Assembly (NCBI GenBank): GCA_001768235.1 | Contig: MENK01000035.1 | Location: 188,183-252,182 of the forward strand | Reading direction: 5' to 3' | DNA: 64,000 bases | DNA from: Bacteroidetes bacterium GWB2_32_14 | Lineage (GTDB): Bacteria > Bacteroidota > Bacteroidia > Bacteroidales > UBA12077 | Part shown: positions 1 through 64,000 of the stretch, piece by piece | How the letters are laid out: the number at the start of each line of letters is the position of its first letter | How positions within the stretch are numbered: position 1 is the stretch's first letter | Program-made: the position numbers and the translations under genes | The notes under the pieces: generated by a model | Seen by the model: only the letters and a program-made list of their open reading frames with translations | What the model was told of the DNA's origin: nothing | The model's database searches: none

Positions 1-225
1 CCATTAAATTATAGAGGTGTTGAATTAACAAAAGATTTTAAAATTGATATTCTTGTTGAAGAAAAAATTATCTTGGAATTAAAATCTGTTGATATTATTT
101 TACCTGTTCATAAAGCTCAAATTATTTCATATTTAAAATTAGCAGATAAACGGTTAGGATTTTTAATAAATTTTAATGTAGCATTAATTAAAGATGGTAT
201 TAGCCGTTTTGTAAACAATTATTGA
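1..225 (+). CDS. GxxExxY protein, 3' part only (5' end outside window)
   Basis: The reading frame is open from the first base to a TGA at 223-225 and gives about 74 residues. It contains the pieces 'NYRGVELTKDFKIDILVEE', 'ILELKSVD' and 'LGFLINFNV', which match the C-terminal half of the small GxxExxY family, a PD-(D/E)xK nuclease-like fold. The E-L-K triad in 'LELKSV' would be the nuclease core. No function is established for most members. The degenerate repeats directly downstream (226-305) are of a kind often seen beside such genes. The N-terminal motif that names the family would lie upstream of the window, so it cannot be checked here. Confidence 0.75.
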   Translation, partial: PLNYRGVELTKDFKIDILVEEKIILELKSVDIILPVHKAQIISYLKLADKRLGFLINFNVALIKDGISRFVNNY

Positions 226-305
226 TAATATAGCGACTTGGCGTCTTCGCGGTGAAAAAAATATAACCGAAAAGGCACAAAGACACGATGAAACACAAAA
301 AATAA
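226..305. repeat. Degenerate 'gcgtctt-gcggt / caaagacac' intergenic repeat
   Basis: The stretch holds 'gcgacttggcgtcttcgcgg' followed by 'ggcacaaagacacgatg', two decayed arms of an inverted repeat. The motif family resembles the arms at 27925-28008. It lies directly after the GxxExxY gene and before the methyltransferase start. It may represent mobile intergenic repeats; no transposase is present. Confidence 0.45.
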
Positions 306-309
306 AAGA

Positions 310-1119
310 ATGCAATACGATCCGATTAAAAAAAACCTGGGAAATGTTTTTAATAAACTACCCGTTTTACGAAAGTTGTTTTATGTGCTTTTAGATTTGT
401 TGTTGTTGCGCACCTGGCATATAAAAAAAGTGATTCGGAGCTGGAAGAAAAAATATAAACACGAAACCCATATTTTAGATGCAGGCTCCGGCTTTGGGCA
501 ATATTCTTATTATTTATCAAAACAATCTTCCAACTGGCATATCACAGGCGTAGATGTTAAAACAGAGCAAATCGACGATTGCAACCGGTTTTTTAAACAA
601 ATCGGTAAATCAGGCAGGGTTAAATTCCGGTATGCAGATTTAACTTCATATACAAGGGATTCAGCTTACGATTTAATATTAAGTGTTGATGTAATGGAGC
701 ATATCGAAGAAGATGTTCTTGTATTTCAGAATTTTTATCAATCGCTGAAAAACGGGGGCATGTTGTTAATATCAACACCATCGGATATGGGAGGCTCTGA
801 TGTTCATAGTGACCACGAACATTCTTTTATCGACGAACATGTTCGCGATGGGTATAATATCATTGATATTGAGGATAAATTGAAATTTGTGGGTTTCAGT
901 AAGGTTGAAGCAAAATATTCGTATGGTAAACCGGGAAAAATTTCGTGGAAACTATCAATGAAATGGCCCGTTTTAATGCTTAATACAAGCAAGCTGTTTT
1001 ATGTTATTTTACCATTTTATTATATCGTTGCTTATCCTTTTTCATATTTGTTAAATTATCTCGATGTAAATTTAAAACACGAGTCGGGTACAGGTTTAAT
1101 AATTAAAGCATATAAATAA
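310..1119 (+). CDS. Class I SAM-dependent methyltransferase
   Basis: This is a 269-residue protein with a Rossmann methyltransferase core. Motif I is 'LDAGSGFGQYSYYLS' (about residues 56-70), the acidic strand-2 residue is in 'ITGVDVK', and the post-motif region is 'YDLILSVDVMEHIEED', typical of the UbiE/type-11 methyltransferases. A C-terminal hydrophobic stretch ('FYVILPFYYIVAYPFSYLL') suggests membrane association. The substrate cannot be told from sequence. The next gene begins 3 bases after its stop, so the two are probably co-transcribed. The ATG at 310 is the first plausible start after the upstream repeat. Confidence 0.8.
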   Translation: MQYDPIKKNLGNVFNKLPVLRKLFYVLLDLLLLRTWHIKKVIRSWKKKYKHETHILDAGSGFGQYSYYLSKQSSNWHITGVDVKTEQIDDCNRFFKQIGKSGRVKFRYADLTSYTRDSAYDLILSVDVMEHIEEDVLVFQNFYQSLKNGGMLLISTPSDMGGSDVHSDHEHSFIDEHVRDGYNIIDIEDKLKFVGFSKVEAKYSYGKPGKISWKLSMKWPVLMLNTSKLFYVILPFYYIVAYPFSYLLNYLDVNLKHESGTGLIIKAYK

Positions 1120-1122
1120 AAA

Positions 1123-2361
1123 TTGAATTTTCCATTTTACATATCAAAACGTTACCTGGTTGCAAAGAAATCGAAAAATGCAATCAATATCATTTCAATG
1201 ATTTCAATTATTGGAGTAACTGTTGGTACAGCCGCGCTTATTGTTGTTTTATCGGTGTTTAATGGTTTCGACGGGGTAATCAAATCAATGTACAATGCAT
1301 TCGATCCCGATATAAAAATTACTCCCGCTACAGGGAAAGTATTTTCAGTTAAAGACAATCCCCGAATCGACAAAATTAAAAATCACCCATCTGTATTTGA
1401 TATTGCAGAATCACTCGAAGAAAATGCCCTTTTAAAATACGACGATCAACAGTACGTGGCAACAGTAAAAGGTGTAAGTGATAATTTTAATAATATTTCA
1501 GGTGTTGATACGATGATGGTTGCAGGGGAGTTTGTTTTAAAACACAACAATCAGAATTACGCGGTGGTTGGGCAAGGTGTGGCGATCTTCCTTTCGTTAA
1601 ATATTAATTTTATTGATCCTTTAACAATCTATGTTCCCAAGAGGGATGGAAAAATTTCCATTAATCCCGAACAGGCATTTAACCGTAAAGCAGTTTTTGC
1701 TTCTGGTGTTTTTGGCATCCAGCAAGAATTTGATGCCAAATATGTTCTTGTGCCTATTGATTTTGCTCAAAATCTTTTCGAATATTCAAATTCAGACGTA
1801 TCGGCCCTTGAATTGAAAATAAAACCAGGTTATACTATTCGAAAACTTCAAAAGGAATTTAAAGAAATTCTGGGGACAGACTACGAAATAAAAGACCGTT
1901 ATCAGCAACATGAGATGTTTTACAAGATTATGAAATCTGAAAAATGGTCAATTTTTTTAATACTTACGTTTATACTCATCATTGCATCGTTTAATATCAT
2001 TGGTTCACTTACTATGCTCATAATCGATAAAAAAGAAGATATCGCAACGTTAAGGGCGCTTGGTGCTAACCTGCAAACCATTCGCAAGATATTCCTGACC
2101 GAAGGGTGGATGATTTCTATTGTCGGGGCATTAATAGGCCTTGTTATTGGCCTGTTTATTTGCTGGCTGCAAATCGAATTTGAATTTGTTCGATTAAAAG
2201 GTGCCGGTTCTTTTATTATTGATGCGTATCCGGTTAAAATGATATGGAAAGATTTTGTTGCCGTGTTTTTTACTGTGATAACAATTGGATTTGTTGCTGC
2301 ATGGTATCCTGTTCGTTATATTACACGAAGATACGTGCTTAGAGAGATAGAAGGCTCATAA
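1123..2361 (+). CDS. LolC/LolE-type ABC transporter permease (FtsX/MacB fold)
   Basis: This 412-residue membrane protein begins 'FPFYISKRYLVAKKSKNAIN', followed at once by a transmembrane helix ('IISIIGVTVGTAALIVVL'). A large periplasmic domain follows, then three C-terminal helices: about 280-300 'IFLILTFILIIASFNIIGS', then 'IVGALIGLVIGLFIC', then 'VAVFFTVITIGFVAAW'. 'KKEDIATLRALGA' is the conserved coupling loop of the FtsX family. This architecture is shared by the lipoprotein-releasing LolC/E permeases. The ATPase partner is not adjacent. The start appears to be the TTG at 1123, because no ATG exists before the first helix and the first residues match the family. Confidence 0.85.
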   Translation: MNFPFYISKRYLVAKKSKNAINIISMISIIGVTVGTAALIVVLSVFNGFDGVIKSMYNAFDPDIKITPATGKVFSVKDNPRIDKIKNHPSVFDIAESLEENALLKYDDQQYVATVKGVSDNFNNISGVDTMMVAGEFVLKHNNQNYAVVGQGVAIFLSLNINFIDPLTIYVPKRDGKISINPEQAFNRKAVFASGVFGIQQEFDAKYVLVPIDFAQNLFEYSNSDVSALELKIKPGYTIRKLQKEFKEILGTDYEIKDRYQQHEMFYKIMKSEKWSIFLILTFILIIASFNIIGSLTMLIIDKKEDIATLRALGANLQTIRKIFLTEGWMISIVGALIGLVIGLFICWLQIEFEFVRLKGAGSFIIDAYPVKMIWKDFVAVFFTVITIGFVAAWYPVRYITRRYVLREIEGS

Positions 2362-2562
2362 TACCTTGTCTTTTCAGGCTTTTCAACCTAAGTTATTAAC
2401 AATAAATACAATTCAAATAACGGGTTTTTATTTTAAATGTTAATAAAAAAACGGCATCTATAACAGTTCTCATAACATTTTTGAAACAAAAGATCGAATC
2501 AACCCGTAAAATTTTATTAACATTGCATTAGTTTTATTAACAATCGGTAAAATATTTCACTC

Positions 2563-5500
2563 ATGTTCACTAATATGAGAAAATCAATCATAAAAATGTT
2601 GTCTGTTATTTTATTCGTAATTATAGCAACAACAGGCTTTTCGGCAGACAAATACTGGGTAAGTGGCAGTGGTTCGTGGAACGATACCAACCATTGGTCA
2701 GAAACCAGCGGGGGCAATCCCGGGGCTTCAATACCTACTCAATTCGATAATGTAATTTTCGATAACAATTCATTTTCCCAAAATGGCCAGCAGGTAATTA
2801 TAAAAGATATAGCCGTTTGTAATGATTTCCGATGGGAAGTTGAAAATGTTAAAGCCGAACTTAAAAGCAAATCTTATTTATTTAAAAGCATAACAAAATC
2901 TGAAATACAGGTATATGGTTCTCTGTTTATAAATGAAAATATAAATAATGAATTTTTTGGCGATATCGTTTTAAAAGGGGAGAATGAGAATGAAATTGTA
3001 ATTGAAAACAAAATAAATTCTGATATAATTATTTCTGCTAAAGACGGGAAATACTATTTGGAAGAACCATTAAATACGAATGGAAATATTAGTTTAATTC
3101 AAGGAAGTTTTATAACACAAAATCATAGAATTGAGTGTGAATCGTTTATAGGATCAGGAATAGAAAATAGAGAGCTTATTTTAGGCGAATCTAAAATTTA
3201 TACAAAAAGCTGGAATATTGAAGTATCAGAAAATATAGTTTTGAATTCAGGAGAATCTGTAATTTATTTTAAAGAAGATTTTTCGAAAAAGACATTTAAA
3301 ACAGGAGGATTAGAATATAATAAATTTTCGACAGCTGATGCAAAATCGGCATTTACATATACCGTAACAATTACAGATGTAACATGTAATGGAGCTGAAA
3401 ATGGTATAATAAAAGCTGATGTAACTTCAGGAGGAACGCAACCTTTTACGTATTCTTTATATGATAGTGATTTAATTCTCCTTCAATCATCTGGAGCTAT
3501 TAACAGTACTACATTTACCTTCAAACCTACTGCAGCGCCAGGTGTTTCTGGCGGTTCATATTTAGTAAGAATTAGAGATGCAGAAGGAACAATAAATGGA
3601 GGATTTTATTTTGTCTTCGAACCCGAAGTACTTAGTGCTGGATCTATATCTGTTCAAACACCATTATCTTGTTACGATGGTAGCGATGCAGCTTTAGAAG
3701 CATTTCCAACTGGTGGAACAGAACCTTATACATATGAATGGTTTATTCGATCTGGAGCTGTTTATGTTCCTATAGGACAAACTACAAAAATTGCTACTGG
3801 ATTAGCACAAGGGATATATCGAGTATTTGTCGATGATGCAAATTTTTGCGGACCAGAATATGTTCAGTTTGCCTTTACTAAACCACCAAGAAATGATAAC
3901 GAAATTCCACCACTTTTAGTTATTGATGATATTTCATCTACAAGTACTTGTTTTGGATTAAGTAATGGAACTATAACAATAACTGCTCATGGGGGTTCTG
4001 CCCCTTTAACATATGCTATTGTAAGAACAAGTGATTCTGATTCTTCAACAAATGCAATAGGAACGTTTACTGGTTTACAAGCAGACACATATAAAATTTA
4101 TGTTATTGATGATAATGGATGTACAAAACAAGGAGCTAATGAAACAATTATAGAAGTTCCTAATCCTACAGCAAGCATAACTCCTGATCCAGCAACAACT
4201 TGCCCTTCTGTAGGACTTATTTTAAATGGAAATCCTTTAGGAGGTTCTGGTACTTATACTACTCATGCATGGTCTGATGTTGGTTCAACATCATTAAATT
4301 TTACGAATATTCAATCACCAACCTTTACCAATGCTACATCTGGTAGTTATGCATTAACATATACTGTTACTGATAATAATGGTTGTATCGGAAGTGACAA
4401 TATTAATGTAACAGTAAAAGTATCGTCCGTAGCTCCAACGGGTGCAACAGTAGATAACAACAATTTTTGTCCTGGAGCATTTGCGAATATCACATTAAGT
4501 TATGTAGGCGGAACCTTAGGTACGGGAGCTGTAGCAAGATGGTATTCAGATGCAACGTTTACCACACTTGTAGGCACAGGTCAGAATTTAGTAATAGCAG
4601 CACCATTGGTAACGACAACCTATTATGTACGTTTCGAAGGCGATTGTAACAATACCACGGCCGCATCGGTAACAGTAACAGTAAAGACACAATCAACCGA
4701 CCCAACAAGCATAACAACAAGCAACAATAATTTTTGTCCTGGAGGATCAGGAACATTAACAGTAACAGGAGGTTCTTTAGGCACAGGAGCAAGCTGGAGA
4801 TGGTACAGTGGTAGTTGTGGAGGAACATTTATAGGCACAGGAGCCAGCATAAGTGTATCTCCGGCAACAACAACAACGTATTATGTACGGGCAGAAGGAG
4901 ATTGCAATACAACAGCATGTGCAAGTATAATCATAACAGTAAAAACACAATCAACGGCTCCAACAGGAATAACAGTAGTTGGAAATAATTACTGTCCCGG
5001 AGGTTCATCCACATTAACAGTAACAGGAGGTTCGTTAGGCACAGGAGCAAGCTGGAGATGGTATAGTGGCAGTTGTGGAGGAACATCAGTAGGTTCAGGA
5101 GCAAGTATAAGTGTTTCCCCTGTAGTAACAACAACATACTATGTACGGGCAGAAGGAGATTGTAATGTAACAACCTGTGCAAGTACAATTATAACAGTAA
5201 AAACAGCATCCGTAGCCCCAACGAGTGCGACAGTAGATAACAACAATTTCTGTCCCTTAGCATTTGCGAATATCACATTAACATATTCGGGAGGAAGTTT
5301 AGGCACAGGAGCTGTAGCAAGGTGGTATTCAGATGCAACATTTACCACGCTTGTAGGCACAGGTCAGAATTTAGTAATAGCTGCCCCGGCAGTAACAACG
5401 ACCTATTATGTGCGTTTCGAAGGCGATTGTAACAATACTACAGCCGCATCTGTAACAGTAACAGTAAAGACACAATCAACCGACCCAACAAGCATAACAA

Positions 5501-8500
5501 CAAGCAACAATAATTTTTGTCCTGGAGGTTCATCCACATTAACGGTAACAGGAGGTTCATTAGGAACAGGCGCGAGCTGGAGATGGTATAGTGGTAGTTG
5601 TGGAGGAACAGCGGTAGGAACGGGAAGTAGTATAAGTGTATCACCAATAATAACGACAACGTATTATGTGCGGGCAGAGGGAGATTGTAATACAACAGCT
5701 TGTGCAAATACAACAGTAACAGTAAAAGTATCGTCCGTAGCTCCAACGGGTGCAACAGTAGATAACAACAATTTTTGTCCTGGAGCATTTGCGAATATCA
5801 CATTAAGTTATTCGGGAGGAAGTTTAGGCACAGGAGCTGTAGCAAGGTGGTATTCAGATGCAACATTTACCACGCTTGTAGGCACAGGTCAGAATTTAGT
5901 AATAGCTGCCCCGGCAGTAACAACGACCTATTATGTGCGTTTCGAAGGCGATTGTAACAATACTACAGCCGCATCTGTAACAGTAACAGTAAAGACACAA
6001 TCAACCGACCCAACAAGCATAACAACAAGCAACAATAATTTTTGTCCTGGAGGTTCATCCACATTAACGGTAACAGGAGGTTCATTAGGAACAGGCGCGA
6101 GCTGGAGATGGTATAGTGGTAGTTGTGGAGGAACAGCGGTAGGAACGGGAAGTAGTATAAGTGTATCACCAATAATAACGACAACGTATTATGTGCGGGC
6201 AGAGGGAGATTGTAATACAACAGCTTGTGCAAATACAACAGTAACAGTAAAAGTATCGTCCGTAGCTCCAACGGGTGCAACAGTAGATAACAACAATTTT
6301 TGTCCTGGAGCATTTGCGAATATCACATTAAGTTATGTAGGCGGAACCTTAGGTACGGGAGCTGTAGCAAGATGGTATTCAGATGCAACGTTTACCACAC
6401 TTGTAGGCACAGGTCAGAATTTAGTAATAGCAGCACCATTGGTAACGACAACCTATTATGTACGTTTCGAAGGCGATTGTAACAATACCACGGCCGCATC
6501 GGTAACAGTAACAGTAAAAACAGAGTCAATTGCTCCAACAAGTGCATCAGTTGATCACACGAATTTCTGTGTTGGTGCATATGCAAATATTATACTTTCA
6601 TATACATTAGGAACTTTAGGAACGAATGCTACTGCAGAATGGTATTCAGATGCAGCTTTCACAATCCCCATTGGAACAGGACAAAATTTAAGTATTCCTG
6701 CTCCTTTGGTAACAACAACATATTATGTGCGTTTTGAAGGGGATTGTAATAATACGGCCGCTGCTAGTGTAACAGTAACCGTTTATCCAAATCCTACAGC
6801 AACAATTACTCCTGATCCTGCTATAACATGTACATTTGTTGATTTGAATCTTGATGGGAATCCTGCAGGAGGATCAGGAACTTATACAACACATTCTTGG
6901 ACAGGAGCAGATTTATCTCCATTAGACGATCCAAGCATTCAAAATCCAGTATTTAATTCCAATACAGCAGGTACATATAGCTTCACATATACAGTAACAG
7001 ATGATAATGGATGTACTGGTACTGACAATATTGATGTTGAAGTAAACAATTCTGCAACAGCTTATGCTGGAATGGATGTAACTTTATGTTATGATACTCC
7101 TTATCAAATTCTGGACGCAGATTCTGCAGATTGTTCTGGGATTAGCTGGTCCAGCGATGGTGGCGACGGTTCTTTTGATGATGTAAATTTAATAAATCCT
7201 ACCTACACACCCGGAGTAAATGATTTGTTAAACGGATTTGTTGATTTAGTTTTAACTGCACATGGGATTGCTCCATGTAGCGCTGTAACCGATACAGTAA
7301 GGATAAATTATTTACCAATACTTCGTGCAGCAATAGGAAAACCTTCTCCTTTTAAAATTGATTCAGTTATTACAGGTACTCCTACACATATAGAAGTTTA
7401 TGTTAAACTTTCAAGTCACGATTATGTTGCAAATCTTGGAGTCTATCTGGTTTCTCCTTTAGATTCAGTAGTAGAGTTAAAACCAAATTGTGAACTTTTA
7501 CCTACATTATGGCAGTCAGATGCTACATATAGATTCTATAATGATCCTTTAGATACATCTGCAACGGCTTTAGGAGTGATAGATGAATGTGATGCATTTT
7601 CTGGTACATATGAATTTTCTGGAGATTGGAAAAAATTACACGGACAAGATCCTTCTAATGGCGCTTGGAGAATTCGTGTTGTTGATTATGAGAATTGGGG
7701 AATTCCGGGTTTATTAGAGGAAGCAACAATAAAATTTTCTGATGAAAATAAAAATGCTGTTTTTGAATCTATTTTATATGCAGATTCTTCAATTAACAAA
7801 CCAATAAAAAGATATAGTGCTATTAATGGCCCTGGTATAACAGAACAAACTTTGACAATAACAGGGTTAACAACTTCATGTTTTGATTTATGCGACGCCA
7901 CCGCTGTTGTTACTGCAAATGGCGGACAACCTCCATATTTAACTTATGAATGGAGCGATGATATTAATTTTACAAATATTATTGCATTAACAGATACAGT
8001 TGAGACACTTTGTCCTGGGGTATATTATGCTCGTGTAACCGACTCAAATGGTTGTACAGCAATTGATTCTGTTACAGTTGGTTCGCCTCCTGAGATTCAT
8101 ATCACAAATTCAACTGTTGTTCATAATGTTTGCTATGGAGATTCTGTTGGTGAAGTAACCTTGGAATTCTCTGGCGGAACAGGTACTTTAACTTATACTT
8201 ACAATACCTATACTGGCGCTCCAAAAAATAGCGGGGAAACGTTCAACGAACTAAAAGCAGGGAGTTATTTGTTTACAATTACAGATGTCAGTGGTTGTAC
8301 AAAAGACACATTAATAACGATAACCGAGGGAATTCAGATTTCGGTTTCATATAATATTACCCCGGTAACCTGTAATGGAGGCAGTGATGGTGAAATTCAG
8401 ATTATTGCTTCCGGGGGTTTGGCTCCATATAATTATTCTATAACCAAAATTCCTGAATGGTCAAATACCACGGGTGTTTTTACAGGTTTAACAGGCGATT

Positions 8501-10635
8501 CGGTATATATTGCCGTTCGTGATGCCAATTTATGTATTGTATTTAGCGATACAGTTGAAATAACCGAACCCAGTCCAATATCCATTGATTTAATTGAAGC
8601 ATTCCCCGTGTCTTGTATTGGCGGCGGTTTTGATGGAGAAATAGTTGTTACTGCAAGTGGTGGTAAAGGAACATTGAGATATTCGCTCGATAATATTACA
8701 TTTCAGCCTTCAAACACTTTTATCGGATTAATAACCGGTACATATTCAATATATGTTGCCGATGATTGCGATACAGTTTCTGCAATAGATGCCGCTATAA
8801 TTACAGGCCCCATACCTATTGTTATTGACGTGGTTGTAATTACCGATGTGAACACCTGCTATGGTGATAATACCGGAACAATTACAGTTACTGCAAGCGG
8901 AGGAACCGGTAATTACGAATATTCAGTCGATAATGGCGTAAATTACCAGCCAGGGAATTTATTTACAGGGTTGTATGCCGGGCCATATTTTATTTCTGTA
9001 AGAGACGATGATGGTTGTACTAGTGCCGACAGTACCGTAAATATTAATCAACCCGACGAATTGCTTATAACTTCATATATTGTAACACATAGTTCTGAAT
9101 GTAATATCCCGGCAAATGTTGGAGAAATAGAAATTGTAACTGTAACCGGCGGAACACCGGGTTATCAATATGCTGTAACAGGGTATCCTTTACAAGCTTC
9201 GTCGGTATTTTCAGGATTAAGTGAAGGTAATTACACGATTACAGTTCAGGATGCAAATGGTTGCGAGGTTACTATTGATACATCGGTTGTTCTTAAACCG
9301 GCAATGTCTGTTGTTTTAGAAAAAGTGGATATCAGTTGCAACGGGTTAACCGATGGCAGCATATCTGTTGATATTAGCAATGGAACGCCTGCTTATACTT
9401 ATTTATGGAGCAATGGAGAAACTACTCCATCCATAAGTAATTTACCTGCTGGAACATATTCTGTTACGGTTACAGATAGTAATTTCCCTAACTCGTGCGT
9501 TGCAAATGAATCTGTAGAAATTATACAGCCGGATGCAATGCAAATAGCAATTAATTTAAAAGACAAATTTTGTATAAACAGCGACCCTAAAAACCCGGTA
9601 CTTGCAAATGGAGCGATAAATGTTGATCCAACCGGCGGTACACCCGCTTATACATATAGCTGGACCGGGCCTGGAGGTTATTCATCAACATCAGATTACA
9701 TTACAAACTTAGAACCCGGAACCTATTCGCTTACCATTACAGATAGCAGGGGTTGTATTCAAACGGTTGATACTATTATTGCCGAAGACGAAAGTTTTGA
9801 TATTGTAATTACTGTTAGCAGCGATACTAACACGATTTGTTCTTATGCTGATGGAGTTAATTTCGAAGTTAATTTTACAGCCGCAGACACGTTAATCTGG
9901 CAATATACTCCAACACAAGGAGTAGTACCTCCAAACGATACAATAGAGGTTTCTGTTAGCCCGTATTCGTTTACAGATTACCCGTTAATTTCAACAGAAT
10001 ATTTAGTTAAAGCATTGAACGAATATTGCGAGGATTATTATCCGGGTTCTTCAGCAGATCCAAAAGTATTTATTACTGTAAATCAGGGATTGGGACTTTA
10101 TATTACAGATAACAATGATGTTGAAATTGATACTGTAAAAATTAAGTTCGAAGGTACAGAAGAACTATACGGCAGGGTTTTAAATACAACTGTTTCTGCA
10201 ACATACAACTGGAATCCCACGATAGGAGTTGAAAACCCAATTTCACAGATTACTAAAATCACTCCTTCTGAATCGATGTGGTATTATTTAATTGGCGAGA
10301 GCAGCGATGGTTGTGTCGAAGCAGATTCGGTATATTTTAATTTTATCCCCGATGTTACACCATCCGATGGTTTTTCTCCTAATGGTGATGGTATTAATGA
10401 TTTCTGGTATATTCAGGAAATCGATAATTTCCCGAACAACGTGGTACAGGTGTTTAACCGTTGGGGTACCAAAGTGTTTTATCAGAAGGGATATTCCAAC
10501 TTAGACGAAAATAAGAGATGGGATGGAACAATTGAAAATGGAAAAGAATTACCTACAGGAACCTATTATTATATAATTAACCTGAACGAATCACAAGGAA
10601 CACCACAAACGGGTCCTGTAACAATTGTACGTTAA
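2563..10635 (+). CDS. Giant T9SS type B-sorted surface protein with SprB, Ig-like, PKD-like and P-domain modules
   Basis: This 2690-residue protein starts with a signal peptide (ATG at 2563 or 2575). The mature N-terminus reads 'YWVSGSGSWNDTNHWS', common to Bacteroidota gliding surface proteins. Modules in order: SprB-type repeats (about 270-530, for example 'VTCNGAENGIIKADVTSGG'); a PKD-like unit (about 535-620); nine Ig-like CHU_C-associated units of about 87 residues ('NNNFCPG...YYVRFEGDC', about 620-1408); a second PKD-like unit (1409-1495); a proprotein-convertase P-domain-like segment (about 1587-1727); about seven more SprB repeats (1767-2400); and a C-terminal gliding-associated/type B sorting domain ('DGFSPNGDGINDFWYIQEI' to 'TYYYIINL', about 2595-2690). 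It is predicted to be exported by T9SS and to act as an adhesin. The PorP/SprF gene starts one base after its stop. Confidence 0.93.
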   Translation: MFTNMRKSIIKMLSVILFVIIATTGFSADKYWVSGSGSWNDTNHWSETSGGNPGASIPTQFDNVIFDNNSFSQNGQQVIIKDIAVCNDFRWEVENVKAELKSKSYLFKSITKSEIQVYGSLFINENINNEFFGDIVLKGENENEIVIENKINSDIIISAKDGKYYLEEPLNTNGNISLIQGSFITQNHRIECESFIGSGIENRELILGESKIYTKSWNIEVSENIVLNSGESVIYFKEDFSKKTFKTGGLEYNKFSTADAKSAFTYTVTITDVTCNGAENGIIKADVTSGGTQPFTYSLYDSDLILLQSSGAINSTTFTFKPTAAPGVSGGSYLVRIRDAEGTINGGFYFVFEPEVLSAGSISVQTPLSCYDGSDAALEAFPTGGTEPYTYEWFIRSGAVYVPIGQTTKIATGLAQGIYRVFVDDANFCGPEYVQFAFTKPPRNDNEIPPLLVIDDISSTSTCFGLSNGTITITAHGGSAPLTYAIVRTSDSDSSTNAIGTFTGLQADTYKIYVIDDNGCTKQGANETIIEVPNPTASITPDPATTCPSVGLILNGNPLGGSGTYTTHAWSDVGSTSLNFTNIQSPTFTNATSGSYALTYTVTDNNGCIGSDNINVTVKVSSVAPTGATVDNNNFCPGAFANITLSYVGGTLGTGAVARWYSDATFTTLVGTGQNLVIAAPLVTTTYYVRFEGDCNNTTAASVTVTVKTQSTDPTSITTSNNNFCPGGSGTLTVTGGSLGTGASWRWYSGSCGGTFIGTGASISVSPATTTTYYVRAEGDCNTTACASIIITVKTQSTAPTGITVVGNNYCPGGSSTLTVTGGSLGTGASWRWYSGSCGGTSVGSGASISVSPVVTTTYYVRAEGDCNVTTCASTIITVKTASVAPTSATVDNNNFCPLAFANITLTYSGGSLGTGAVARWYSDATFTTLVGTGQNLVIAAPAVTTTYYVRFEGDCNNTTAASVTVTVKTQSTDPTSITTSNNNFCPGGSSTLTVTGGSLGTGASWRWYSGSCGGTAVGTGSSISVSPIITTTYYVRAEGDCNTTACANTTVTVKVSSVAPTGATVDNNNFCPGAFANITLSYSGGSLGTGAVARWYSDATFTTLVGTGQNLVIAAPAVTTTYYVRFEGDCNNTTAASVTVTVKTQSTDPTSITTSNNNFCPGGSSTLTVTGGSLGTGASWRWYSGSCGGTAVGTGSSISVSPIITTTYYVRAEGDCNTTACANTTVTVKVSSVAPTGATVDNNNFCPGAFANITLSYVGGTLGTGAVARWYSDATFTTLVGTGQNLVIAAPLVTTTYYVRFEGDCNNTTAASVTVTVKTESIAPTSASVDHTNFCVGAYANIILSYTLGTLGTNATAEWYSDAAFTIPIGTGQNLSIPAPLVTTTYYVRFEGDCNNTAAASVTVTVYPNPTATITPDPAITCTFVDLNLDGNPAGGSGTYTTHSWTGADLSPLDDPSIQNPVFNSNTAGTYSFTYTVTDDNGCTGTDNIDVEVNNSATAYAGMDVTLCYDTPYQILDADSADCSGISWSSDGGDGSFDDVNLINPTYTPGVNDLLNGFVDLVLTAHGIAPCSAVTDTVRINYLPILRAAIGKPSPFKIDSVITGTPTHIEVYVKLSSHDYVANLGVYLVSPLDSVVELKPNCELLPTLWQSDATYRFYNDPLDTSATALGVIDECDAFSGTYEFSGDWKKLHGQDPSNGAWRIRVVDYENWGIPGLLEEATIKFSDENKNAVFESILYADSSINKPIKRYSAINGPGITEQTLTITGLTTSCFDLCDATAVVTANGGQPPYLTYEWSDDINFTNIIALTDTVETLCPGVYYARVTDSNGCTAIDSVTVGSPPEIHITNSTVVHNVCYGDSVGEVTLEFSGGTGTLTYTYNTYTGAPKNSGETFNELKAGSYLFTITDVSGCTKDTLITITEGIQISVSYNITPVTCNGGSDGEIQIIASGGLAPYNYSITKIPEWSNTTGVFTGLTGDSVYIAVRDANLCIVFSDTVEITEPSPISIDLIEAFPVSCIGGGFDGEIVVTASGGKGTLRYSLDNITFQPSNTFIGLITGTYSIYVADDCDTVSAIDAAIITGPIPIVIDVVVITDVNTCYGDNTGTITVTASGGTGNYEYSVDNGVNYQPGNLFTGLYAGPYFISVRDDDGCTSADSTVNINQPDELLITSYIVTHSSECNIPANVGEIEIVTVTGGTPGYQYAVTGYPLQASSVFSGLSEGNYTITVQDANGCEVTIDTSVVLKPAMSVVLEKVDISCNGLTDGSISVDISNGTPAYTYLWSNGETTPSISNLPAGTYSVTVTDSNFPNSCVANESVEIIQPDAMQIAINLKDKFCINSDPKNPVLANGAINVDPTGGTPAYTYSWTGPGGYSSTSDYITNLEPGTYSLTITDSRGCIQTVDTIIAEDESFDIVITVSSDTNTICSYADGVNFEVNFTAADTLIWQYTPTQGVVPPNDTIEVSVSPYSFTDYPLISTEYLVKALNEYCEDYYPGSSADPKVFITVNQGLGLYITDNNDVEIDTVKIKFEGTEELYGRVLNTTVSATYNWNPTIGVENPISQITKITPSESMWYYLIGESSDGCVEADSVYFNFIPDVTPSDGFSPNGDGINDFWYIQEIDNFPNNVVQVFNRWGTKVFYQKGYSNLDENKRWDGTIENGKELPTGTYYYIINLNESQGTPQTGPVTIVR
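4408..4685 (+). repeat. 278-bp coding repeat, copy 1 (identical to 6241-6518)
   Basis: Reading both stretches base by base shows no difference over 278 bases, including synonymous positions. The offset is 1833 bases, which keeps frame. Each copy encodes one Ig-like unit of the type 'NNNFCPGAFANITLSYVGG'. Identity breaks at 4686 (g against a). Confidence 0.9.
5284..6333 (+). repeat. Two perfect tandem copies of a 525-bp (175-codon) unit inside the giant gene
   Basis: Copy 1 is 5284-5808 and copy 2 is 5809-6333; identity runs on to 6336. No mismatch was found by eye, even at third codon positions. One unit encodes two Ig-like domains, an 'ARWYSDATFTTLVGTGQ' type followed by a 'SWRWYSGSCGGTAVGTG' type. 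Because the unit is a multiple of three, gain or loss of a copy keeps the reading frame. It is either a very recent duplication or a homogenised one. Confidence 0.92.
6241..6518 (+). repeat. 278-bp coding repeat, copy 2 (identical to 4408-4685)
   Basis: This is the second exact copy of the Ig-like unit at 4408-4685. Its first 96 bases overlap the end of the downstream 525-bp tandem copy. A unit shared by two different repeat families in one array suggests gene conversion or unequal crossing-over within the array. Confidence 0.9.
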
Positions 10636-10636
10636 T

Positions 10637-11545
10637 ATGAAAAAGATCAAAATACTCATATTCTTTGTATTCTGTTTGGTAATTAGCTACACGGCAAGAG
10701 CCCAACAGGTTCCTTTTTATACTCAGTGGATGTTCAACGAGTATATAATAAACCCGGGAGTTGCCGGAACGCTTAATGCTTTTCAGATTCGGGCAAATAC
10801 CCGTGTACAATGGATCGGAATAGACGGTGCTCCGCGTACAATGGGCGTTTCTGCTTACGGGCCACTTAAAAAACAGCCCATGGGATACGGGGGATACATT
10901 TATAATGATATTACCGGCCCCGATAGCCGTTTGTCGCTCGGAGGTACCTACGCGTATAATTATCCAATTTCAGATGCAATGAGAATTTCTGCAGGCTTAT
11001 CTGTTGGCCTGATTCAGTATAAGCTGGATAATACCCAGATTGATATTGGAGATCAGGCTGGCAACGATCCTGCTTTCACGGGAAGTGTTGAATCATCCTA
11101 TGTACCCGATGCTTCCTTTGGTATTTATGTATATTCCACTCTTTATTATGCCGGTATTTCTGCTCACCAGTTAATAGGGAGTAAATTAAATAACCTGTAT
11201 GAAGAAGAAATAGGGATTAATCGTTTAAAACAACATTTTTACCTGGCGGGAGGATATAACATTATATTAAACCGGGATTATGCAATACAACCATCACTTT
11301 TATTGAAATACATGTCTCCCGGACAAATCCAGGGAGAACTTAATGCCAAAGCAACATACAAACGAGTAGCATGGTTTGGCCTTTCTTACCGTACCGGCGA
11401 TGCACTTTGTGTTTTGGGAGGTTATAATTATGAAAATAAAATGTATATCGGCATATCTTACGATATAACAACTTCCGAATTAAGAAAATACTCGTCGGGT
11501 ACAATTGAAATAATGCTCGGGTATCGGTTTAATAATCTCAAATAA
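10637..11545 (+). CDS. PorP/SprF family type IX secretion membrane protein
   Basis: This 302-residue protein begins with a signal peptide ('MKKIKILIFFVFCLVISYTA') ending near 'ARAQ'. The mature start 'QQVPFYTQWMFNEYIINPG' is the signature of the PorP/SprF family, followed by a barrel with 'ANTRVQWIGIDGAPRTMGVS'. SprF proteins act in the outer membrane and are needed for surface delivery of the SprB-type protein encoded just upstream. The ATG at 10637 is chosen over an upstream in-frame ATG at 10625, because it gives a clean signal peptide and lies one base after the previous stop. The two genes are clearly coupled, and a terminator follows at 11562. Confidence 0.92.
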   Translation: MKKIKILIFFVFCLVISYTARAQQVPFYTQWMFNEYIINPGVAGTLNAFQIRANTRVQWIGIDGAPRTMGVSAYGPLKKQPMGYGGYIYNDITGPDSRLSLGGTYAYNYPISDAMRISAGLSVGLIQYKLDNTQIDIGDQAGNDPAFTGSVESSYVPDASFGIYVYSTLYYAGISAHQLIGSKLNNLYEEEIGINRLKQHFYLAGGYNIILNRDYAIQPSLLLKYMSPGQIQGELNAKATYKRVAWFGLSYRTGDALCVLGGYNYENKMYIGISYDITTSELRKYSSGTIEIMLGYRFNNLK

Positions 11546-11561
11546 AAGAATATAAACATAT

Positions 11562-11588
11562 AAACCGGCAAATTCGCCGGTTTTTTGT
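11562..11588 (+). terminator. Rho-independent terminator after the porP/sprF-like gene
   Basis: An 8-bp perfect stem 'aaaccggc' / 'gccggttt' with a 6-base loop is followed by a run of T. It closes the giant-adhesin/PorP unit. Confidence 0.85.
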
Positions 11589-11642
11589 TTCCTTAAAAAG
11601 AATTATTTTTGAAAGGTTTTTTAATTAACAGAATATTTACAA

Positions 11643-12005
11643 ATGAAATACTTCCTTTCTTTTATAGCCGTTCTATTATTCGCTTGTTCAGAAACAAGTA
11701 CGCCAGATTATGTAATCCCGAAAGAAAAAATCATAGATATAATCGTCGATATTCATTTAACCGACGGGATGTTTACTTTACAACCCGTGCGCAAAGAATT
11801 TGTAAGTAAAGACAGCATAAATTATTATAATCTTATTCTCGAAAATTATGGTTATACCCGTAAAGATTTTGATACATCTGTGTTTTATTACAGCGAAAAT
11901 ATTAACGAATACAATAAGATTTATATTGAAGTATTGAATCGATTAAATGAACTTGAAACAGAAATAAAACAACAACAGGCACCTAAGGATTCAACAACAA
12001 ATTAA
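11643..12005 (+). CDS. DUF4296 domain lipoprotein
   Basis: This 120-residue protein has a lipoprotein signal peptide ('FIAVLLFACSET', Cys15). The conserved DUF4296 opening follows: 'VIPKEKIIDIIVDIHLTDG' at about residues 22-40. The rest is helical and ends in a charged, Gln-rich tail. DUF4296 proteins are small envelope lipoproteins found almost only in Bacteroidota and have no assigned function. The next gene starts one base after the stop, so it is probably co-transcribed with the amidohydrolase. Confidence 0.85.
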   Translation: MKYFLSFIAVLLFACSETSTPDYVIPKEKIIDIIVDIHLTDGMFTLQPVRKEFVSKDSINYYNLILENYGYTRKDFDTSVFYYSENINEYNKIYIEVLNRLNELETEIKQQQAPKDSTTN

Positions 12006-12006
12006 T

Positions 12007-13191
12007 ATGCGCCGGATAGCAGCAAATTATATTTTCCCGGTAACCCGGCCTCCTTTAAAGAATGGTATTGTAGAGCTCGATAACAATGGTGTTGTTCTTA
12101 ACCTGATTGATACAAAAGGAGATTTTACCGAATCAAGGAACCTTGAATTTTACAATGGCGTTCTGGTTCCTGGTTTTGTTAATACGCATTGTCATCTTGA
12201 ACTTTCTGAGCTAAAAAATACATTTAACAGAAGCCTTACTCTCCCCGGATTTATTACTGAAATTGTTAAATACAAGAAAAAAAACGTGACAGAAATTTCC
12301 CGGGAATCAGCTTTTTTAGAAGATGATTTGATGAAAAGGAATGGAATAGTTGCCGTGGGTGATATTGCAAATACTTCATTAACAATTGATGTTAAACAAA
12401 AGAGCAAACTCTTTTACCACACGTTTGTTGAAGTAATGGGACTTAATAAAAATCCGGAGTATAATTTCAGCAAAGGCATAGATGTTTACAATCAATTTCT
12501 GTCAGCCGGATTAAAATCTTCTGTTGTACCTCATGCACCATATTCTGTTTCACCCGAATTATTTAACCGGGTAAAAACTTTTGCAGTTCAGAACAATTCA
12601 ATACAATCAATTCATAACCAGGAGTCTGAATCAGAAAATCAGTTTTTTGAATCAAAAACAGGGAAACTTGTAGATGCCTTTATGTCAATGGGGATCGATC
12701 TTTCGGGATGGAACGCAACAGGAAAACACTCTCTGGAATCAATAAATGAATTTTTACCCCGGGAAAATAATTTTCTTTTTGTTCACAACCTGTACAGCAC
12801 TAAAAACGAATTACAAGACATTATCGAAACATTTAAAAATCCCTTTTTTGTTCTTTGCCCCAATTCAAATTTTTTTATCGGGGAAAAATACCCCGACTTT
12901 GAGCTATTTCTTAAATTTAAAGACAAAGTTGCCCTGGGTACCGATAGCCTTGCATCGAACACGAGCCTTTCAATACTTGACGAAATGAAAACCATAACAA
13001 GGATAAATCCGGCAATTTCATTCGATACTATTTTACAATGGGCAACATTAAACGGGGCAAAAGCATTAAATTGCGAAAAGGAATTCGGATCTTTTGAAAC
13101 AGGTAAACAACCGGGAATAAACCTGATTTCTGATTTCGATTTTACAAAAATGCAAATTACCGAAAAGAGCAGAATAAAAGTTCTTGTTTAA
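12007..13191 (+). CDS. Amidohydrolase family protein (cytosine/aminofutalosine deaminase-like)
   Basis: This 394-residue protein belongs to the metal-dependent amidohydrolases of the TrzN/SsnA/MtaD type. Visible landmarks are 'PGFVNTHCHLELSEL' (HxH metal ligands, about residues 61-63), 'VVPHAPYSVSPELF' (His near 179), 'SIHNQESESENQFF' and 'LGTDSLASNTSLSILDEM' (catalytic Asp near 317). The ligand set is complete, so it is likely an active hydrolase or deaminase. The substrate cannot be decided from motifs; aminofutalosine deaminase would need the rest of the futalosine menaquinone pathway, which is not seen here. It follows the DUF4296 gene with a one-base gap. Confidence 0.8.
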   Translation: MRRIAANYIFPVTRPPLKNGIVELDNNGVVLNLIDTKGDFTESRNLEFYNGVLVPGFVNTHCHLELSELKNTFNRSLTLPGFITEIVKYKKKNVTEISRESAFLEDDLMKRNGIVAVGDIANTSLTIDVKQKSKLFYHTFVEVMGLNKNPEYNFSKGIDVYNQFLSAGLKSSVVPHAPYSVSPELFNRVKTFAVQNNSIQSIHNQESESENQFFESKTGKLVDAFMSMGIDLSGWNATGKHSLESINEFLPRENNFLFVHNLYSTKNELQDIIETFKNPFFVLCPNSNFFIGEKYPDFELFLKFKDKVALGTDSLASNTSLSILDEMKTITRINPAISFDTILQWATLNGAKALNCEKEFGSFETGKQPGINLISDFDFTKMQITEKSRIKVLV

Positions 13192-13202
13192 TACAAATCT
13201 AC

Positions 13203-14300
13203 TTGGAAAGCAATATTCGCATATTAGTTTGTCCCCTGAATTGGGGTTTGGGACATGCATCACGTGTTGTACCTGTTATCCAGGAGTTAATAAAAAAGGA
13301 ATACTCTGTAATTATTGCTGCCGACGGAAATGCTCTTGAATTCCTGAAAAATGAATTTCCCCGGCTAAAAACCATCCGGTTTAAATCATACAATATCAAT
13401 TATTCAAAAAAAAACTCGCAGGTTTTTAAAATGGCTCTTCTTATACCACAACTTGTTAATTGGACTGTTCGGGAACATTTTTTACTTAAAAAGATTGTAA
13501 GAGACGAAAAAATTGATGTTGTAATTTCTGATAACCGGTATGGATTATGGAATAAGAAAACTTACACTGTCTTTATTACTCATCAGCTTAATATTTTATT
13601 TCCCTGGATATTATCTGTTTTTGAACCAGTAACCAGGCAAATAGTTAAGCTGATTGTAAAAAAATACGATGAATGCTGGGTTCCGGATTATGAAGAATCG
13701 TTTAATTTATCTGGGAAATTGTCCCATTTAAGTAAAAAATATTCAAACCGGTATTTTATTGGGCCACTCTCTCGCTTTGCTTTTTATGCAAATAATGATG
13801 GGATTAAAAAATATGATGTTTTATTTATTTTATCGGGCCCTGAGCCCCAAAGAACAATACTGGAAAATATTTTTATTCAATCGGTACATGGCAAAGAATT
13901 GAAAGTGGCCCTGGTACGTGGTGTAAATTTAAAATTTCAGGATATCCGGGAAAACAGGGTATCTTTCTTCGGAATGTTAAATACACCCGGTTTATATGAA
14001 TTAATTCAACGCTCAGAACTTGTAATTTGCCGCTCAGGGTATAGCTCGGTGATGGATTTAGTGAGCCTTAACAAGAAAGCTGTTTTAATTCCCACGCCGG
14101 GCCAGACAGAACAGGAATATCTCGCGAAATATTTATCCGATTCGGGATTGTTTTTTTATATGAAACAAAATGAGTTTTCAGTTGAAAAGGCCATAGATAA
14201 TGCCTTTCCTGCACCATTGATTGTTAACGGATCATCAAAAACGGATTTAATTCAAAGAATAGATTTTTTAGAGAAAATTTTAAAAAAGAAGAATTGTTAA
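13203..14300 (+). CDS. MurG-like glycosyltransferase (GT-B fold)
   Basis: This 365-residue protein starts at a TTG (13203). The N-terminus 'IRILVCPLNWGLGHASRVVP' carries the Gly-rich loop of GT28-type enzymes. The C-terminal domain has 'VLFILSGPEPQRTILE', then 'LVICRSGYSSVMDLVSLNKK', then 'PTPGQTEQEYLAKYL', the nucleotide-sugar-binding pattern seen in MurG and related transferases. It is too divergent and in the wrong context to be MurG itself. The acceptor is unknown; glycolipid or surface glycan is plausible. Its last 21 bases overlap the convergent gene at 14280. Confidence 0.8.
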   Translation: MESNIRILVCPLNWGLGHASRVVPVIQELIKKEYSVIIAADGNALEFLKNEFPRLKTIRFKSYNINYSKKNSQVFKMALLIPQLVNWTVREHFLLKKIVRDEKIDVVISDNRYGLWNKKTYTVFITHQLNILFPWILSVFEPVTRQIVKLIVKKYDECWVPDYEESFNLSGKLSHLSKKYSNRYFIGPLSRFAFYANNDGIKKYDVLFILSGPEPQRTILENIFIQSVHGKELKVALVRGVNLKFQDIRENRVSFFGMLNTPGLYELIQRSELVICRSGYSSVMDLVSLNKKAVLIPTPGQTEQEYLAKYLSDSGLFFYMKQNEFSVEKAIDNAFPAPLIVNGSSKTDLIQRIDFLEKILKKKNC

Positions 14301-14888
14301 GACAGTAGTTAACAATCCGGTGAACCAGCCTATATAAATTTGTTTCTGGGTGTGTATTTGAAGTGCTAATCGCGAATATGCTATAGCTCCGGAAATAAGA
14401 ATTGCACCAATAATATAATACTGGAGATTTGTTTGTAATTCGAACGATAATGCAATTAATGCTCCTGTAAATCCGCCAATACCAACCATGTGAGCACTAA
14501 TTTTCCATTTAATGGAAAGGATAAATAAAATAATAATTGCTATTGCTCCCGCGAGAATAAACCGGTTGATTATTTCAGGAACGCCAAGCCGGGCAAGTAA
14601 ATAATAAGAAAAAAAATACAATATGGAAGAGACTGCCAAAGGAATCAGCCTTTCTCTGTTTGATTCCATTTGAATACTTTTAATGATGTTTTGAAAAAGA
14701 TAAAACGGAACAAAAGTTAGAGGAAGAACAAACGTGCTGACAAAAACTACGAGAAGAATAATTTTTTTTGCATTAAATGGCAGGAAATCAAGATAACTGC
14801 CAGAGTTAAAAAATACAATCATCCCCAACGAAGGTAAAATAAGCGGATGAAATACCGTGGAGATGATTTTTGAAAAAAGTTTATTCAT
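14280..14888 (-). CDS. PAP2-like integral membrane protein
   Basis: This 202-residue, very hydrophobic protein has about six predicted membrane segments. 'KWKISAHMVGIGGFTGAL' (about residues 127-144) and 'SRLALQIHTQKQIYIGW' (about 171-187) sit where the PAP2 phosphatase family has its SGH and SR-x-H motifs, so the active-site His residues seem kept. PAP2 enzymes remove phosphate from lipid pyrophosphates such as undecaprenyl-PP. The motif match is imperfect, so activity is inferred. It is the gene just downstream of rpoN on the minus strand, with a 2-base gap, and may be read from the same transcript. Confidence 0.6.
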   Translation of the reverse strand: MNKLFSKIISTVFHPLILPSLGMIVFFNSGSYLDFLPFNAKKIILLVVFVSTFVLPLTFVPFYLFQNIIKSIQMESNRERLIPLAVSSILYFFSYYLLARLGVPEIINRFILAGAIAIIILFILSIKWKISAHMVGIGGFTGALIALSFELQTNLQYYIIGAILISGAIAYSRLALQIHTQKQIYIGWFTGLLTTVLTILLF

Positions 14889-14890
14889 AA

Positions 14891-16354
14891 TTACAATTCT
14901 TTTCTTAGTCGTGCAACAGGAATACCCAGCTGTTCCCTGTATTTTGCAACAGTACGGCGAGCAATTAAATATCCTTTTTCTTTTAAAATGCTTGTAAGCT
15001 TATCGTCTGTAAGAGGTTTCTTTTTTGCCTCGTTATCTATACATTCCTTTAATATGGATTTTATTTCGCGGGTAGAAACTTCTTCGCCCGACTCAGTCTG
15101 CAATCCTTCAGAAAAGAAATATTTTAAAGGGAAAATACCAAAGTTTGTTTGTACATATTTGCTGTTAGCAACACGTGATATGGTTGAAATATCGAGCCCT
15201 GTTTTTTCGGCAATGTCTTTTAAAATCATTGGGCGGAGAAAAGTCTCATCTCCCTCAATAAAATATTTGTGCTGGTATTCAACAATAGCATTCATGGTTA
15301 AAAACAAGGTGTTCTGACGTTGTTTAATAGCATCGATAAACCATTTTGCCGAATCGAGTTTTTGCTTAACAAAAGTAATGGCTTCTTTTTCACTTTTGGT
15401 ACGCTCATTTCTGCTGCTTCTGGTATATGTTTCAATAATATCGTTGTAAGCATTGCTTAATCTAAGCTCCGGTACGTTTTTAGAATTAAGGGATAACAAC
15501 AATTCGCCGTCTTTGGTTTCAAGAATAAAATCAGGGACTAAAGTTTGAATTACTCTCGATTGTGAATCTGAATAGGTGCTTCCGGGTTTTGGATTCAACT
15601 TTAAGATTTCATTTACCGCATCTTTTAACTGGTTTTCAGAAATATCTAAACGGGTTAAAATTTTATCGTAGTGTTTTTTTGTAAACTCGATAAAGTAATA
15701 TTTCAGGATTTTTCGTGCCAGTTGAATTTCAGGTAATTCCTGGTTTTTTGAATTAATCTGAAGGATTAAACATTCCTGCAGGTTTCTGGCTCCTACACCA
15801 ACAGGTTCAAGGTCCTGAATAATACGAAGAATATTGAGTAATTCATCTTCGTTGGTTTCAATGTTTTGTGAAAAGGCCAGATCATTTGCTATTGCTTCCA
15901 GTTTTCGACGTACATATCCATCGTCGTCAATATTACCGATAAGATACCATGCCAATACCTGTTCTTTTTCAGTTAAATTCCGTAATCCGATTTGATTTTG
16001 AAGATGCTCGTGGAAAGATGCCCCTGTTGTAAAAGGGATTTCTTCTTTTTTGTCGTCTTTGGAATAATTGTTTGCAACAAGTTTATACGAAGGAATATCT
16101 TCGTCGTTGATATAATCCTCGAGCGAAAACTCATCTGAGTTTTCATTCAGATTTTCATCCGTTATTTCATCTTCATTGTTATCGTTAATCTCGTCAACTT
16201 CGTTCTGGCCTTCTTCAAGCAAAGGGTTTTCTTCCAGCTCCTGTTTAATTCGTTGTTCAAGCTGCATGGTTGGAATTTCCAACAGCTTAATGAGCTGAAT
16301 TTGTTGTGGAGAGAGCTTTTGTAATAATTTTTGCTGTAAGCTTTGCTTTAACAT
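14891..16354 (-). CDS. rpoN: RNA polymerase sigma-54 factor RpoN
   Basis: This 487-residue protein has the full sigma-54 layout. The Gln/Leu-rich activator-interaction region I is at the N-terminus ('LSPQQIQLIKLLEIPTMQLE'). An acidic region II spans about 50-95. The core-binding domain holds 'IGNIDDDGYV' and 'DLEPVGVGARNLQECL'. A helix-turn-helix is at 'DIAEKTGLDISTISRVANSK', and the C-terminal RpoN box is 'ARRTVAKYREQLGIP'. It directs core polymerase to -24/-12 promoters with enhancer-binding ATPases. It lies downstream of asnS on the same strand, with a 27-base gap. Confidence 0.97.
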   Translation of the reverse strand: MLKQSLQQKLLQKLSPQQIQLIKLLEIPTMQLEQRIKQELEENPLLEEGQNEVDEINDNNEDEITDENLNENSDEFSLEDYINDEDIPSYKLVANNYSKDDKKEEIPFTTGASFHEHLQNQIGLRNLTEKEQVLAWYLIGNIDDDGYVRRKLEAIANDLAFSQNIETNEDELLNILRIIQDLEPVGVGARNLQECLILQINSKNQELPEIQLARKILKYYFIEFTKKHYDKILTRLDISENQLKDAVNEILKLNPKPGSTYSDSQSRVIQTLVPDFILETKDGELLLSLNSKNVPELRLSNAYNDIIETYTRSSRNERTKSEKEAITFVKQKLDSAKWFIDAIKQRQNTLFLTMNAIVEYQHKYFIEGDETFLRPMILKDIAEKTGLDISTISRVANSKYVQTNFGIFPLKYFFSEGLQTESGEEVSTREIKSILKECIDNEAKKKPLTDDKLTSILKEKGYLIARRTVAKYREQLGIPVARLRKEL

Positions 16355-16381
16355 TGAATAATTTAATATGCTTAAATGTAA

Positions 16382-17776
16382 TTAAAATTCTGCATTCTTA
16401 GGTGTTCTTGGGAATGGAATAACATCACGAATATTTAACATTCCGGTAACAAATAAAATCAATCGTTCAAAACCTAATCCAAATCCACTATGGGGGACTG
16501 TTCCGAATTTTCGTGTTTCGAGATACCACCACATTTCTTTTTCAGGTATCCCCATTTCTTTAATACGCGTAACCAGCTTGTCATACACTTCTTCACGCTG
16601 TGAACCTCCTATAATTTCACCAATACGGGGAAACAAAACATCCATTGCCCGAACCGTTTTGCCGTCTTCATTTTGTTTCATGTAAAATGCCTTGATTTCT
16701 TTCGGGTAATTGGTTACCATTACTGGTTTTTTGTAATATTTTTCAACCAAATAGCGTTCGTGTTCCGATTGTAAATCGGATCCCCATTTAACAGGATATT
16801 CGAATTTCTGATCCGATTGGGTTAAAATATTTATGGCATCGGTATAATCAATACGCTCAAATTTGTTATTAACAACAAAGTTCAGTCTCTCGATGAGTTC
16901 TTTGTCGTACATATTATTTAAGAATTCCAGGTCATCTTTGCAATTTTCCAGAGCGTATGATATCAGGTATTTCAGAAAATCTTCGGCTAAATCCATGTCG
17001 TCTGTAATATCGTAGAAAGCCATTTCCGGTTCAATCATCCAGAATTCGGCCAGGTGACGCGGAGTATTCGAGTTCTCGGCTCTGAATGTAGGCCCGAAAG
17101 TATATACATTAGACAAGGCTGTAGCTCCCAGTTCAGCTTCAAGCTGTCCGGAAACGGTTAAATTGGTTTCCCGGCCAAAAAAATCTTGTGAGAAGTCGAT
17201 TTTACCATCTTCAGATTTGGGTAATTTGTGCATATCAAGTGTTGTAACATGGAACATTTCTCCTGCACCTTCAGCGTCGGAACCGGTAACTATCGGAGTA
17301 TGTAAATAATAAAACCCGTGGTCGTTAAAATACTTATGAATGGCAAAAGCCATTGCATGACGTATTCTGAATATTGCACCAAACGTGTTTGTTCTGAATC
17401 GTAAGTGGGCTATTTCTCTGAGAAACTCAAGGGTATGCCCTTTCTTTTGCAAAGGATACGTTTCAGGATCGGCTGTTCCATAAATCTCGACTTCTTTTGC
17501 CTGAATTTCAACAGTTTGCCCTTTACCCATAGATTGTACCAGGGTTCCTGTTACACTTAAACTTGATCCGGTAGTAATTAATTTAAATTTATTTTCATCA
17601 AAGCTTGTCATATCAATAACAACCTGAATGTTATTAATTGTAGAACCATCATTTATTGCAACAAAAGCAATTTGTTTATTATCTCTTTTTGTTCTAACCC
17701 ATCCTTTTACGTTAACGGGTTTGTTAAATTCTGTTGATTGTAATAATTGTTTTACAAAGCTTCTTTTAATATCCAT
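16382..17776 (-). CDS. asnS: Asparagine-tRNA ligase
   Basis: This 464-residue class II aminoacyl-tRNA synthetase charges tRNA-Asn. The N-terminal OB-fold anticodon-binding domain covers about residues 15-105 ('[20 protein letters not shown]'). The catalytic core shows motif 2 ('[20 protein letters not shown]') and motif 3 ('[16 protein letters not shown]'). Length and motifs are normal for AsnRS. A -7-like element TAttTTTG lies upstream at 17801-17808. It is followed by rpoN on the same strand. Confidence 0.97.
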
Positions 17777-17800
17777 AATCGTTTTATCTTAGTATCACGA

Positions 17801-17808
17801 CAAAAATA
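17801..17808 (-). promoter_or_regulatory. Possible Bacteroidota -7 element for asnS
   Basis: The minus strand reads TATTTTTG here, fitting the TAnnTTTG consensus of the primary sigma factor in Bacteroidota. It lies about 25 bases before the asnS ATG. No clear -33 TTTG was seen, so confidence is moderate. The rest of 17777-18072 holds no recognisable gene or RNA. Confidence 0.45.
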
Positions 17809-18072
17809 ATACTTTTAATACGATAATAAACAGCATGTAAAATATTATTGCCAAAAAGCATCTTTTAAACTTGATTTTGCCCTAAAAAAGTCGTAATTTA
17901 TATCGAATTCTACCAGCTCTCTTACCAGATATTTCTAATACATTCTCAACAATTGTCAACGATTATTTTGAAGGAAAAGGTTGGCGACATTAAATGCTGA
18001 AGAGAATTAACTGAAGTTACCTTATATTCCTAAAAGTTTTCCTGGCAATAGGATTAATTTAAAACAATTGTT

Positions 18073-19197
18073 ATGGAAGATAAACTAATTACAATAGCTG
18101 TACACAATTATTCCCGTGCCGAGATTTTACGCACGAGGCTTGAATCAGAAGGAGTGGAGTGTTATTTAAAAAACATAAACCTGATTCATTCAGCCATATC
18201 GGGCGGGGTAAAAGTGCAGGTTTCATCGCGCGATCTTGAAAAAGCGCTTCGTATTGTCGAAAAAGTAAGCGAACAATGGCGTGATGAGTACCAGGAAGAG
18301 CTTGATGAATCAACACAAAGTGTTCAAAAGATACTTGTACCTATTGATTTTAGTGATTATTCAGTTAATGCATGCCGTTACGCTATCGGGCTGGCTGAAA
18401 AGCTAAACGCGAAAATTAAGCTGATGCATGTTTACTACAATCCGGTGGTAAACTCGATGCCGCTGACCGATACGTATTACTACCAGGTGAACATGGATGA
18501 AATAATCCGGGAGATTGAAATCAGGGCAAAAAAGAACATGGAAGAGTTTTACAATGAACTTAAAGCAAAGATTGAAAAAGACGGTATTCAGGGAGTTAAA
18601 ATTGACTATGCCCTGATTCGTGGTATTGCAAGTGAAGAAATTATTGCTGAAAGCGAGCAATATAAACCTGAAGTAATTATTATTGGAACCCGGGGTCAGG
18701 GTGAACGGGAAAATGATTTGATTGGTAGCGTAACGGCTAAAATTATCGAAGATACAAAAGTACCTGTTCTGGTTATTCCCGATGATTCTCTTTATCAGGG
18801 TATTTCAACAATAAATATTATGTATGCTACTGATTTTGACGATTCTGATTATCACGCGATAAAAAAGTTAATTAGCATTATGTCTCCATTTGATTTCAGG
18901 TTATATTGTGTTCACGTTGGAACTCCAGATTCGAATGTTTGGGATAAAGTGAAAATGGATGGGTTAAAAGAAAAGCTTAAAGAGCATTATAGCGATTATG
19001 AAATAGAATGCAGGATTATTGAAGAAAAAGACTTTTTAAGAGGAATGCAGGAGTTTATCAGGGAAAAATACATTGATATCATTTCGCTGGTAACGCATAA
19101 ACGAAATATCATTTCAAAAATATTAAATCCAAGTATTGCCCGAAAGGTCTTATTTCATACCAATATTCCATTCCTGGTATTTCATTCCGATAAATAA
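18073..19197 (+). CDS. DUF2007 - UspA - UspA fusion stress protein
   Basis: This 374-residue protein has three parts. Residues about 1-68 are a DUF2007 signal-transducing domain ('LITIAVHNYSRAEILRTRLE'). Residues about 90-240 are a universal stress domain: 'KILVPIDFSDYSVNACRYAI' and a complete ATP-binding motif G-x2-G-x9-G-S in 'GTRGQGERENDLIGS'. Residues about 245-374 are a second, degenerate Usp domain with no ATP-binding Gly motif. Tandem Usp proteins are common in Bacteroidota; the N-terminal DUF2007 fusion is less usual. It is probably a cytoplasmic nucleotide-sensing stress protein. Its last 16 bases overlap the convergent ispD. Confidence 0.82.
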   Translation: MEDKLITIAVHNYSRAEILRTRLESEGVECYLKNINLIHSAISGGVKVQVSSRDLEKALRIVEKVSEQWRDEYQEELDESTQSVQKILVPIDFSDYSVNACRYAIGLAEKLNAKIKLMHVYYNPVVNSMPLTDTYYYQVNMDEIIREIEIRAKKNMEEFYNELKAKIEKDGIQGVKIDYALIRGIASEEIIAESEQYKPEVIIIGTRGQGERENDLIGSVTAKIIEDTKVPVLVIPDDSLYQGISTINIMYATDFDDSDYHAIKKLISIMSPFDFRLYCVHVGTPDSNVWDKVKMDGLKEKLKEHYSDYEIECRIIEEKDFLRGMQEFIREKYIDIISLVTHKRNIISKILNPSIARKVLFHTNIPFLVFHSDK

Positions 19198-19856
19198 TCG
19201 GAGAGTATCTCTGCAACTCCAAGATCAACCTGGGTGGTGATTTTGATATTTTCTGTGTTTCCCCGAACCAGGTTGATTTTTATTCCTAAATTCTCAACTA
19301 CCGACGCATCGTCAGTAAAATTTTCGGAATAAGCCTGTTCATAAGCTTTTTTTATTAATATACAGTCAAAAACCTGTGGTGTTTGAATACATTTATGTTT
19401 TGTCCTGTCAACAGGACGATTATTTGTTCCGTCAACAAATCGGATGGAATCGTTAATATCAATATATGGTATTGCGTTTCCTGATTTTTCTGCCAGTTGA
19501 AAAACATCCTGAATGGTTTTTTTACTGACTAAGGGGCGAACACCATCATGTATAGCAACATAGCCATCACAACCAATTGAAAAAAGAGCGTTTTTAACAG
19601 AATGAAAACGAGTTGCACCACCGGGGGCAATTTTGTGCTGAATAGTAAATCCTTCTTTCACGATAAGCTCTTTCCAAAAAGGGATTTGATTTTCGGGCAA
19701 GGCAACAATGATCTCGATTTCGGGGTCGAACAGGTAAAAAGCCCGGATACTTTTCATCAAGATGATTTCATTTCTGATTTTAAGAAATTGTTTGGGCAAT
19801 AAACTATTCATCCTTAGCCCAGAACCTCCGGCGACTATTATGGCGTATCGTTTCAA
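19182..19856 (-). CDS. ispD: 2-C-methyl-D-erythritol 4-phosphate cytidylyltransferase
   Basis: This 224-residue enzyme makes CDP-methylerythritol from CTP and MEP in the non-mevalonate isoprenoid pathway. The CTP-binding loop 'YAIIVAGGSGLRMNSLLPKQ' is at residues 4-23. 'GGATRFHSVKNAL', 'AIHDGVRPLV' and 'DDASVVE' are the remaining family signatures, and 'PVDRTKHKCIQTPQVF' holds the conserved TPQ motif. Length is normal. Its 3' end overlaps the Usp gene by 16 bases in convergent orientation. Confidence 0.95.
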   Translation of the reverse strand: MKRYAIIVAGGSGLRMNSLLPKQFLKIRNEIILMKSIRAFYLFDPEIEIIVALPENQIPFWKELIVKEGFTIQHKIAPGGATRFHSVKNALFSIGCDGYVAIHDGVRPLVSKKTIQDVFQLAEKSGNAIPYIDINDSIRFVDGTNNRPVDRTKHKCIQTPQVFDCILIKKAYEQAYSENFTDDASVVENLGIKINLVRGNTENIKITTQVDLGVAEILSDYLSE

Positions 19857-19878
19857 ATCAGGATATTTAAATATTAAT

Positions 19879-19886
19879 CAAAGATA
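19879..19886 (-). promoter_or_regulatory. Possible -7 element for ispD
   Basis: The minus strand reads TATCTTTG, a match to TAnnTTTG, 22 bases before the ispD ATG. No -33 TTTG at the usual spacing was found. Confidence 0.45.
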
Positions 19887-19988
19887 AGAAAACAAAGCAA
19901 ATGGTTTAAAAGAATATTTCAATATGAACAACATTATAGTTGTAAATTAATGAAGAAACAGATTAAATGATTTAATAAGTTTTTTTCC

Positions 19989-20333
19989 TTATTTTCCTGA
20001 TTTTTGGAGAAGAATGTTAATCGGGTCCATTAGTACCAGGCATCCTTTAGGCATGTTCAGCAAATCAGGGCTGATTTTTTTGTAGAACCTTTCCAGGTGT
20101 ACAGTTTTATCAATCAGCTCGATAACCACGGGAAGTTTTTCGGTTAACTCCCAGTAACGCGATGTACTAATTTTACTGCTCGAACCATAACCCATTATTC
20201 CCCTGTAAACGGTAACTCCCGAGATTCCTTCTTCACGTGCTTTAAGAACAATATATTCATAAAGCAAATGAGTTTCAAATTTGTCGGTTGTGCTGGCATA
20301 TATTTTTAATATGCTGTTTTGTTGATTTTCCAT
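19989..20333 (-). CDS. DUF190 protein, fluC partner
   Basis: This 114-residue protein matches the DUF190 family: 'LKIYASTTDKFETHLLYEYI', then 'REEGISGVTVYRGIMGYG', then 'KLPVVIELIDK'. The fold is ferredoxin/PII-like, so a ligand-sensing role is plausible. DUF190 genes very often sit beside fluC/crcB, as here with a 2-base gap, which suggests a role in fluoride export or its control. This is inferred from context. A 132-base gap with no gene separates its stop from ispD. Confidence 0.88.
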   Translation of the reverse strand: MENQQNSILKIYASTTDKFETHLLYEYIVLKAREEGISGVTVYRGIMGYGSSSKISTSRYWELTEKLPVVIELIDKTVHLERFYKKISPDLLNMPKGCLVLMDPINILLQKSGK

Positions 20334-20335
20334 AA

Positions 20336-20713
20336 TTATAATGCATTTGAAGTTATAAAACCTAAATAAACGGCAATAAATCCAAAAAATACACTTAATC
20401 CCGTGTAAATAAAAACAGAAGCATACTGGCCATTATGAAGAAGAGTGAGATTTTCGTTTGTAAACGAAGAAAAAGTGGTAAAGCCCCCGCAAAGGCCAAC
20501 CATTAAAAACAACCTCCATTCCAGGGTCAATAATGGACTTTTATCAGCATACCCGGTTAAAAATCCAATAATAAAACTCCCTAAAACGTTTACCAGTAAT
20601 GTTCCTATAGGAATTGACATAAAATCAATATATAAATTGAGTTTTGAAAGCATGTACCGGGCAATACTACCAATAAACCCTCCCATTCCTATCAACAAAA
20701 AATGTTTAATCAT
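20336..20713 (-). CDS. fluC: Fluoride channel FluC (CrcB)
   Basis: This 125-residue protein has four predicted helices and works as a dual-topology dimer that lets fluoride leave the cytoplasm. Visible signatures are 'GGFIGSIARYMLS' (residues 11-23), 'GTLLVNVLGSFIIGF' and the pore motif 'GLCGGFTTFSSF' (about 74-85). Only one copy is present here, as expected for the homodimeric form. No fluoride riboswitch was seen upstream. It is probably co-transcribed with the DUF190 gene. Confidence 0.95.
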   Translation of the reverse strand: MIKHFLLIGMGGFIGSIARYMLSKLNLYIDFMSIPIGTLLVNVLGSFIIGFLTGYADKSPLLTLEWRLFLMVGLCGGFTTFSSFTNENLTLLHNGQYASVFIYTGLSVFFGFIAVYLGFITSNAL

Positions 20714-20858
20714 TATCCTGTAAAAAATTGAAACAACAAAACGTGATTTTACTATACAATTATAATTTTTGAAATCTTTTTTAAAGATTTTTTCAGCAAC
20801 CCTTAATTAATGTGTAAAGGTATATAAATCCAATATTAATTGCCACTAAACCATGATA

Positions 20859-20888
20859 TTTGGATATAAATAAATTGTTATATCTTTG
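20859..20888 (+). promoter_or_regulatory. Promoter of tRNA-Val (TTTG - N18 - TATCTTTG)
   Basis: A -33 TTTG at 20859-20862 and a -7 TATCTTTG at 20881-20888 fit the Bacteroidota primary promoter. The -7 box ends 9 bases before the mature tRNA 5' end, which fits a start just before the tRNA. Confidence 0.75.
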
Positions 20889-20897
20889 TTTCTAATC

Positions 20898-20972
20898 GGG
20901 ATATTAACTCAGTTGGTTTAGAGTGTCACCTTGACAGGGTGGAAGTCACTGGTTCGAATCCAGTATATCCCA
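20898..20972 (+). tRNA. tRNA-Val (anticodon GAC)
   Basis: A full cloverleaf can be drawn. The acceptor is GGGATAT/ATATCCC, and the D stem is ACTC/GAGT with an AGTTGGTTTA loop. The anticodon stem is TCACC/GGTGG with loop TTGACAG (anticodon GAC at 20933-20935, valine). The T arm is ACTGG-TTCGAAT-CCAGT. The discriminator is A, and the 3' CCA is not encoded. No gene lies in the rest of 20714-21035. Confidence 0.93.
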
Positions 20973-21035
20973 CTGTTATATATTTTAAATGAAGTAGTTA
21001 CTGTAAATCGTTAATTAACCATAAAAAATTTTATT

Positions 21036-21863
21036 ATGAAAAACAGGATTTTGTTTTTATCACTTTTTATAGTGACAATGGTATTATTCTCTTCGTGTGA
21101 CGAAGAAGGAAATCTAAACTTCTTTACCGTGGAACAAGACGTTGAATTTGGAGAAGAATTTCATGCACAACTATTACAAGATCAAACTTATCCTATTATC
21201 CCCGAAGCGAGTGCTCCAGAAGCATACACTCATCTCAGACGAATACGGGATGCTCTTCTGCAATCTGAAAACATAAGATATAAAACAGAATTTTCGTGGG
21301 ATGTATATCTTATTGACGATCCAGAAACACTAAATGCTTTTTGTGTACCCGGGGGCAAGATGTATTTTTATACGGGTATTATTAAGTATCTCGAAAATGA
21401 GGCCCAGTTTGCCGGTGTTATGGCTCACGAAATGGCGCATGCAGACAAACGTCATGCTACGAACACCATGACAAAGACATATGGTTTTTCAATATTACTC
21501 GATGCCCTTTTAGGCGATGATCCCGCCCTCTTAGCTGATATTGCAGCCGATCTTGCTCTTGGTTTAGGCGAATTAAAATTTAGTCGCGATCATGAGTACG
21601 AGGCCGACGAGTTTGCTGTAAAATATACAAACGATGCCTCTGGAGAAAATGATTATTACCCGAAAGGAATAGCTGATTTCTTTATTAAAATGGGAACGCA
21701 AACAACATCTTTGGAATTTTTAAGTACACACCCTGATCCGGGAAACAGAATTGATGCGATTAACACGGTATGGACAGAGTTAGGTTCGCCAACAGGATCA
21801 ACAACAGATGCTATTTATGTATCAAGATATAATGAATTTAAAAGTAGTTTACCTTCAAAATAA
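21036..21863 (+). CDS. M48 family metallopeptidase, lipoprotein
   Basis: This 275-residue protein has a lipoprotein signal ('IVTMVLFSSCDEE', Cys21). The zinc motif is 'GVMAHEMAHADKRHA' (H131, E132, H135), with the third ligand Glu in 'FSRDHEYEADEFAVKY'. 'STHPDPGNRIDAI' is the usual M48 C-terminal motif. This matches the M48B/LoiP-BepA type of envelope proteases that clear misfolded outer-membrane proteins. The catalytic set is complete. It likely faces the periplasm on a lipid anchor. It starts 64 bases after the tRNA. Confidence 0.92.
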   Translation: MKNRILFLSLFIVTMVLFSSCDEEGNLNFFTVEQDVEFGEEFHAQLLQDQTYPIIPEASAPEAYTHLRRIRDALLQSENIRYKTEFSWDVYLIDDPETLNAFCVPGGKMYFYTGIIKYLENEAQFAGVMAHEMAHADKRHATNTMTKTYGFSILLDALLGDDPALLADIAADLALGLGELKFSRDHEYEADEFAVKYTNDASGENDYYPKGIADFFIKMGTQTTSLEFLSTHPDPGNRIDAINTVWTELGSPTGSTTDAIYVSRYNEFKSSLPSK

Positions 21864-21892
21864 TTGAAACAAAATATAAATTGAAATGATAA

Positions 21893-21918
21893 AGTCTCCT
21901 GAAAGGGAGGCTTTTTTA
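21893..21918 (+). terminator. Terminator after the M48 peptidase gene
   Basis: The stem 'aagtctcc' / 'ggaggctt' (one T-G wobble) has a 6-base loop and is followed by a T run. It sits 30 bases after the stop and directly against the 3' end of the convergent rnhA, and may also slow transcripts from that side. Confidence 0.75.
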
Positions 21919-22389
21919 GTCGGTATCATTTTCTAAAGTTTCATAAACAGTATCAACGAGAAGTATTTTTTTGTTCGATGCTTCAACGGCTAACTGATCG
22001 CAGCGTTCGTTTTCTTTGTTGTTTGAGTGCCCACGAATCCAATGAAACGCAACTTCGTGTTTTCGGTAAACATCCAGAAACCGAATCCATAAATCCGGAT
22101 TTTTTTTCTTTTTAAATCGCACTTTTTCCCAACCAAAAACCCATTTTTTTTCAACAGCATCGGCAACATATTTCGAATCGGTATAAATATCTACCATGCT
22201 GTTTTCGAACTTCAGGCTCTCAAGAGCTACAATTACTGCAAGTAACTCCATTCGGTTATTGGTGGTCAGGCGGTATCCTTCTGAAATTTCTTTACGATGC
22301 TGTCCAGAAAGCATTACAATACCATAACCCCCCGGGCCGGGATTTCCACGTGCTGCACCATCGGTATAAATTGTAATTTTTGGATTCAT
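21916..22389 (-). CDS. rnhA: Ribonuclease HI
   Basis: This 157-residue enzyme cleaves RNA in RNA-DNA hybrids. 'IYTDGAARGNPGPGGYGIVM' (residues 7-26) holds the first catalytic Asp. 'NNRMELLAVIVALES' holds the Glu, and 'DIYTDSKYVADAVEKKWV' the second Asp. 'HWIRGHSNNKENERCDQLA' holds the His loop and last Asp. Length matches bacterial RNase HI without an N-terminal hybrid-binding domain. Confidence 0.96.
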   Translation of the reverse strand: MNPKITIYTDGAARGNPGPGGYGIVMLSGQHRKEISEGYRLTTNNRMELLAVIVALESLKFENSMVDIYTDSKYVADAVEKKWVFGWEKVRFKKKKNPDLWIRFLDVYRKHEVAFHWIRGHSNNKENERCDQLAVEASNKKILLVDTVYETLENDTD

Positions 22390-22423
22390 AATAGTTGCAC
22401 TAAAATAATAAAATTAACTGTAT

Positions 22424-22457
22424 CAAAAAAAAGAAAGGATTGGGTTAACCCAATCCT
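22424..22457 (-). terminator. Terminator of the S46 peptidase gene
   Basis: A perfect 22-base palindrome at 22436-22457 (half site aggattgggtt) is followed, on the minus strand, by a T-rich run at 22435-22425. It lies 25 bases after the stop of the S46 peptidase gene and is a strong intrinsic terminator. Confidence 0.85.
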
Positions 22458-22481
22458 CATCAAAATAGTTGATTTATTATT

Positions 22482-24632
22482 TTACTCAACGATTGTCATT
22501 TCGTCAATAAGCCTTGTACAACCGGCAAACTTATCAATAATAAATAGTGTATATCGAATATCAACGTTTATAGTTCTTTGAAGCTCTGGTTCAAAAACGA
22601 TATCGCCGCTCATGGCTTCCCAGTTCCCGTCGAAAGCAGTTCCTATTAATTCACCTTTTGCGTTAATTACAGGGCTTCCTGAATTTCCCCCTGTTATATC
22701 ATTTGTTGAAATAAATGCTACAGGCATTTTACCATTTGCCAGGGCATATCTGCCGAAATCTTTTTTAGCATAGATTTCTTTCAGTTTTTCTTCAACTACA
22801 AATTCCCAATTATCAGGGTCTTCTTTTTCCATAACTCCATCAAGAGTTGTAATATAGTCGTAATGAACAGCATCCATAGGATAGTAATCAGCAACTTTTC
22901 CATAAGTAAGCCTCATGGTAAAATTTGCATCGGGATACAAAGCTTTTCTTTCGTTCATTTCTTTAACCCCGGCGACATATAATCGATGGCCTTTATCAAA
23001 ATCAGCATTATATTGTTCAAGCGTTTTTTTCAGATCGGTATTTGTTTTTGAAATCGATTTTGCTGCTATAAAACCAAGGTCTTCATCCAATATTTTTGCA
23101 GATGGATTTTCTAAAAACGAATAAAGTTTAACCGAATCGGTAAAGATTGATTTTGAAAACATCACATCTACAAAACGGTTGAAATCGTTGTTATATATAG
23201 TCTCAATAGTTTTAAAAATATCGGGTTGATATTTTTTATCTACATTTTCCGCGAATATTTTAAACATTGCCCGGGCAACCTTTTGGTCTGTTGGAACATT
23301 GTAATCTTTATAAAAATCATGAGCTTTTGTTCTTAACTTTTTTATTTCCTGGTCAACGTCTTCTTTTTTCCCTGATTTTAATGATTCTTCAAGTGCAAAA
23401 GCATCTAAAGCAATTGAAATAAGTTCTGTTCCTCTTAATAATGTTTCAGAAATATATTGAGTAACATGTTCATAATCTTTGCGTGAATTAATGGAATTGC
23501 TGATAAGGTTTAATGTTTCTCCATATTTTGCTTTTCGTTCAGGAGTTGTATTTACCCATTCAGTAAATAAGGTTTCATTCATTTTTTTCTTATCGTAAAT
23601 TTTTAAGCGCTTTAGTGCTTTGTTCATCCCGATAGAGTTTTTCCAGTAATTTGATGATCTGGCATATTTTGAAGAATATTTAATTCTTATTGCAGCATCT
23701 GCAAGCATATCTTCAAGTATTATTTCCTGGCGTATTCCTCGGATAAAAATCCTGTTTTTATTTGTAATTTTCATGAGTTCATCAACTTCCCACGATGTCA
23801 TGTATCGTTCTGTACTCCCCGGATAACCAAGTATCATGGCGAAATCATCTTTTTGAATTCCTTTTAAAGAAACAGCGAGATGATGTTTGGGTTTATAAGG
23901 TACATTTTCAGTAGAATATTCGGCAGGCTTGTTGTCTTTGCCTGCATAAATACGAAAAATACTAAAATCACCAGTATGGCGGGGCCACATCCAGTTATCG
24001 GTATCGGCGCCAAACTTGCCAATAGATGATGGAGGTGCTCCAACCATTCTCACATCGGTAAATGTTTCGTTAACGATTAAAAAATACTGATTTCCACCAA
24101 AAAAACTTTGAACTTTTGCATTGTAATGCGTGCCTTCAGTGGCATCATTTGCAATTTTTTTCCCTTGTATCTCTGCTGCTTTTTGGCGTTCGGGTTCTGT
24201 CATCTCCGGGCTTAATACGGAATTTATTTTTTCAGTCACATCTTCCATGCGAACTAAAAAAGTAACAGTTAAACCGGGAGTAGGAATTTCTTCTTTCGTA
24301 CTCATGGCCCAAAATCCATCTTTAAGGTAATCGTGAGCAGGTGTGCTGTGTTGTTGAATAGAACCATACCCACAGTGGTGGTTTGTTAATACAAGCCCCT
24401 GGTCTGAAATGACCTCGCCGGTACACCCCCTGCCAAATATGACAACGGCATCTTTCATGCTGGCATTGTTCACGTTATAAATGTCTTCTGCTGAAAGCTG
24501 AAAGCCCATTTCCTGCATTTTTTGAATGTTTAATTTCTGAATTAGCGGCAGAAGCCACATTCCTTCATCAGCCTTTAATGTTATATTAAACATTAATGCG
24601 AATCCTAAAAAGATAATTGTTGTTTTTTTCAT
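22482..24632 (-). CDS. S46 family dipeptidyl peptidase (DPP7-like)
   Basis: This 716-residue protein has a signal peptide (cut near residue 20). The trypsin-like S46 domain shows 'FGRGCTGEVISDQGLVLTNH' with the catalytic His at about 85/86. The nucleophile Ser is in 'DITGGNSGSPVINAKGEL', and the C-terminus is 'VDIRYTLFIIDKFAG'. The stretch 'IGTAFDGNWEAMSGD' has Gly where DPP11 is remembered to carry the Arg that selects acidic residues, so DPP7-type specificity (hydrophobic P1) is more likely; this is from memory of the family. Such enzymes take up dipeptides in the periplasm of protein-fermenting Bacteroidota. Confidence 0.92.
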   Translation of the reverse strand: MKKTTIIFLGFALMFNITLKADEGMWLLPLIQKLNIQKMQEMGFQLSAEDIYNVNNASMKDAVVIFGRGCTGEVISDQGLVLTNHHCGYGSIQQHSTPAHDYLKDGFWAMSTKEEIPTPGLTVTFLVRMEDVTEKINSVLSPEMTEPERQKAAEIQGKKIANDATEGTHYNAKVQSFFGGNQYFLIVNETFTDVRMVGAPPSSIGKFGADTDNWMWPRHTGDFSIFRIYAGKDNKPAEYSTENVPYKPKHHLAVSLKGIQKDDFAMILGYPGSTERYMTSWEVDELMKITNKNRIFIRGIRQEIILEDMLADAAIRIKYSSKYARSSNYWKNSIGMNKALKRLKIYDKKKMNETLFTEWVNTTPERKAKYGETLNLISNSINSRKDYEHVTQYISETLLRGTELISIALDAFALEESLKSGKKEDVDQEIKKLRTKAHDFYKDYNVPTDQKVARAMFKIFAENVDKKYQPDIFKTIETIYNNDFNRFVDVMFSKSIFTDSVKLYSFLENPSAKILDEDLGFIAAKSISKTNTDLKKTLEQYNADFDKGHRLYVAGVKEMNERKALYPDANFTMRLTYGKVADYYPMDAVHYDYITTLDGVMEKEDPDNWEFVVEEKLKEIYAKKDFGRYALANGKMPVAFISTNDITGGNSGSPVINAKGELIGTAFDGNWEAMSGDIVFEPELQRTINVDIRYTLFIIDKFAGCTRLIDEMTIVE

Positions 24633-24719
24633 TTTTCCCCAATTTAATTTGAATATTGATTCTTTGATTATTAACTTTTCTAATGGTTTAAAATATAAAT
24701 TTAAAGTTGTTTTTTAATA

Positions 24720-24727
24720 TACCTTTG
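24720..24727 (+). promoter_or_regulatory. Possible -7 element for rlmN
   Basis: TACCTTTG fits TAnnTTTG and lies 41 bases before the rlmN ATG. No good -33 TTTG was found at the expected spacing. Confidence 0.4.
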
Positions 24728-24768
24728 TTGTCAATATTTTGTTCAATATTAAAATATTCTAATAAAAG

Positions 24769-25815
24769 ATGAAAGAAGAGAAAAGAGATATATTAACCCT
24801 TAGCCTCGATGATATTAAGAAGTTTTTAGAAAGCAATAATGAAAAAGCTTTTCGTGCAGCGCAGGTTTATGAATGGCTCTGGAAAAAGCATTGCAGGAGC
24901 TTTGATGAAATGTCAAATATATCGAAACCATTACGGGATATATTAAACACGGAATTTTTTATACAAGCGGTTAAGCCAGAGAATTTGCAAATCAGCAAAG
25001 ACAAAACCATTAAACTGGCTTTCAGGCTTTTCGATAATTCGTTGGTTGAGGGAGTATTAATTCCATCAGAAGACCGTTCTACTGCATGTATTTCATCACA
25101 GGTTGGATGCAACCTGGGTTGTGAGTTTTGTGCTACCGGTAAATTAGGATTAAAAAGAAACTTATCTGCAGGAGAAATTTACCACCAGGTTGTTGAAATA
25201 ATGAAACTGGCCAAAGATAAATATGATCTTTCGTTAACAAATATTGTTTTAATGGGAATGGGGGAACCTCTGTTAAATTACGACAACGTTTTAAAAGCAA
25301 TGGAAATGATTTCGTCGGATAAGGGCCTGGGAATGTCTCCTCAACGAATTACATTATCAACAGTGGGTTTGCCCCGAATGATTAAACGATTAGCTGACGA
25401 CAATATCAAATTTAACCTGGCAATTTCTTTACATTCTGCCAACGAAAAAAAGAGAAGTGATTTTATGCCTGTAAATAATCACAATTCACTGGAATCATTA
25501 AAAGAAGCATTAATTTATTTTAATAAAAAAACAGGACAACGAATAACCTTTGAATATTTATTATTAAATGGAATTAATGATTCCCTGGCTGATGCAAAAG
25601 ATTTAGCCGAATATTGCAAGAGTTTTCCGGTAAAAATCAATATCATAGAATACAATACAACGGGGAATCCAAGATTTAACAAATCGATGCCAAGAGTTAC
25701 CGATGCTTTTGTAACATTTTTAAAAAGTAAAAATATGGTTGTAAATGTACGCCGAAGTCGTGGTCAGGATATTGATGCTGCATGCGGGCAATTAGCTGCA
25801 AAGAAAGGGAAGTAG
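24769..25815 (+). CDS. rlmN: 23S rRNA (adenine-2503-C2) methyltransferase RlmN
   Basis: This 348-residue radical SAM enzyme methylates A2503 of 23S rRNA and A37 of some tRNAs. The cluster-binding motif is 'SSQVGCNLGCEFCATG' (C114, C118, C121). 'VLMGMGEPLLNYDNVLKA' binds SAM, and the C-terminal 'RRSRGQDIDAACGQL' holds the methyl-carrying Cys (C339). The N-terminal domain ('FRAAQVYEWLWKK') is typical. All catalytic residues are present. The final 75 bases are duplicated 1265 bases downstream (27006-27080). Confidence 0.97.
   Translation: MKEEKRDILTLSLDDIKKFLESNNEKAFRAAQVYEWLWKKHCRSFDEMSNISKPLRDILNTEFFIQAVKPENLQISKDKTIKLAFRLFDNSLVEGVLIPSEDRSTACISSQVGCNLGCEFCATGKLGLKRNLSAGEIYHQVVEIMKLAKDKYDLSLTNIVLMGMGEPLLNYDNVLKAMEMISSDKGLGMSPQRITLSTVGLPRMIKRLADDNIKFNLAISLHSANEKKRSDFMPVNNHNSLESLKEALIYFNKKTGQRITFEYLLLNGINDSLADAKDLAEYCKSFPVKINIIEYNTTGNPRFNKSMPRVTDAFVTFLKSKNMVVNVRRSRGQDIDAACGQLAAKKGK
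25741..25815 (+). repeat. Left direct repeat: 3' end of rlmN
   Basis: These 75 bases, ending with the rlmN stop, match 27006-27080 at 67 of 75 positions by eye. They bound a 1.2-kb interval holding one lipoprotein gene. Confidence 0.85.
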
Positions 25816-26023
25816 ATACAAGTTAAGATTTTATGTGTTTATCAAGGAATCAGAAAAAATGCAGAGTTCTGTGATTTTTTGACATTTATTATTTACCTTT
25901 AATTTTGTAATGACTGATAGAAACGTTGGACGATCCTGATAAATATTAGTACCCGCACTTTTCTTTTGTCGAACCAATTATGTGTAACTGCTGAATGTTA
26001 GCACAAAAGAAAATATAGTTCCC

Positions 26024-26848
26024 ATGAAAACAGATAAAAAAGTATATTCAACCCTGTTCATTGCAATATTTTTAAGTTCGTGTTCATCAATGTATATTCC
26101 CTCAAATATAAATATTCCTTTGCTTGAAAGTAAAGGGGAAAAACAAGTTGAATTTGCTGCTAGCACTAATAGCTTTCATCTGACAGGCAATTATGCATTT
26201 TCAAAAAAATATTCAGTTATGATAAATGGAGGAATATCCTATAAAAACTTTTCAAATTATTATGACATATTTACTAACACAGACAAGTACGAAGGTTCTG
26301 GTGGTAATACTGAAGTTATGTCAATTGATTTAGCTGATGATGGAGAATTTGCTCATAAATATGGAGAAATTGGCATTGGGAGATATAATATTTTACATAA
26401 GAAACTAAAATTTGAAATATTTGGTGGTATTGGATATGGAATTGCAAAGGATCAAGCAGAGGGAAATACTATAGACAAATTGAATTTTGATGCTAATTAT
26501 TATTTAGGCTTTATTCAGGTCAATATGGGCAGAACATTAAAAAAATTAGATTTTGGATGGTCTGTTCGGTTGGCAACGACTTTTCGTGACTTTACATATC
26601 AGGATGACCAAAGCGGATTGCCTCAGAGTATAAATTTAAACATGTTTCATTTAGAGCCAATGGCATTTGTACGAATTGGTGGGGAGCATTTAAAATTTGT
26701 TGCAAGATTAGGACTATCGAGATCCTGGCTATATAAACCAATTGATGATCTTTATCTTGAAAAAGGAATTTATAATGGATATGTAACAACAACAGGTACT
26801 CATATTTCTGTGGGTATAAATTATAAATTTAGAATTAAAGATAAATAA
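26024..26848 (+). CDS. Putative outer-membrane beta-barrel lipoprotein, unknown function
   Basis: This 274-residue protein has a lipoprotein signal ('LFIAIFLSSCSSMYIP', Cys20). The rest alternates short polar turns with aromatic strands ('HLTGNYAFSKKYSVMINGGI', 'KLKFEIFGGIGYGIAKD', 'THISVGINYKFRIKDK'), with a terminal Phe-rich strand. This suggests an eight-stranded outer-membrane barrel. I do not recognise a family with a known role. The gene lies between rlmN and a decayed second rlmN 3' end, so it may be an inserted accessory gene. Confidence 0.65.
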   Translation: MKTDKKVYSTLFIAIFLSSCSSMYIPSNINIPLLESKGEKQVEFAASTNSFHLTGNYAFSKKYSVMINGGISYKNFSNYYDIFTNTDKYEGSGGNTEVMSIDLADDGEFAHKYGEIGIGRYNILHKKLKFEIFGGIGYGIAKDQAEGNTIDKLNFDANYYLGFIQVNMGRTLKKLDFGWSVRLATTFRDFTYQDDQSGLPQSINLNMFHLEPMAFVRIGGEHLKFVARLGLSRSWLYKPIDDLYLEKGIYNGYVTTTGTHISVGINYKFRIKDK

Positions 26849-26878
26849 AAGTGAGCACACAGCATCCGTTCAAATTTT

Positions 26879-26907
26879 ATGCCGGAGATAGTGTTTTCCG
26901 GCAATTT
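26879..26907 (+). terminator. Weak terminator-like hairpin after the barrel lipoprotein
   Basis: The stem 'gccgga' / 'tccggc' with a 10-base loop is followed by 'aatttt'. The short T run makes this only a fair candidate. Confidence 0.45.
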
Positions 26908-26993
26908 TAAAACTTTAGTAGCTACAATCTTAGCTTTAATTAATCAACATCCATAATTATTTCAATATTTTAAGAACGGCATTTCCACGAAGC

Positions 26994-27080
26994 CAAAACC
27001 TGATTGTAAATATTCGCCGAAGTCGTGGCCAGGATATTGATTCTGCTTGTGGGCAATTAGCTGCAAAGAAAGGGAAATAA
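26994..27080 (+). pseudogene. rlmN 3'-end remnant (right direct repeat)
   Basis: The frame encodes 'QNLIVNIRRSRGQDIDSACG' and on to 'KKGK' plus a stop, matching the last 29 residues of RlmN. Most differences from the intact gene are silent or conservative (Val to Ile, Ala to Ser), so this was under protein-level selection before it was cut. Nucleotide identity is strongest at 27006-27080. No start or upstream domain is present. It may be the displaced end of the original gene after an insertion, or the tail of a decayed paralogue. Confidence 0.85.
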
Positions 27081-27111
27081 GATTTTTGAGTCTAAGGTCA
27101 GGTATAAAAAA

Positions 27112-27711
27112 TCAAAAATCCAGAGAGAGTTGCTCATCCAATAACCGGAATGTCATCCGGTGGTAAGGAGTTGTTCCAAATTCTTTTATCGCTCTACGGT
27201 GTTCTTTAGTAGGATATCCTTTGTTTTTTCCCCAATTGTATTCGGGATGAATTTTGTTCAGCTCGGTCATTAAATCGTCCCGGCAGGTTTTTGCAAGGAT
27301 GGAAGCTGCAGCTATAGATAAGAATTTTGAATCGCCTTTAACAATACATTGATGAGGAATGTTTTTGTATTTATAAAACCGGTTTCCATCAATAATAATG
27401 TGTTCGGGAGTAGTTCTTAAAAGGCCGAGAGCCTGATGCATTGCTTTTATCGATGCTTTAAGAATATTTATTTCATCTATTGTATGATTATCAATAATGC
27501 CAACCGCAAAATCAATTGCCACTTTCTCAATTTCTTCTCTAAGGTTATATCGTTGTTTTTCTGTAAGTTTCTTGGAATCGTTTAACAAGGGGTGAGTATA
27601 ATTTTCAGGTAAAATAACAGCTGCAGCAACAACAGGTCCGGCAAGGCATCCCCTGCCTGCTTCGTCGCAGCCTGCTTCAATAGTGTTTGTTTTGTAATAG
27701 GATAACAGCAT
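27112..27711 (-). CDS. rnhB: Ribonuclease HII
   Basis: This 199-residue enzyme removes RNA from hybrids and single ribonucleotides from DNA. '[20 protein letters not shown]' (about residues 13-32) gives the Asp-Glu pair. '[10 protein letters not shown]' holds the third acid, and '[20 protein letters not shown]' with '[17 protein letters not shown]' are conserved blocks. Length is normal. It is a single gene; the next upstream gap holds only repeats. Confidence 0.96.
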
Positions 27712-27754
27712 AATTCAATTATATATCATGATTATTCTGCAAAATTTATCAGTA

Positions 27755-28012
27755 CTAATTTTCTTTGCGAATCTTGGTGCTTTAGTCAATTGGTGGCTAT
27801 AATGAAATGTTTTTTTAGCCACAAAGGCTCTAAGACTCAAAATAAAACTAAGACATAAAACGGAATTTCCAATAGCAATTATAAAAATTTATTTTTTGGA
27901 TACTCCTAAAAACCAATTTATTCTTACCGCAAAATCGCAAAAACGCAAAGAAAACAAAAAGTAAAATATTTTAAAATCAATACTTTGCGACTTAGTGCCT
28001 TTGCGGTAAATC
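27755..28012. repeat. Degenerate inverted repeats in the 27712-28127 gap
   Basis: The 416-base gap holds no gene. Arms at 27925-27950 (begins taccgcaaaatcg) and 27983-28008 (ends cctttgcggta) pair as an inverted repeat, 20 of 26 positions, with a 32-base loop. A second, more decayed pair lies at 27761-27786 ('ttctttgcgaatcttggtgc') and 27826-27858 ('gccacaaaggctctaagac'). These resemble the repeat at 226-305 next to the GxxExxY gene. Confidence 0.6.
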
Positions 28013-28127
28013 ATATTTTTTAAGTTTTTACTCCATCAGTATTGGGCAATACAGCTCTAAAAAGAATAAATGAAAAAGAAGTAATAAAGAGAGATGCCCT
28101 TAAATAGAAAATTTATTAATTTATGCG

Positions 28128-29249
28128 TCAAAATAATTTTTCAATGCTTTCCCAGAATTTTGTTGCAGTTTTATCCCCGCTGTATTTATGTTTTTGAAGA
28201 TTTCCTTTCTTTATAAGATCTTTTCTTAAATCGGTATCGGCATAAATTTTTATCATGGCATCTGTTATCGACTCAACCGAAAAGGGATTAACCAACAAAG
28301 CGGCATCGCCTGCAACTTCGGGCATTGAAGTTACATTTGAAGTAATTACAGGAGTTCCGCAATTCATGGCTTCAATAATCGGAATGCCAAAACCTTCGAA
28401 ATAAGGTACAAAAGTTAATGCCAGTGCAGAACCGTACAGGCGATTGAGTTTTTCCGGAGTCTTCCGGCCGGAGAAAATTACCTCATCCTTGAAAACCATC
28501 TGGCGATATGCTTTTTTCATGCTTCGTGTTTTAAACATCCGTTCACCAACAATAATAAGCTTTATATCTGATTTTGTTTTTTCTTTGAACAAATCAAAAG
28601 CCTTTAGCAGGCGGGCAACATTTTTACGAGGATTGAGAGCTCCAACAAAAATGAAGAAATCTTTCCCGTCAGTAAATTCTTGTTTTATTTCACGTTTCTC
28701 TTGTTCTGATAAGGGTTTGTATATTTCATTGGCTCCATTGTAAACGACATCTATATTATTTAGTGAAACCGGAAATTGTTTAGCGATATCGGCTTTTGAA
28801 TACTCTGAGACAGTAACTATTCGTGATGCTTTTTTTGCAAAAAGGGGCGAATAGTATCGGTAATAGCAGCGGACAATCAAAGGGAAATCGTTTGGATAAT
28901 GCATGAAATTGATGTCGTGGAATACTACCAATGATTTTACATTTGTTGATAGAGAAAGAAACCCGTCGGGAGAAATAAAAAGGTCTGCATTGATTTTTTT
29001 AAGAATCTTAGGAATTGATTTTTCGAACCACCAGTAAAATAAAAACGGATGCCTGGCCTGGGGTCCTATAACAACAGGAAATACATTGGAAGAAAAAATA
29101 AAATGCGGATCGAAGGGCCTGTCAAAAATAAAATAAAACTCATGTTCCGGGTGGTTTTTTGAAATTCGCGACATGGTTTCATAAGTAAACCATCCGATTC
29201 CTTCTAATTTATTCCTTAATAATAAACGTGTATTTACTGCTATTTTCAA
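28128..29249 (-). CDS. Family 4-type glycosyltransferase
   Basis: This 373-residue GT-B enzyme starts 'MKIAVNTRLLLRNKLEGIGW'. The C-terminal domain has 'FIFVGALNPRKNVARLLKAF' and the EX7E-type motif in 'EGFGIPIIEAMNCGTPVITS', followed by 'PEVAGDAALLVNP'. These mark retaining GT4 transferases that use nucleotide sugars, probably mannose or glucose donors. The acceptor is unknown. It is divergent from the FkbM methyltransferase, with an 80-base gap, and is likely part of a small glycan-assembly group with the flippase at 30107. Confidence 0.9.
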   Translation of the reverse strand: MKIAVNTRLLLRNKLEGIGWFTYETMSRISKNHPEHEFYFIFDRPFDPHFIFSSNVFPVVIGPQARHPFLFYWWFEKSIPKILKKINADLFISPDGFLSLSTNVKSLVVFHDINFMHYPNDFPLIVRCYYRYYSPLFAKKASRIVTVSEYSKADIAKQFPVSLNNIDVVYNGANEIYKPLSEQEKREIKQEFTDGKDFFIFVGALNPRKNVARLLKAFDLFKEKTKSDIKLIIVGERMFKTRSMKKAYRQMVFKDEVIFSGRKTPEKLNRLYGSALALTFVPYFEGFGIPIIEAMNCGTPVITSNVTSMPEVAGDAALLVNPFSVESITDAMIKIYADTDLRKDLIKKGNLQKHKYSGDKTATKFWESIEKLF

Positions 29250-29303
29250 TCTGTTTGGTATATTTTTTAATCAGGCAAATTCTTACGATTATTTTGTTTA
29301 ACC

Positions 29304-29311
29304 TATATTTG
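29304..29311 (+). promoter_or_regulatory. Possible -7 element for the FkbM methyltransferase
   Basis: TATATTTG fits TAnnTTTG and lies 18 bases before the ATG. No well-spaced -33 TTTG was found. Confidence 0.45.
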
Positions 29312-29329
29312 TAACAAAGATGCTAAAAA

Positions 29330-30076
29330 ATGATTAAAAACAGTATAAAATTTATACTTCAAAAAATATTGGGCTTAAAAAACTATCTTTTTTTGTTTTC
29401 GCTTTTCATGATCAAAAAGCTGGTTTGGGATAAACGTGAAAGAGCATTTATAAAATTTATTGAATTAGTAAAAAATGAAGGTAATGTTATTGATATTGGC
29501 GCGAATATCGGGGTAATGACCTATCACTTTGCAAGAAAATTACCTGATACAACAGTTCATTCATTCGAACCAGTTCCTGTGAATTATAATAATCTTCTTA
29601 CAATTAAACAAAAATTTAAATTAAACAATGTAATTTTATATAACTGTGCTTTAGGCGACAAGAATCGCGAAGAGCAAATAATAATGCCCTGTTTATCTGG
29701 AGTTTATTTCCCGGGATTAAGCCATATTGTTAAGGGCAATATGCAGGAGAAAGGGAATAAATACAGCGTTCAGGTTAAACGGCTTGATGAAATTGATGGT
29801 TTTTTAAAAATGCCTGTTACAGCGATTAAACTTGATGTTGAGAATTATGAATACGAAGTACTGTACGGTGCTGAAAAAATAATTAGTAAAAACAGGCCCC
29901 TGATATATTGCGAGTTATGGGAAGGAGAAAACAGGCAGAAAAGCATTGATGTATTATACAAGCACAATTATTCTGTATTCGTATGGCAATGCAACAAGCT
30001 TGTTTTATTTGACGGGAAAAGCAGAGAACAAAATTTTTTCTTTATCCCGGTTGAAAGAACAGGCGAACTAAAATAA
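29330..30076 (+). CDS. FkbM family methyltransferase
   Basis: This 248-residue SAM-dependent methyltransferase has motif I 'NVIDIGANIGVMTYHFARKL' (about residues 52-71), the SAM ribose acid in 'VHSFEPVPVNYNNLL', and 'ITAIKLDVENYEYEVLYGAE', the FkbM signature 'KxDVEGxExxVLxGA' with Asn for Gly. FkbM-type enzymes O-methylate sugars and other hydroxyls, so glycan methylation fits the neighbourhood. The flippase gene starts 30 bases downstream on the same strand. Confidence 0.88.
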   Translation: MIKNSIKFILQKILGLKNYLFLFSLFMIKKLVWDKRERAFIKFIELVKNEGNVIDIGANIGVMTYHFARKLPDTTVHSFEPVPVNYNNLLTIKQKFKLNNVILYNCALGDKNREEQIIMPCLSGVYFPGLSHIVKGNMQEKGNKYSVQVKRLDEIDGFLKMPVTAIKLDVENYEYEVLYGAEKIISKNRPLIYCELWEGENRQKSIDVLYKHNYSVFVWQCNKLVLFDGKSREQNFFFIPVERTGELK

Positions 30077-30106
30077 AATTAATTTTAATTGAAAGTATAA
30101 AAAATC

Positions 30107-31552
30107 TTGCGACGAAAGTTTTTAACAAACCTGGTACTGTTACTTTTTCTGAATTTACTGGTAAAACCATTCTGGATTTTCGGTATCGATCGTACTGTAC
30201 AAAATGTTGTTGGAGCCGAGGAGTATGGTTTATATTTTTCATTATTTAATTTTTCACTCCTTCTTAATATTTTGCTCGATTTTGGAATTACCAATTTTAA
30301 TAATCGCAATATAGCCCAGAACAATCAATTACTGAGTAAATCCTTATCAGGAATTGTAGTTTTAAGATTTTTGCTTGCAATAGGTTATTTTATTATAACA
30401 ATAATTGCCGCCTTAATTATAGGATATGAATTGCGGCAACTTTACCTGCTGGTATTCTTAATTTTCAATCAATTTATTGCATCTTTTATACTATACCTGC
30501 GATCAAATTTAAGCGGATTGCATTTATTTAAAACGGACAGTATTATATCTGTTCTTGACCGAACCATTATGATTCTAATTTGCAGCCTTATTTTGTGGGG
30601 AGGTATAATACAAAGCAGTTTCAGAATAGAGTGGTTTGTTTATGCTCAAACTACTGCTTACTTAATAGCTTTGCTAATTACAATCGTTGTGGTTTATGGC
30701 AAGGCAGATTTCTTAAAACTGAATTTCGATCGGGCATATTTTATAGCCATACTTAAAAAAAGTTACCCGTTTGCAATTCTTACTTTACTTATGGCCTTTT
30801 ATTTCCGTATCGATTCTGTATTGCTTGAACGTTTGCTGCCCGATGGGAAAGAACAGGCCGGGATATATGCCCAGGCATACCGTATTCTTGATGCTGTTTC
30901 TATGTTTGCATTTCTTTTTGCCGGGCTTCTGCTCCCCATGTTTTCGAGAATGCTAAAACAAAAGGAGTCGATTGACCAACTTACATTTTTCTCATTATTA
31001 TTACTAATCGTTCCCGTGTTAGGAATAACATCGGCATCTTTTTTTTACAGAACAGAAATCATGGATTTGTTATATCATCATCATGTAGCAAGCTCTTCAT
31101 TAATTTTTGGAATATTAATTTTAAGTTATATCGGAATAGCATTAACATATATTTTTGGAACACTCCTTACTGCAAATGGCAGCTTAAAGCAACTTAATAT
31201 AATGGCCGCAGCCGGGGTTCTTTTAAATATTATCCTGAATTTGTTGCTTATTCCAAAATATGCTGCATTTGGTGCTGCTATTGCAAGCCTTATTACTCAA
31301 AGCTTTACAGCGATTGTCCAGATTGTTTTATCAATAAAAATATTTAAATTTAAATTTCATCTCCGGCGAATTATTCAAACGGTATTATATGTTATTGTAT
31401 TAATTACAGGTTCAATATTATCTGTAAAACTTAATATAAACTGGGGCTTTAAGTTTTTAAGCATTATTGCTCTTTCTGTTTTATTGGCTTTTATTTTTCA
31501 GATATTTAAAATAAAAATTCTATATGAAATCATACGATACGAAGAAAAATAA
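30107..31552 (+). CDS. Polysaccharide flippase, Wzx/MATE-like
   Basis: This 481-residue protein has about 12-14 hydrophobic segments and no large soluble domain. It begins 'NLVLLLFLNLLVKPFWIFGI' after a basic start. 'VGAEEYGLYFSLFNFSLLLN' is the conserved first loop of the oligosaccharide flippase (RfbX/Wzx) family, and 'AAFGAAIASLITQSFTAI' is a conserved late motif. It should move lipid-linked glycans across the inner membrane. The start appears to be TTG at 30107, since no ATG exists before the first helix. It lies 30 bases after the FkbM gene, in an apparent operon. Confidence 0.88.
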   Translation: MRRKFLTNLVLLLFLNLLVKPFWIFGIDRTVQNVVGAEEYGLYFSLFNFSLLLNILLDFGITNFNNRNIAQNNQLLSKSLSGIVVLRFLLAIGYFIITIIAALIIGYELRQLYLLVFLIFNQFIASFILYLRSNLSGLHLFKTDSIISVLDRTIMILICSLILWGGIIQSSFRIEWFVYAQTTAYLIALLITIVVVYGKADFLKLNFDRAYFIAILKKSYPFAILTLLMAFYFRIDSVLLERLLPDGKEQAGIYAQAYRILDAVSMFAFLFAGLLLPMFSRMLKQKESIDQLTFFSLLLLIVPVLGITSASFFYRTEIMDLLYHHHVASSSLIFGILILSYIGIALTYIFGTLLTANGSLKQLNIMAAAGVLLNIILNLLLIPKYAAFGAAIASLITQSFTAIVQIVLSIKIFKFKFHLRRIIQTVLYVIVLITGSILSVKLNINWGFKFLSIIALSVLLAFIFQIFKIKILYEIIRYEEK

Positions 31553-31658
31553 AGCTCTCCATGTGAAAGAGTAAGGATTGATCTTACAGATGTTATTAAA
31601 CAATACTTTAGCTGATTTATAAATACTGGTTTACTATGTGTTAAACTGATTCTTTTTA

Positions 31659-31666
31659 TAGCTTTG
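31659..31666 (+). promoter_or_regulatory. Possible -7 element for sdaA
   Basis: TAGCTTTG fits TAnnTTTG and lies 23 bases before the sdaA ATG. The -33 region is weak. Confidence 0.45.
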
Positions 31667-31689
31667 CACAGGTTAAATTTTAGGGAAAA

Positions 31690-32895
31690 ATGCAATCAAT
31701 ACGTGAGATATTTAAAATCGGATATGGTCCATCGAGTAGTCATACGATTGGCCCGGTAAGGGCAGCAACAATTTTTCAGGAACGTAATCCGAACAGCAAA
31801 AAATTCAGGGTAACATTATACGGTAGTCTTGCCGCTACAGGTGTTGGCCATCACACCGATCTCGCACTTATAAAAGCACTTCATCCTCGGGATGCAGAAA
31901 TCATTTGGAAACCGGAAGAATCTTTGCCTCAGCATCCCAATGGGTTGATTTTTGAAGCATTAACTTCAGAAAATACGGTTGCTGATAAATGGGAAGTGTA
32001 CAGCATTGGGGGTGGCGACTTAAAAGATGTTGACGGGATAATCAATAATCGAAAAATATATCATATTACAAATCTTACCGATATCATGGCCTATTGTACT
32101 CGTGAAGGAAAAACTTTCTGGGAGTATGTTGAGGATTGTGAAGGTTCCGAAATCTGGGATTATCTTGCCAGGGTGTGGGATATTATGAAAGATACCATTG
32201 CTCGGGGACTGGAAAACGAAGGCGTATTACCCGGCGAGATTCACTTACCGCGTAAAGCGAGCAATTATTATACAAAAGCATTAAATTCGCACGGAGCAAT
32301 ACAAAACCAGGGCCTGTTGTTTGCATTTGCATTAGCTGTTTCCGAAGAAAATGCCAGTGGTGGTAAAATAGCCATAGCCCCGACCTGCGGATCATCAGGT
32401 GTTTTACCCGCTATTTTATTTTATTTAAAGCGAGAAGAGTATATTACTGATATAAAAATTCTCAGGGCCCTTGCTACTGCAGGCCTTATTGGAAATATTG
32501 TTAAGTTTAATGCATCCATTTCAGGAGCCGAGGTAGGTTGCCAGGGTGAAATTGGTACTGCTTGTGCCATGGCTGCCGGAGCTGCTGCACAAATTATGGG
32601 AGGATCGTTGCGTCAGATTGAGTATGCTGCCGAAATGGGGTTTGAGCATAACCTGGGTTTAACTTGCGACCCAGTACTTGGATACGTTCAGATTCCATGT
32701 ATCGAAAGAAATGCCATAGCTGTTGGAAAAGCTCTTGAGTGTGCCGTGTATGCCATGTTCTCAGATGGGGGTCATAAAATTTCGTTTGATAATGCAGTAG
32801 AAACAATGGAAGAAACAGGCCGCGATATTCAAAGTGCTTACCGTGAAACCGGTATTGGCGGACTGGCCAAAAGCTGGAAACCTTTTCAGGAATAA
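31690..32895 (+). CDS. sdaA: L-serine ammonia-lyase, iron-sulfur, single-chain type
   Basis: This 401-residue enzyme converts L-serine to pyruvate and ammonia. The beta domain begins 'IREIFKIGYGPSSSHTIGPV', the family signature. The alpha domain holds 'IAIAPTCGSSGVLPAILFYL', 'GAEVGCQGEIGTACAMAAGA' and 'GLTCDPVLGYVQIPCIERNA', giving the Cys ligands of a 4Fe-4S cluster. The length is a little under the E. coli type and normal for Bacteroidota. It is monocistronic, ending just before a MITE-like element. Confidence 0.96.
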   Translation: MQSIREIFKIGYGPSSSHTIGPVRAATIFQERNPNSKKFRVTLYGSLAATGVGHHTDLALIKALHPRDAEIIWKPEESLPQHPNGLIFEALTSENTVADKWEVYSIGGGDLKDVDGIINNRKIYHITNLTDIMAYCTREGKTFWEYVEDCEGSEIWDYLARVWDIMKDTIARGLENEGVLPGEIHLPRKASNYYTKALNSHGAIQNQGLLFAFALAVSEENASGGKIAIAPTCGSSGVLPAILFYLKREEYITDIKILRALATAGLIGNIVKFNASISGAEVGCQGEIGTACAMAAGAAAQIMGGSLRQIEYAAEMGFEHNLGLTCDPVLGYVQIPCIERNAIAVGKALECAVYAMFSDGGHKISFDNAVETMEETGRDIQSAYRETGIGGLAKSWKPFQE

Positions 32896-32970
32896 AATGA
32901 GCTTTTTTGTTATTGGCGTTTAGCTGTTAATCTTTGAATAATTGCAATATCGTTTGTAAAAATAAAACCG

Positions 32971-33144
32971 GAGGCTGTTTCAAAAACCGGAAAGTTGTTT
33001 CTGTTTTTGCTGCGCAAGAGAAAAGTTCGACAAGCCTGCCCGTCCGGCAGGTGGGTTCAATATGACAACTTTTTGTTTTAAAGCTAGTCACACTGAATGC
33101 TGTCGATGTGTGAACAATGATAAAACATCTTTTGAGACAGCCTC
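32971..33144. mobile_element. MITE-like element, 174 bp
   Basis: The ends are 'gaggctgtttcaaaa' (32971-32985) and 'ttttgagacagcctc' (33130-33144), inverted repeats that match at 14 of 15 positions. No transposase frame fits inside. 'GAGGCTGTCTCAAAA'-type ends are typical of IS elements common in Bacteroidota, so this may be a non-autonomous derivative. A target-site duplication was not seen. An internal hairpin ('cctgcc' / 'ggcagg', 33036-33052) lies within it. Confidence 0.6.
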
Positions 33145-33156
33145 TGTTTTCTGTAT

Positions 33157-34494
33157 TTATTTAAATTTCTTAAGTATTGTTTTTATCTCATCAATTTTTT
33201 CTTTCAGTATTTTTTCGTTGTCGGCCTCGGCAAGTAGCCGAAGATAAGGTTCTGTATTTGAAGGGCGCACGTTAAACCACCAGTCTTTAAATTCTATTCG
33301 GTAACCATCAAAATCGAGAATTTCCATGGGTTCTTCTTCTGCTACAAAGTAATCTTTTAAAGCATCCATGGCTTCCTGCTTTTTCTCAATTTTAAAATTA
33401 AGTTCGCCCGAGTTGGCATATTTTGCAATGTTTGAGATTATTTCCGACATGCTTTTCCCTTCTTTTTTAAACCGTGAAAGAAGGTTTAAAACGATTAATG
33501 AAGCTAAAATACCCGAGTCGGAATAAAAGAAATCGCGGAAATAATAATGACCGGCAAGCTCACCACCATATATGCCGTTTATTTCTTTTAGCTTAGGAGA
33601 AGCAAAAGCTCGTCCAACACGCCACGTATGCATTTTGCATCCCATGTTTTCAACATATTCTTTTACTGCTTTTGATGTTCGGATATCTTCTAATACATTC
33701 CCTTTTTCTTTTTCAAGGAAATAATGAGCCATGAATCCGATAATCAGGTCGGGAGATATAAATTTACCTTTCTCATCAACAAACATAACCCGGTCGGCAT
33801 CGCCATCGAAAATAACGCCAATGTCGCATTTCTGATCAAGAACAACTTTCTTAAGATCGGCAACATTTTCTTCAATCAAGGGATTTGGCTCGTGATTTGG
33901 GAATGTTCCGTCCATATCGTCAAAAATGTAAATCGGGTCTTTGCCCAATAATTTTTTAATAAGTAAAGCAGCCATTCCGTTTGAGCAATCAATGGCCATT
34001 TTGATGTTTGAGTAATCCTGAATGTAGGTTTTCAGAAACTGAACATACTCGTCTTTTACTTTATAATCGATAATCTTTCCTCTTTTATCGGCTATCTCGA
34101 TTTCACGGGTCTGTATCATTTCCAGGAGCCTGTTTAAGCCGGTATCTAATCCGACAGGTAAAGCATTTGCCCGTGATATTTTCATCCCGTTGTATTCGCG
34201 TGAGTTGTGTGAAGCTGTAATCTGGACTGAAGCCGAGAACTTGTGTTTTGCTGTCATGTAATAAACCATGGGCGTGGTGGCAAGGCCAATGTTATAGACA
34301 TTTGCTCCGCTATCGATAATTCCCCGGGCGAGGGCTTCAAATATTTCATCTGACGAAACTCTTACATCCCGGCCAACAAGAACATTGTCGGCTTGTAAAA
34401 GTTCAGGCAAAAAGTACCCGATTTTATAGGCATCGTCTTTAGTAAACTCTTCGTTGTAAATACCACGAATATCATAGGCTTTGAATGCTTTCAT
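33157..34494 (-). CDS. Phosphomannomutase / phosphoglucomutase
   Basis: This 445-residue alpha-D-phosphohexomutase interconverts hexose 6- and 1-phosphates for sugar-nucleotide synthesis. The phosphoserine loop is 'SVQITASHNSREYNGMKI', with Ser in the place of the usual Pro after Asn. The metal loop is 'GVIFDGDADRVMFVDEKG', the sugar-binding loop 'GGELAGHYYFRDF', and the phosphate-binding loop 'VRPSNTEPYLRLLAEAD'. All four domains are present. It would feed the glycan genes in this window. Confidence 0.93.
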   Translation of the reverse strand: MKAFKAYDIRGIYNEEFTKDDAYKIGYFLPELLQADNVLVGRDVRVSSDEIFEALARGIIDSGANVYNIGLATTPMVYYMTAKHKFSASVQITASHNSREYNGMKISRANALPVGLDTGLNRLLEMIQTREIEIADKRGKIIDYKVKDEYVQFLKTYIQDYSNIKMAIDCSNGMAALLIKKLLGKDPIYIFDDMDGTFPNHEPNPLIEENVADLKKVVLDQKCDIGVIFDGDADRVMFVDEKGKFISPDLIIGFMAHYFLEKEKGNVLEDIRTSKAVKEYVENMGCKMHTWRVGRAFASPKLKEINGIYGGELAGHYYFRDFFYSDSGILASLIVLNLLSRFKKEGKSMSEIISNIAKYANSGELNFKIEKKQEAMDALKDYFVAEEEPMEILDFDGYRIEFKDWWFNVRPSNTEPYLRLLAEADNEKILKEKIDEIKTILKKFK

Positions 34495-34517
34495 TTTAAA
34501 AACAGTTTAAGATTAGA

Positions 34518-34551
34518 ATAATAAAAGAAGCCAGGGAATTTCTGACTTCTT
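34518..34551 (-). terminator. Terminator-like hairpin after the Pgk-like gene
   Basis: On the minus strand, 'agaagtcag' and 'ctggcttct' pair with one mismatch and are followed by 'tttattatt'. It lies 35 bases after the stop of the Pgk-like gene and before the phosphohexomutase start. Confidence 0.6.
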
Positions 34552-34585
34552 AAAAATCATTAAAACACAAAAATGGGATTTTTTT

Positions 34586-35872
34586 TTATTTTGTTAAAGC
34601 TTTTACGGGTTCAATTCCTAAAGTTGTACCTTCCTGAATGGCTTTAAGCACAGCCCCGCCACCGGTAAAGATGTAATACTTAGGGCTGTCGAGGGCAACA
34701 ATATATAAACCGGGAAGTAACCGTTTTAATTCCTGCATGGTATCGCCACCGCCATATAACTTAACGGCTTCAATATTTTCATCGATAAGCTGGTCGAGAG
34801 CAATAGTTCCTTCGTTAAAATGTGGAGTAAATCCCATAACGGCATTAATAAAAACAGTTCGGGCAGAAGAGAATATTTTATGTATTCCTTCATCAGAGAA
34901 TGATTCTTTTGCTATATCGAGTACGTAGTTCAGTTTGATTCCGGGTTTTAAATCGGCGATTTTATGAACCCTGTATTTTCCTTCGAAATGACCTTCCATG
35001 GTATCAGATTCAACAATATAAGGAAGTTCAACAAGCTTATTTTTATACTGTGCAGCAAATTCAACAAATTTCTTGGCATGTTCCATATCATCCGGCTCTA
35101 TTCCTTTTATTTCGATACCATATTTGGCACAGAGGTATGCATTGTAAATAACACCGCCTAAAACAAGGTAGTCTGATTTTTTAAGAAGAGCATAAAGAGA
35201 ATCAATTTTTGTATCGAATTTGCTTCCGGCAACAACAGAAATAAAAGGTGATTGCGGGTGATAAATACGCTCGAGATTTTCTAATTCTTTTTGCATAAGA
35301 AACCCGGCATACGAAGGGAGGTATTTTGTAACGCCAACAGTTGATGCATGTGCCTGCCACGAACCAAAAGCATCGTTTACAAATATGTCGGCTAACCCTG
35401 CAAGTTGATTGGCAAAGCGGTCCTGATCGGCTCCTTTGGCTTCTTCGCCCTGAAACCAACGGGTATTGGGTAAGTAAATACCATCGATTTTGCTTTCGCG
35501 TAATTCGCGTATTAAATGATTGATGGATGTTTCGATACCCACATAACCCTTATTTTCTTCTGCATAAAATTCGGGAACCTTCATGTTGATATGCAACTTA
35601 TTTCGTAAATATTCAACGATTGGCTCAACGGATGAATCTTTTCCGATTTTTATTTCGCCAGTTTTTTTGTCTTTTGGCCTGCCAACATGGGTCATTAAAA
35701 TGATTTTGCCACCCCGGGCATTGATATGATAAAGTGTTCCAATGGTAGCATCTATTCGGTAAGGATCATGAATAATACCTTTTTTTACAACATTATGGTC
35801 AACTCTGACCAAAACAACTTTTCCATTCAGGTCGGCATCTTGCAACGACGGGATATTATATTTTTCAAGCAT
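34586..35872 (-). CDS. Divergent phosphoglycerate kinase paralogue
   Basis: This 428-residue protein has the Pgk fold. The N-terminal 'KVVLVRVDHNVVKKG' keeps the substrate loop, 'PYRIDATIG' keeps the Arg, 'VAGSKFDTKIDSLY' keeps the two Lys, and 'LYGGGDTMQELKRLL' keeps the GGGD nucleotide loop. But 'LPNTRWFQGEEA' replaces the usual ENLRF-HxxEE block, 'NDAFGSWQAHAST' lacks the usual HR before AHAS, and 'NAVMGFTPHF' replaces NGPIGVFE. Activity is therefore uncertain. The start at 35872 is chosen because a rare strong Shine-Dalgarno (GGAGGTGA) precedes it; an in-frame ATG 36 bases upstream is less likely. Confidence 0.82.
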   Translation of the reverse strand: MLEKYNIPSLQDADLNGKVVLVRVDHNVVKKGIIHDPYRIDATIGTLYHINARGGKIILMTHVGRPKDKKTGEIKIGKDSSVEPIVEYLRNKLHINMKVPEFYAEENKGYVGIETSINHLIRELRESKIDGIYLPNTRWFQGEEAKGADQDRFANQLAGLADIFVNDAFGSWQAHASTVGVTKYLPSYAGFLMQKELENLERIYHPQSPFISVVAGSKFDTKIDSLYALLKKSDYLVLGGVIYNAYLCAKYGIEIKGIEPDDMEHAKKFVEFAAQYKNKLVELPYIVESDTMEGHFEGKYRVHKIADLKPGIKLNYVLDIAKESFSDEGIHKIFSSARTVFINAVMGFTPHFNEGTIALDQLIDENIEAVKLYGGGDTMQELKRLLPGLYIVALDSPKYYIFTGGGAVLKAIQEGTTLGIEPVKALTK

Positions 35873-35882
35873 ATTCACCTCC
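35873..35882 (-). promoter_or_regulatory. Strong Shine-Dalgarno before the Pgk-like gene
   Basis: The minus strand reads GGAGGTGAAT directly before ATG (35872-35870). Such sites are rare in Bacteroidota, and no other start in this window was seen with one this strong. It fixes the start of the Pgk-like protein. Confidence 0.8.
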
Positions 35883-36039
35883 GGTTTTGGGTTATAGTAA
35901 GGAAACACAATTTAGTTTAAAATTGTGTTTTAAACAATAAAATTAAAGCGAATAAATTATGCGGGATTAACAAGTTTAATGAAAACCACTAAGCCGGTAC
36001 TTTATTTACTTTGCGTTTTTATTAATTTAACGGCTTTGA

Positions 36040-36720
36040 TTATTCAATCATTTTCTTAATGTTTTCTTCTTTGCCAATAACAATAAGAATATGATCTTTG
36101 GTTAGTTTTTCCTGTTCAAATCCCAGGTAGTTAATATTGTTATGATTATTTACGGGTTCATCAGGCAAAACTTTTTTCAAAGCAATAACATTTACATGGT
36201 AAATATTTCGAATCTGAAGTTCAATAATATTCTTGCCAATAAAATTCTCTGGTACCTTTACTTCTGTAATATAAACATTAGGAGCATATTCGTCTTTAAA
36301 AAGGAAATCGCGGTTAATGAGTTTTAATGCAAACCGTTTACCTTCTTCTTTTTCAGGGAAAAGAATTTCTGTATTCTTCATTTGTCCCAGAATCTCTTCG
36401 TGAATAATTTTTGTAGCCCGGGTATATATTTTTTTTACTTTTAGCCGGGTTAAAATACCAACAGTAATAATATTGTCTTCAAACGATTCTCCCATTGATA
36501 AAATAACAATGTCATCCGGGTTAACAAACCGCCCCAGTGAGGCTGCGTCTGTTGAGTCGAGTTGAACGGCATAATCAAATCCGTCGAGCTTCATTTGATT
36601 GATAACTTCCAGGCTTTTATCCATTACAATCATATCAATATGGTGATCTTTCAGAGTATAAGCTATTTCCTGGCCAAAAGCCCCCATTCCAATTAAAACA
36701 TACCGTTGAATATTTGCCAT
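36040..36720 (-). CDS. TrkA/KtrA-type potassium uptake regulator
   Basis: This 226-residue cytoplasmic protein starts with an RCK Rossmann domain: 'RYVLIGMGAFGQEIAYTLKD' (residues 6-25) and the acidic 'MIVMDKSLEVINQM', which bind nucleotide. A TrkA-C domain occupies about 140-226 ('VYITEVKVPENFIGKNIIEL'). It gates the TrkH-type channel encoded just upstream on the same strand (4-base gap). The two genes form an operon. Confidence 0.94.
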   Translation of the reverse strand: MANIQRYVLIGMGAFGQEIAYTLKDHHIDMIVMDKSLEVINQMKLDGFDYAVQLDSTDAASLGRFVNPDDIVILSMGESFEDNIITVGILTRLKVKKIYTRATKIIHEEILGQMKNTEILFPEKEEGKRFALKLINRDFLFKDEYAPNVYITEVKVPENFIGKNIIELQIRNIYHVNVIALKKVLPDEPVNNHNNINYLGFEQEKLTKDHILIVIGKEENIKKMIE

Positions 36721-36724
36721 AATT

Positions 36725-38473
36725 TTATATCATTAAAGTAGTGTCTGGAAAACGATAATTGTGTGATGTAATTTTCTCGGAAACAATTAATGCAAGGGTA
36801 AACATACCTATACGCCCGAAATACATTACAAATATAATAATTAATTTACCCCATCCGGAAAGGAACGGAGTAATGCCTCTTGATAATCCTACTGTTCCGA
36901 ATGCTGATACCGTTTCGAAAAAGAGATCGAAATAGGCCTGTTTTTCAGTAAGGGATAATAAGAAAAGAGCAGTAAAAATAAGGATAATAGAAGAAATTAA
37001 TACAATAAAAGCTCTTCGTATAAGAATCATTGGGATTGTTCTTCGTGCTAGTTCAATTCTTTCTTTTCCTTTAATAAACCCCCATAAACTAACAAAAAGG
37101 GTAACAGCCGTGGTTACTTTTATACCTCCGGCAGTTGAGTTTGGTGCTCCCCCAATATACATTAAGAAAATAACGATCATTAAAGGAGGAATTAACATGG
37201 TGCCGATTTCAACAACAGAAAATCCAGCGGTACGACTTGCAACACTTGTAAATAAAGAATTCATAATTTGTTTTCCCAGCGGGAGTTCACTCCATTGTTC
37301 TCTTTGAAGTACCCAGATTAAAAGAGCGCCAACAAATATGAGTACGATGTAAGATAAAATAACAATACGAGTTTGCAATTTTAGCCTTTGCCCGCGGGGG
37401 AAATTTTTCTTCCTGGGGTTGATAATATCCGAAATGGTATAAAATCCAAAACCGCCAGCAACAATAAGTATCATGATAACAATAAGTGCCGGGGCGAATG
37501 TGGAATATCCCGGAGTTTGTAATCCCTGTGGTAAATTGCTTAATCCTGCGTTGCAATAAGCACTTACTCCATGAAATACCGCTGTAAATATCCGGTCGAA
37601 ATCAGATAAGCCGGGATTATTCCATAGAAAATAGAGCAAAATAATTCCTGAAAATTCAAAGAAAAAGGTGATCTTGATAATATTCTTGAGCATGCTTGTC
37701 AACGAGGAAATATGAGCATCATCTAATATTTCGCCAACAACAAATTGATCCCGCAAGCGAAATCCTTTTTGTATAAAAAGGGTAATAAAAGCGGTAAGAG
37801 TTATCATTCCCAATCCACCAATCTGAATAAGTAAAATAATTAAAGACTGGCCCTGAATGGTAAACGTATCAGCAATATTTACAGTTGCCAATCCTGTAAC
37901 ACATACCGATGATGTGGAAATAAATAATGCATCAATCCATGAAATTGGAATTAATGTAGCTTTAGGTAGTTTAAGAAAACATGTACCGGCTATAATTACA
38001 AATAGAAAAGAAAAAGCAAAAACGCGTGCCGGATTTAAAGTAAAGAAGAATCCTTTTTCACGGCTGCGAATAAGTGTTAAAAGAGTATTAAATAAAATAT
38101 ATACCTGTGTAAAAATGAAATACGCCTTTATAAGATTATTCGTAAGTTTAAATGAAATAATATAGTGAGCAGAACTATAATTAAAAATCTGATAAAGGAT
38201 GACTATAAGAACAAATAAGGTTCCCAAAGTGAATTCAACAGGGTTTTCTTTAATATATTCAGCTTTAGAACGAATAAAGAAAAACTTAAAAGTAACCAAC
38301 ACAACAAATAAGGAAGCAATTATTTGATCAACATAGTTGTCCAGGATAAGTTGGGTTGTAGAGGGCAGATAAAATCCCAGTTGAGCAAAAATTGAAATAA
38401 AAGCCAACACACCGGTTACCAATGTAATCGTTTGTATTGTTTTATCTATTTTTAACCGTTTACCAGAAAACAT
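36725..38473 (-). CDS. TrkH/KtrB-type potassium uptake channel
   Basis: This 582-residue membrane protein has the TrkH pore fold after an N-terminal extension of about four helices (residues 15-160). Selectivity-loop regions are seen as 'STSSVCVTGLATVNI' (first), 'FHGVSAYCNAGLSNL' (second), 'VASRTAGFSVVEIG' (third) and 'TVSAFGTVGLSRGI' (fourth), each with the key Gly. It takes up K+ with the TrkA-type protein encoded downstream. The N-terminal extension is longer than in KtrB and is common in Bacteroidota. Confidence 0.94.
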   Translation of the reverse strand: MFSGKRLKIDKTIQTITLVTGVLAFISIFAQLGFYLPSTTQLILDNYVDQIIASLFVVLVTFKFFFIRSKAEYIKENPVEFTLGTLFVLIVILYQIFNYSSAHYIISFKLTNNLIKAYFIFTQVYILFNTLLTLIRSREKGFFFTLNPARVFAFSFLFVIIAGTCFLKLPKATLIPISWIDALFISTSSVCVTGLATVNIADTFTIQGQSLIILLIQIGGLGMITLTAFITLFIQKGFRLRDQFVVGEILDDAHISSLTSMLKNIIKITFFFEFSGIILLYFLWNNPGLSDFDRIFTAVFHGVSAYCNAGLSNLPQGLQTPGYSTFAPALIVIMILIVAGGFGFYTISDIINPRKKNFPRGQRLKLQTRIVILSYIVLIFVGALLIWVLQREQWSELPLGKQIMNSLFTSVASRTAGFSVVEIGTMLIPPLMIVIFLMYIGGAPNSTAGGIKVTTAVTLFVSLWGFIKGKERIELARRTIPMILIRRAFIVLISSIILIFTALFLLSLTEKQAYFDLFFETVSAFGTVGLSRGITPFLSGWGKLIIIFVMYFGRIGMFTLALIVSEKITSHNYRFPDTTLMI

Positions 38474-38596
38474 ATAATGAAAAGTAAGATGGCAAATTTA
38501 TTACATTTTTAGTAATGTAAATTGACATTTCAATTATATATTTTTAAGAATACGTAGCTTTTTTTGTAAGCTGAAAATTCCCTGATGAATTTAAAG

Positions 38597-40984
38597 TTAT
38601 TCAATTCCGTCCTGAATAGCTTTAATTGCAGGCAGCTCTTTCCCTTCGATATATTCAAGCAAAGCGCCACCTGCTGTTGAAATATAACTCATTTTATGAG
38701 TAAGGCTGAATTTGTTTACTGCAGCAATAGAGTCGCCTCCACCGATTAACGAGAACGCACCTTTGTCGGTTGCTCGTGCTACAGCCATTGCAATTTTCAG
38801 TGTTCCCATTGAGAAGTTCGACATTTCAAAAACCCCAATAGGGCCATTCCACAATATGGTGGATGAATTCTCAATAACTTCGCAGAAATTATTAGCTGTT
38901 TTAATGCCAATGTCCATACCTTCCCATCCGTCTTTTATTTTATCAATTTCGCAATGTTCAATATTTGCATCGTTTTTAAAATCATCGGCAATAATGCAAT
39001 CAGTAGGCAGATAAAGATTTACGCCGTTTTCATGAGCCTTGTTCATGATTTGTTTTGCTGTTTCCATCTGGTCGGCTTCCAGTAACGATTTCCCAATATT
39101 GCCTCCCATTGCTTTTATAAAGGTATATGAAATGCCTCCTCCAATAATCAGGTTATCTACTTTCTCGAGTAAGGCAAGAATAATGTGTATTTTAGTTGAT
39201 ACCTTTGATCCTCCCAATATAGCAGTAAAAGGCTTTTTGGCATGTTTTAATACTTTGTCGATGTTGTTAATTTCATTTTCCACGAGATAGCCAAACATCT
39301 TATTTTCAGGAAAAAACCTGGCGATAGTATATGTTGATGCATGAGCCCTGTGGGCTGTACCAAAAGCATTAAATACATAAACATCACCTAATTCAGATAA
39401 CTGTCGGGCAAAGGTTTCGTCGGCTTGTGTTTCTTCTTTATGGAAACGAAGATTTTCAAGGAGAAGTACTTCTCCCGGCTTTAATTCATCTGCTTCTTTT
39501 TTAGCTTCAGCACCAATGCAATCGTTCACAAACTTGACTTTTTTATCGAGAACTTTTGATAAATAGGGAACAATGTGTTTAAGAGAAAGTTTTTCATCAT
39601 ATTGCCCTTTTGGACGGCCTAGGTGAGTTAAGTAAATGATTGAACCACCTTCTGCCAGAATCTTACGAGCCGTGGGTAATGCAGTAATTATCCGGGTAGT
39701 ATCTGTTATTTCGTTATTTTCGTTTAAGGGAACATTAAAATCAACACGCATGAGGACTTTTTTCCCTTCGAAGTTAAACTTGTCGATAGTAAGGTTTTGT
39801 TTTACCGCTTTAATCCCCGGCAATTCTTTTCCTTCTAAATATTCGAGCAAGGCTCCACCGGCTGTTGAAATATAACTTATTTTATGAGCAAGGCTGTATT
39901 TGTTTACAGCGGCAATGGAATCGCCGCCACCAATTAAGGAAAAAGCTCCTTTGTCTGTAGCCCGTGCAACCGACATGGCTACTTTAAGAGTTCCCATTGC
40001 AAAACTTGGCATCTCGAATACTCCGATAGGTCCATTCCACAATATTTTTGATGAATTTTCAATTACTTCTGCAAAACGATTTGCCGATTTTATTCCAATG
40101 TCAAGTCCCATCCAGCCATCGGGAATTTTATCAATTTCGCAATGATCGATCTCTGCATTGTTTTTAAACTCGTTGGCAATAACACAGTCTGTTGGTAAAT
40201 AGAGTTTTACCTTATTTTTTTCAGCCAGTTTTATAATCTGTTTTGCAAAATCGAGAAAGTCTTCTTCAACTAAAGAAGACCCTATTTTACCCCCCATGGC
40301 TTTAACAAATGTAAAAGCAATTCCCCCTGCAATAATCAGGTTATCTGCTTTTTCGAGAAGAGCTTCAATAATATGAATTTTTGTTGAAACTTTAGATCCT
40401 CCAAGTATTGCTGTAAAAGGGTGTGATGGTTGATTTAAGATTTTATCTATATTTTGTATTTCGTTTTCAATCAAATATCCAAACATGCGATCTTTAGGGA
40501 AGAATTTTGCAATGGTAAAAGTAGATGCATGAGTCCTGTGGGCAGTACCAAATGCATCGTTTATGTATACATCGCCAAGTCTGGCTAATTTGCCGGCAAA
40601 TTCTTCGTTTGCATCGGTTTCTTCTTTATGAAACCGTAAATTCTCAAGTAATAAAACGTCTCCGGGTTTTAATTTCCCGGCCAGTTCTTCGGCTTCTGTT
40701 CCAATACAATTTGCTGCAAACTTAACTTCCCGATCAAGAACTTTTGTTAAATAAGGAAGGATAATTTTCAACGACATCTTCTCGTTGTATTGTCCTTTTG
40801 GACGGCCCAAGTGTGTTAATAAAATGATAGATCCTCCTTCAGAAATAATTTTCATCAGGGTTGGTATGGCTGTAGTTATTCGTGTTGTATCGGTGATTTC
40901 AAGTTTTTCATTTAATGGTACATTAAAATCAACTCGTATAAGAACTTTTTTACCTGAAAAATTGTAATTATCAATTGAATACAT
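38597..40984 (-). CDS. pgk: Tandem phosphoglycerate kinase: two complete Pgk enzymes fused in one polypeptide
   Basis: This 795-residue protein holds two full Pgk sequences, residues 1-397 and 398-795, joined with no linker and about 70% alike by eye. Each half has the substrate loop ('VDFNVPLNE'), the Arg (R35, R431), '[10 protein letters not shown]', '[12 protein letters not shown]', the Lys pair (K198/K202, K594/K598), 'WNGPIGVFE' and the GGGDS nucleotide loop (352-356, 748-752). The second half differs at the normally fixed 'NDAFG' block: N142-D143 become F538-N539. Pgk catalyses 1,3-bisphosphoglycerate + ADP to 3-phosphoglycerate + ATP and is normally a monomer of about 395 residues. The join looks like loss of the stop codon after a tandem duplication. 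The nearby gene at 34586 is a third, divergent Pgk. Confidence 0.95.
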
Positions 40985-41000
40985 GCCGGTTTATTTATTA

Positions 41001-41033
41001 TTTGATGAGTTAAAGATAAAAATATTACCTTTG
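41001..41033 (+). promoter_or_regulatory. Promoter upstream of holB (TTTG - N21 - TACCTTTG)
   Basis: TTTG at 41001-41004 and TACCTTTG at 41026-41033 fit the Bacteroidota promoter, 66 bases before the holB ATG. It probably drives the holB-ricT-gldH-trmB run. Confidence 0.6.
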
Positions 41034-41098
41034 AAACAAAAGCCGTAAAAGTGAATTCAAAGCTAAGTTGTTAAAAATCTGATAAAAGAAATATTGAA

Positions 41099-42226
41099 AT
41101 GCTTTTTAAAGAAATTGTAGGTCAAAAAGATGTAAAAGAAAAGCTGATTCAAACAGTTAAAGATAACAGGGTTAGTCATGCTCAGTTGTTTCTTGGCCCC
41201 GAGGGATCGGGTAAGCTGGCTCTTGCACTTGCATACGCGCAATATATTTGTTGTAACAACAGGCTTGAGAATGATTCGTGTGGAGTTTGCCCATCATGCC
41301 TGAAATTTGGAAAACTTGTACATCCCGATTTGCATTTTGTTTTTCCTGTAGCAACATCAAAAACAATAAAAAAAGATCCTGTAAGCGATGATTATATTTC
41401 GCAATGGCGTGAGGCAATTATCGAAAATCCGTACATCAGCCAAACAAGATGGTATGAAATTATAGATGTTGAAAATAAACAGGGCCTTATAAGCAAATTC
41501 GAAAGTAACGAGATTTTACGAAAACTGAATTTAAAAACATTTGAAGCCGATTATAAAATCTTAATCATGTGGTTGCCCGAGAAAATGAATGCTTCCGCGG
41601 CAAATAAGTTATTAAAAATGATTGAAGAACCACCTTCAAAAACACTGTTTATATTAGTTTCAGAAAACTCTGAACAAATTATCACAACAATTTTATCACG
41701 TACTCAGCTTATCAAAATTCCAAAAATTGATCAACAGAGTATGCATACTGCTATATGCGATCGTTTTGGCCTTTCTCCCGATAAAGCAACCGATATAATT
41801 CATTTAGCTAACGGCAGTTACCTGAATGCCCTTAATTTATTAAATACCGAAGAAGAAAATAATGATAATTTTGAGTATTTTATAGAACTCATGCGGCATT
41901 GTTATCAAAATAAAGTAATCGAGATTATCGAATGGGTTGAAAAGATTTCAACCTTTGGCCGCGAAAAACAAAAAAACTTCCTGGAATATGCTATTCGAAT
42001 GATTCGTGAAAACTTTATGCTTAATCTTAACCGGAAAGAGATTGTTTTTTTAACTAAAAAGGAATCCGGGTTTTCTGAAAAGTTTTCTCCATTTATTAAT
42101 AACAGCAATGTTTATTTAATTTATGAGAACCTGAATAAAGCTCATGCAGATATTGAAATGAATGCGTACAATAAAATAGTATTTTTAGACCTGGGATTAA
42201 AACTTGTGAAATTGATAAATAAGTAA
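41099..42226 (+). CDS. holB: DNA polymerase III subunit delta'
   Basis: This 375-residue clamp-loader subunit has the AAA+ Walker A-like loop 'LFLGPEGSGKLALALA' (about residues 31-46) and a zinc-binding Cys cluster in 'CCNNRLENDSCGVCPSCLKF'. 'IMWLPEKMNASAANKLLKMI' is the Walker B/sensor region, 'EEPPSKTLFILVSE' follows, and 'TILSRTQLIKIPK' holds the sensor Arg. It loads the sliding clamp during replication. It heads a run of co-directional genes. Confidence 0.92.
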   Translation: MLFKEIVGQKDVKEKLIQTVKDNRVSHAQLFLGPEGSGKLALALAYAQYICCNNRLENDSCGVCPSCLKFGKLVHPDLHFVFPVATSKTIKKDPVSDDYISQWREAIIENPYISQTRWYEIIDVENKQGLISKFESNEILRKLNLKTFEADYKILIMWLPEKMNASAANKLLKMIEEPPSKTLFILVSENSEQIITTILSRTQLIKIPKIDQQSMHTAICDRFGLSPDKATDIIHLANGSYLNALNLLNTEEENNDNFEYFIELMRHCYQNKVIEIIEWVEKISTFGREKQKNFLEYAIRMIRENFMLNLNRKEIVFLTKKESGFSEKFSPFINNSNVYLIYENLNKAHADIEMNAYNKIVFLDLGLKLVKLINK

Positions 42227-42292
42227 ATTTCATTAATTTTGCTGTTTTTGATGCTAATTGATTTTTTAAGAATTAGCAGTAATATAAAAATT

Positions 42293-43447
42293 ATGGATAA
42301 TATAGATAAAGATATAACAGGCAGTAACACTGCAAATCAGCCAGTACATTCATGTTGTTGCAATAAACCCGATCAGTGTGGCAAACTGGAAACATTCGAC
42401 TGGCTTAAAGATATTCCTGAAACAGCGATAAAACAGGAAATAGTTGAGATACGTTTTAAAAATACAAGGAAAGAATTTTATAGCAATATCAATAACTTAC
42501 GATTAAATAAAGGAGATGTTGTTGCTGTTGAAGCTTCTCCGGGGCACGACATTGGTGTTGTTTCATTAACCGGCGAGCTGGTTTATTTTCAGGTAAAAAA
42601 ACAAAACATTAAAATCAACGAAACCGAATTTAAGAAAATTTATAGAAAAGCAAAACCAGCCGATCTTGAAAAATGGTATGAGGCCACATCAATAGAAAAT
42701 CTCACCATGTTAAAAGCACGTAAAATAGCATCGGAGCTCAAACTAAACATGAAAATAGGAGATGTTGAATACCAGGGAGATAAAACAAAAGCAATATTTT
42801 ATTACATAGCCGACGAACGGGTCGATTTTAGAGAATTGATTAAAATTCTGGCAGAGTCGTTTAAAATACGGGTCGAAATGCGCCAGATAGGAGCACGCCA
42901 GGAAGCTGGCCGTATTGGAGGAATAGGTTCTTGTGGAAGGGAGCTGTGTTGTGCAACATTTATTACCAACTTTGTTTCTGTAACAACCAATTCGGCAAGA
43001 TACCAGGAAATATCGCTTAACCCGCAAAAACTTGCCGGACAATGCGGAAAACTGAAATGTTGTTTGAATTATGAGCTCGACTGTTATTTGGATGCACAGA
43101 AAGATTTTCCATCAACCAATGTGGTTTTAGAAACAACAACAGGACAGGCCTTTTTCCAGAAAACAGATATTTTCAGGGGCATTATGTGGTATTCTTTTGA
43201 TCCCATAAATATTGTTAAACTGACACCAGTTCCCGTGGAAAGGGTTAAAGAAATTATTAAATTAAATAAATCAGGAAAAAAGGTTGACGATTTAATTGAT
43301 ACACGGGATGTTGTAAAGGAAAAAGTTCTCGATTTTCATAATGTAGTTGGCCAGGAAAGCTTAACCCGTTTTGATGATTTGTCAGCTTCGAAAAAGAAAA
43401 AACGCAGAAAAAATAAAAACAGAAGAAACCCGAATGTTAAAAATTAA
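42293..43447 (+). CDS. ricT: RicT (PSP1/YaaT) family protein
   Basis: This 384-residue protein carries the PSP1 domain. 'YHIADERVDFREL'-like text appears as 'YIADERVDFRELIKILAESF', followed by 'EMRQIGARQEAGRIGGIGSC', 'GRELCCATFITNF' and 'LAGQCGKLKCCLNYELD'. The Cys residues in the last two blocks are those that bind Fe-S clusters in the Bacillus RicAFT complex. In Bacteroidota it sits beside holB and gldH, as here. An N-terminal Cys-rich stretch ('HSCCCNKPDQCGK') is present. The ATG at 42293 is preferred to an upstream frame start, because the intervening residues look non-conserved. It overlaps gldH by 14 bases. Confidence 0.92.
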   Translation: MDNIDKDITGSNTANQPVHSCCCNKPDQCGKLETFDWLKDIPETAIKQEIVEIRFKNTRKEFYSNINNLRLNKGDVVAVEASPGHDIGVVSLTGELVYFQVKKQNIKINETEFKKIYRKAKPADLEKWYEATSIENLTMLKARKIASELKLNMKIGDVEYQGDKTKAIFYYIADERVDFRELIKILAESFKIRVEMRQIGARQEAGRIGGIGSCGRELCCATFITNFVSVTTNSARYQEISLNPQKLAGQCGKLKCCLNYELDCYLDAQKDFPSTNVVLETTTGQAFFQKTDIFRGIMWYSFDPINIVKLTPVPVERVKEIIKLNKSGKKVDDLIDTRDVVKEKVLDFHNVVGQESLTRFDDLSASKKKKRRKNKNRRNPNVKN

Positions 43448-43913
43448 ACAGATATGGCTGGTTGTATTTTGTGTTGCAGTATGCCTAAATGCCTGCGACT
43501 CAACCAGTATTTTCGAACAAAACACGAATATCCCCCAATTAAATTGGGATATTGAATCTCCTGTTGTTTTTGATGTGGCTATAAATGATACCGTAAACTC
43601 GTATAACATTTATGTGAATGTTCGTAATTCATCAAAATACGAAATGATGAATTTGTTTATGTTTATTCAAACAACATCACCTACAGGAGCAACATTGCGC
43701 GACACCTTTGAATGTATATTGGCCGACGATCGCGGCAAATGGCTTGGTAGCGGATGGGGCGATATTTACGATAACCGGTTTATATATAAAAAAAACATCC
43801 GCTTCCCGGTAACAGGAACATATAAAATTGAACTAACCCAGGCTATGCGTACAGAACAACTAAAAGGTATTTCAGATGTCGGAGTACGTATTGAACACAG
43901 TTATTTAAAATAA
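43434..43913 (+). CDS. gldH: Gliding motility lipoprotein GldH
   Basis: This 159-residue lipoprotein (signal 'VFCVAVCLNACDS', Cys21) matches GldH. Conserved parts include 'LNWDIESPVVFDVAINDT', 'NIYVNVRNSSKYEMMNLFMF' and 'WLGSGWGDIYDNRF'. GldH is required for gliding and for T9SS function in Flavobacterium and is widespread in non-gliding Bacteroidota too. The ATG at 43434 lies 14 bases inside the end of ricT, which implies translational coupling. It is followed by trmB after 11 bases. Confidence 0.92.
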   Translation: MLKIKQIWLVVFCVAVCLNACDSTSIFEQNTNIPQLNWDIESPVVFDVAINDTVNSYNIYVNVRNSSKYEMMNLFMFIQTTSPTGATLRDTFECILADDRGKWLGSGWGDIYDNRFIYKKNIRFPVTGTYKIELTQAMRTEQLKGISDVGVRIEHSYLK

Positions 43914-43924
43914 ACAGGTAAATC

Positions 43925-44620
43925 GTGGTAAAGAGAAAACTGATCCGCTTTGCCGAAATGGAAACGTTTAACCATGTGGTACAAGCACCTTTCGACGAAG
44001 TATTTCAAAAAGATTATAAATTAAAGGGAAACTGGAATAAAGATTTTTTTAAAAATAACAATCCTATTATTCTTGAGCTGGGATGCGGAAAAGGAGAATA
44101 TACGGTTGGACTGGCCAGGCAAAATACAGAAATCAATTTTATAGGTGTTGATATTAAAGGAGCCCGTATGTGGCGTGGCGCTAAAACTGCGATTGAATCA
44201 GGAATGAAAAATGTCGGATTTTTGCGTACCCGAATCGATTTAATAAATTCCTTTTTTGCCGAAAGCGAAATTTCTGAGATTTGGATTACTTTTCCCGATC
44301 CTCAACCTAAAAAACAGTTTAAACGATTAACCTCGACACGGTTTCTTGGATACTATCAAAAACTGATTGTTCAGAATGGGATCATTCATTTAAAAACAGA
44401 TAGTGCCGAACTTTATGCATATACCCAAAAGCTGGTTGAGTTAAATAAGCTGGAAATAGATATTTGTACCGATAATCTCTATAACTCAGAAATTGTTGAT
44501 CCCGTGTTATCCATAAAAACCTTTTATGAGCAGCAGTTTCTGATGAAGGGGAAACCCATTACATATATAAAATTCAAACTAGATATTTATAAAAATCTTG
44601 AAGAGCCCGAAGAAGAATAA
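43925..44620 (+). CDS. trmB: tRNA (guanine-46-N7)-methyltransferase
   Basis: This 231-residue SAM enzyme has motif I 'PIILELGCGKGEYTVGLARQ' and 'FIGVDIKGARMWRGAKTA'. The catalytic region is 'IWITFPDPQPKKQFKRLTST', with the Asp-Pro-Gln and Lys residues of the m7G46 active site. The N-terminus 'KLIRFAEMETFNHVVQ' is typical of Bacteroidota TrmB. The GTG at 43925 gives this start. The following gene overlaps its 3' end by 23 bases. Confidence 0.95.
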   Translation: MVKRKLIRFAEMETFNHVVQAPFDEVFQKDYKLKGNWNKDFFKNNNPIILELGCGKGEYTVGLARQNTEINFIGVDIKGARMWRGAKTAIESGMKNVGFLRTRIDLINSFFAESEISEIWITFPDPQPKKQFKRLTSTRFLGYYQKLIVQNGIIHLKTDSAELYAYTQKLVELNKLEIDICTDNLYNSEIVDPVLSIKTFYEQQFLMKGKPITYIKFKLDIYKNLEEPEEE

Positions 44621-44945
44621 TGTTGGATTTTTTCAACAGGTTTACCAGGTAGCAAGACTGATTCCTGCCGGAAGGGTTACAAGTTATGGCGCTATAGCAA
44701 AATACCTGGGAACAGCACAATCGGCCCGCATGGTGGGTTGGGCTATGAACGATTCACATTACCAAAAAGAATATGTACCCGCGCACAGGGTTGTTAACCG
44801 AAACGGATTATTAACCGGAAAACATCACTTCGGAAACTCAAATACCATGAAACAACTACTCGAAAACGAAGGAATTCAAGTGAAGAACGACCAGATTATA
44901 AATTTTGAAAAACATTTTTGGGATCCCGGTAAAGAACTTATATAG
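44598..44945 (+). CDS. Alkyltransferase-like (ATL) protein, DNA repair
   Basis: This 115-residue protein has the MGMT C-terminal domain: 'FFQQVYQVARLIPAGRVTSY' (about residues 11-30), the Arg-finger helix 'GTAQSARMVGWAMNDS', then 'VPAHRVVNRNGLLTGKHHFG'. The methyl-acceptor Cys of MGMT (PCHR) is Ala here (PAHR), so it cannot accept alkyl groups. It should bind O6-alkylguanine and flag it for nucleotide excision repair. The start is TTG at 44598, overlapping trmB by 23 bases; a later start is possible but would cut the first helix. Confidence 0.9.
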   Translation: MKSPKKNNVGFFQQVYQVARLIPAGRVTSYGAIAKYLGTAQSARMVGWAMNDSHYQKEYVPAHRVVNRNGLLTGKHHFGNSNTMKQLLENEGIQVKNDQIINFEKHFWDPGKELI

Positions 44946-44954
44946 TTGATAATT

Positions 44955-44988
44955 ACATCCGATGATTTATAACATCGGGTGTTTTTTT
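44955..44988 (+). terminator. Terminator after the holB-ATL run
   Basis: The stem 'acatccgatg' / 'catcgggtgt' (one wobble) has an 8-base loop and is followed by seven T. Confidence 0.85.
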
Positions 44989-45008
44989 ATGAAATAATAA
45001 ATATTAAT

Positions 45009-45016
45009 TATCTTTG
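45009..45016 (+). promoter_or_regulatory. Possible -7 element for mrp
   Basis: TATCTTTG fits TAnnTTTG and lies 30 bases before the mrp ATG, just after a terminator, so a new transcript is expected here. Confidence 0.55.
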
Positions 45017-45046
45017 CTGCGTTAATTTAAATTAAATAAAAATAAG

Positions 45047-46156
45047 ATGTCGTTTTCAAATTCAGATATTTTAAATGCCCTGAGAAATGTTAAACACCCT
45101 GAAACAGGGCAGGATATTGTTACAATGGGAATGGTTGACGAAATTTGGTTTGATGGTAACAAAACAGGGTTTACATTGAGCTTTAAAAAAGCAAACGATC
45201 CATTTGTTGAATCCCTTCGTAAAGCATGTGTTCAGGCAATAGAAAAAAACTTTGGCGAAAACATCGAGATAAAAGGAAACATAAAAATTAAAGTTCCCGA
45301 TAAAAAAGTTGTTGAAAAGAAAAATGCTTCCAAAGCATTGGGAAATGTTAAAAATATTATAGTCGTAGCATCAGGTAAGGGTGGTGTAGGTAAATCAACC
45401 ATTGCCACAAATCTTGCGGTCGCTTTGGCAAAAGCCGGGAGCAAAGTTGGACTGGTCGATGCCGATATTTATGGACCGTCAATACCATTAATGTTTAATG
45501 TTGAGAACCAACGTCCCCTGGTACGTAAAATCGATGGCGAAGATTGGATTACTCCTGTTGAGAACTATGGTGTAAAAATGCTTTCAATAGGATTTTTTAT
45601 TAATCCGAACGATGCATTGGTTTGGCGTGGCCCAATGGCATCAAGTGCTTTAAAACAATTGCTGCAACAGGGAGAGTGGGGTGAACTCGATTATTTGATT
45701 GTTGATTCACCTCCGGGAACCAGCGATATTCACCTTACTCTTGTTCAGGAAATGCCGGTTACAGGAGCCATAATTGTTAGTACTCCTCAGCAGGTTGCCA
45801 CGGCCGATGCTCTTAAAGGGATTAAAATGTTTACCGGGAAAAATATTAATGTTCCTGTTTTAGGATTGATAGAAAATATGGCATGGTTTACACCCGAAGA
45901 ATTGCCAAATAATAAATACTATTTATTTGGTAAGGATGGTTGTAAAACGCTGGCTCAAAACGAAAATATTCCTTTACTCGGACAGATTCCAATTGTTCAA
46001 AGCCTTCGCGAAGGTGGCGACACCGGGAATCCCGAGGCATTGTATGAGAATACAATAATAGGGAAAGCATTTAAAGATTTAGCTGCAAATGTTATTATAG
46101 CAGTTAACGAAAGAAATAGTAATTTAGCACCCACTCAAAAAGTAGAAATAAAATAA
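45047..46156 (+). CDS. Mrp/NBP35 family iron-sulfur carrier ATPase
   Basis: This 369-residue protein begins with a MIP18/DUF59 domain (about residues 1-85, 'LRNVKHPETGQDIVTMGMVD'). The ParA/Mrp ATPase follows: deviant Walker A 'VVASGKGGVGKSTIATNLAV' (about 108-127), 'GLVDADIYGPSIP', then 'LIVDSPPGTSDIHLT'. This is the layout of the Mrp/ApbC proteins that carry Fe-S clusters to target proteins. No CxxC pair is obvious in the C-terminal region. It is followed by a NifU-like gene with a 16-base gap. Confidence 0.93.
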   Translation: MSFSNSDILNALRNVKHPETGQDIVTMGMVDEIWFDGNKTGFTLSFKKANDPFVESLRKACVQAIEKNFGENIEIKGNIKIKVPDKKVVEKKNASKALGNVKNIIVVASGKGGVGKSTIATNLAVALAKAGSKVGLVDADIYGPSIPLMFNVENQRPLVRKIDGEDWITPVENYGVKMLSIGFFINPNDALVWRGPMASSALKQLLQQGEWGELDYLIVDSPPGTSDIHLTLVQEMPVTGAIIVSTPQQVATADALKGIKMFTGKNINVPVLGLIENMAWFTPEELPNNKYYLFGKDGCKTLAQNENIPLLGQIPIVQSLREGGDTGNPEALYENTIIGKAFKDLAANVIIAVNERNSNLAPTQKVEIK

Positions 46157-46172
46157 AAATAATTTATTAATC

Positions 46173-46418
46173 ATGGAACAAGCAAAAAGACAAGAATTGG
46201 AGCAAAAAATAAATGCAACAATCGAAAAAGTAAGGCCATATCTGGTTGCCGATGGTGGCGATATTAGTTTTGTTGAATTAACAAACGATCTGGTAGTAAA
46301 AGTTCGTTTATTGGGTGCATGTGGAGCATGCCCGTTTAGTTTACAAACACTTAAAAATGGTGTTGAACAAGCAATAAAAAAAGAAATACCCGAAATTAAA
46401 GAGGTTATTTCTGCGTAA
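46173..46418 (+). CDS. NifU C-terminal domain Fe-S scaffold protein
   Basis: This 81-residue protein is a single NifU/Nfu domain. 'KVRPYLVADGGDISFVELTN' is the standard opening, and 'GACGACPFSLQTLKNGVEQA' holds the CxxC that binds a 4Fe-4S cluster at a dimer interface. Its place directly after mrp fits a joint role in Fe-S cluster delivery. A strong terminator follows. Confidence 0.95.
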   Translation: MEQAKRQELEQKINATIEKVRPYLVADGGDISFVELTNDLVVKVRLLGACGACPFSLQTLKNGVEQAIKKEIPEIKEVISA

Positions 46419-46443
46419 TATTTTATTACAGTGATTTATTTTT

Positions 46444-46477
46444 GGGGTGCGAAAAATATTTTTTCGCACCCTTTTTA
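46444..46477 (+). terminator. Terminator after the NifU-like gene
   Basis: A 12-bp perfect stem (gggtgcgaaaaa with its complement, 46445-46456 and 46460-46471) has a 3-base loop and is followed by a T run. Confidence 0.92.
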
Positions 46478-46607
46478 TTTATCCCGTAACCAATTATTTA
46501 GTAGTTTTACACCTTGCTGTTCGAAATAATATGATTTGAAAATACTAAATTTTCAAAAAATCGGTTTAAAATTGTTGAAGTTAATATATTTAAACGCTTT
46601 TTAGAGA

Positions 46608-49313
46608 TTGAAAAGATATTTTGCCTATAGCCTGTTTTTTATAAGCCTGTTTTGGTTAATCTACGGATGTACTGCAAAACGGAATACCGCGTTAAACCGG
46701 ACATATCATTCGGTTACTGCAAAATACAATATTCTTTTTAATGGTTCCGAAAGCTTTAAAGAAGGACTTAAAAGTTACAACGAATCATACAAGGAAGATT
46801 ATTCCCGCATTTTACCGGTTTTTACTTATGGAGACCCGGAATTGTCGGCTTCTATAAAACCACAGATGGACAGGACAATAGAGAAATCATCGAAAGTAAT
46901 TAAAATGCATTCCATTACATCGAAACCCGAATCGAAGAAAGGTAAGATGACCGAGAAGGAGAAAAAGTTTTACAGTAAAAACGAATACAATGCCTACGTT
47001 GATGATGCATACTTATTAATGGGAGAAGCCTGGTTTTATGAAGCGGATTATACAACCGCAACTCAAACTTTAGAGTATGTTATTAAACAATTCGACGACG
47101 AGAAATCAAAATACCTTGCTTACAACTGGCTTGTGAGAACCAATGTGGAAAAAAAGGATTTTCGCGAAGCTCAGCTTTTACTCGAATCGATAAGCAGTGA
47201 TATTAAATATCCCGAGAAACTAAAATACCAATTAAACCTTACTTATGCCGATTTTTTTCTTAAACAGCAAGATGCAATAAATGCCGAACCATATATTAAA
47301 GAAGCTCTCGAAATGGCTCGAAAGAAAAAAGATAAGCTGCGATTAACCTACATTTATGCCCAAATATCTGAAACTCTCAATAAACAATCCATAGCGTTTG
47401 ATTTATACAGCAAGGTATTAAAAATGAATCCCCCGTATGAGATGGCGTTTAATGCAAAAATTAAACGGGCAGGATTATTTACCGGGGGAAGAACAGGGAA
47501 TACAATTAAAAATGAACTTTTAGCAATGCTAAAAGACGATAAAAACAATGATTATCAGGACCAGATTTACTATGCCCTGGGTGATATTGAAATGAAAAAT
47601 AAAAATGTGGATAAGGCTATCGAATACTATAAACTATCGGTAAAAACAAGTTTAAGCAATACCAATCAAAAAGGACTTTCGTATTTTTCTTTAGCCGATA
47701 TACACTTTAATCAGGCGAAATATCGTGAATCGCAGGCTTTTTCAGATAGCGCGATTGCATTACTTGATCCTGAATTCCCGGGTTATGCCGGGTTGGCAAA
47801 AAAAAATAAATACTTATCTAAATTGGTTGAGAATCTGAAAACGGTAGAATTTCAGGATAGTGTCCAGAAAGTTGCTAAAATGCCCGAGAAAGACAGATTG
47901 GTATTTATACAAAAAATTATTGATCAGCTAAAGATTGCTGAGCAGGAAGAAAAAGAAAGGGCTGCAGTATCGAACCGCCCGGGCGATTTACTAGCTGGCC
48001 GGTCGGGCATCAGGCCAAATACCGGAATTGACGAAAGCGGAAAATGGTACTTTTACAACCCGACAGCGAAAAGTTTTGGCGAACCCGAGTTTCGAAGGTT
48101 GTGGGGAACCCGTAAGCTCGAAGATAACTGGCGACGAAGCAATAAGCAAATTGTCGGGTTCGACCAGGTAAAACAAACTGAACTTTCTGATGATATTCTT
48201 GACCCTAAAAAGGGCTTAGATAATAAAAACCCTGAATTTTATCTTGTCGATCTGCCACTTACAGATTCTGCCCTGGAAATGTCACATATTAAAATTCAAA
48301 ATGCACTGTATAATATTGGAGAGATTTATAAAAACGACCTCGTGAATATTCCAATGGCTGTAAAAGCATACAAGGAGCTGATTCAACGATATCCCGAAAG
48401 CGATTTTAAAGTTGCATCATATTATAGCCTGTATAAAATCTATATGCAACAAAACGATATTTCGCAAGCCGATATTTACAAAAATATGATTATCAGAAAT
48501 TATCCGGAATCGAATTATGCCAAAGTACTTATTGACCCTGATTTTTTTAAACAAATCGAAAAAGAAAGCATTGAACAGAATACTTATTATTTGGAAACTT
48601 TCGAAAAATTTAAATCAAAGAAATATACCGAAACAATAACACGATGTGAAAATACAATAAATACAATAAGTAACAAGGAGCTGATATCGAAGTATAAATA
48701 CCTTAAAATTCTTGCATTGGGCCAACTTTATGGTACAGGCATTCTTAAAACAGAACTTGAAAAGTTTATTGCTGATTACCCGAAGGGTGAATTAAATCAA
48801 TATGCAGGGGAATTACTGGCTTACGTGAAAAAGAACGAACTTTCCCAGGTAAATACCCCGCCTGTTAACAGTCCGAAAACATCAGAAGATACCCTGTTAA
48901 TCGAAAACAGGAATGCTGAAATACAGAAAAAAATAGAACAACTTTATTCGTTTAATGATAAAAGCGAACATTATTTTGTTCTGATTATAGTAAAAAAGCT
49001 CGATTTAAATCAAATACGATTTAATGCAATAAACTTTAATCTCGATTATTTTATTCAAAAAGACTATAATACCGAAAGCCAGGACTTTAATAAGTTCTTT
49101 AACATTATTGTAGTTAAACCATTTGCTGATTATAACGAGGCAATGGAATATTATAAAACAATTGTTCCAAAAATTGATGATGTAGTTGGTCAAACCGAAA
49201 AAGATAATTTCAACTCTTTTGTTATTTCTGCAGAGAATTTTTTAAATTTTAATAAAGAAAAAGCAATTCAGGAATACCTGATATTCTTTAAAGAAAAATA
49301 CCTGAAAGATTAA
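46608..49313 (+). CDS. sprE: SprE/PorW, T9SS lipoprotein with TPR repeats
   Basis: This 901-residue lipoprotein (signal 'FISLFWLIYGCTAKR', Cys21) matches SprE/PorW. 'NRTYHSVTAKYNILFNGSES' near the N-terminus is a strong family marker. Tetratricopeptide-like helices fill about 110-420 ('YNAYVDDAYLLMGEAWFYEA'), followed by a linker and a second TPR stretch at about 560-760. PorW/SprE links the T9SS motor ring to the outer-membrane translocon and is needed for secretion and gliding. The TTG at 46608 is the only plausible start before the signal peptide. porX follows 43 bases downstream. Confidence 0.92.
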   Translation: MKRYFAYSLFFISLFWLIYGCTAKRNTALNRTYHSVTAKYNILFNGSESFKEGLKSYNESYKEDYSRILPVFTYGDPELSASIKPQMDRTIEKSSKVIKMHSITSKPESKKGKMTEKEKKFYSKNEYNAYVDDAYLLMGEAWFYEADYTTATQTLEYVIKQFDDEKSKYLAYNWLVRTNVEKKDFREAQLLLESISSDIKYPEKLKYQLNLTYADFFLKQQDAINAEPYIKEALEMARKKKDKLRLTYIYAQISETLNKQSIAFDLYSKVLKMNPPYEMAFNAKIKRAGLFTGGRTGNTIKNELLAMLKDDKNNDYQDQIYYALGDIEMKNKNVDKAIEYYKLSVKTSLSNTNQKGLSYFSLADIHFNQAKYRESQAFSDSAIALLDPEFPGYAGLAKKNKYLSKLVENLKTVEFQDSVQKVAKMPEKDRLVFIQKIIDQLKIAEQEEKERAAVSNRPGDLLAGRSGIRPNTGIDESGKWYFYNPTAKSFGEPEFRRLWGTRKLEDNWRRSNKQIVGFDQVKQTELSDDILDPKKGLDNKNPEFYLVDLPLTDSALEMSHIKIQNALYNIGEIYKNDLVNIPMAVKAYKELIQRYPESDFKVASYYSLYKIYMQQNDISQADIYKNMIIRNYPESNYAKVLIDPDFFKQIEKESIEQNTYYLETFEKFKSKKYTETITRCENTINTISNKELISKYKYLKILALGQLYGTGILKTELEKFIADYPKGELNQYAGELLAYVKKNELSQVNTPPVNSPKTSEDTLLIENRNAEIQKKIEQLYSFNDKSEHYFVLIIVKKLDLNQIRFNAINFNLDYFIQKDYNTESQDFNKFFNIIVVKPFADYNEAMEYYKTIVPKIDDVVGQTEKDNFNSFVISAENFLNFNKEKAIQEYLIFFKEKYLKD

Positions 49314-49356
49314 ATGTGCAATTTTCTGGGATACATAAATACCAATTTATAAAATC

Positions 49357-50907
49357 ATGAGAAATATAAGGATTTTGTGGACAGACGATGAAATTGATTT
49401 ATTAAAACCGCATATTCTTTTTCTCCAGGAAAAGGGTTTCGATGTGCAAACTGCAAATAATGGAGACGATGCCATTGAAATGACCAAAAAGCAGGATTTC
49501 GATTTGGTTTTTCTCGATGAAAATATGCCCGGGTTAAATGGGCTGCAGGTTCTTGAAATAATAAAATCGTTTAAGCCCGATTTGCCTGTTGTAATGATTA
49601 CAAAAAGCGAAGAAGAAGATATTATGGATCTGGCTATTGGTTCAAAAATTGCCGACTACCTTATTAAACCGGTTAATCCTAAACAAATCCTGTTAAGTAT
49701 AAAGAAAAATATTGACACCAAGCGCCTGATTTCAGAAAAAACACTTTCAGATTACCAGTCAGAATTCGGGAAAATAGGATTAAAGATTTCAGAAGCCCGG
49801 AGCTTTGACGATTGGGTCGATTTATATAAAAAACTTGTTCACTGGGAAATAGAACTCGAAGCAAACCAGGAGTCGGGAATGCAGGAAGTGCTTAAAATGC
49901 AAAAAGCAGATGCAAATATTGGGTTCTGTAAGTTTATTAAAAACAATTATGTGCAATGGTTCAATAATGCTGAAAAACCTTTGATGTCGCCCAATATTTT
50001 TAAAGAGCGCATTTTTCCCATGATCGATAAAGGTGAAAAAGTTTTTGTAATTGTAATTGATAATCTTCGCTTCGATCAGTGGAAAGTTATACAACCCGTG
50101 ATAAACGAATATTTTACAGTTGAACAGGAAGAGTTGTACTGCAGTATTTTACCTACAGCTACCCAATATGCCCGAAATGCAATCTTTGCAGGCCTTATGC
50201 CTCTTGAAATTGATAAGATTTACCCCGAATTTTGGCTAAACGACGAAGAAGACGGGGGTAAAAACCTAAACGAAAAAGAGCTTTTTGAAAGCCAGGTTAA
50301 GCGGTTGGGAAAGAACATAAAATTCTTTTACGAGAAAGTGAACCACCAGAAAACAGGCGAAAAATTGGTTGAAAATATCAATGATTTATTACACAACCAG
50401 GTTGTAATTTTGGTTTATAACTACATCGACATGCTTTCTCATGCCCGAACCGACTCGGAAATGATTCGCGAACTTGCAAATGATGAAGCTGCTTATCGAT
50501 CGCTTTCTGTTTCCTGGTTTAAACATTCTCCATTGTTTACCCTGATTAAAGAATTGCAGCAACATAAAGTTAAAATTGTTATAACAACCGACCATGGAAC
50601 GGTTAAAGTAACAAATCCGGTTAAAGTTATTGGCGACAGGAATACCACAACAAATTTACGATATAAAAACGGGAAAAACCTGAATTACAATCCGGGCGAA
50701 GTATTTGAAATAAGACAACCCGAAAAAGCACATTTGCCAAAATCAAATTTAAGTACAAGCTATATTTTTGCATACAATAATGATTTTTTGGCTTATCCAA
50801 ATAACTTTAGTCATTATGCAAATTATTATAAAAACACGTTTCAGCATGGGGGAATTTCAATGGAAGAAATGATTATCCCGTTTATCAAATTAAAACCAAA
50901 TAGTTAA
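49357..50907 (+). CDS. porX: PorX, response regulator with PglZ/alkaline phosphatase-like effector
   Basis: This 516-residue protein has a CheY-type receiver at residues 1-125: acidic pair D10-D11, phospho-acceptor D54 in 'FLDENMPGLNG', and K in 'YLIKPVNP'. A helical linker follows, then a PglZ/alkaline phosphatase-like domain at about 220-516, with metal-site motifs 'VIVIDNLRFDQW', 'PTATQYARNAIF', 'HARTDSEM' and 'TTDHGTVKV'. PorX works with the kinase PorY to control T9SS; its effector domain acts on cyclic or linear oligonucleotides in P. gingivalis. It sits between sprE and tsaE on the same strand. Confidence 0.94.
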   Translation: MRNIRILWTDDEIDLLKPHILFLQEKGFDVQTANNGDDAIEMTKKQDFDLVFLDENMPGLNGLQVLEIIKSFKPDLPVVMITKSEEEDIMDLAIGSKIADYLIKPVNPKQILLSIKKNIDTKRLISEKTLSDYQSEFGKIGLKISEARSFDDWVDLYKKLVHWEIELEANQESGMQEVLKMQKADANIGFCKFIKNNYVQWFNNAEKPLMSPNIFKERIFPMIDKGEKVFVIVIDNLRFDQWKVIQPVINEYFTVEQEELYCSILPTATQYARNAIFAGLMPLEIDKIYPEFWLNDEEDGGKNLNEKELFESQVKRLGKNIKFFYEKVNHQKTGEKLVENINDLLHNQVVILVYNYIDMLSHARTDSEMIRELANDEAAYRSLSVSWFKHSPLFTLIKELQQHKVKIVITTDHGTVKVTNPVKVIGDRNTTTNLRYKNGKNLNYNPGEVFEIRQPEKAHLPKSNLSTSYIFAYNNDFLAYPNNFSHYANYYKNTFQHGGISMEEMIIPFIKLKPNS

Positions 50908-50930
50908 AAAAAAGAGTTATCTTAGCATAT

Positions 50931-51347
50931 ATGCAAACATTTCAATTAAAATCCTTAACTGAATTGTCTGTTGTAGCCGATAAGTTTCTCCGGTTTACAA
51001 AAGGGAAAAAAGTGTTTGCTTTTTTTGGGCCAATGGGCGTTGGTAAAACAACGTTTATAAAAGCGTTATGTAACGAGTTGGGAGTAATCGAAATTGTTAC
51101 CAGCCCCACATTTGCGCTGGTTAATGAATATCAGACCGCGAAGGGACTGATTATTTATCATTTCGATTTTTACAGGATTAACAAAATCGAAGAAGTTTAC
51201 GATTTTGGATACGAAGATTATTTTTATTCGAACAATTACTGTTTTATTGAATGGCCCGATAAAATCGCCGAGATTCTTCCCGAAAATGTTGTCTTTGTTC
51301 AAATGGTCGAGAACGAAGACGGAACCCGTACTATAAATATCAGGTAA
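50931..51347 (+). CDS. tsaE: tRNA threonylcarbamoyladenosine biosynthesis ATPase TsaE
   Basis: This 138-residue P-loop protein supports the TsaBD complex that makes t6A in tRNAs reading ANN codons. Walker A is 'FFGPMGVGKTTFIKALCNEL' (about residues 32-51). 'VTSPTFALVNEY' is the conserved switch, and 'IYHFDFYRINKIEE' and 'CFIEWPDKIAEILP' are the family signatures. It follows porX by 23 bases. Confidence 0.95.
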   Translation: MQTFQLKSLTELSVVADKFLRFTKGKKVFAFFGPMGVGKTTFIKALCNELGVIEIVTSPTFALVNEYQTAKGLIIYHFDFYRINKIEEVYDFGYEDYFYSNNYCFIEWPDKIAEILPENVVFVQMVENEDGTRTINIR

Positions 51348-51407
51348 TTACAGGAGATTTGATTTTTTTGCTATTTCCCGTTTAGCAGGTTTTCTTTTAA
51401 ATTTATT

Positions 51408-51857
51408 TTATAAAGAAGAATTTATTTTATTAAAGCTTTTATATGTCCATTTTTCTGCTTCTTCAATACATGAAAATTGTTTAAATTCTCTTGATGTGTT
51501 CTTGGGAATTAATTTCTTCATCGAGATTTCTCCAAAAGTATTACCCGGTTTTATATAAGCAATTTTTTTCAGTGGCAATAATTTAAACCGGGGATAGACT
51601 TCTTGTAGTATCCATTTAACATCTTCATCTCTTAATACCTCCAATTTCGAAGAATCAACCAATAATGATTTTACGTTCATCTTTGAACATAATTCAACTG
51701 TTTTCATCATCAGTTTTCTAACCGTGGCAGAATCTACAAAACCTTCAACAGCAATATAAGCTGTAGTTTTTTGCTTTAAATAAATTATGCATACTTTTTC
51801 GTCATTTAAATATATCATACCGTCAAAATTTTTAAATTCGTTTTTATAAAGATTCAA
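51408..51857 (-). CDS. STAS/SpoIIAA-like small protein
   Basis: This 149-residue soluble protein has the alpha/beta rhythm of STAS-domain proteins of the Bacteroidota SpoIIAA-like group. 'AYIAVEGFVDSATVRKLMMK' is followed by 'KSLLVDSSKLEVLRDEDVKW', which carries the Asp-Ser pair seen near the STAS phosphorylation loop, then 'IAYIKPGNTFGEISMKKLI'. No function is known. It stands alone between the porX-tsaE run and a 400-base gap. Confidence 0.5.
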   Translation of the reverse strand: MNLYKNEFKNFDGMIYLNDEKVCIIYLKQKTTAYIAVEGFVDSATVRKLMMKTVELCSKMNVKSLLVDSSKLEVLRDEDVKWILQEVYPRFKLLPLKKIAYIKPGNTFGEISMKKLIPKNTSREFKQFSCIEEAEKWTYKSFNKINSSL

Positions 51858-52257
51858 AATGGAATTATTTATTACTTAAAAATTTAAAAACCTGATCCCC
51901 TTCCACTTATATGTGCCTTATTTTTTAAAAAGGTAACCCTGAACACGACATGTTATAAAACATATTCCTTAAAATCAATCGTAATCAGGTGATTTAGACA
52001 TGTGTTTTTTTATAAGAACCAGGTTGTTTTTTATATTAACGGATCATTTGATTTACAGGTATGAGTAAATAGACGAAAAGGCATATTTTACCGATTAAAA
52101 TAAAAAATCCCTGTATTAGTTCTTAATATCTGGATGTTTTTTAAAATAGAACCGGGGTTCTTATAAAATACTTCAAAATACTTGATAAAGAAATGGATTT
52201 GTATTATTTTGTACCTCTTCAAAATCAAATGCAATAGTTATTCCTAAATCATAAATT
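51858..52257. other. 400-base gap, no gene recognised
   Basis: The stretch is AT-rich, with short near-repeats such as 'acatgttataaaacata', but no convincing frame, RNA fold or terminator. It probably carries the promoters of the STAS-like gene and of ald; 'tattattttg' (52202-52211) is near the -7 consensus but not a match. Confidence 0.4.
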
Positions 52258-53478
52258 ATGCCGGAGAATAATAAATCATCGCACTATACATTGGGCAAAA
52301 CCAGCCTGATGCCCCAGGAAGAAAAACTCGAAACAGGCAAAAAGAGAGAAAAGTTGGTTGTTGGTATTCCAAAAGAAAACAGGGAATACGAAAGCAGGGT
52401 TGGATTAACACCCGAGGCAGTTGAATTACTTGTTAGTAACGGCCATGAAATAATTATTGAATCGGGTGCCGGAGCAAATGCAAATTATACCGATAAAGAT
52501 TATTCAGAATGCGGAGGATTAATAGTTACAAACAAGAGCGATGTTTTTCGCTGCGATATTGTACTTAAAATAGCACCACCTGCAATCGAAGAGATTGATA
52601 TGTTAAAATCGGGTTCTGTATTAATTTCGTCGTTGCCATTTCAGATTCAAAGCGATGAATATATCCGGAAACTAATTCATAAAAAGATTACAGCGATTTC
52701 TTTTGAAGGATTAAAAGATAAAGACAACTGTTATCCTGTATTACGGTCGATGAGCGAGATTGCAGGTACAACATCAATTCTAATAGCAGCCGAATATTTA
52801 AGTAATGTTCACGATGGTAAAGGTGTTTTATTGGGTGGTGTAACAGGAATTACTCCAACAGAAGTTATTATCCTGGGGGCTGGTACAGCAGCTGAATATG
52901 CCGCAAGGGCAGCATTAGGATTAGGCGCATTTATTAAGGTGTTCGATCACTCTATTTCCAAATTAAAACGATTGCAACTAAACTTATCGCGTCAGCTTTT
53001 TACTTCTGTTTTTCATAAACGGGTTGTCGAAAAACATTTAAAATCTGCCGATGTGGTCATCGGGGCAATGCACCTGGGCGACAAGGGCCCCCAATTTCTA
53101 ATTACAGAAGAAATGGTGAAAATTATGAAAAAAGGTTCTGTAATTATTGATATCAGCATCGATCAGGGTGGTTGCATTGAAACGTCAGAATGCATGAACT
53201 ATTCAAATCCATCGTATATAAAACACGGAGTTATTCATTATAGTGTTCCTAATATTGCATCACGTGTAGCCAGAACAGCATCTATAGCATTAAGCAACGT
53301 GTTTAATCCCTTACTTTTTAGTATTGCAGAAGCCGGGGGCGTACAAAAGTTACTTAAAGAAGATATCGGGTTTCGTCACGGGGTTTATATTTACAACGGA
53401 ATATTAACCAGTTCCAGCATTGGCAATTATTTTGGGATACCATCGAAAGATATTGATTTGCTGATGGCTGCCTTTTAA
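52258..53478 (+). CDS. ald: Alanine dehydrogenase
   Basis: This 406-residue NAD-dependent enzyme interconverts L-alanine and pyruvate plus ammonia. The N-terminal domain has 'VGIPKENREYESRVGLTPEA' (about residues 36-55) and 'IESGAGANANYTDKDY'. The Rossmann domain has 'EVIILGAGTAAEYAARAALG', and 'IDISIDQGGCIETS' and 'PNIASRVARTASIALSN' are signatures. The N-terminus is about 30 residues longer than in the Bacillus enzyme. The family also includes the transhydrogenase alpha subunit, but the length and motifs favour Ald. Confidence 0.92.
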   Translation: MPENNKSSHYTLGKTSLMPQEEKLETGKKREKLVVGIPKENREYESRVGLTPEAVELLVSNGHEIIIESGAGANANYTDKDYSECGGLIVTNKSDVFRCDIVLKIAPPAIEEIDMLKSGSVLISSLPFQIQSDEYIRKLIHKKITAISFEGLKDKDNCYPVLRSMSEIAGTTSILIAAEYLSNVHDGKGVLLGGVTGITPTEVIILGAGTAAEYAARAALGLGAFIKVFDHSISKLKRLQLNLSRQLFTSVFHKRVVEKHLKSADVVIGAMHLGDKGPQFLITEEMVKIMKKGSVIIDISIDQGGCIETSECMNYSNPSYIKHGVIHYSVPNIASRVARTASIALSNVFNPLLFSIAEAGGVQKLLKEDIGFRHGVYIYNGILTSSSIGNYFGIPSKDIDLLMAAF

Positions 53479-53516
53479 AAATAATGTTTCTATAATCCGG
53501 TTTTTGGTTTACTTTT

Positions 53517-56500
53517 TTAGAAAAAGGCTCTTAGCTGCAAGCTTCCCGTGTGTATTACGTTTATTTTTTCAGATGCCCTGCCTGTGTAATTGAGTGTTAA
53601 TTCAATATTCCCTGCAAACTTTTGCTGGTATGCAATTTCCCATGTAGCATTATTACCGGGTTTAAGCCCTTCGAGCATCTCGTAAGCCAGGGATGTATTG
53701 GTTTCGGAATTGTAATTTATTTTTAAATAATTCGCTTTCATCTGAATATTCCCTTTTCCTGTAATACTGTAGTTTATTTCAGTACCCAGTGAATGATTTG
53801 TACTGTGCTCTTCTGATATTGTATTTTGTTTTTCATTGTACTTGTATTTTAATTCAAATTTAGCCTGAAACCCGGGAGAATACAATAAAGATAGTTCATT
53901 GGAGAAATTTGACAGGGTATAATTTTTACTGCCGAAATATTCTGAAATGTATTTTTTTATTCCTGTTTCCGAATAATTCTGAAGAGTAAAATCAGAAAAG
54001 AATAACCACCGCATTCGTAAACCATGCGAAAATTTATTCTTTTTGTCAAAACCATTCGATAGCAACAGTTTATTATTATTGTATTGATAAATATAGTCGA
54101 TTCCTAACCTGGAATTTGTTTTATTAAACGAGAACGTGTTACGAATACTTTGGTTTTGAGTAATAATATTTGAATCTTTTTCCTGGAAGTTAAAAGGATT
54201 TAAACTTTCTGTAAGATTCTCGTTGGTTGATTTCTGGTTTAGCTGGTAGGCCAACTGGTTGGAAAATCGCGATGCCAGTTTTCGAATTCCTTTTTTTGAT
54301 TTCCATACCACCTCCGGACGAATATTCAATACCTGGCTAAACTCGCCAGAATAGGTTTTTATATATTCTGTTCCCGGAATATATATCCGTATAAAATTTG
54401 CTTCGTCCTGAAATTGTGCAATATCGAACTCATCAAGCTCTGCTATTCCATTGTTGTTGTAATCGGCCCAGGTGTATATTCCCTGTCCTGTTGCAACTCT
54501 TAAATATGAAAATTCTCTTTTAGGTTCAAGTCCCGACCCGGCTTCATAAAATAAGGACGAGGTAATTGAATTTTTAAATAACCTGATATTGTATTCAATT
54601 CGACCGGTAAGCGAATTTTGTTCTGAGAGCGATGATAATGATGAATCTATTATATCGAGCTCCCGGTATGTAACTTTCGTACGAAGGATATGCGACGGGT
54701 TTTTCTGTAATCCAAATCCAATTTGAAAATCATCGGATCGGGTGCTTTTTGTTAATGCATTGTTTTTTGGTAAATAATCGTTCCGGAGTATATACCCGAT
54801 ATTAAACGTGTTTGTTGATGAATCCGGGGTTTCGATATAAAAACGCACAGATGAAAAACGGAAACTGTTTGTTAATAAACTATCCGTTTTTGAATTGCTC
54901 CATTCATTTTTTTCCGATTCATTTTCAATACCTAATTTAAAAAAACCTGCCGATTTTGATAAACCTGCAATATATCTTAAAAACTGAGTCGTATTCGTTT
55001 TGTATTCTGTATTTAATAAGCTTGATCGGAAATACAGGTTGTAGTTTTTAAATTGAATATTCCCGTTAAGTTTGTTTCTGAATCCCCTGTAATCGGGTTG
55101 GTTTTGTAAATAAGCAAATTCATAATTACTGAAAATAGTTTTCAGGTGCCTGTAATCAATAGTAAAATTAAGAAGCTGTTCATTTTCTCTTATTTCGTTT
55201 TGAATATTCCAGTCACGTTCAAACTCAACAGGCCTGTATCTTTCAACGGCATCAAAGTTTTTATGCTTAAACTCATAATTTATGGATGTTTTCAAATTAT
55301 TTCGTAAAGTATCATTGAGCAAAAATTTTTCAAGACCAAGCTTAAAGGCATAGCCAAAGTTATCCGATGCATCTTTATCGGAAAAAGTATTGATATCATT
55401 ATTGCTTGCAGCAAGTTCAAAGTTTGTACGGGTAGATTTTGTAAGGTCAATGGTTCCACCAAAGCTAAGCAGCTGTTTATTTTTGGGAGCAATAAGCAAA
55501 CGCACGGGTTCGTAATTTCCTTGTGGTATATTGCCAACGGGTGCAACCCATTTAAAAACCTTTCCGTTAGCAGGACTGGGTACTTGTATATAATTTCCTT
55601 TATTTTCACCTACCAGGTTAAATCCTACTTTATAAAATGCTTTTGATGACTCTGTAGAATATTCATAAATTGAATAAATCAATCCGTTTACCAGCGAATC
55701 TTTCTTTTGATACAATACATAATCGCTGCTAAATGATGTACTATCAATATTTGGTACAAATGCATCCTGAATATTATCGCCGGATTCTGAAAGCAGTTTC
55801 TTCTGTTCATTACTTAAATCTTGTGTTAAGGGTTGATTTTTGCTGTCCTGTTCAGTAAAAACATGTAACCACAAATCCACCTTTTCTGATTGAAAATGGT
55901 TGTTGCTTGATATTAAGAAACGGGAATAACTTTGTTCGGAATATTCAAATTCAATACTTATCCTGCTGTCTTTGGTTATTGGCTTGTTTGCTGTAAATGT
56001 AAGTTCCCCGTTATTATAATCAACTGTATAATCATTTTCTTTGCCCCGGGTTAACAGCTTCCCGTCAATATAAACTTTTTCTGTTCCTGCCAATACAATT
56101 ACAAACAGTTCATTATCGCAACCGGTTAATTTATATGGGCCCTGGTTTCCTTCCTGCCCGGCGACATTTTTTCTGCAATATTTGCCTTTTGTTATTGCTA
56201 TACCTGTTGATGTTTCATATATCGTATTTTTATTTTTTTTGCCATGTAACCGGGTGTTTATTAATCCTCCCTGTGCTTTCCTGTTAATATTTAAATAATA
56301 ACCAATTGGTTTTATAAGCTCGAAATCGCCGGCAATCAATTTGGTATTATCATTGTATAATTGAATAAATACTTTGTCAAACTCCTGTATTTGTTGTGAG
56401 TTTCCATCGGGCTGAATAGGTATATTGTTATCAGAAATTGCTGCAAGAACCTGCATGTTTTCACTTATTTTCCCGGCAAGCTGTAAATTCAGATTCGAAT

Positions 56501-56996
56501 TTATAACAGCATCCTGGTTGTTTCCAATGCTTATTCCTCGCGAAATACTTCCTCGTTTATCGAGTTGATTATCAGTAAAAAAACTTTGTTCCCTTTTTGC
56601 AGAGTTTTTTTTATCCAATGAAAGCAAATGTCCGGGCATTATTTCATCAGGATTCCGATGCGAATATGGAGAAAAAATGGGGCTGTTAAATTTACGGTAC
56701 TTTATTATTATCTCAGAACTGTCTGAAAAAACAGGATTTGATGAAATAAAAACAGATTTATTATAATCAATAGAATAAACGGTATCGGGCAAAATACAAT
56801 TATTCACGATTACTATTTCGGAATGTGGAACAATAAATAGTGTGTCAAATCGGGTGGAGTCAGAAACCGGAATGAATTTCCGGGTATAAATATTGCTTAA
56901 TTGTTGCGGGAAACTTGCCAGGGAAATAAACAGGAATAATATAGAAAAAAAAGGTCGTCTCAAGTTTTTATAATTAAATCGGTTGCCAATAAGCAA
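53517..56996 (-). CDS. Large predicted outer-membrane barrel protein, unknown function
   Basis: This 1159-residue protein has an N-terminal signal peptide ('FFSILFLFISLASFPQQL', about residues 16-33). A periplasmic Ig-like part covers about 35-150, and a long beta-strand-rich region fills the rest and ends in Phe-Phe ('SLQLRAFF'), as outer-membrane barrels do. 'GSISRGISIGNNQDAVINS' and 'NNIPIQPDGNSQQIQEFDKV' look like conserved blocks that I associate with unnamed Bacteroidota proteins. I do not know a function and none is assigned. It is about the size of a large LptD- or SprA-related barrel but lacks their signatures. Confidence 0.7.
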   Translation of the reverse strand: MLIGNRFNYKNLRRPFFSILFLFISLASFPQQLSNIYTRKFIPVSDSTRFDTLFIVPHSEIVIVNNCILPDTVYSIDYNKSVFISSNPVFSDSSEIIIKYRKFNSPIFSPYSHRNPDEIMPGHLLSLDKKNSAKREQSFFTDNQLDKRGSISRGISIGNNQDAVINSNLNLQLAGKISENMQVLAAISDNNIPIQPDGNSQQIQEFDKVFIQLYNDNTKLIAGDFELIKPIGYYLNINRKAQGGLINTRLHGKKNKNTIYETSTGIAITKGKYCRKNVAGQEGNQGPYKLTGCDNELFVIVLAGTEKVYIDGKLLTRGKENDYTVDYNNGELTFTANKPITKDSRISIEFEYSEQSYSRFLISSNNHFQSEKVDLWLHVFTEQDSKNQPLTQDLSNEQKKLLSESGDNIQDAFVPNIDSTSFSSDYVLYQKKDSLVNGLIYSIYEYSTESSKAFYKVGFNLVGENKGNYIQVPSPANGKVFKWVAPVGNIPQGNYEPVRLLIAPKNKQLLSFGGTIDLTKSTRTNFELAASNNDINTFSDKDASDNFGYAFKLGLEKFLLNDTLRNNLKTSINYEFKHKNFDAVERYRPVEFERDWNIQNEIRENEQLLNFTIDYRHLKTIFSNYEFAYLQNQPDYRGFRNKLNGNIQFKNYNLYFRSSLLNTEYKTNTTQFLRYIAGLSKSAGFFKLGIENESEKNEWSNSKTDSLLTNSFRFSSVRFYIETPDSSTNTFNIGYILRNDYLPKNNALTKSTRSDDFQIGFGLQKNPSHILRTKVTYRELDIIDSSLSSLSEQNSLTGRIEYNIRLFKNSITSSLFYEAGSGLEPKREFSYLRVATGQGIYTWADYNNNGIAELDEFDIAQFQDEANFIRIYIPGTEYIKTYSGEFSQVLNIRPEVVWKSKKGIRKLASRFSNQLAYQLNQKSTNENLTESLNPFNFQEKDSNIITQNQSIRNTFSFNKTNSRLGIDYIYQYNNNKLLLSNGFDKKNKFSHGLRMRWLFFSDFTLQNYSETGIKKYISEYFGSKNYTLSNFSNELSLLYSPGFQAKFELKYKYNEKQNTISEEHSTNHSLGTEINYSITGKGNIQMKANYLKINYNSETNTSLAYEMLEGLKPGNNATWEIAYQQKFAGNIELTLNYTGRASEKINVIHTGSLQLRAFF

Positions 56997-57346
56997 TTAA
57001 AGAACGAAAAAATTTTGCATTTGTTGAAATTTTCAAGGTATAAAAAAAGGCCTTCATTTTAGGTTGAAGACCTTCGGATTTTAAATTTTAGGGTTAGGGT
57101 ATCAAGAAATCCGTAAATGATGGCTAAAAATATAAAAAAAGTTTTAATTGCAAACGATTTCAATGAAAATCTTTAATAAAAATTTTCAGCAGGATCGGGC
57201 ATTTCAGAATACTTTTATCAAAATAGCACAAGTTAAGTGTAAGTAAATCAGCAAAATAACACAAAAAACGAATAAAAATTTTATTAGATTCATTTTTTTC
57301 GAATTTCACATGTACATTTGTTTTTTATAAATTTAAAGTTAGGATT
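56997..57346. other. 350-base divergent gap
   Basis: The gap separates the barrel gene from waaA. A hairpin 'aggccttca' / 'tgaagacct' (57046-57073, one mismatch) lies inside. It has no clear T run and may be regulatory or incidental. No frame or RNA gene is seen. Confidence 0.4.
57313..57320 (+). promoter_or_regulatory. Possible -7 element for waaA
   Basis: TACATTTG fits TAnnTTTG and lies 26 bases before the waaA ATG. No TTTG -33 box; a T-rich stretch lies at that spacing. Confidence 0.5.
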
Positions 57347-58585
57347 ATGCTTCTTTTTTATCGATTCGTGATAGCTGGTTATTATTTTCTGATTCTTTTA
57401 TCATCCCCGTTTAATCAAAAAGCAAAACTCTGGATAAGAGGCCGGAAAAACATTTTTAACAGAATAAAAGCATCTGTTAACCCAAACGATAAAACAGCCT
57501 GGTTTCATTGTGCTTCGCTGGGAGAGTTTGAACAGGGAAGGCCATTAATTGAAGCTTTTCGTGAAAAATACCCGGGACATAAAATTTTACTTACTTTTTA
57601 TTCACCATCAGGTTATGAGGTTCGAAAAAACTACGAAAAAGCAGATTATATCTTTTATCTTCCCCTTGATACTCCAGTAAATGCAAAACGTTTTCTGAAT
57701 ATTGTAAACCCGGAGATTGTATTTTTTATAAAGTACGAATTTTGGTACTATCTTATTAAAGAAACAGGGAAACGAGGAATACCGTTGTACTTAGTTTCAG
57801 GGATATTCCGCGAAAAACAGCTGTTTTTTAAATGGTACGGAAAGCCGTTTCGTTTGATGTTGGAAAATTTTACACATTTTTTTGTCCAAAATAAAACTTC
57901 TGAAAAACTTTTAAAATCAGTAGGAATAAATAACACAACAATAACGGGCGATACCCGTTTCGACAGGGTTTTTTCAATAGCGCAACAATCAAAAATATTG
58001 CCCCTGGCCGAAAGGTTTAAACAAAACAACCGGGTATTAATTCTTGGAAGTTCCTGGCAACCCGACGAGGAAATAGTGTTAACCTATTATAATCAAAACA
58101 AGAACCTGTTTAAGCTTATAATCGCTCCACACGAAATTGAAAATGAAAATATCAATCGAATCATAAAATCTGTTTTGCCAGGGAAAAAGGTTTTAAAATA
58201 CTCCGAAGCAAATGAATCAAATATTGAATTAGCTGATATACTTATTATTGATTCAATAGGGTTGCTTTCTTCACTTTACAAATATGGTGATATTGCATAT
58301 ATTGGAGGAGGTTTTGGAAAAGGAATACACAACATTCTCGAAGCAGCAACATTTGGTTTACCGGTAGTTTTTGGGCCGAATTATAAAAAATTCCAGGAAG
58401 CAGTGGATTTAATTGAACAGGGTGGTGCTTTCACTATTTCAGATTATACTGATTTTAAAAATATCCTTGATAACACGTTAAGTAATCCTGAAAAATTAAA
58501 ACGAACAGGGAAAGTTTCCTCAGATTATGTAGAATATAATAAAGGCGCAACTTTTAAAATATTAAACACGCTTAGGATAGCTTAA
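57347..58585 (+). CDS. waaA: 3-deoxy-D-manno-octulosonic acid transferase
   Basis: This 412-residue membrane-anchored GT30 enzyme adds Kdo to lipid A. 'WFHCASLGEFEQGRPLIEAF' (about residues 49-68) holds the catalytic Glu, and 'FFIKYEFWYYLIKETG' is the second signature. The C-terminal 'YIGGGFGKGIHNILEAATFG' and 'PVVFGPNYKKFQEAVDLI' bind CMP-Kdo. An N-terminal hydrophobic helix ('VIAGYYFLILLSSPF') anchors it. It lies 144 bases upstream of the polysaccharide export genes on the same strand. Confidence 0.95.
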   Translation: MLLFYRFVIAGYYFLILLSSPFNQKAKLWIRGRKNIFNRIKASVNPNDKTAWFHCASLGEFEQGRPLIEAFREKYPGHKILLTFYSPSGYEVRKNYEKADYIFYLPLDTPVNAKRFLNIVNPEIVFFIKYEFWYYLIKETGKRGIPLYLVSGIFREKQLFFKWYGKPFRLMLENFTHFFVQNKTSEKLLKSVGINNTTITGDTRFDRVFSIAQQSKILPLAERFKQNNRVLILGSSWQPDEEIVLTYYNQNKNLFKLIIAPHEIENENINRIIKSVLPGKKVLKYSEANESNIELADILIIDSIGLLSSLYKYGDIAYIGGGFGKGIHNILEAATFGLPVVFGPNYKKFQEAVDLIEQGGAFTISDYTDFKNILDNTLSNPEKLKRTGKVSSDYVEYNKGATFKILNTLRIA

Positions 58586-58729
58586 AAAAGATGATTTACA
58601 TCACTTTTTAGATTTTCGGTAAGTAAAAAATTGTAACTTTACGTTTTTTAAAAATCGCTTGTAAATTATAGCAGATTTGAATTTTGTACAAAAATTTTGA
58701 ATTTAAAGCCTTGAGCTGGAAGAATAAAC

Positions 58730-60772
58730 ATGAGTGAAATTCGAAAAAAATATATAGAGTTTTTGGTTGTTTTATCCATTTTTGTAACAATGGGATTTAC
58801 TTTCCAAATTCCACCAAAAGATAATGATGATCAAAAGAAACTTGAAAAAGTAAAAGAAATAAATCAGGAAGCGCAAAAACTTAATGATGAAGCAAATTCA
58901 TTGTATTCAGAAATTGCAGAATATGATGACTCTGACCCCAAAAACACTGAAATAATCGAAAAACTTAAAAACAAGGCATTAAAGTTTCAGCTAGAAGCCT
59001 TAGAATTACAGAAAGAAGCAAACTTTATTGAATATAATGTGCTTAATAATAATTTGGCAGAACTTAAATCTAAATATTCAATAAACAATGATATTCCCAT
59101 TGAATTAAAAATTCAGGAAGAACAGGCAGGAGAATTATTTTATAAAGCCGAAAAACTGAGAAACGAAGCATACCTGCTTGAAAAAGATGAACTGGAAATG
59201 CGTTTTTCAAAACTTTCCGGCGCACAGGAGTATGAAAGAACCGGAATAGAAAGCCTGGAACAACTTAAAGATATTTTTGCCGGAAATCAAACGATAGAAA
59301 CAAATACATATTCAAATCCAAATGCCGGAGAAAATGATAAAACGGTCGAAATTAATGAGGAGTTATTAAAATCATTTTTAAATTATTTAAACCGTAAAGA
59401 TTCTTTTTTAACAGTAAATAAATACTATAGCATTCTTTATTCCGATTCAATAACAGCATCTTCAATAAGAAATGCCTGGGATGATTATTTATATGCTGAT
59501 ATTAGCAGCACTCAAACTGATGAGGCTTATGAAACAGGAACGGATGATGCATTAAATATTCCTGATGAAGTTGAACCCGGCGATATAAGTGCAGATTTAA
59601 TTGAAGATGATATTGAGAAAACAAATACCGACATATACAAAGATGTAATATTTAAGATTCAGGTTGCTGCGGATAAAAGTCAATTGCCACAACATAGTTT
59701 ACAGAAGATTTACGAGGGCAATAAAACAGTAAAAATGATAAACGAAAATGGGTGGAATAAATATTCAATAGGCGATTTTAAATCTTATGCCGAAGCCGAT
59801 GTATTTAGAGGGTTACTCAAGGTTGGCGATGCATTTATTGTTGCTTACAAAGATGGTACTAAGATTGATACCCCCGAAATGTTGAAAGAACAAAAAAGGA
59901 GTGCAAATAAAGAAATATCATCAGCCGATATTTCCGGGGGGGTAATATTTAAGGTTCAGATTGCAGCCGATAAAGTAAAGCTATCAGAGAATCAGCTTGC
60001 TGCCATTTATGGGGGAAACGAACCTGTTGCTTTGAGAGAAGAGGATGGTTGGTATAAATATTCTGTTGGAACCCTCAATACTTATGAACAAGCTGTTGCT
60101 TTAAATAAATCAACACATGTTAAAGGTTCGTTTGTTGTTGCATTCAGGGATGGAATAAGAATTCCTTTGAATGATGCCAGAAAAGGAAAGTTGTCAGAAA
60201 CAAGCCTGAACGAAGATATCGTGTTTAAAGTTCAGGTTGCTGCTGATAAAAAACAATTATCTTCTGAAAAATTACATGTGATTTATTCGGGATACGAGAA
60301 AATTAACAGATTTGAAGAAGATGGCTGGTATAAATATGCTGTTGGAGAATTTAATAATTTTAACGATGCCAATGAATTTAGGAAAAATTGCAATGTAAAA
60401 GGAGCATTTGTTGTTGCATTTAAAGGAGATAAAAAAATAAATGTATTAGATGCTAAAAAATCTTTAATTTGTCACGATCCAATAATTCATAAAGACTGGA
60501 TGAATAATTCAGAACTGGTGTTTAAAGTCCAGATAGCAGCTAGTTCAGAAGAATTACCAGTTAATAAGATTAAAAAAATTTGTTGCATCGAACCCGATGT
60601 TTACTTAATTGAAGAAAACGGGTGGTTCAAGTATTCAATAGGAAATTTTAAATTATACCAAAATGCCCTGGAACTTAAAAATAATTCACGTGTTGATGGT
60701 GCATTTGTTGTAGCCTATAAGAATGGACAAAAAATAAATATTAAAGAAGCAATAGAAATATCAAAAAAATAA
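58730..60772 (+). CDS. Coiled-coil protein with four SPOR-like repeats
   Basis: This 680-residue protein has an N-terminal signal or anchor helix ('FLVVLSIFVTMGFTFQI'). A long coiled-coil follows (about 30-185, Lys/Glu/Leu-rich), then an acidic spacer, then four repeats of about 75-95 residues starting near 303, 405, 498 and 596. Each repeat runs 'FKVQVAADKKQL...GWYKYAVGEF...GAFVVAF' with small changes. This resembles the SPOR fold, which binds denuded peptidoglycan. The direct neighbours are polysaccharide export genes. SPOR identity is a pattern judgement, not a search result. Confidence 0.7.
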   Translation: MSEIRKKYIEFLVVLSIFVTMGFTFQIPPKDNDDQKKLEKVKEINQEAQKLNDEANSLYSEIAEYDDSDPKNTEIIEKLKNKALKFQLEALELQKEANFIEYNVLNNNLAELKSKYSINNDIPIELKIQEEQAGELFYKAEKLRNEAYLLEKDELEMRFSKLSGAQEYERTGIESLEQLKDIFAGNQTIETNTYSNPNAGENDKTVEINEELLKSFLNYLNRKDSFLTVNKYYSILYSDSITASSIRNAWDDYLYADISSTQTDEAYETGTDDALNIPDEVEPGDISADLIEDDIEKTNTDIYKDVIFKIQVAADKSQLPQHSLQKIYEGNKTVKMINENGWNKYSIGDFKSYAEADVFRGLLKVGDAFIVAYKDGTKIDTPEMLKEQKRSANKEISSADISGGVIFKVQIAADKVKLSENQLAAIYGGNEPVALREEDGWYKYSVGTLNTYEQAVALNKSTHVKGSFVVAFRDGIRIPLNDARKGKLSETSLNEDIVFKVQVAADKKQLSSEKLHVIYSGYEKINRFEEDGWYKYAVGEFNNFNDANEFRKNCNVKGAFVVAFKGDKKINVLDAKKSLICHDPIIHKDWMNNSELVFKVQIAASSEELPVNKIKKICCIEPDVYLIEENGWFKYSIGNFKLYQNALELKNNSRVDGAFVVAYKNGQKINIKEAIEISKK

Positions 60773-60789
60773 AACAAAAAAAATATATC

Positions 60790-61566
60790 ATGAAAACAAA
60801 AGCAACTTATACTATTAGAATGCTGGCAAGACTGGTAATAATAGTTTTTCTATTTTCATCATGTGTTTCACAGAAGAGAATACAATTATTACAGGAAAAA
60901 TCTGTTAAAGATATTTCTACAGGATTTGTTAACAACAGAAATACTTCTTATCATTTGCAACCGGGAGATCAGCTTTATATAAGCGTACATAGTGTTGATC
61001 CAAAAACCAGCAGGTTATTTCAAACCGACTTTCCAAACCCGATGACTGCTACATACCAAAATTTGAATAGCTACAGGATTGAAGAAGATGGGTATATAAA
61101 CTTTTCTTTCATAGATAAGGTGTATGTTAAGGGTATGACAATTAAAGAAGTTAACGACTTGCTTCAAAAAACTGTGAATGAGTATTTTAAAGAGGCAACA
61201 GTTGTTGTTCAGCTGGTAAATTACAGGGTTTCTGTTTTGGGCGAAGTTGAAGAACCCGGGACATTTATTATTGAAAACAAACAAATAAATATATTACAGG
61301 CAGTAGCCCAGGCCGGAGGATCAAAAAACTTTGGAAACCTTAAAAAAGTAAAGCTTGTTCGCCAGACTATAACGGGTTCAGAATTATATTATATTGATTT
61401 AACAGATAATGGTGTATTACAATCAGATCAGTTTTACTTAATGCCTAATGATGTTGTTTATATTGAACCATTAAAAAGCAAGTCTTTTGCATTTGACAAT
61501 TTCCCGTACACGATTTTTCTATCAACAATTTCAACAGCGGCCATTGTTATTGCCTTGTTCCGATAA
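60790..61566 (+). CDS. Polysaccharide export lipoprotein (Wza/BexD type)
   Basis: This 258-residue lipoprotein (signal 'LVIIVFLFSSCVSQKR', Cys25) has the Poly_export domain 'YHLQPGDQLYISVHSVDPKT' (about residues 56-75). An SLBB-like domain ('VSVLGEVEEPGTFIIENKQI') follows, and a C-terminal transmembrane segment ('YTIFLSTISTAAIVIALF') lies at about 239-257. It forms the outer-membrane and periplasmic exit channel for capsule or exopolysaccharide. It starts 17 bases after the SPOR-like gene and 33 bases before the Wzc-like gene. Confidence 0.92.
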   Translation: MKTKATYTIRMLARLVIIVFLFSSCVSQKRIQLLQEKSVKDISTGFVNNRNTSYHLQPGDQLYISVHSVDPKTSRLFQTDFPNPMTATYQNLNSYRIEEDGYINFSFIDKVYVKGMTIKEVNDLLQKTVNEYFKEATVVVQLVNYRVSVLGEVEEPGTFIIENKQINILQAVAQAGGSKNFGNLKKVKLVRQTITGSELYYIDLTDNGVLQSDQFYLMPNDVVYIEPLKSKSFAFDNFPYTIFLSTISTAAIVIALFR

Positions 61567-61599
61567 TAAAGTTTTTATGGTATAAATTGGAGTTTGTAT

Positions 61600-63957
61600 A
61601 TGATATATAATGATCAATTTCAGAGGAATGAAGAAGAAACCATTGACTTAAAAGCCTATTTATATAGGCTTTTAAGGTTTTGGTATATATTCCCGATTTG
61701 TTTATTATTAGGATTGATAATATCATACGTTGTTATAAAAACCACATCTCCTGTATATAGAACAGGATCGTCGATACTAATTAAAGACGAACAAACCCTG
61801 ATGGACCCTGATGCAATTATCCAAAGCGTGGTATCTCCGTATAGCTCAATGGCCGAGTATAAAATAAAAAATGAAATAGAGATTCTCGGCTCATACTCTC
61901 TTACGGAAAGAACAATTAAAGAACTCAACTTTAATGTTTCTTATTTTGAAAAGGAAAAGTTTAGAATTAATGAAATATATAAAAACACACCCTTTATTCT
62001 TGAATACGATTCATCTCATATACAACTTGCAGAAGTAGATTTTTATATACAAAAACTTAACAACGGGAAATTTCATATTTGGACTTCTGCAGATGAAGTC
62101 CTGGCGTATTTATATCAAAAAAACAAAATAACAGAAGTTTTACAAGATGTTGCAATAAATGATACCATACCCGGAGGCGATTATTTTACAGGAACTTATC
62201 ATAAATTTAAAATTAAAGAGATTTCAGCTATTGATAATGATAAAATATATTTATTCAGGTTTAGAACATTAGAATCACTAATTAACGAGTTTCAACATAA
62301 ACAAATCGAAGGGATAAAATATTCTTCTATTGTAAAAATTGTTTATGATGGTGAAAACATTTCTAAATCAATAGATTTTTTAAACCAATTGATAAATGTT
62401 TATTTAAACCGGGGGGTTGAAAAAAAGAACAGGATAGCTATTAATACAATAGAATTTATTAATAGCCAGATTAATAGTATTTCCGATTCATTAAAAAGTG
62501 CAGAAAACAACCTGGAGAAATTCAAATCATCTCAAAAAGTAATGAATATCGATTTTCAATCTCAACAATCATATCAAAATTTAGAAAGCCTTCAGACTCA
62601 AAAAGCAGAAATAATTCTTAAACAAAAGTACTATACCTACTTAAAAGAATATTTGTCTGAAAATAAAGATTTTCAGGATATTATAGCCCCGTCGTCTATG
62701 GGAATAAGCGATGCCCTTTTGAATAATTTAATTATCGAGCTAAATAACCTGTATTCAGAAAAAGTTGATGTAATGGTTAATTCCAAAAAGGATAATCCTT
62801 ACCTGGAGAGTGTAAAACTAAAAATTGAAAATCAGAAAAACACCTTGCTGGAAAATATTTTAAATTCCATTGAAAGAGCCGAAATGTCATTAAATGATAT
62901 AAATGAAAGAATAGATAAATTAACAACAGATGTAAAATCACTTCCCGAAACCCAGCGAAAATTATTTACTTATGAAAGAGAATTTCAACTGCAAGACGCA
63001 CTTTACACGTTTTTGTTAAGAAAAAAATCCGAGCTGCAAATTGCTAAAGCATCGAATTTCCCTGAAAATGAAATAATTGACCACCCTAAATTAATAAAAA
63101 ACGATCCTGTTTCTCCCAATAAAAGAGTAATTATATTATTGGGAATTATAATCGGACTTGGATTGCCTGCCTGCACTATTTTGCTGTACGATTATTTTAA
63201 CGACAAAATAACCGATATTTCTGATGTTGAGAAAATAACAGATAAATCAATCCTTGGCAATATCGTTCATAATAAAGAAAATATTCCCCTTGTTTTATTT
63301 GAATCTCCAAATTCAATTATTGCAGAATCTTTCAGGTCGCTTCGTACAAATTTTCAGTATGTACTGGGTGATATTAAGAATCCCGTGATAATGGTAACAT
63401 CAACAATTATGGAAGAAGGCAAAAGTTTTGTATCTATAAATTTAGCTACAAGTTTTGCCTTGTATCAAAAAAAGGTAGTCTTGTTAAGTTTCGATCTGAG
63501 ACGGCCATCGGTTTCTAAATTAATGGAATTACATAAAGAGAAAGGATTAAGTACATTTTTAAGCGGGAATTGTAAAATCGACGATATCATTTTTGAAACC
63601 AGGATTCCAAATCTGAGCGTAATACCAACAGGGCCTATTCCTCCCAATCCATCCGAACTAATTGCTTCTGCAAAAACAAAAATCCTGTTCGAAGAACTCA
63701 GGACTATTTTTGATTATATTATTCTTGATACTCCGCCGATTGGAATCGTGTCTGATGCCCTTTTACTTGAAAAATTCGCCGACAGGACAGTTTTTATTAT
63801 CAGGCATAATTATTCTCGTAAGAAAATGATAACACACCTGTTCTCCAGCCTGGAAAAGAAAAATATGAAAAACTTCAGCCTTATTATTAATGATATAAAC
63901 ATTAGTAATAAAAGGTATAACTATGGTTATAATTATAACTACAATTATAATTATTGA
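61600..63957 (+). CDS. Wzc-like polysaccharide co-polymerase and tyrosine autokinase
   Basis: This 785-residue protein has an N-terminal Wzz domain with a first helix ('FWYIFPICLLLGLIISYVV'). A long periplasmic coiled-coil follows (about 270-480), then a second helix ('VIILLGIIIGLGLPACTILL'). The cytoplasmic BY-kinase domain has Walker A-type 'VTSTIMEEGKSFVSINLATS', Walker A' 'VVLLSFDLRRPSVSKLM' and Walker B 'DYIILDTPPIGIVSDALLL'. The tail 'RYNYGYNYNYNYNY' is the tyrosine cluster that is autophosphorylated. The ATG at 61600 is preferred over the TTG at 61594. The gene ends 43 bases before the window edge. Confidence 0.94.
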   Translation: MIYNDQFQRNEEETIDLKAYLYRLLRFWYIFPICLLLGLIISYVVIKTTSPVYRTGSSILIKDEQTLMDPDAIIQSVVSPYSSMAEYKIKNEIEILGSYSLTERTIKELNFNVSYFEKEKFRINEIYKNTPFILEYDSSHIQLAEVDFYIQKLNNGKFHIWTSADEVLAYLYQKNKITEVLQDVAINDTIPGGDYFTGTYHKFKIKEISAIDNDKIYLFRFRTLESLINEFQHKQIEGIKYSSIVKIVYDGENISKSIDFLNQLINVYLNRGVEKKNRIAINTIEFINSQINSISDSLKSAENNLEKFKSSQKVMNIDFQSQQSYQNLESLQTQKAEIILKQKYYTYLKEYLSENKDFQDIIAPSSMGISDALLNNLIIELNNLYSEKVDVMVNSKKDNPYLESVKLKIENQKNTLLENILNSIERAEMSLNDINERIDKLTTDVKSLPETQRKLFTYEREFQLQDALYTFLLRKKSELQIAKASNFPENEIIDHPKLIKNDPVSPNKRVIILLGIIIGLGLPACTILLYDYFNDKITDISDVEKITDKSILGNIVHNKENIPLVLFESPNSIIAESFRSLRTNFQYVLGDIKNPVIMVTSTIMEEGKSFVSINLATSFALYQKKVVLLSFDLRRPSVSKLMELHKEKGLSTFLSGNCKIDDIIFETRIPNLSVIPTGPIPPNPSELIASAKTKILFEELRTIFDYIILDTPPIGIVSDALLLEKFADRTVFIIRHNYSRKKMITHLFSSLEKKNMKNFSLIINDINISNKRYNYGYNYNYNYNY

Positions 63958-64000
63958 TTTTTATTGATTCCTGTTTAAAATTCCTGTTGCCGGGTAAAAA

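Follow-up and report, generated by a model that had tools for sequence, protein, structure and literature searches.

Phosphoglycerate kinase (PGK) is a textbook example of a single-chain, hinge-bending enzyme. The locus described here raises the question of what it means when one gene encodes this enzyme twice in a row: whether the doubling is real, where it came from and whether both copies still work. In the window (the whole stretch of 64,000 nucleotides that was analysed), positions 38597-40984 on the minus strand hold a frame of 795 codons, running from ATG to stop with no internal stop codon. The Pfam PGK model PF00162 (cut-off 27 bits) matches the product twice, each time across model positions 1-379 of 379, with 508.2 bits for half 1 (residues 1-396, 39797-40984, minus strand) and 509.9 bits for half 2 (residues 397-795, 38600-39796, minus strand). 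The C-terminal end of half 1 joins the N-terminal start of half 2 directly. An earlier note on this DNA had proposed two full PGKs in one 795-residue frame with no linker between them, and this description was borne out. Its estimate of halves about 70% alike was close, alignment giving 73.7% protein identity and 71.2% DNA identity. The pS between the halves was 0.72, with synonymous sites close to saturation.

A free second half made from an internal start was considered and rejected. At the 31 junctions read (23 tandem sequences plus 8 loci, L138 repeating L035) no start codon is conserved: ATG occurs only in L137, as the fourth residue of half 2, TTG in G007 and G013 and GTG in L036, and the junction of the window gene contains none of the three. 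Recent gene conversion between the halves was rejected for the window genome, where the longest identical DNA tract measures 20 bases; longer tracts were found elsewhere (50 bases in G077, 34 in L035 and 32 in G010).

The distribution of the layout was assessed in nested samples of genomes. Within the genus, 19 of 20 genomes carry the tandem, including that of the window; in G005 the frame runs off the contig end, and the exception is G001. A query spanning the junction matched 19 of 393 genomes of the order, in 10 of 207 genera. By their frames these matches are 15 tandems, two of them cut by contig ends (G033 and G180), and four half-decayed derivatives (genus g83, family f82). In a sample of the class (395 genomes) the only full-length junction match was the window's own genome, with one further, partial match to a 432-codon frame, and in a sample of the phylum (395 genomes) the window's own genome was the sole match; both overlap the order sample in part. 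A peptide-pattern scan of a one-genome-per-species collection (84,980 species) placed four tandems (L033-L036), carried by Bacteroidetes or Bacteroidales MAGs, among the best 80 of 91 relatives. Another candidate fusion, the 768-codon frame L098, was rejected: its N-terminal part is Arg/Ala-rich by eye and resembles an open frame arisen by chance in GC-rich DNA. In total the tandem layout was found in 30 genomes of six families, and the f82 derivative in four genomes of a seventh.

The tandem PGK is thus real, conserved and uncommon, and confined to scattered lineages of one order in the samples searched. The earlier note had called the form unusual and would have taken it as refuted had the layout been common and described across the phylum; the layout is uncommon in these samples, and no description of a PGK-PGK fusion appeared in the full-text literature searched, mainly open papers and mostly by titles and abstract openings. 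As far as that search shows the architecture is undescribed, while the enzyme itself is very well known. Duplication during assembly, which the note had thought unlikely, was rejected given the diverged halves, their near-saturated synonymous sites and the recurrence of the layout, and the probability left to any assembly or sequencing artefact is negligible.

The origin of the fusion was approached through trees and gene neighbourhoods. In a tree with 46 single PGKs (19 from order relatives, 22 drawn at random from 44 other Bacteroidota-side rows and 5 from Firmicutes), 36 tandem halves and two f82 rows grouped in one branch that excluded every single PGK (SH-aLRT 99). With 22 more singles and seven near-identical rows dropped, the remaining 34 + 2 rows again stood together (SH-aLRT 98). 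The halves came from 19 genomes, eight of them from the 19 of the genus, and the trees were quick ones without bootstrap. First and second halves intermingle by lineage, for example in G057 and G170 (support 95–96). This lineage-wise grouping fits a single fusion after which the halves partly converted each other, or repeated duplication; the 50-base tract of G077 accompanies the gene-conversion reading.

Upstream, the tandem is divergent from holB (DNA polymerase III delta', 41099-42226, plus strand, identified by domain search). The arrangement recurs in each of the 18 further genus genomes with a tandem, as well as in G057, L035 and G106; holB was not found in the 15-kb stretches around the tandem of G170 or the f82 gene of G105. 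Among 12 single PGKs examined, four lie beside holB (L037, L039, L072 and L075) and the other eight showed no holB nearby. From its place divergent to holB, shared with these four singles, the tandem gene most likely represents the canonical pgk of the lineage itself. An ancestor within the order would have gained a second copy of this gene by duplication at the same site, the two copies being fused head to tail, presumably once, with partial gene conversion between the halves afterwards. On the other side of the tandem, domain searches identified a TrkH-family potassium transporter (36725-38473, minus strand), a TrkA-like subunit (36040-36720, minus strand), then a second PGK gene and, downstream of that, a phosphoglucomutase/phosphomannomutase (33157-34494, minus strand). 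Further away, a very long open frame of 2690 codons was observed at 2563-10635 of the window. A look for 16S sequence in the window's own genome gave no match.

Residue-by-residue alignment was used to judge whether the two halves could be active. Both window halves carry Arg17, Asp19, Asn21, Arg35, His58, Arg61, Arg117 and Arg150, as well as Lys198, Lys202, Asn317, Glu324 and Asp355 (numbering of half 1), in agreement with the earlier remark that both keep the Arg and the Lys pair. The nucleotide residues of human PGK, which we take to be Lys215, Lys219, Asn336, Glu343 and Asp374, are matched in both halves. So are all seven residues given for 3-phosphoglycerate in the accessible text on the human enzyme (Asp23, Asn25, Arg38, His62, Arg65, Arg122 and Arg170; PMC3900376). 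The comparison was widened to 95 single PGKs, 14 PGKs of the second type from the genus and 23 tandems, some of them truncated at contig ends; nine tandem genomes were added afterwards (G209 and G247 repeat L035 and L036). Across the tandems neither half departs from the substrate and nucleotide residues checked, bar a His58 to Ser change in the first half of G170. Both halves would accordingly be expected to transfer phosphate between 1,3-bisphosphoglycerate and ADP.

Differences were found at other conserved sites. At 81 positions the 95 singles are at least 95% conserved, and seven of these were flagged as different in the tandem, two of them (199 and 328) mildly and partially. The other five concern the NDAFG loop (two positions), a methionine and two glycines. 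The pair Asn142-Asp143 of NDAFG is intact in 92 of 95 singles (Asn in 92, Asp in all 95). In the window protein it is intact in half 1 (40556-40561, minus strand) and replaced by Phe538-Asn539 in half 2 (39368-39373, minus strand), which reads FNAFG; the earlier note had read these letters correctly. From this it had thought one half in particular possibly altered, a reading that the relatives do not support. A hand count over 29 distinct tandems with data showed the pair intact in four first halves and in no second half, the window genome being one of those four, so the loss appears there in half 2 only. At the Asp143 position first halves have Asn in 19, Asp in six and Glu in four cases, second halves Asn in 27 and Asp and Glu in one each. 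The second half as the sole altered half is therefore unsupported.

Gly375, a glycine in all 95 singles, has given way to Ala in 29 of 30 first halves and in every one of the 29 second halves; in the window these are Ala375 (39860-39862) and Ala771 (38672-38674), both on the minus strand. Met222, likewise fixed in the 95 singles, has become Ile in 29 of 30 first halves and in 28 of 29 second halves (Leu in G180), the window residues being Ile222 (40319-40321) and Ile618 (39131-39133), again on the minus strand. The second type of PGK keeps Gly at position 375 in all 30 rows and has Ile at position 222 in 14 of 14 genus rows and 28 of 30 wider rows, so that Ile222 may not reflect any special adaptation. 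At position 390, tandem halves frequently have Ser or Ala instead of Gly.

Two of these sites can be placed on human PGK1. The mutagenesis oligonucleotide for D164V spells the NDAFG motif, which identifies its Asp as D164; the amides of F188, L189 and M190, at the start of helix 7, donate hydrogen bonds to the D164 side chain (PMC3279470, accessible text, here and below). By homology with PGK1 this Asp probably caps the hinge helix, and it is not among the substrate residues named in the accessible text of the cited papers. The change from Asp to Val at this position causes human PGK1 deficiency: with MgATP the kcat of D164V is 27.9 against 553.2 per second, about 5% being kept, the Km for 3-phosphoglycerate is 1.07 mM against 0.17 mM, and the half-life at 37°C is 10'50'', the wild type being stable (PMC3279470). 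Halves without the Asp could hence be slow, although the natural change to Asn should be milder than Val, since Asn can still accept such bonds. The altered glycine corresponds to human Gly394, named together with Glu192 as a hinge point in the accessible text of a simulation study (PMC3900376); that study proposes mutating Gly394, as an added side chain would abolish or measurably alter allostery. Glu192 corresponds to Glu175 and Glu571 of the tandem and is invariant in five tandems. Changes at these elements may alter domain closure, in speed, affinity or stability.

A structure of the tandem predicted from 37 sequences (pLDDT 89.4) agrees with this placement, with predicted helices adjoining the altered sites: helix 7 (by homology) at 170-183 and 566-579, and helix 14 at 376-383 and 772-779. 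One half of the model aligns to the solved PGK 1php over 393 columns at 1.2 Å rmsd. The relative placement of the two halves is not reliable at a pTM of 0.58. Judging from conserved columns, the 32 single PGKs in the alignment probably lie on half 1, so that half 2 of the model rests mainly on five sequences; an earlier prediction from five sequences was poor (pLDDT 65.8, pTM 0.39).

Selection on the halves was compared within the genus. Over 153 pairs from 18 genomes, median dN/dS was 0.050 for first halves and, over as many pairs, 0.047 for second halves; the second type of PGK gave 0.029 (14 genomes, 91 pairs). All are rough values because dS is near saturation in many pairs. The dN of first and second halves had a median ratio of 0.96, showing that both are under equal purifying selection. 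Relative to the second type of PGK, dN was higher in 90 of 91 pairs for first halves and in 91 of 91 for second halves, with median ratios of 1.76 and 1.63 (91 genome pairs). This greater amino-acid change also fits relaxed constraint on the tandem halves.

In family f82 one half has decayed. The derivative (L148-L151; G208, G105, G296 and G362) has 639–654 codons, with a degenerate PGK C-domain before a complete PGK. Its first half is a remnant without the 3-phosphoglycerate domain, in which Lys202 has become Gln and GGGDS has become DGDDT; the full half retains the N-D pair. Over six pairs from the four genomes, dN/dS was 0.057–0.077 for the remnant and 0.007–0.011 for the full half. In a C-domain tree the f82 first half fell inside the tandem clade on a very long branch (4.39), which makes its origin from a tandem likely, not proven. 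Of the four first-half rows, the dN/dS analysis used all, the C-domain tree three and the residue table three (G296 absent). A remnant that is decayed and still under selection suggests that an attached half can matter beyond catalysis.

The same data bear on a division of labour, in which the second half would be catalytically weak and serve the first in a regulatory or structural way. The window genome itself invites this idea, with N-D in half 1 and F-N in half 2, and so do the absence of an intact pair from all 29 second halves, the severe impairment of human D164V and the f82 gene, where a half has decayed while under selection. The two halves are, however, equally constrained and equally divergent in amino acids, and both keep the substrate residues; the pair is lost in 25 of 29 first halves as well, and the half that decayed in f82 is the first, not the second. 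We regard a division of labour as improbable, roughly a one-in-a-handful chance.

Whether the tandem is the only PGK of the cell, which the earlier note could not see, was answered by the window itself. The second PGK gene, a divergent single PGK of 440 residues, here called D-type, lies at 34586-35908 on the minus strand, 2.7 kb from the tandem (PF00162, 275 bits). In all 14 genus rows Gln stands in place of the Arg of HRAHS and the alignment has a gap at the Glu of GPxGxFE; both changes recur in 30 of 30 rows (27 distinct) from several families. In the order sample D-type genes were found in 52 of 393 genomes, 17 of the 19 with a tandem-type gene against 35 of 374 others, apparently from the same draw of genomes as the tandem counts; in the class sample, at E 1e-90, only the window's own genome of 295 has one. 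The two tandem-type genomes of the order without a detected D-type are G180 (83% complete) and G184 (95%). A Fisher test of the association by genome (p 1.2e-14) ignores relatedness and carries no weight, and shared descent could explain why each of the seven families with a tandem-type gene also belongs to the 21 in which a D-type occurs.

In the sister genus g2 the D-type is the only PGK in all four genomes with a match, next to holB; a fifth genome (57% complete) gave no PGK match. In G001, the genus member without a tandem, a decayed stretch between holB and trkH (L237:6142-6512) matches the last 37 residues of the tandem in two collinear pieces, with at best 25.8 bits against the window protein and 27.7 against L036, the maximum in 200 shuffles being 22.3. 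On this sequence evidence G001 has lost the tandem, leaving a remnant of the gene's 3' end. Another 31 genomes have a D-type and no tandem; in 11 of them the D-type is the only PGK, and 20 carry a canonical single PGK as well. The singles of D-bearing genomes (L188-L190 and L207-L226, being these 20 and three others) read NDAFA for NDAFG in 20 of 23 rows and form a distinct group beside the tandem clade (22 rows, support 89). Glyceraldehyde-3-phosphate dehydrogenase (GAPDH) was found in 14 of 15 genomes, namely 12 of 13 D-only genomes (the exception being G071; G085 and G150 were left out of the check), G001 and the window's own. With the D-type as sole PGK and a GAPDH present, the D-only genomes, some of them incomplete, appear to run lower glycolysis on the D-type. 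That a D-type lacking two usual active-site residues replaces PGK is read from genomes alone. Since the g2 genomes yielded no PGK other than the D-type, the D-type would be able to carry glycolysis by itself, with the tandem probably an accessory enzyme.

The tandem coexists with the D-type in most genomes, and close relatives with a retained D-type lack it. Such a distribution could reflect a neutral fusion, a chance duplication in place that was tolerated because the D-type covers glycolysis and is now drifting or being lost. The decayed remnant in G001, the absence from genus g2, protein change faster than that of the D-type and the patchy spread over 10 of 207 genera would all be expected of it. 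A fusion without function should not have kept a stop-free frame in 19 of 20 genus genomes (running off the contig in G005), a dN/dS of about 0.05 and the same replacements in both halves, and we hold this account, too, to be unlikely, a little below the division of labour. If the D-type can apparently replace the tandem, and the halves share their changes, the protein might instead have moved to another substrate or a non-glycolytic role. This is very hard to reconcile with the retained substrate and nucleotide residues and with a modelled half that fits 1php as closely as given above, and only a slight chance is assigned to it.

The interpretation we favour, with reasonable though not strong confidence, is that of two PGKs covalently joined in one chain, both with a working active site and an altered hinge, accessory to the D-type. 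A bolder version is speculative and we put its chance at about one in four: the hinge would be retuned in both halves, the joined domains would close cooperatively without the Asp cap, and the f82 gene would carry a regulatory pseudo-PGK domain. If true, the tandem would amount to an experiment of nature on the requirements of the two-domain PGK hinge, both copies being changed at hinge-mapped elements, the D164-equivalent Asp and the Gly394-equivalent Gly. Natural tandem enzymes could serve to test the roles of these residues, and in some relatives lower glycolysis seems to depend on a divergent PGK without two usual active-site residues.

Among known systems, the PGK-TIM of Thermotoga maritima likewise joins PGK to another glycolytic enzyme domain (PMC7729029, accessible text, here and below), the partner in the tandem being a second PGK and not triosephosphate isomerase (TIM). 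Pfam found no TIM domain in the tandem and matched PGK in two stretches only; PF06962 gave a weak whole-protein match with no stretch passing. The NCBIfam equivalog for bifunctional PGK/TIM, NF010569, is nevertheless exceeded, with a score of 1023.6 over a cut-off of 883, since this score sums two PGK stretches and is best on profile positions 4-393 of 645. The PGK/TIM label was therefore rejected, and automatic annotation may mislabel tandem PGKs in this way. Dimeric and tetrameric archaeal PGKs also have several PGK units per particle (PMC7729029), but theirs are separate chains, whereas the tandem units are covalently joined. Among kinetoplastids, multidomain and 'dead' PGKs combine fused domains with the loss of some residues, for which the f82 remnant half offers a comparison; their partners include PAS, cyclic-nucleotide-binding, calmodulin-binding and transmembrane domains and a TIM fragment, and no PGK-PGK fusion is named in the accessible text of that 2020 review, in which the string 'Bacteroid' does not occur (PMC7729029). 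With the canonical monomeric PGK (1php of Bacillus stearothermophilus; PF00162) each tandem half shares the fold and the substrate residues, and the tandem differs from it in having two copies per chain, with the N-D pair mostly lost, Gly changed to Ala and Met to Ile.
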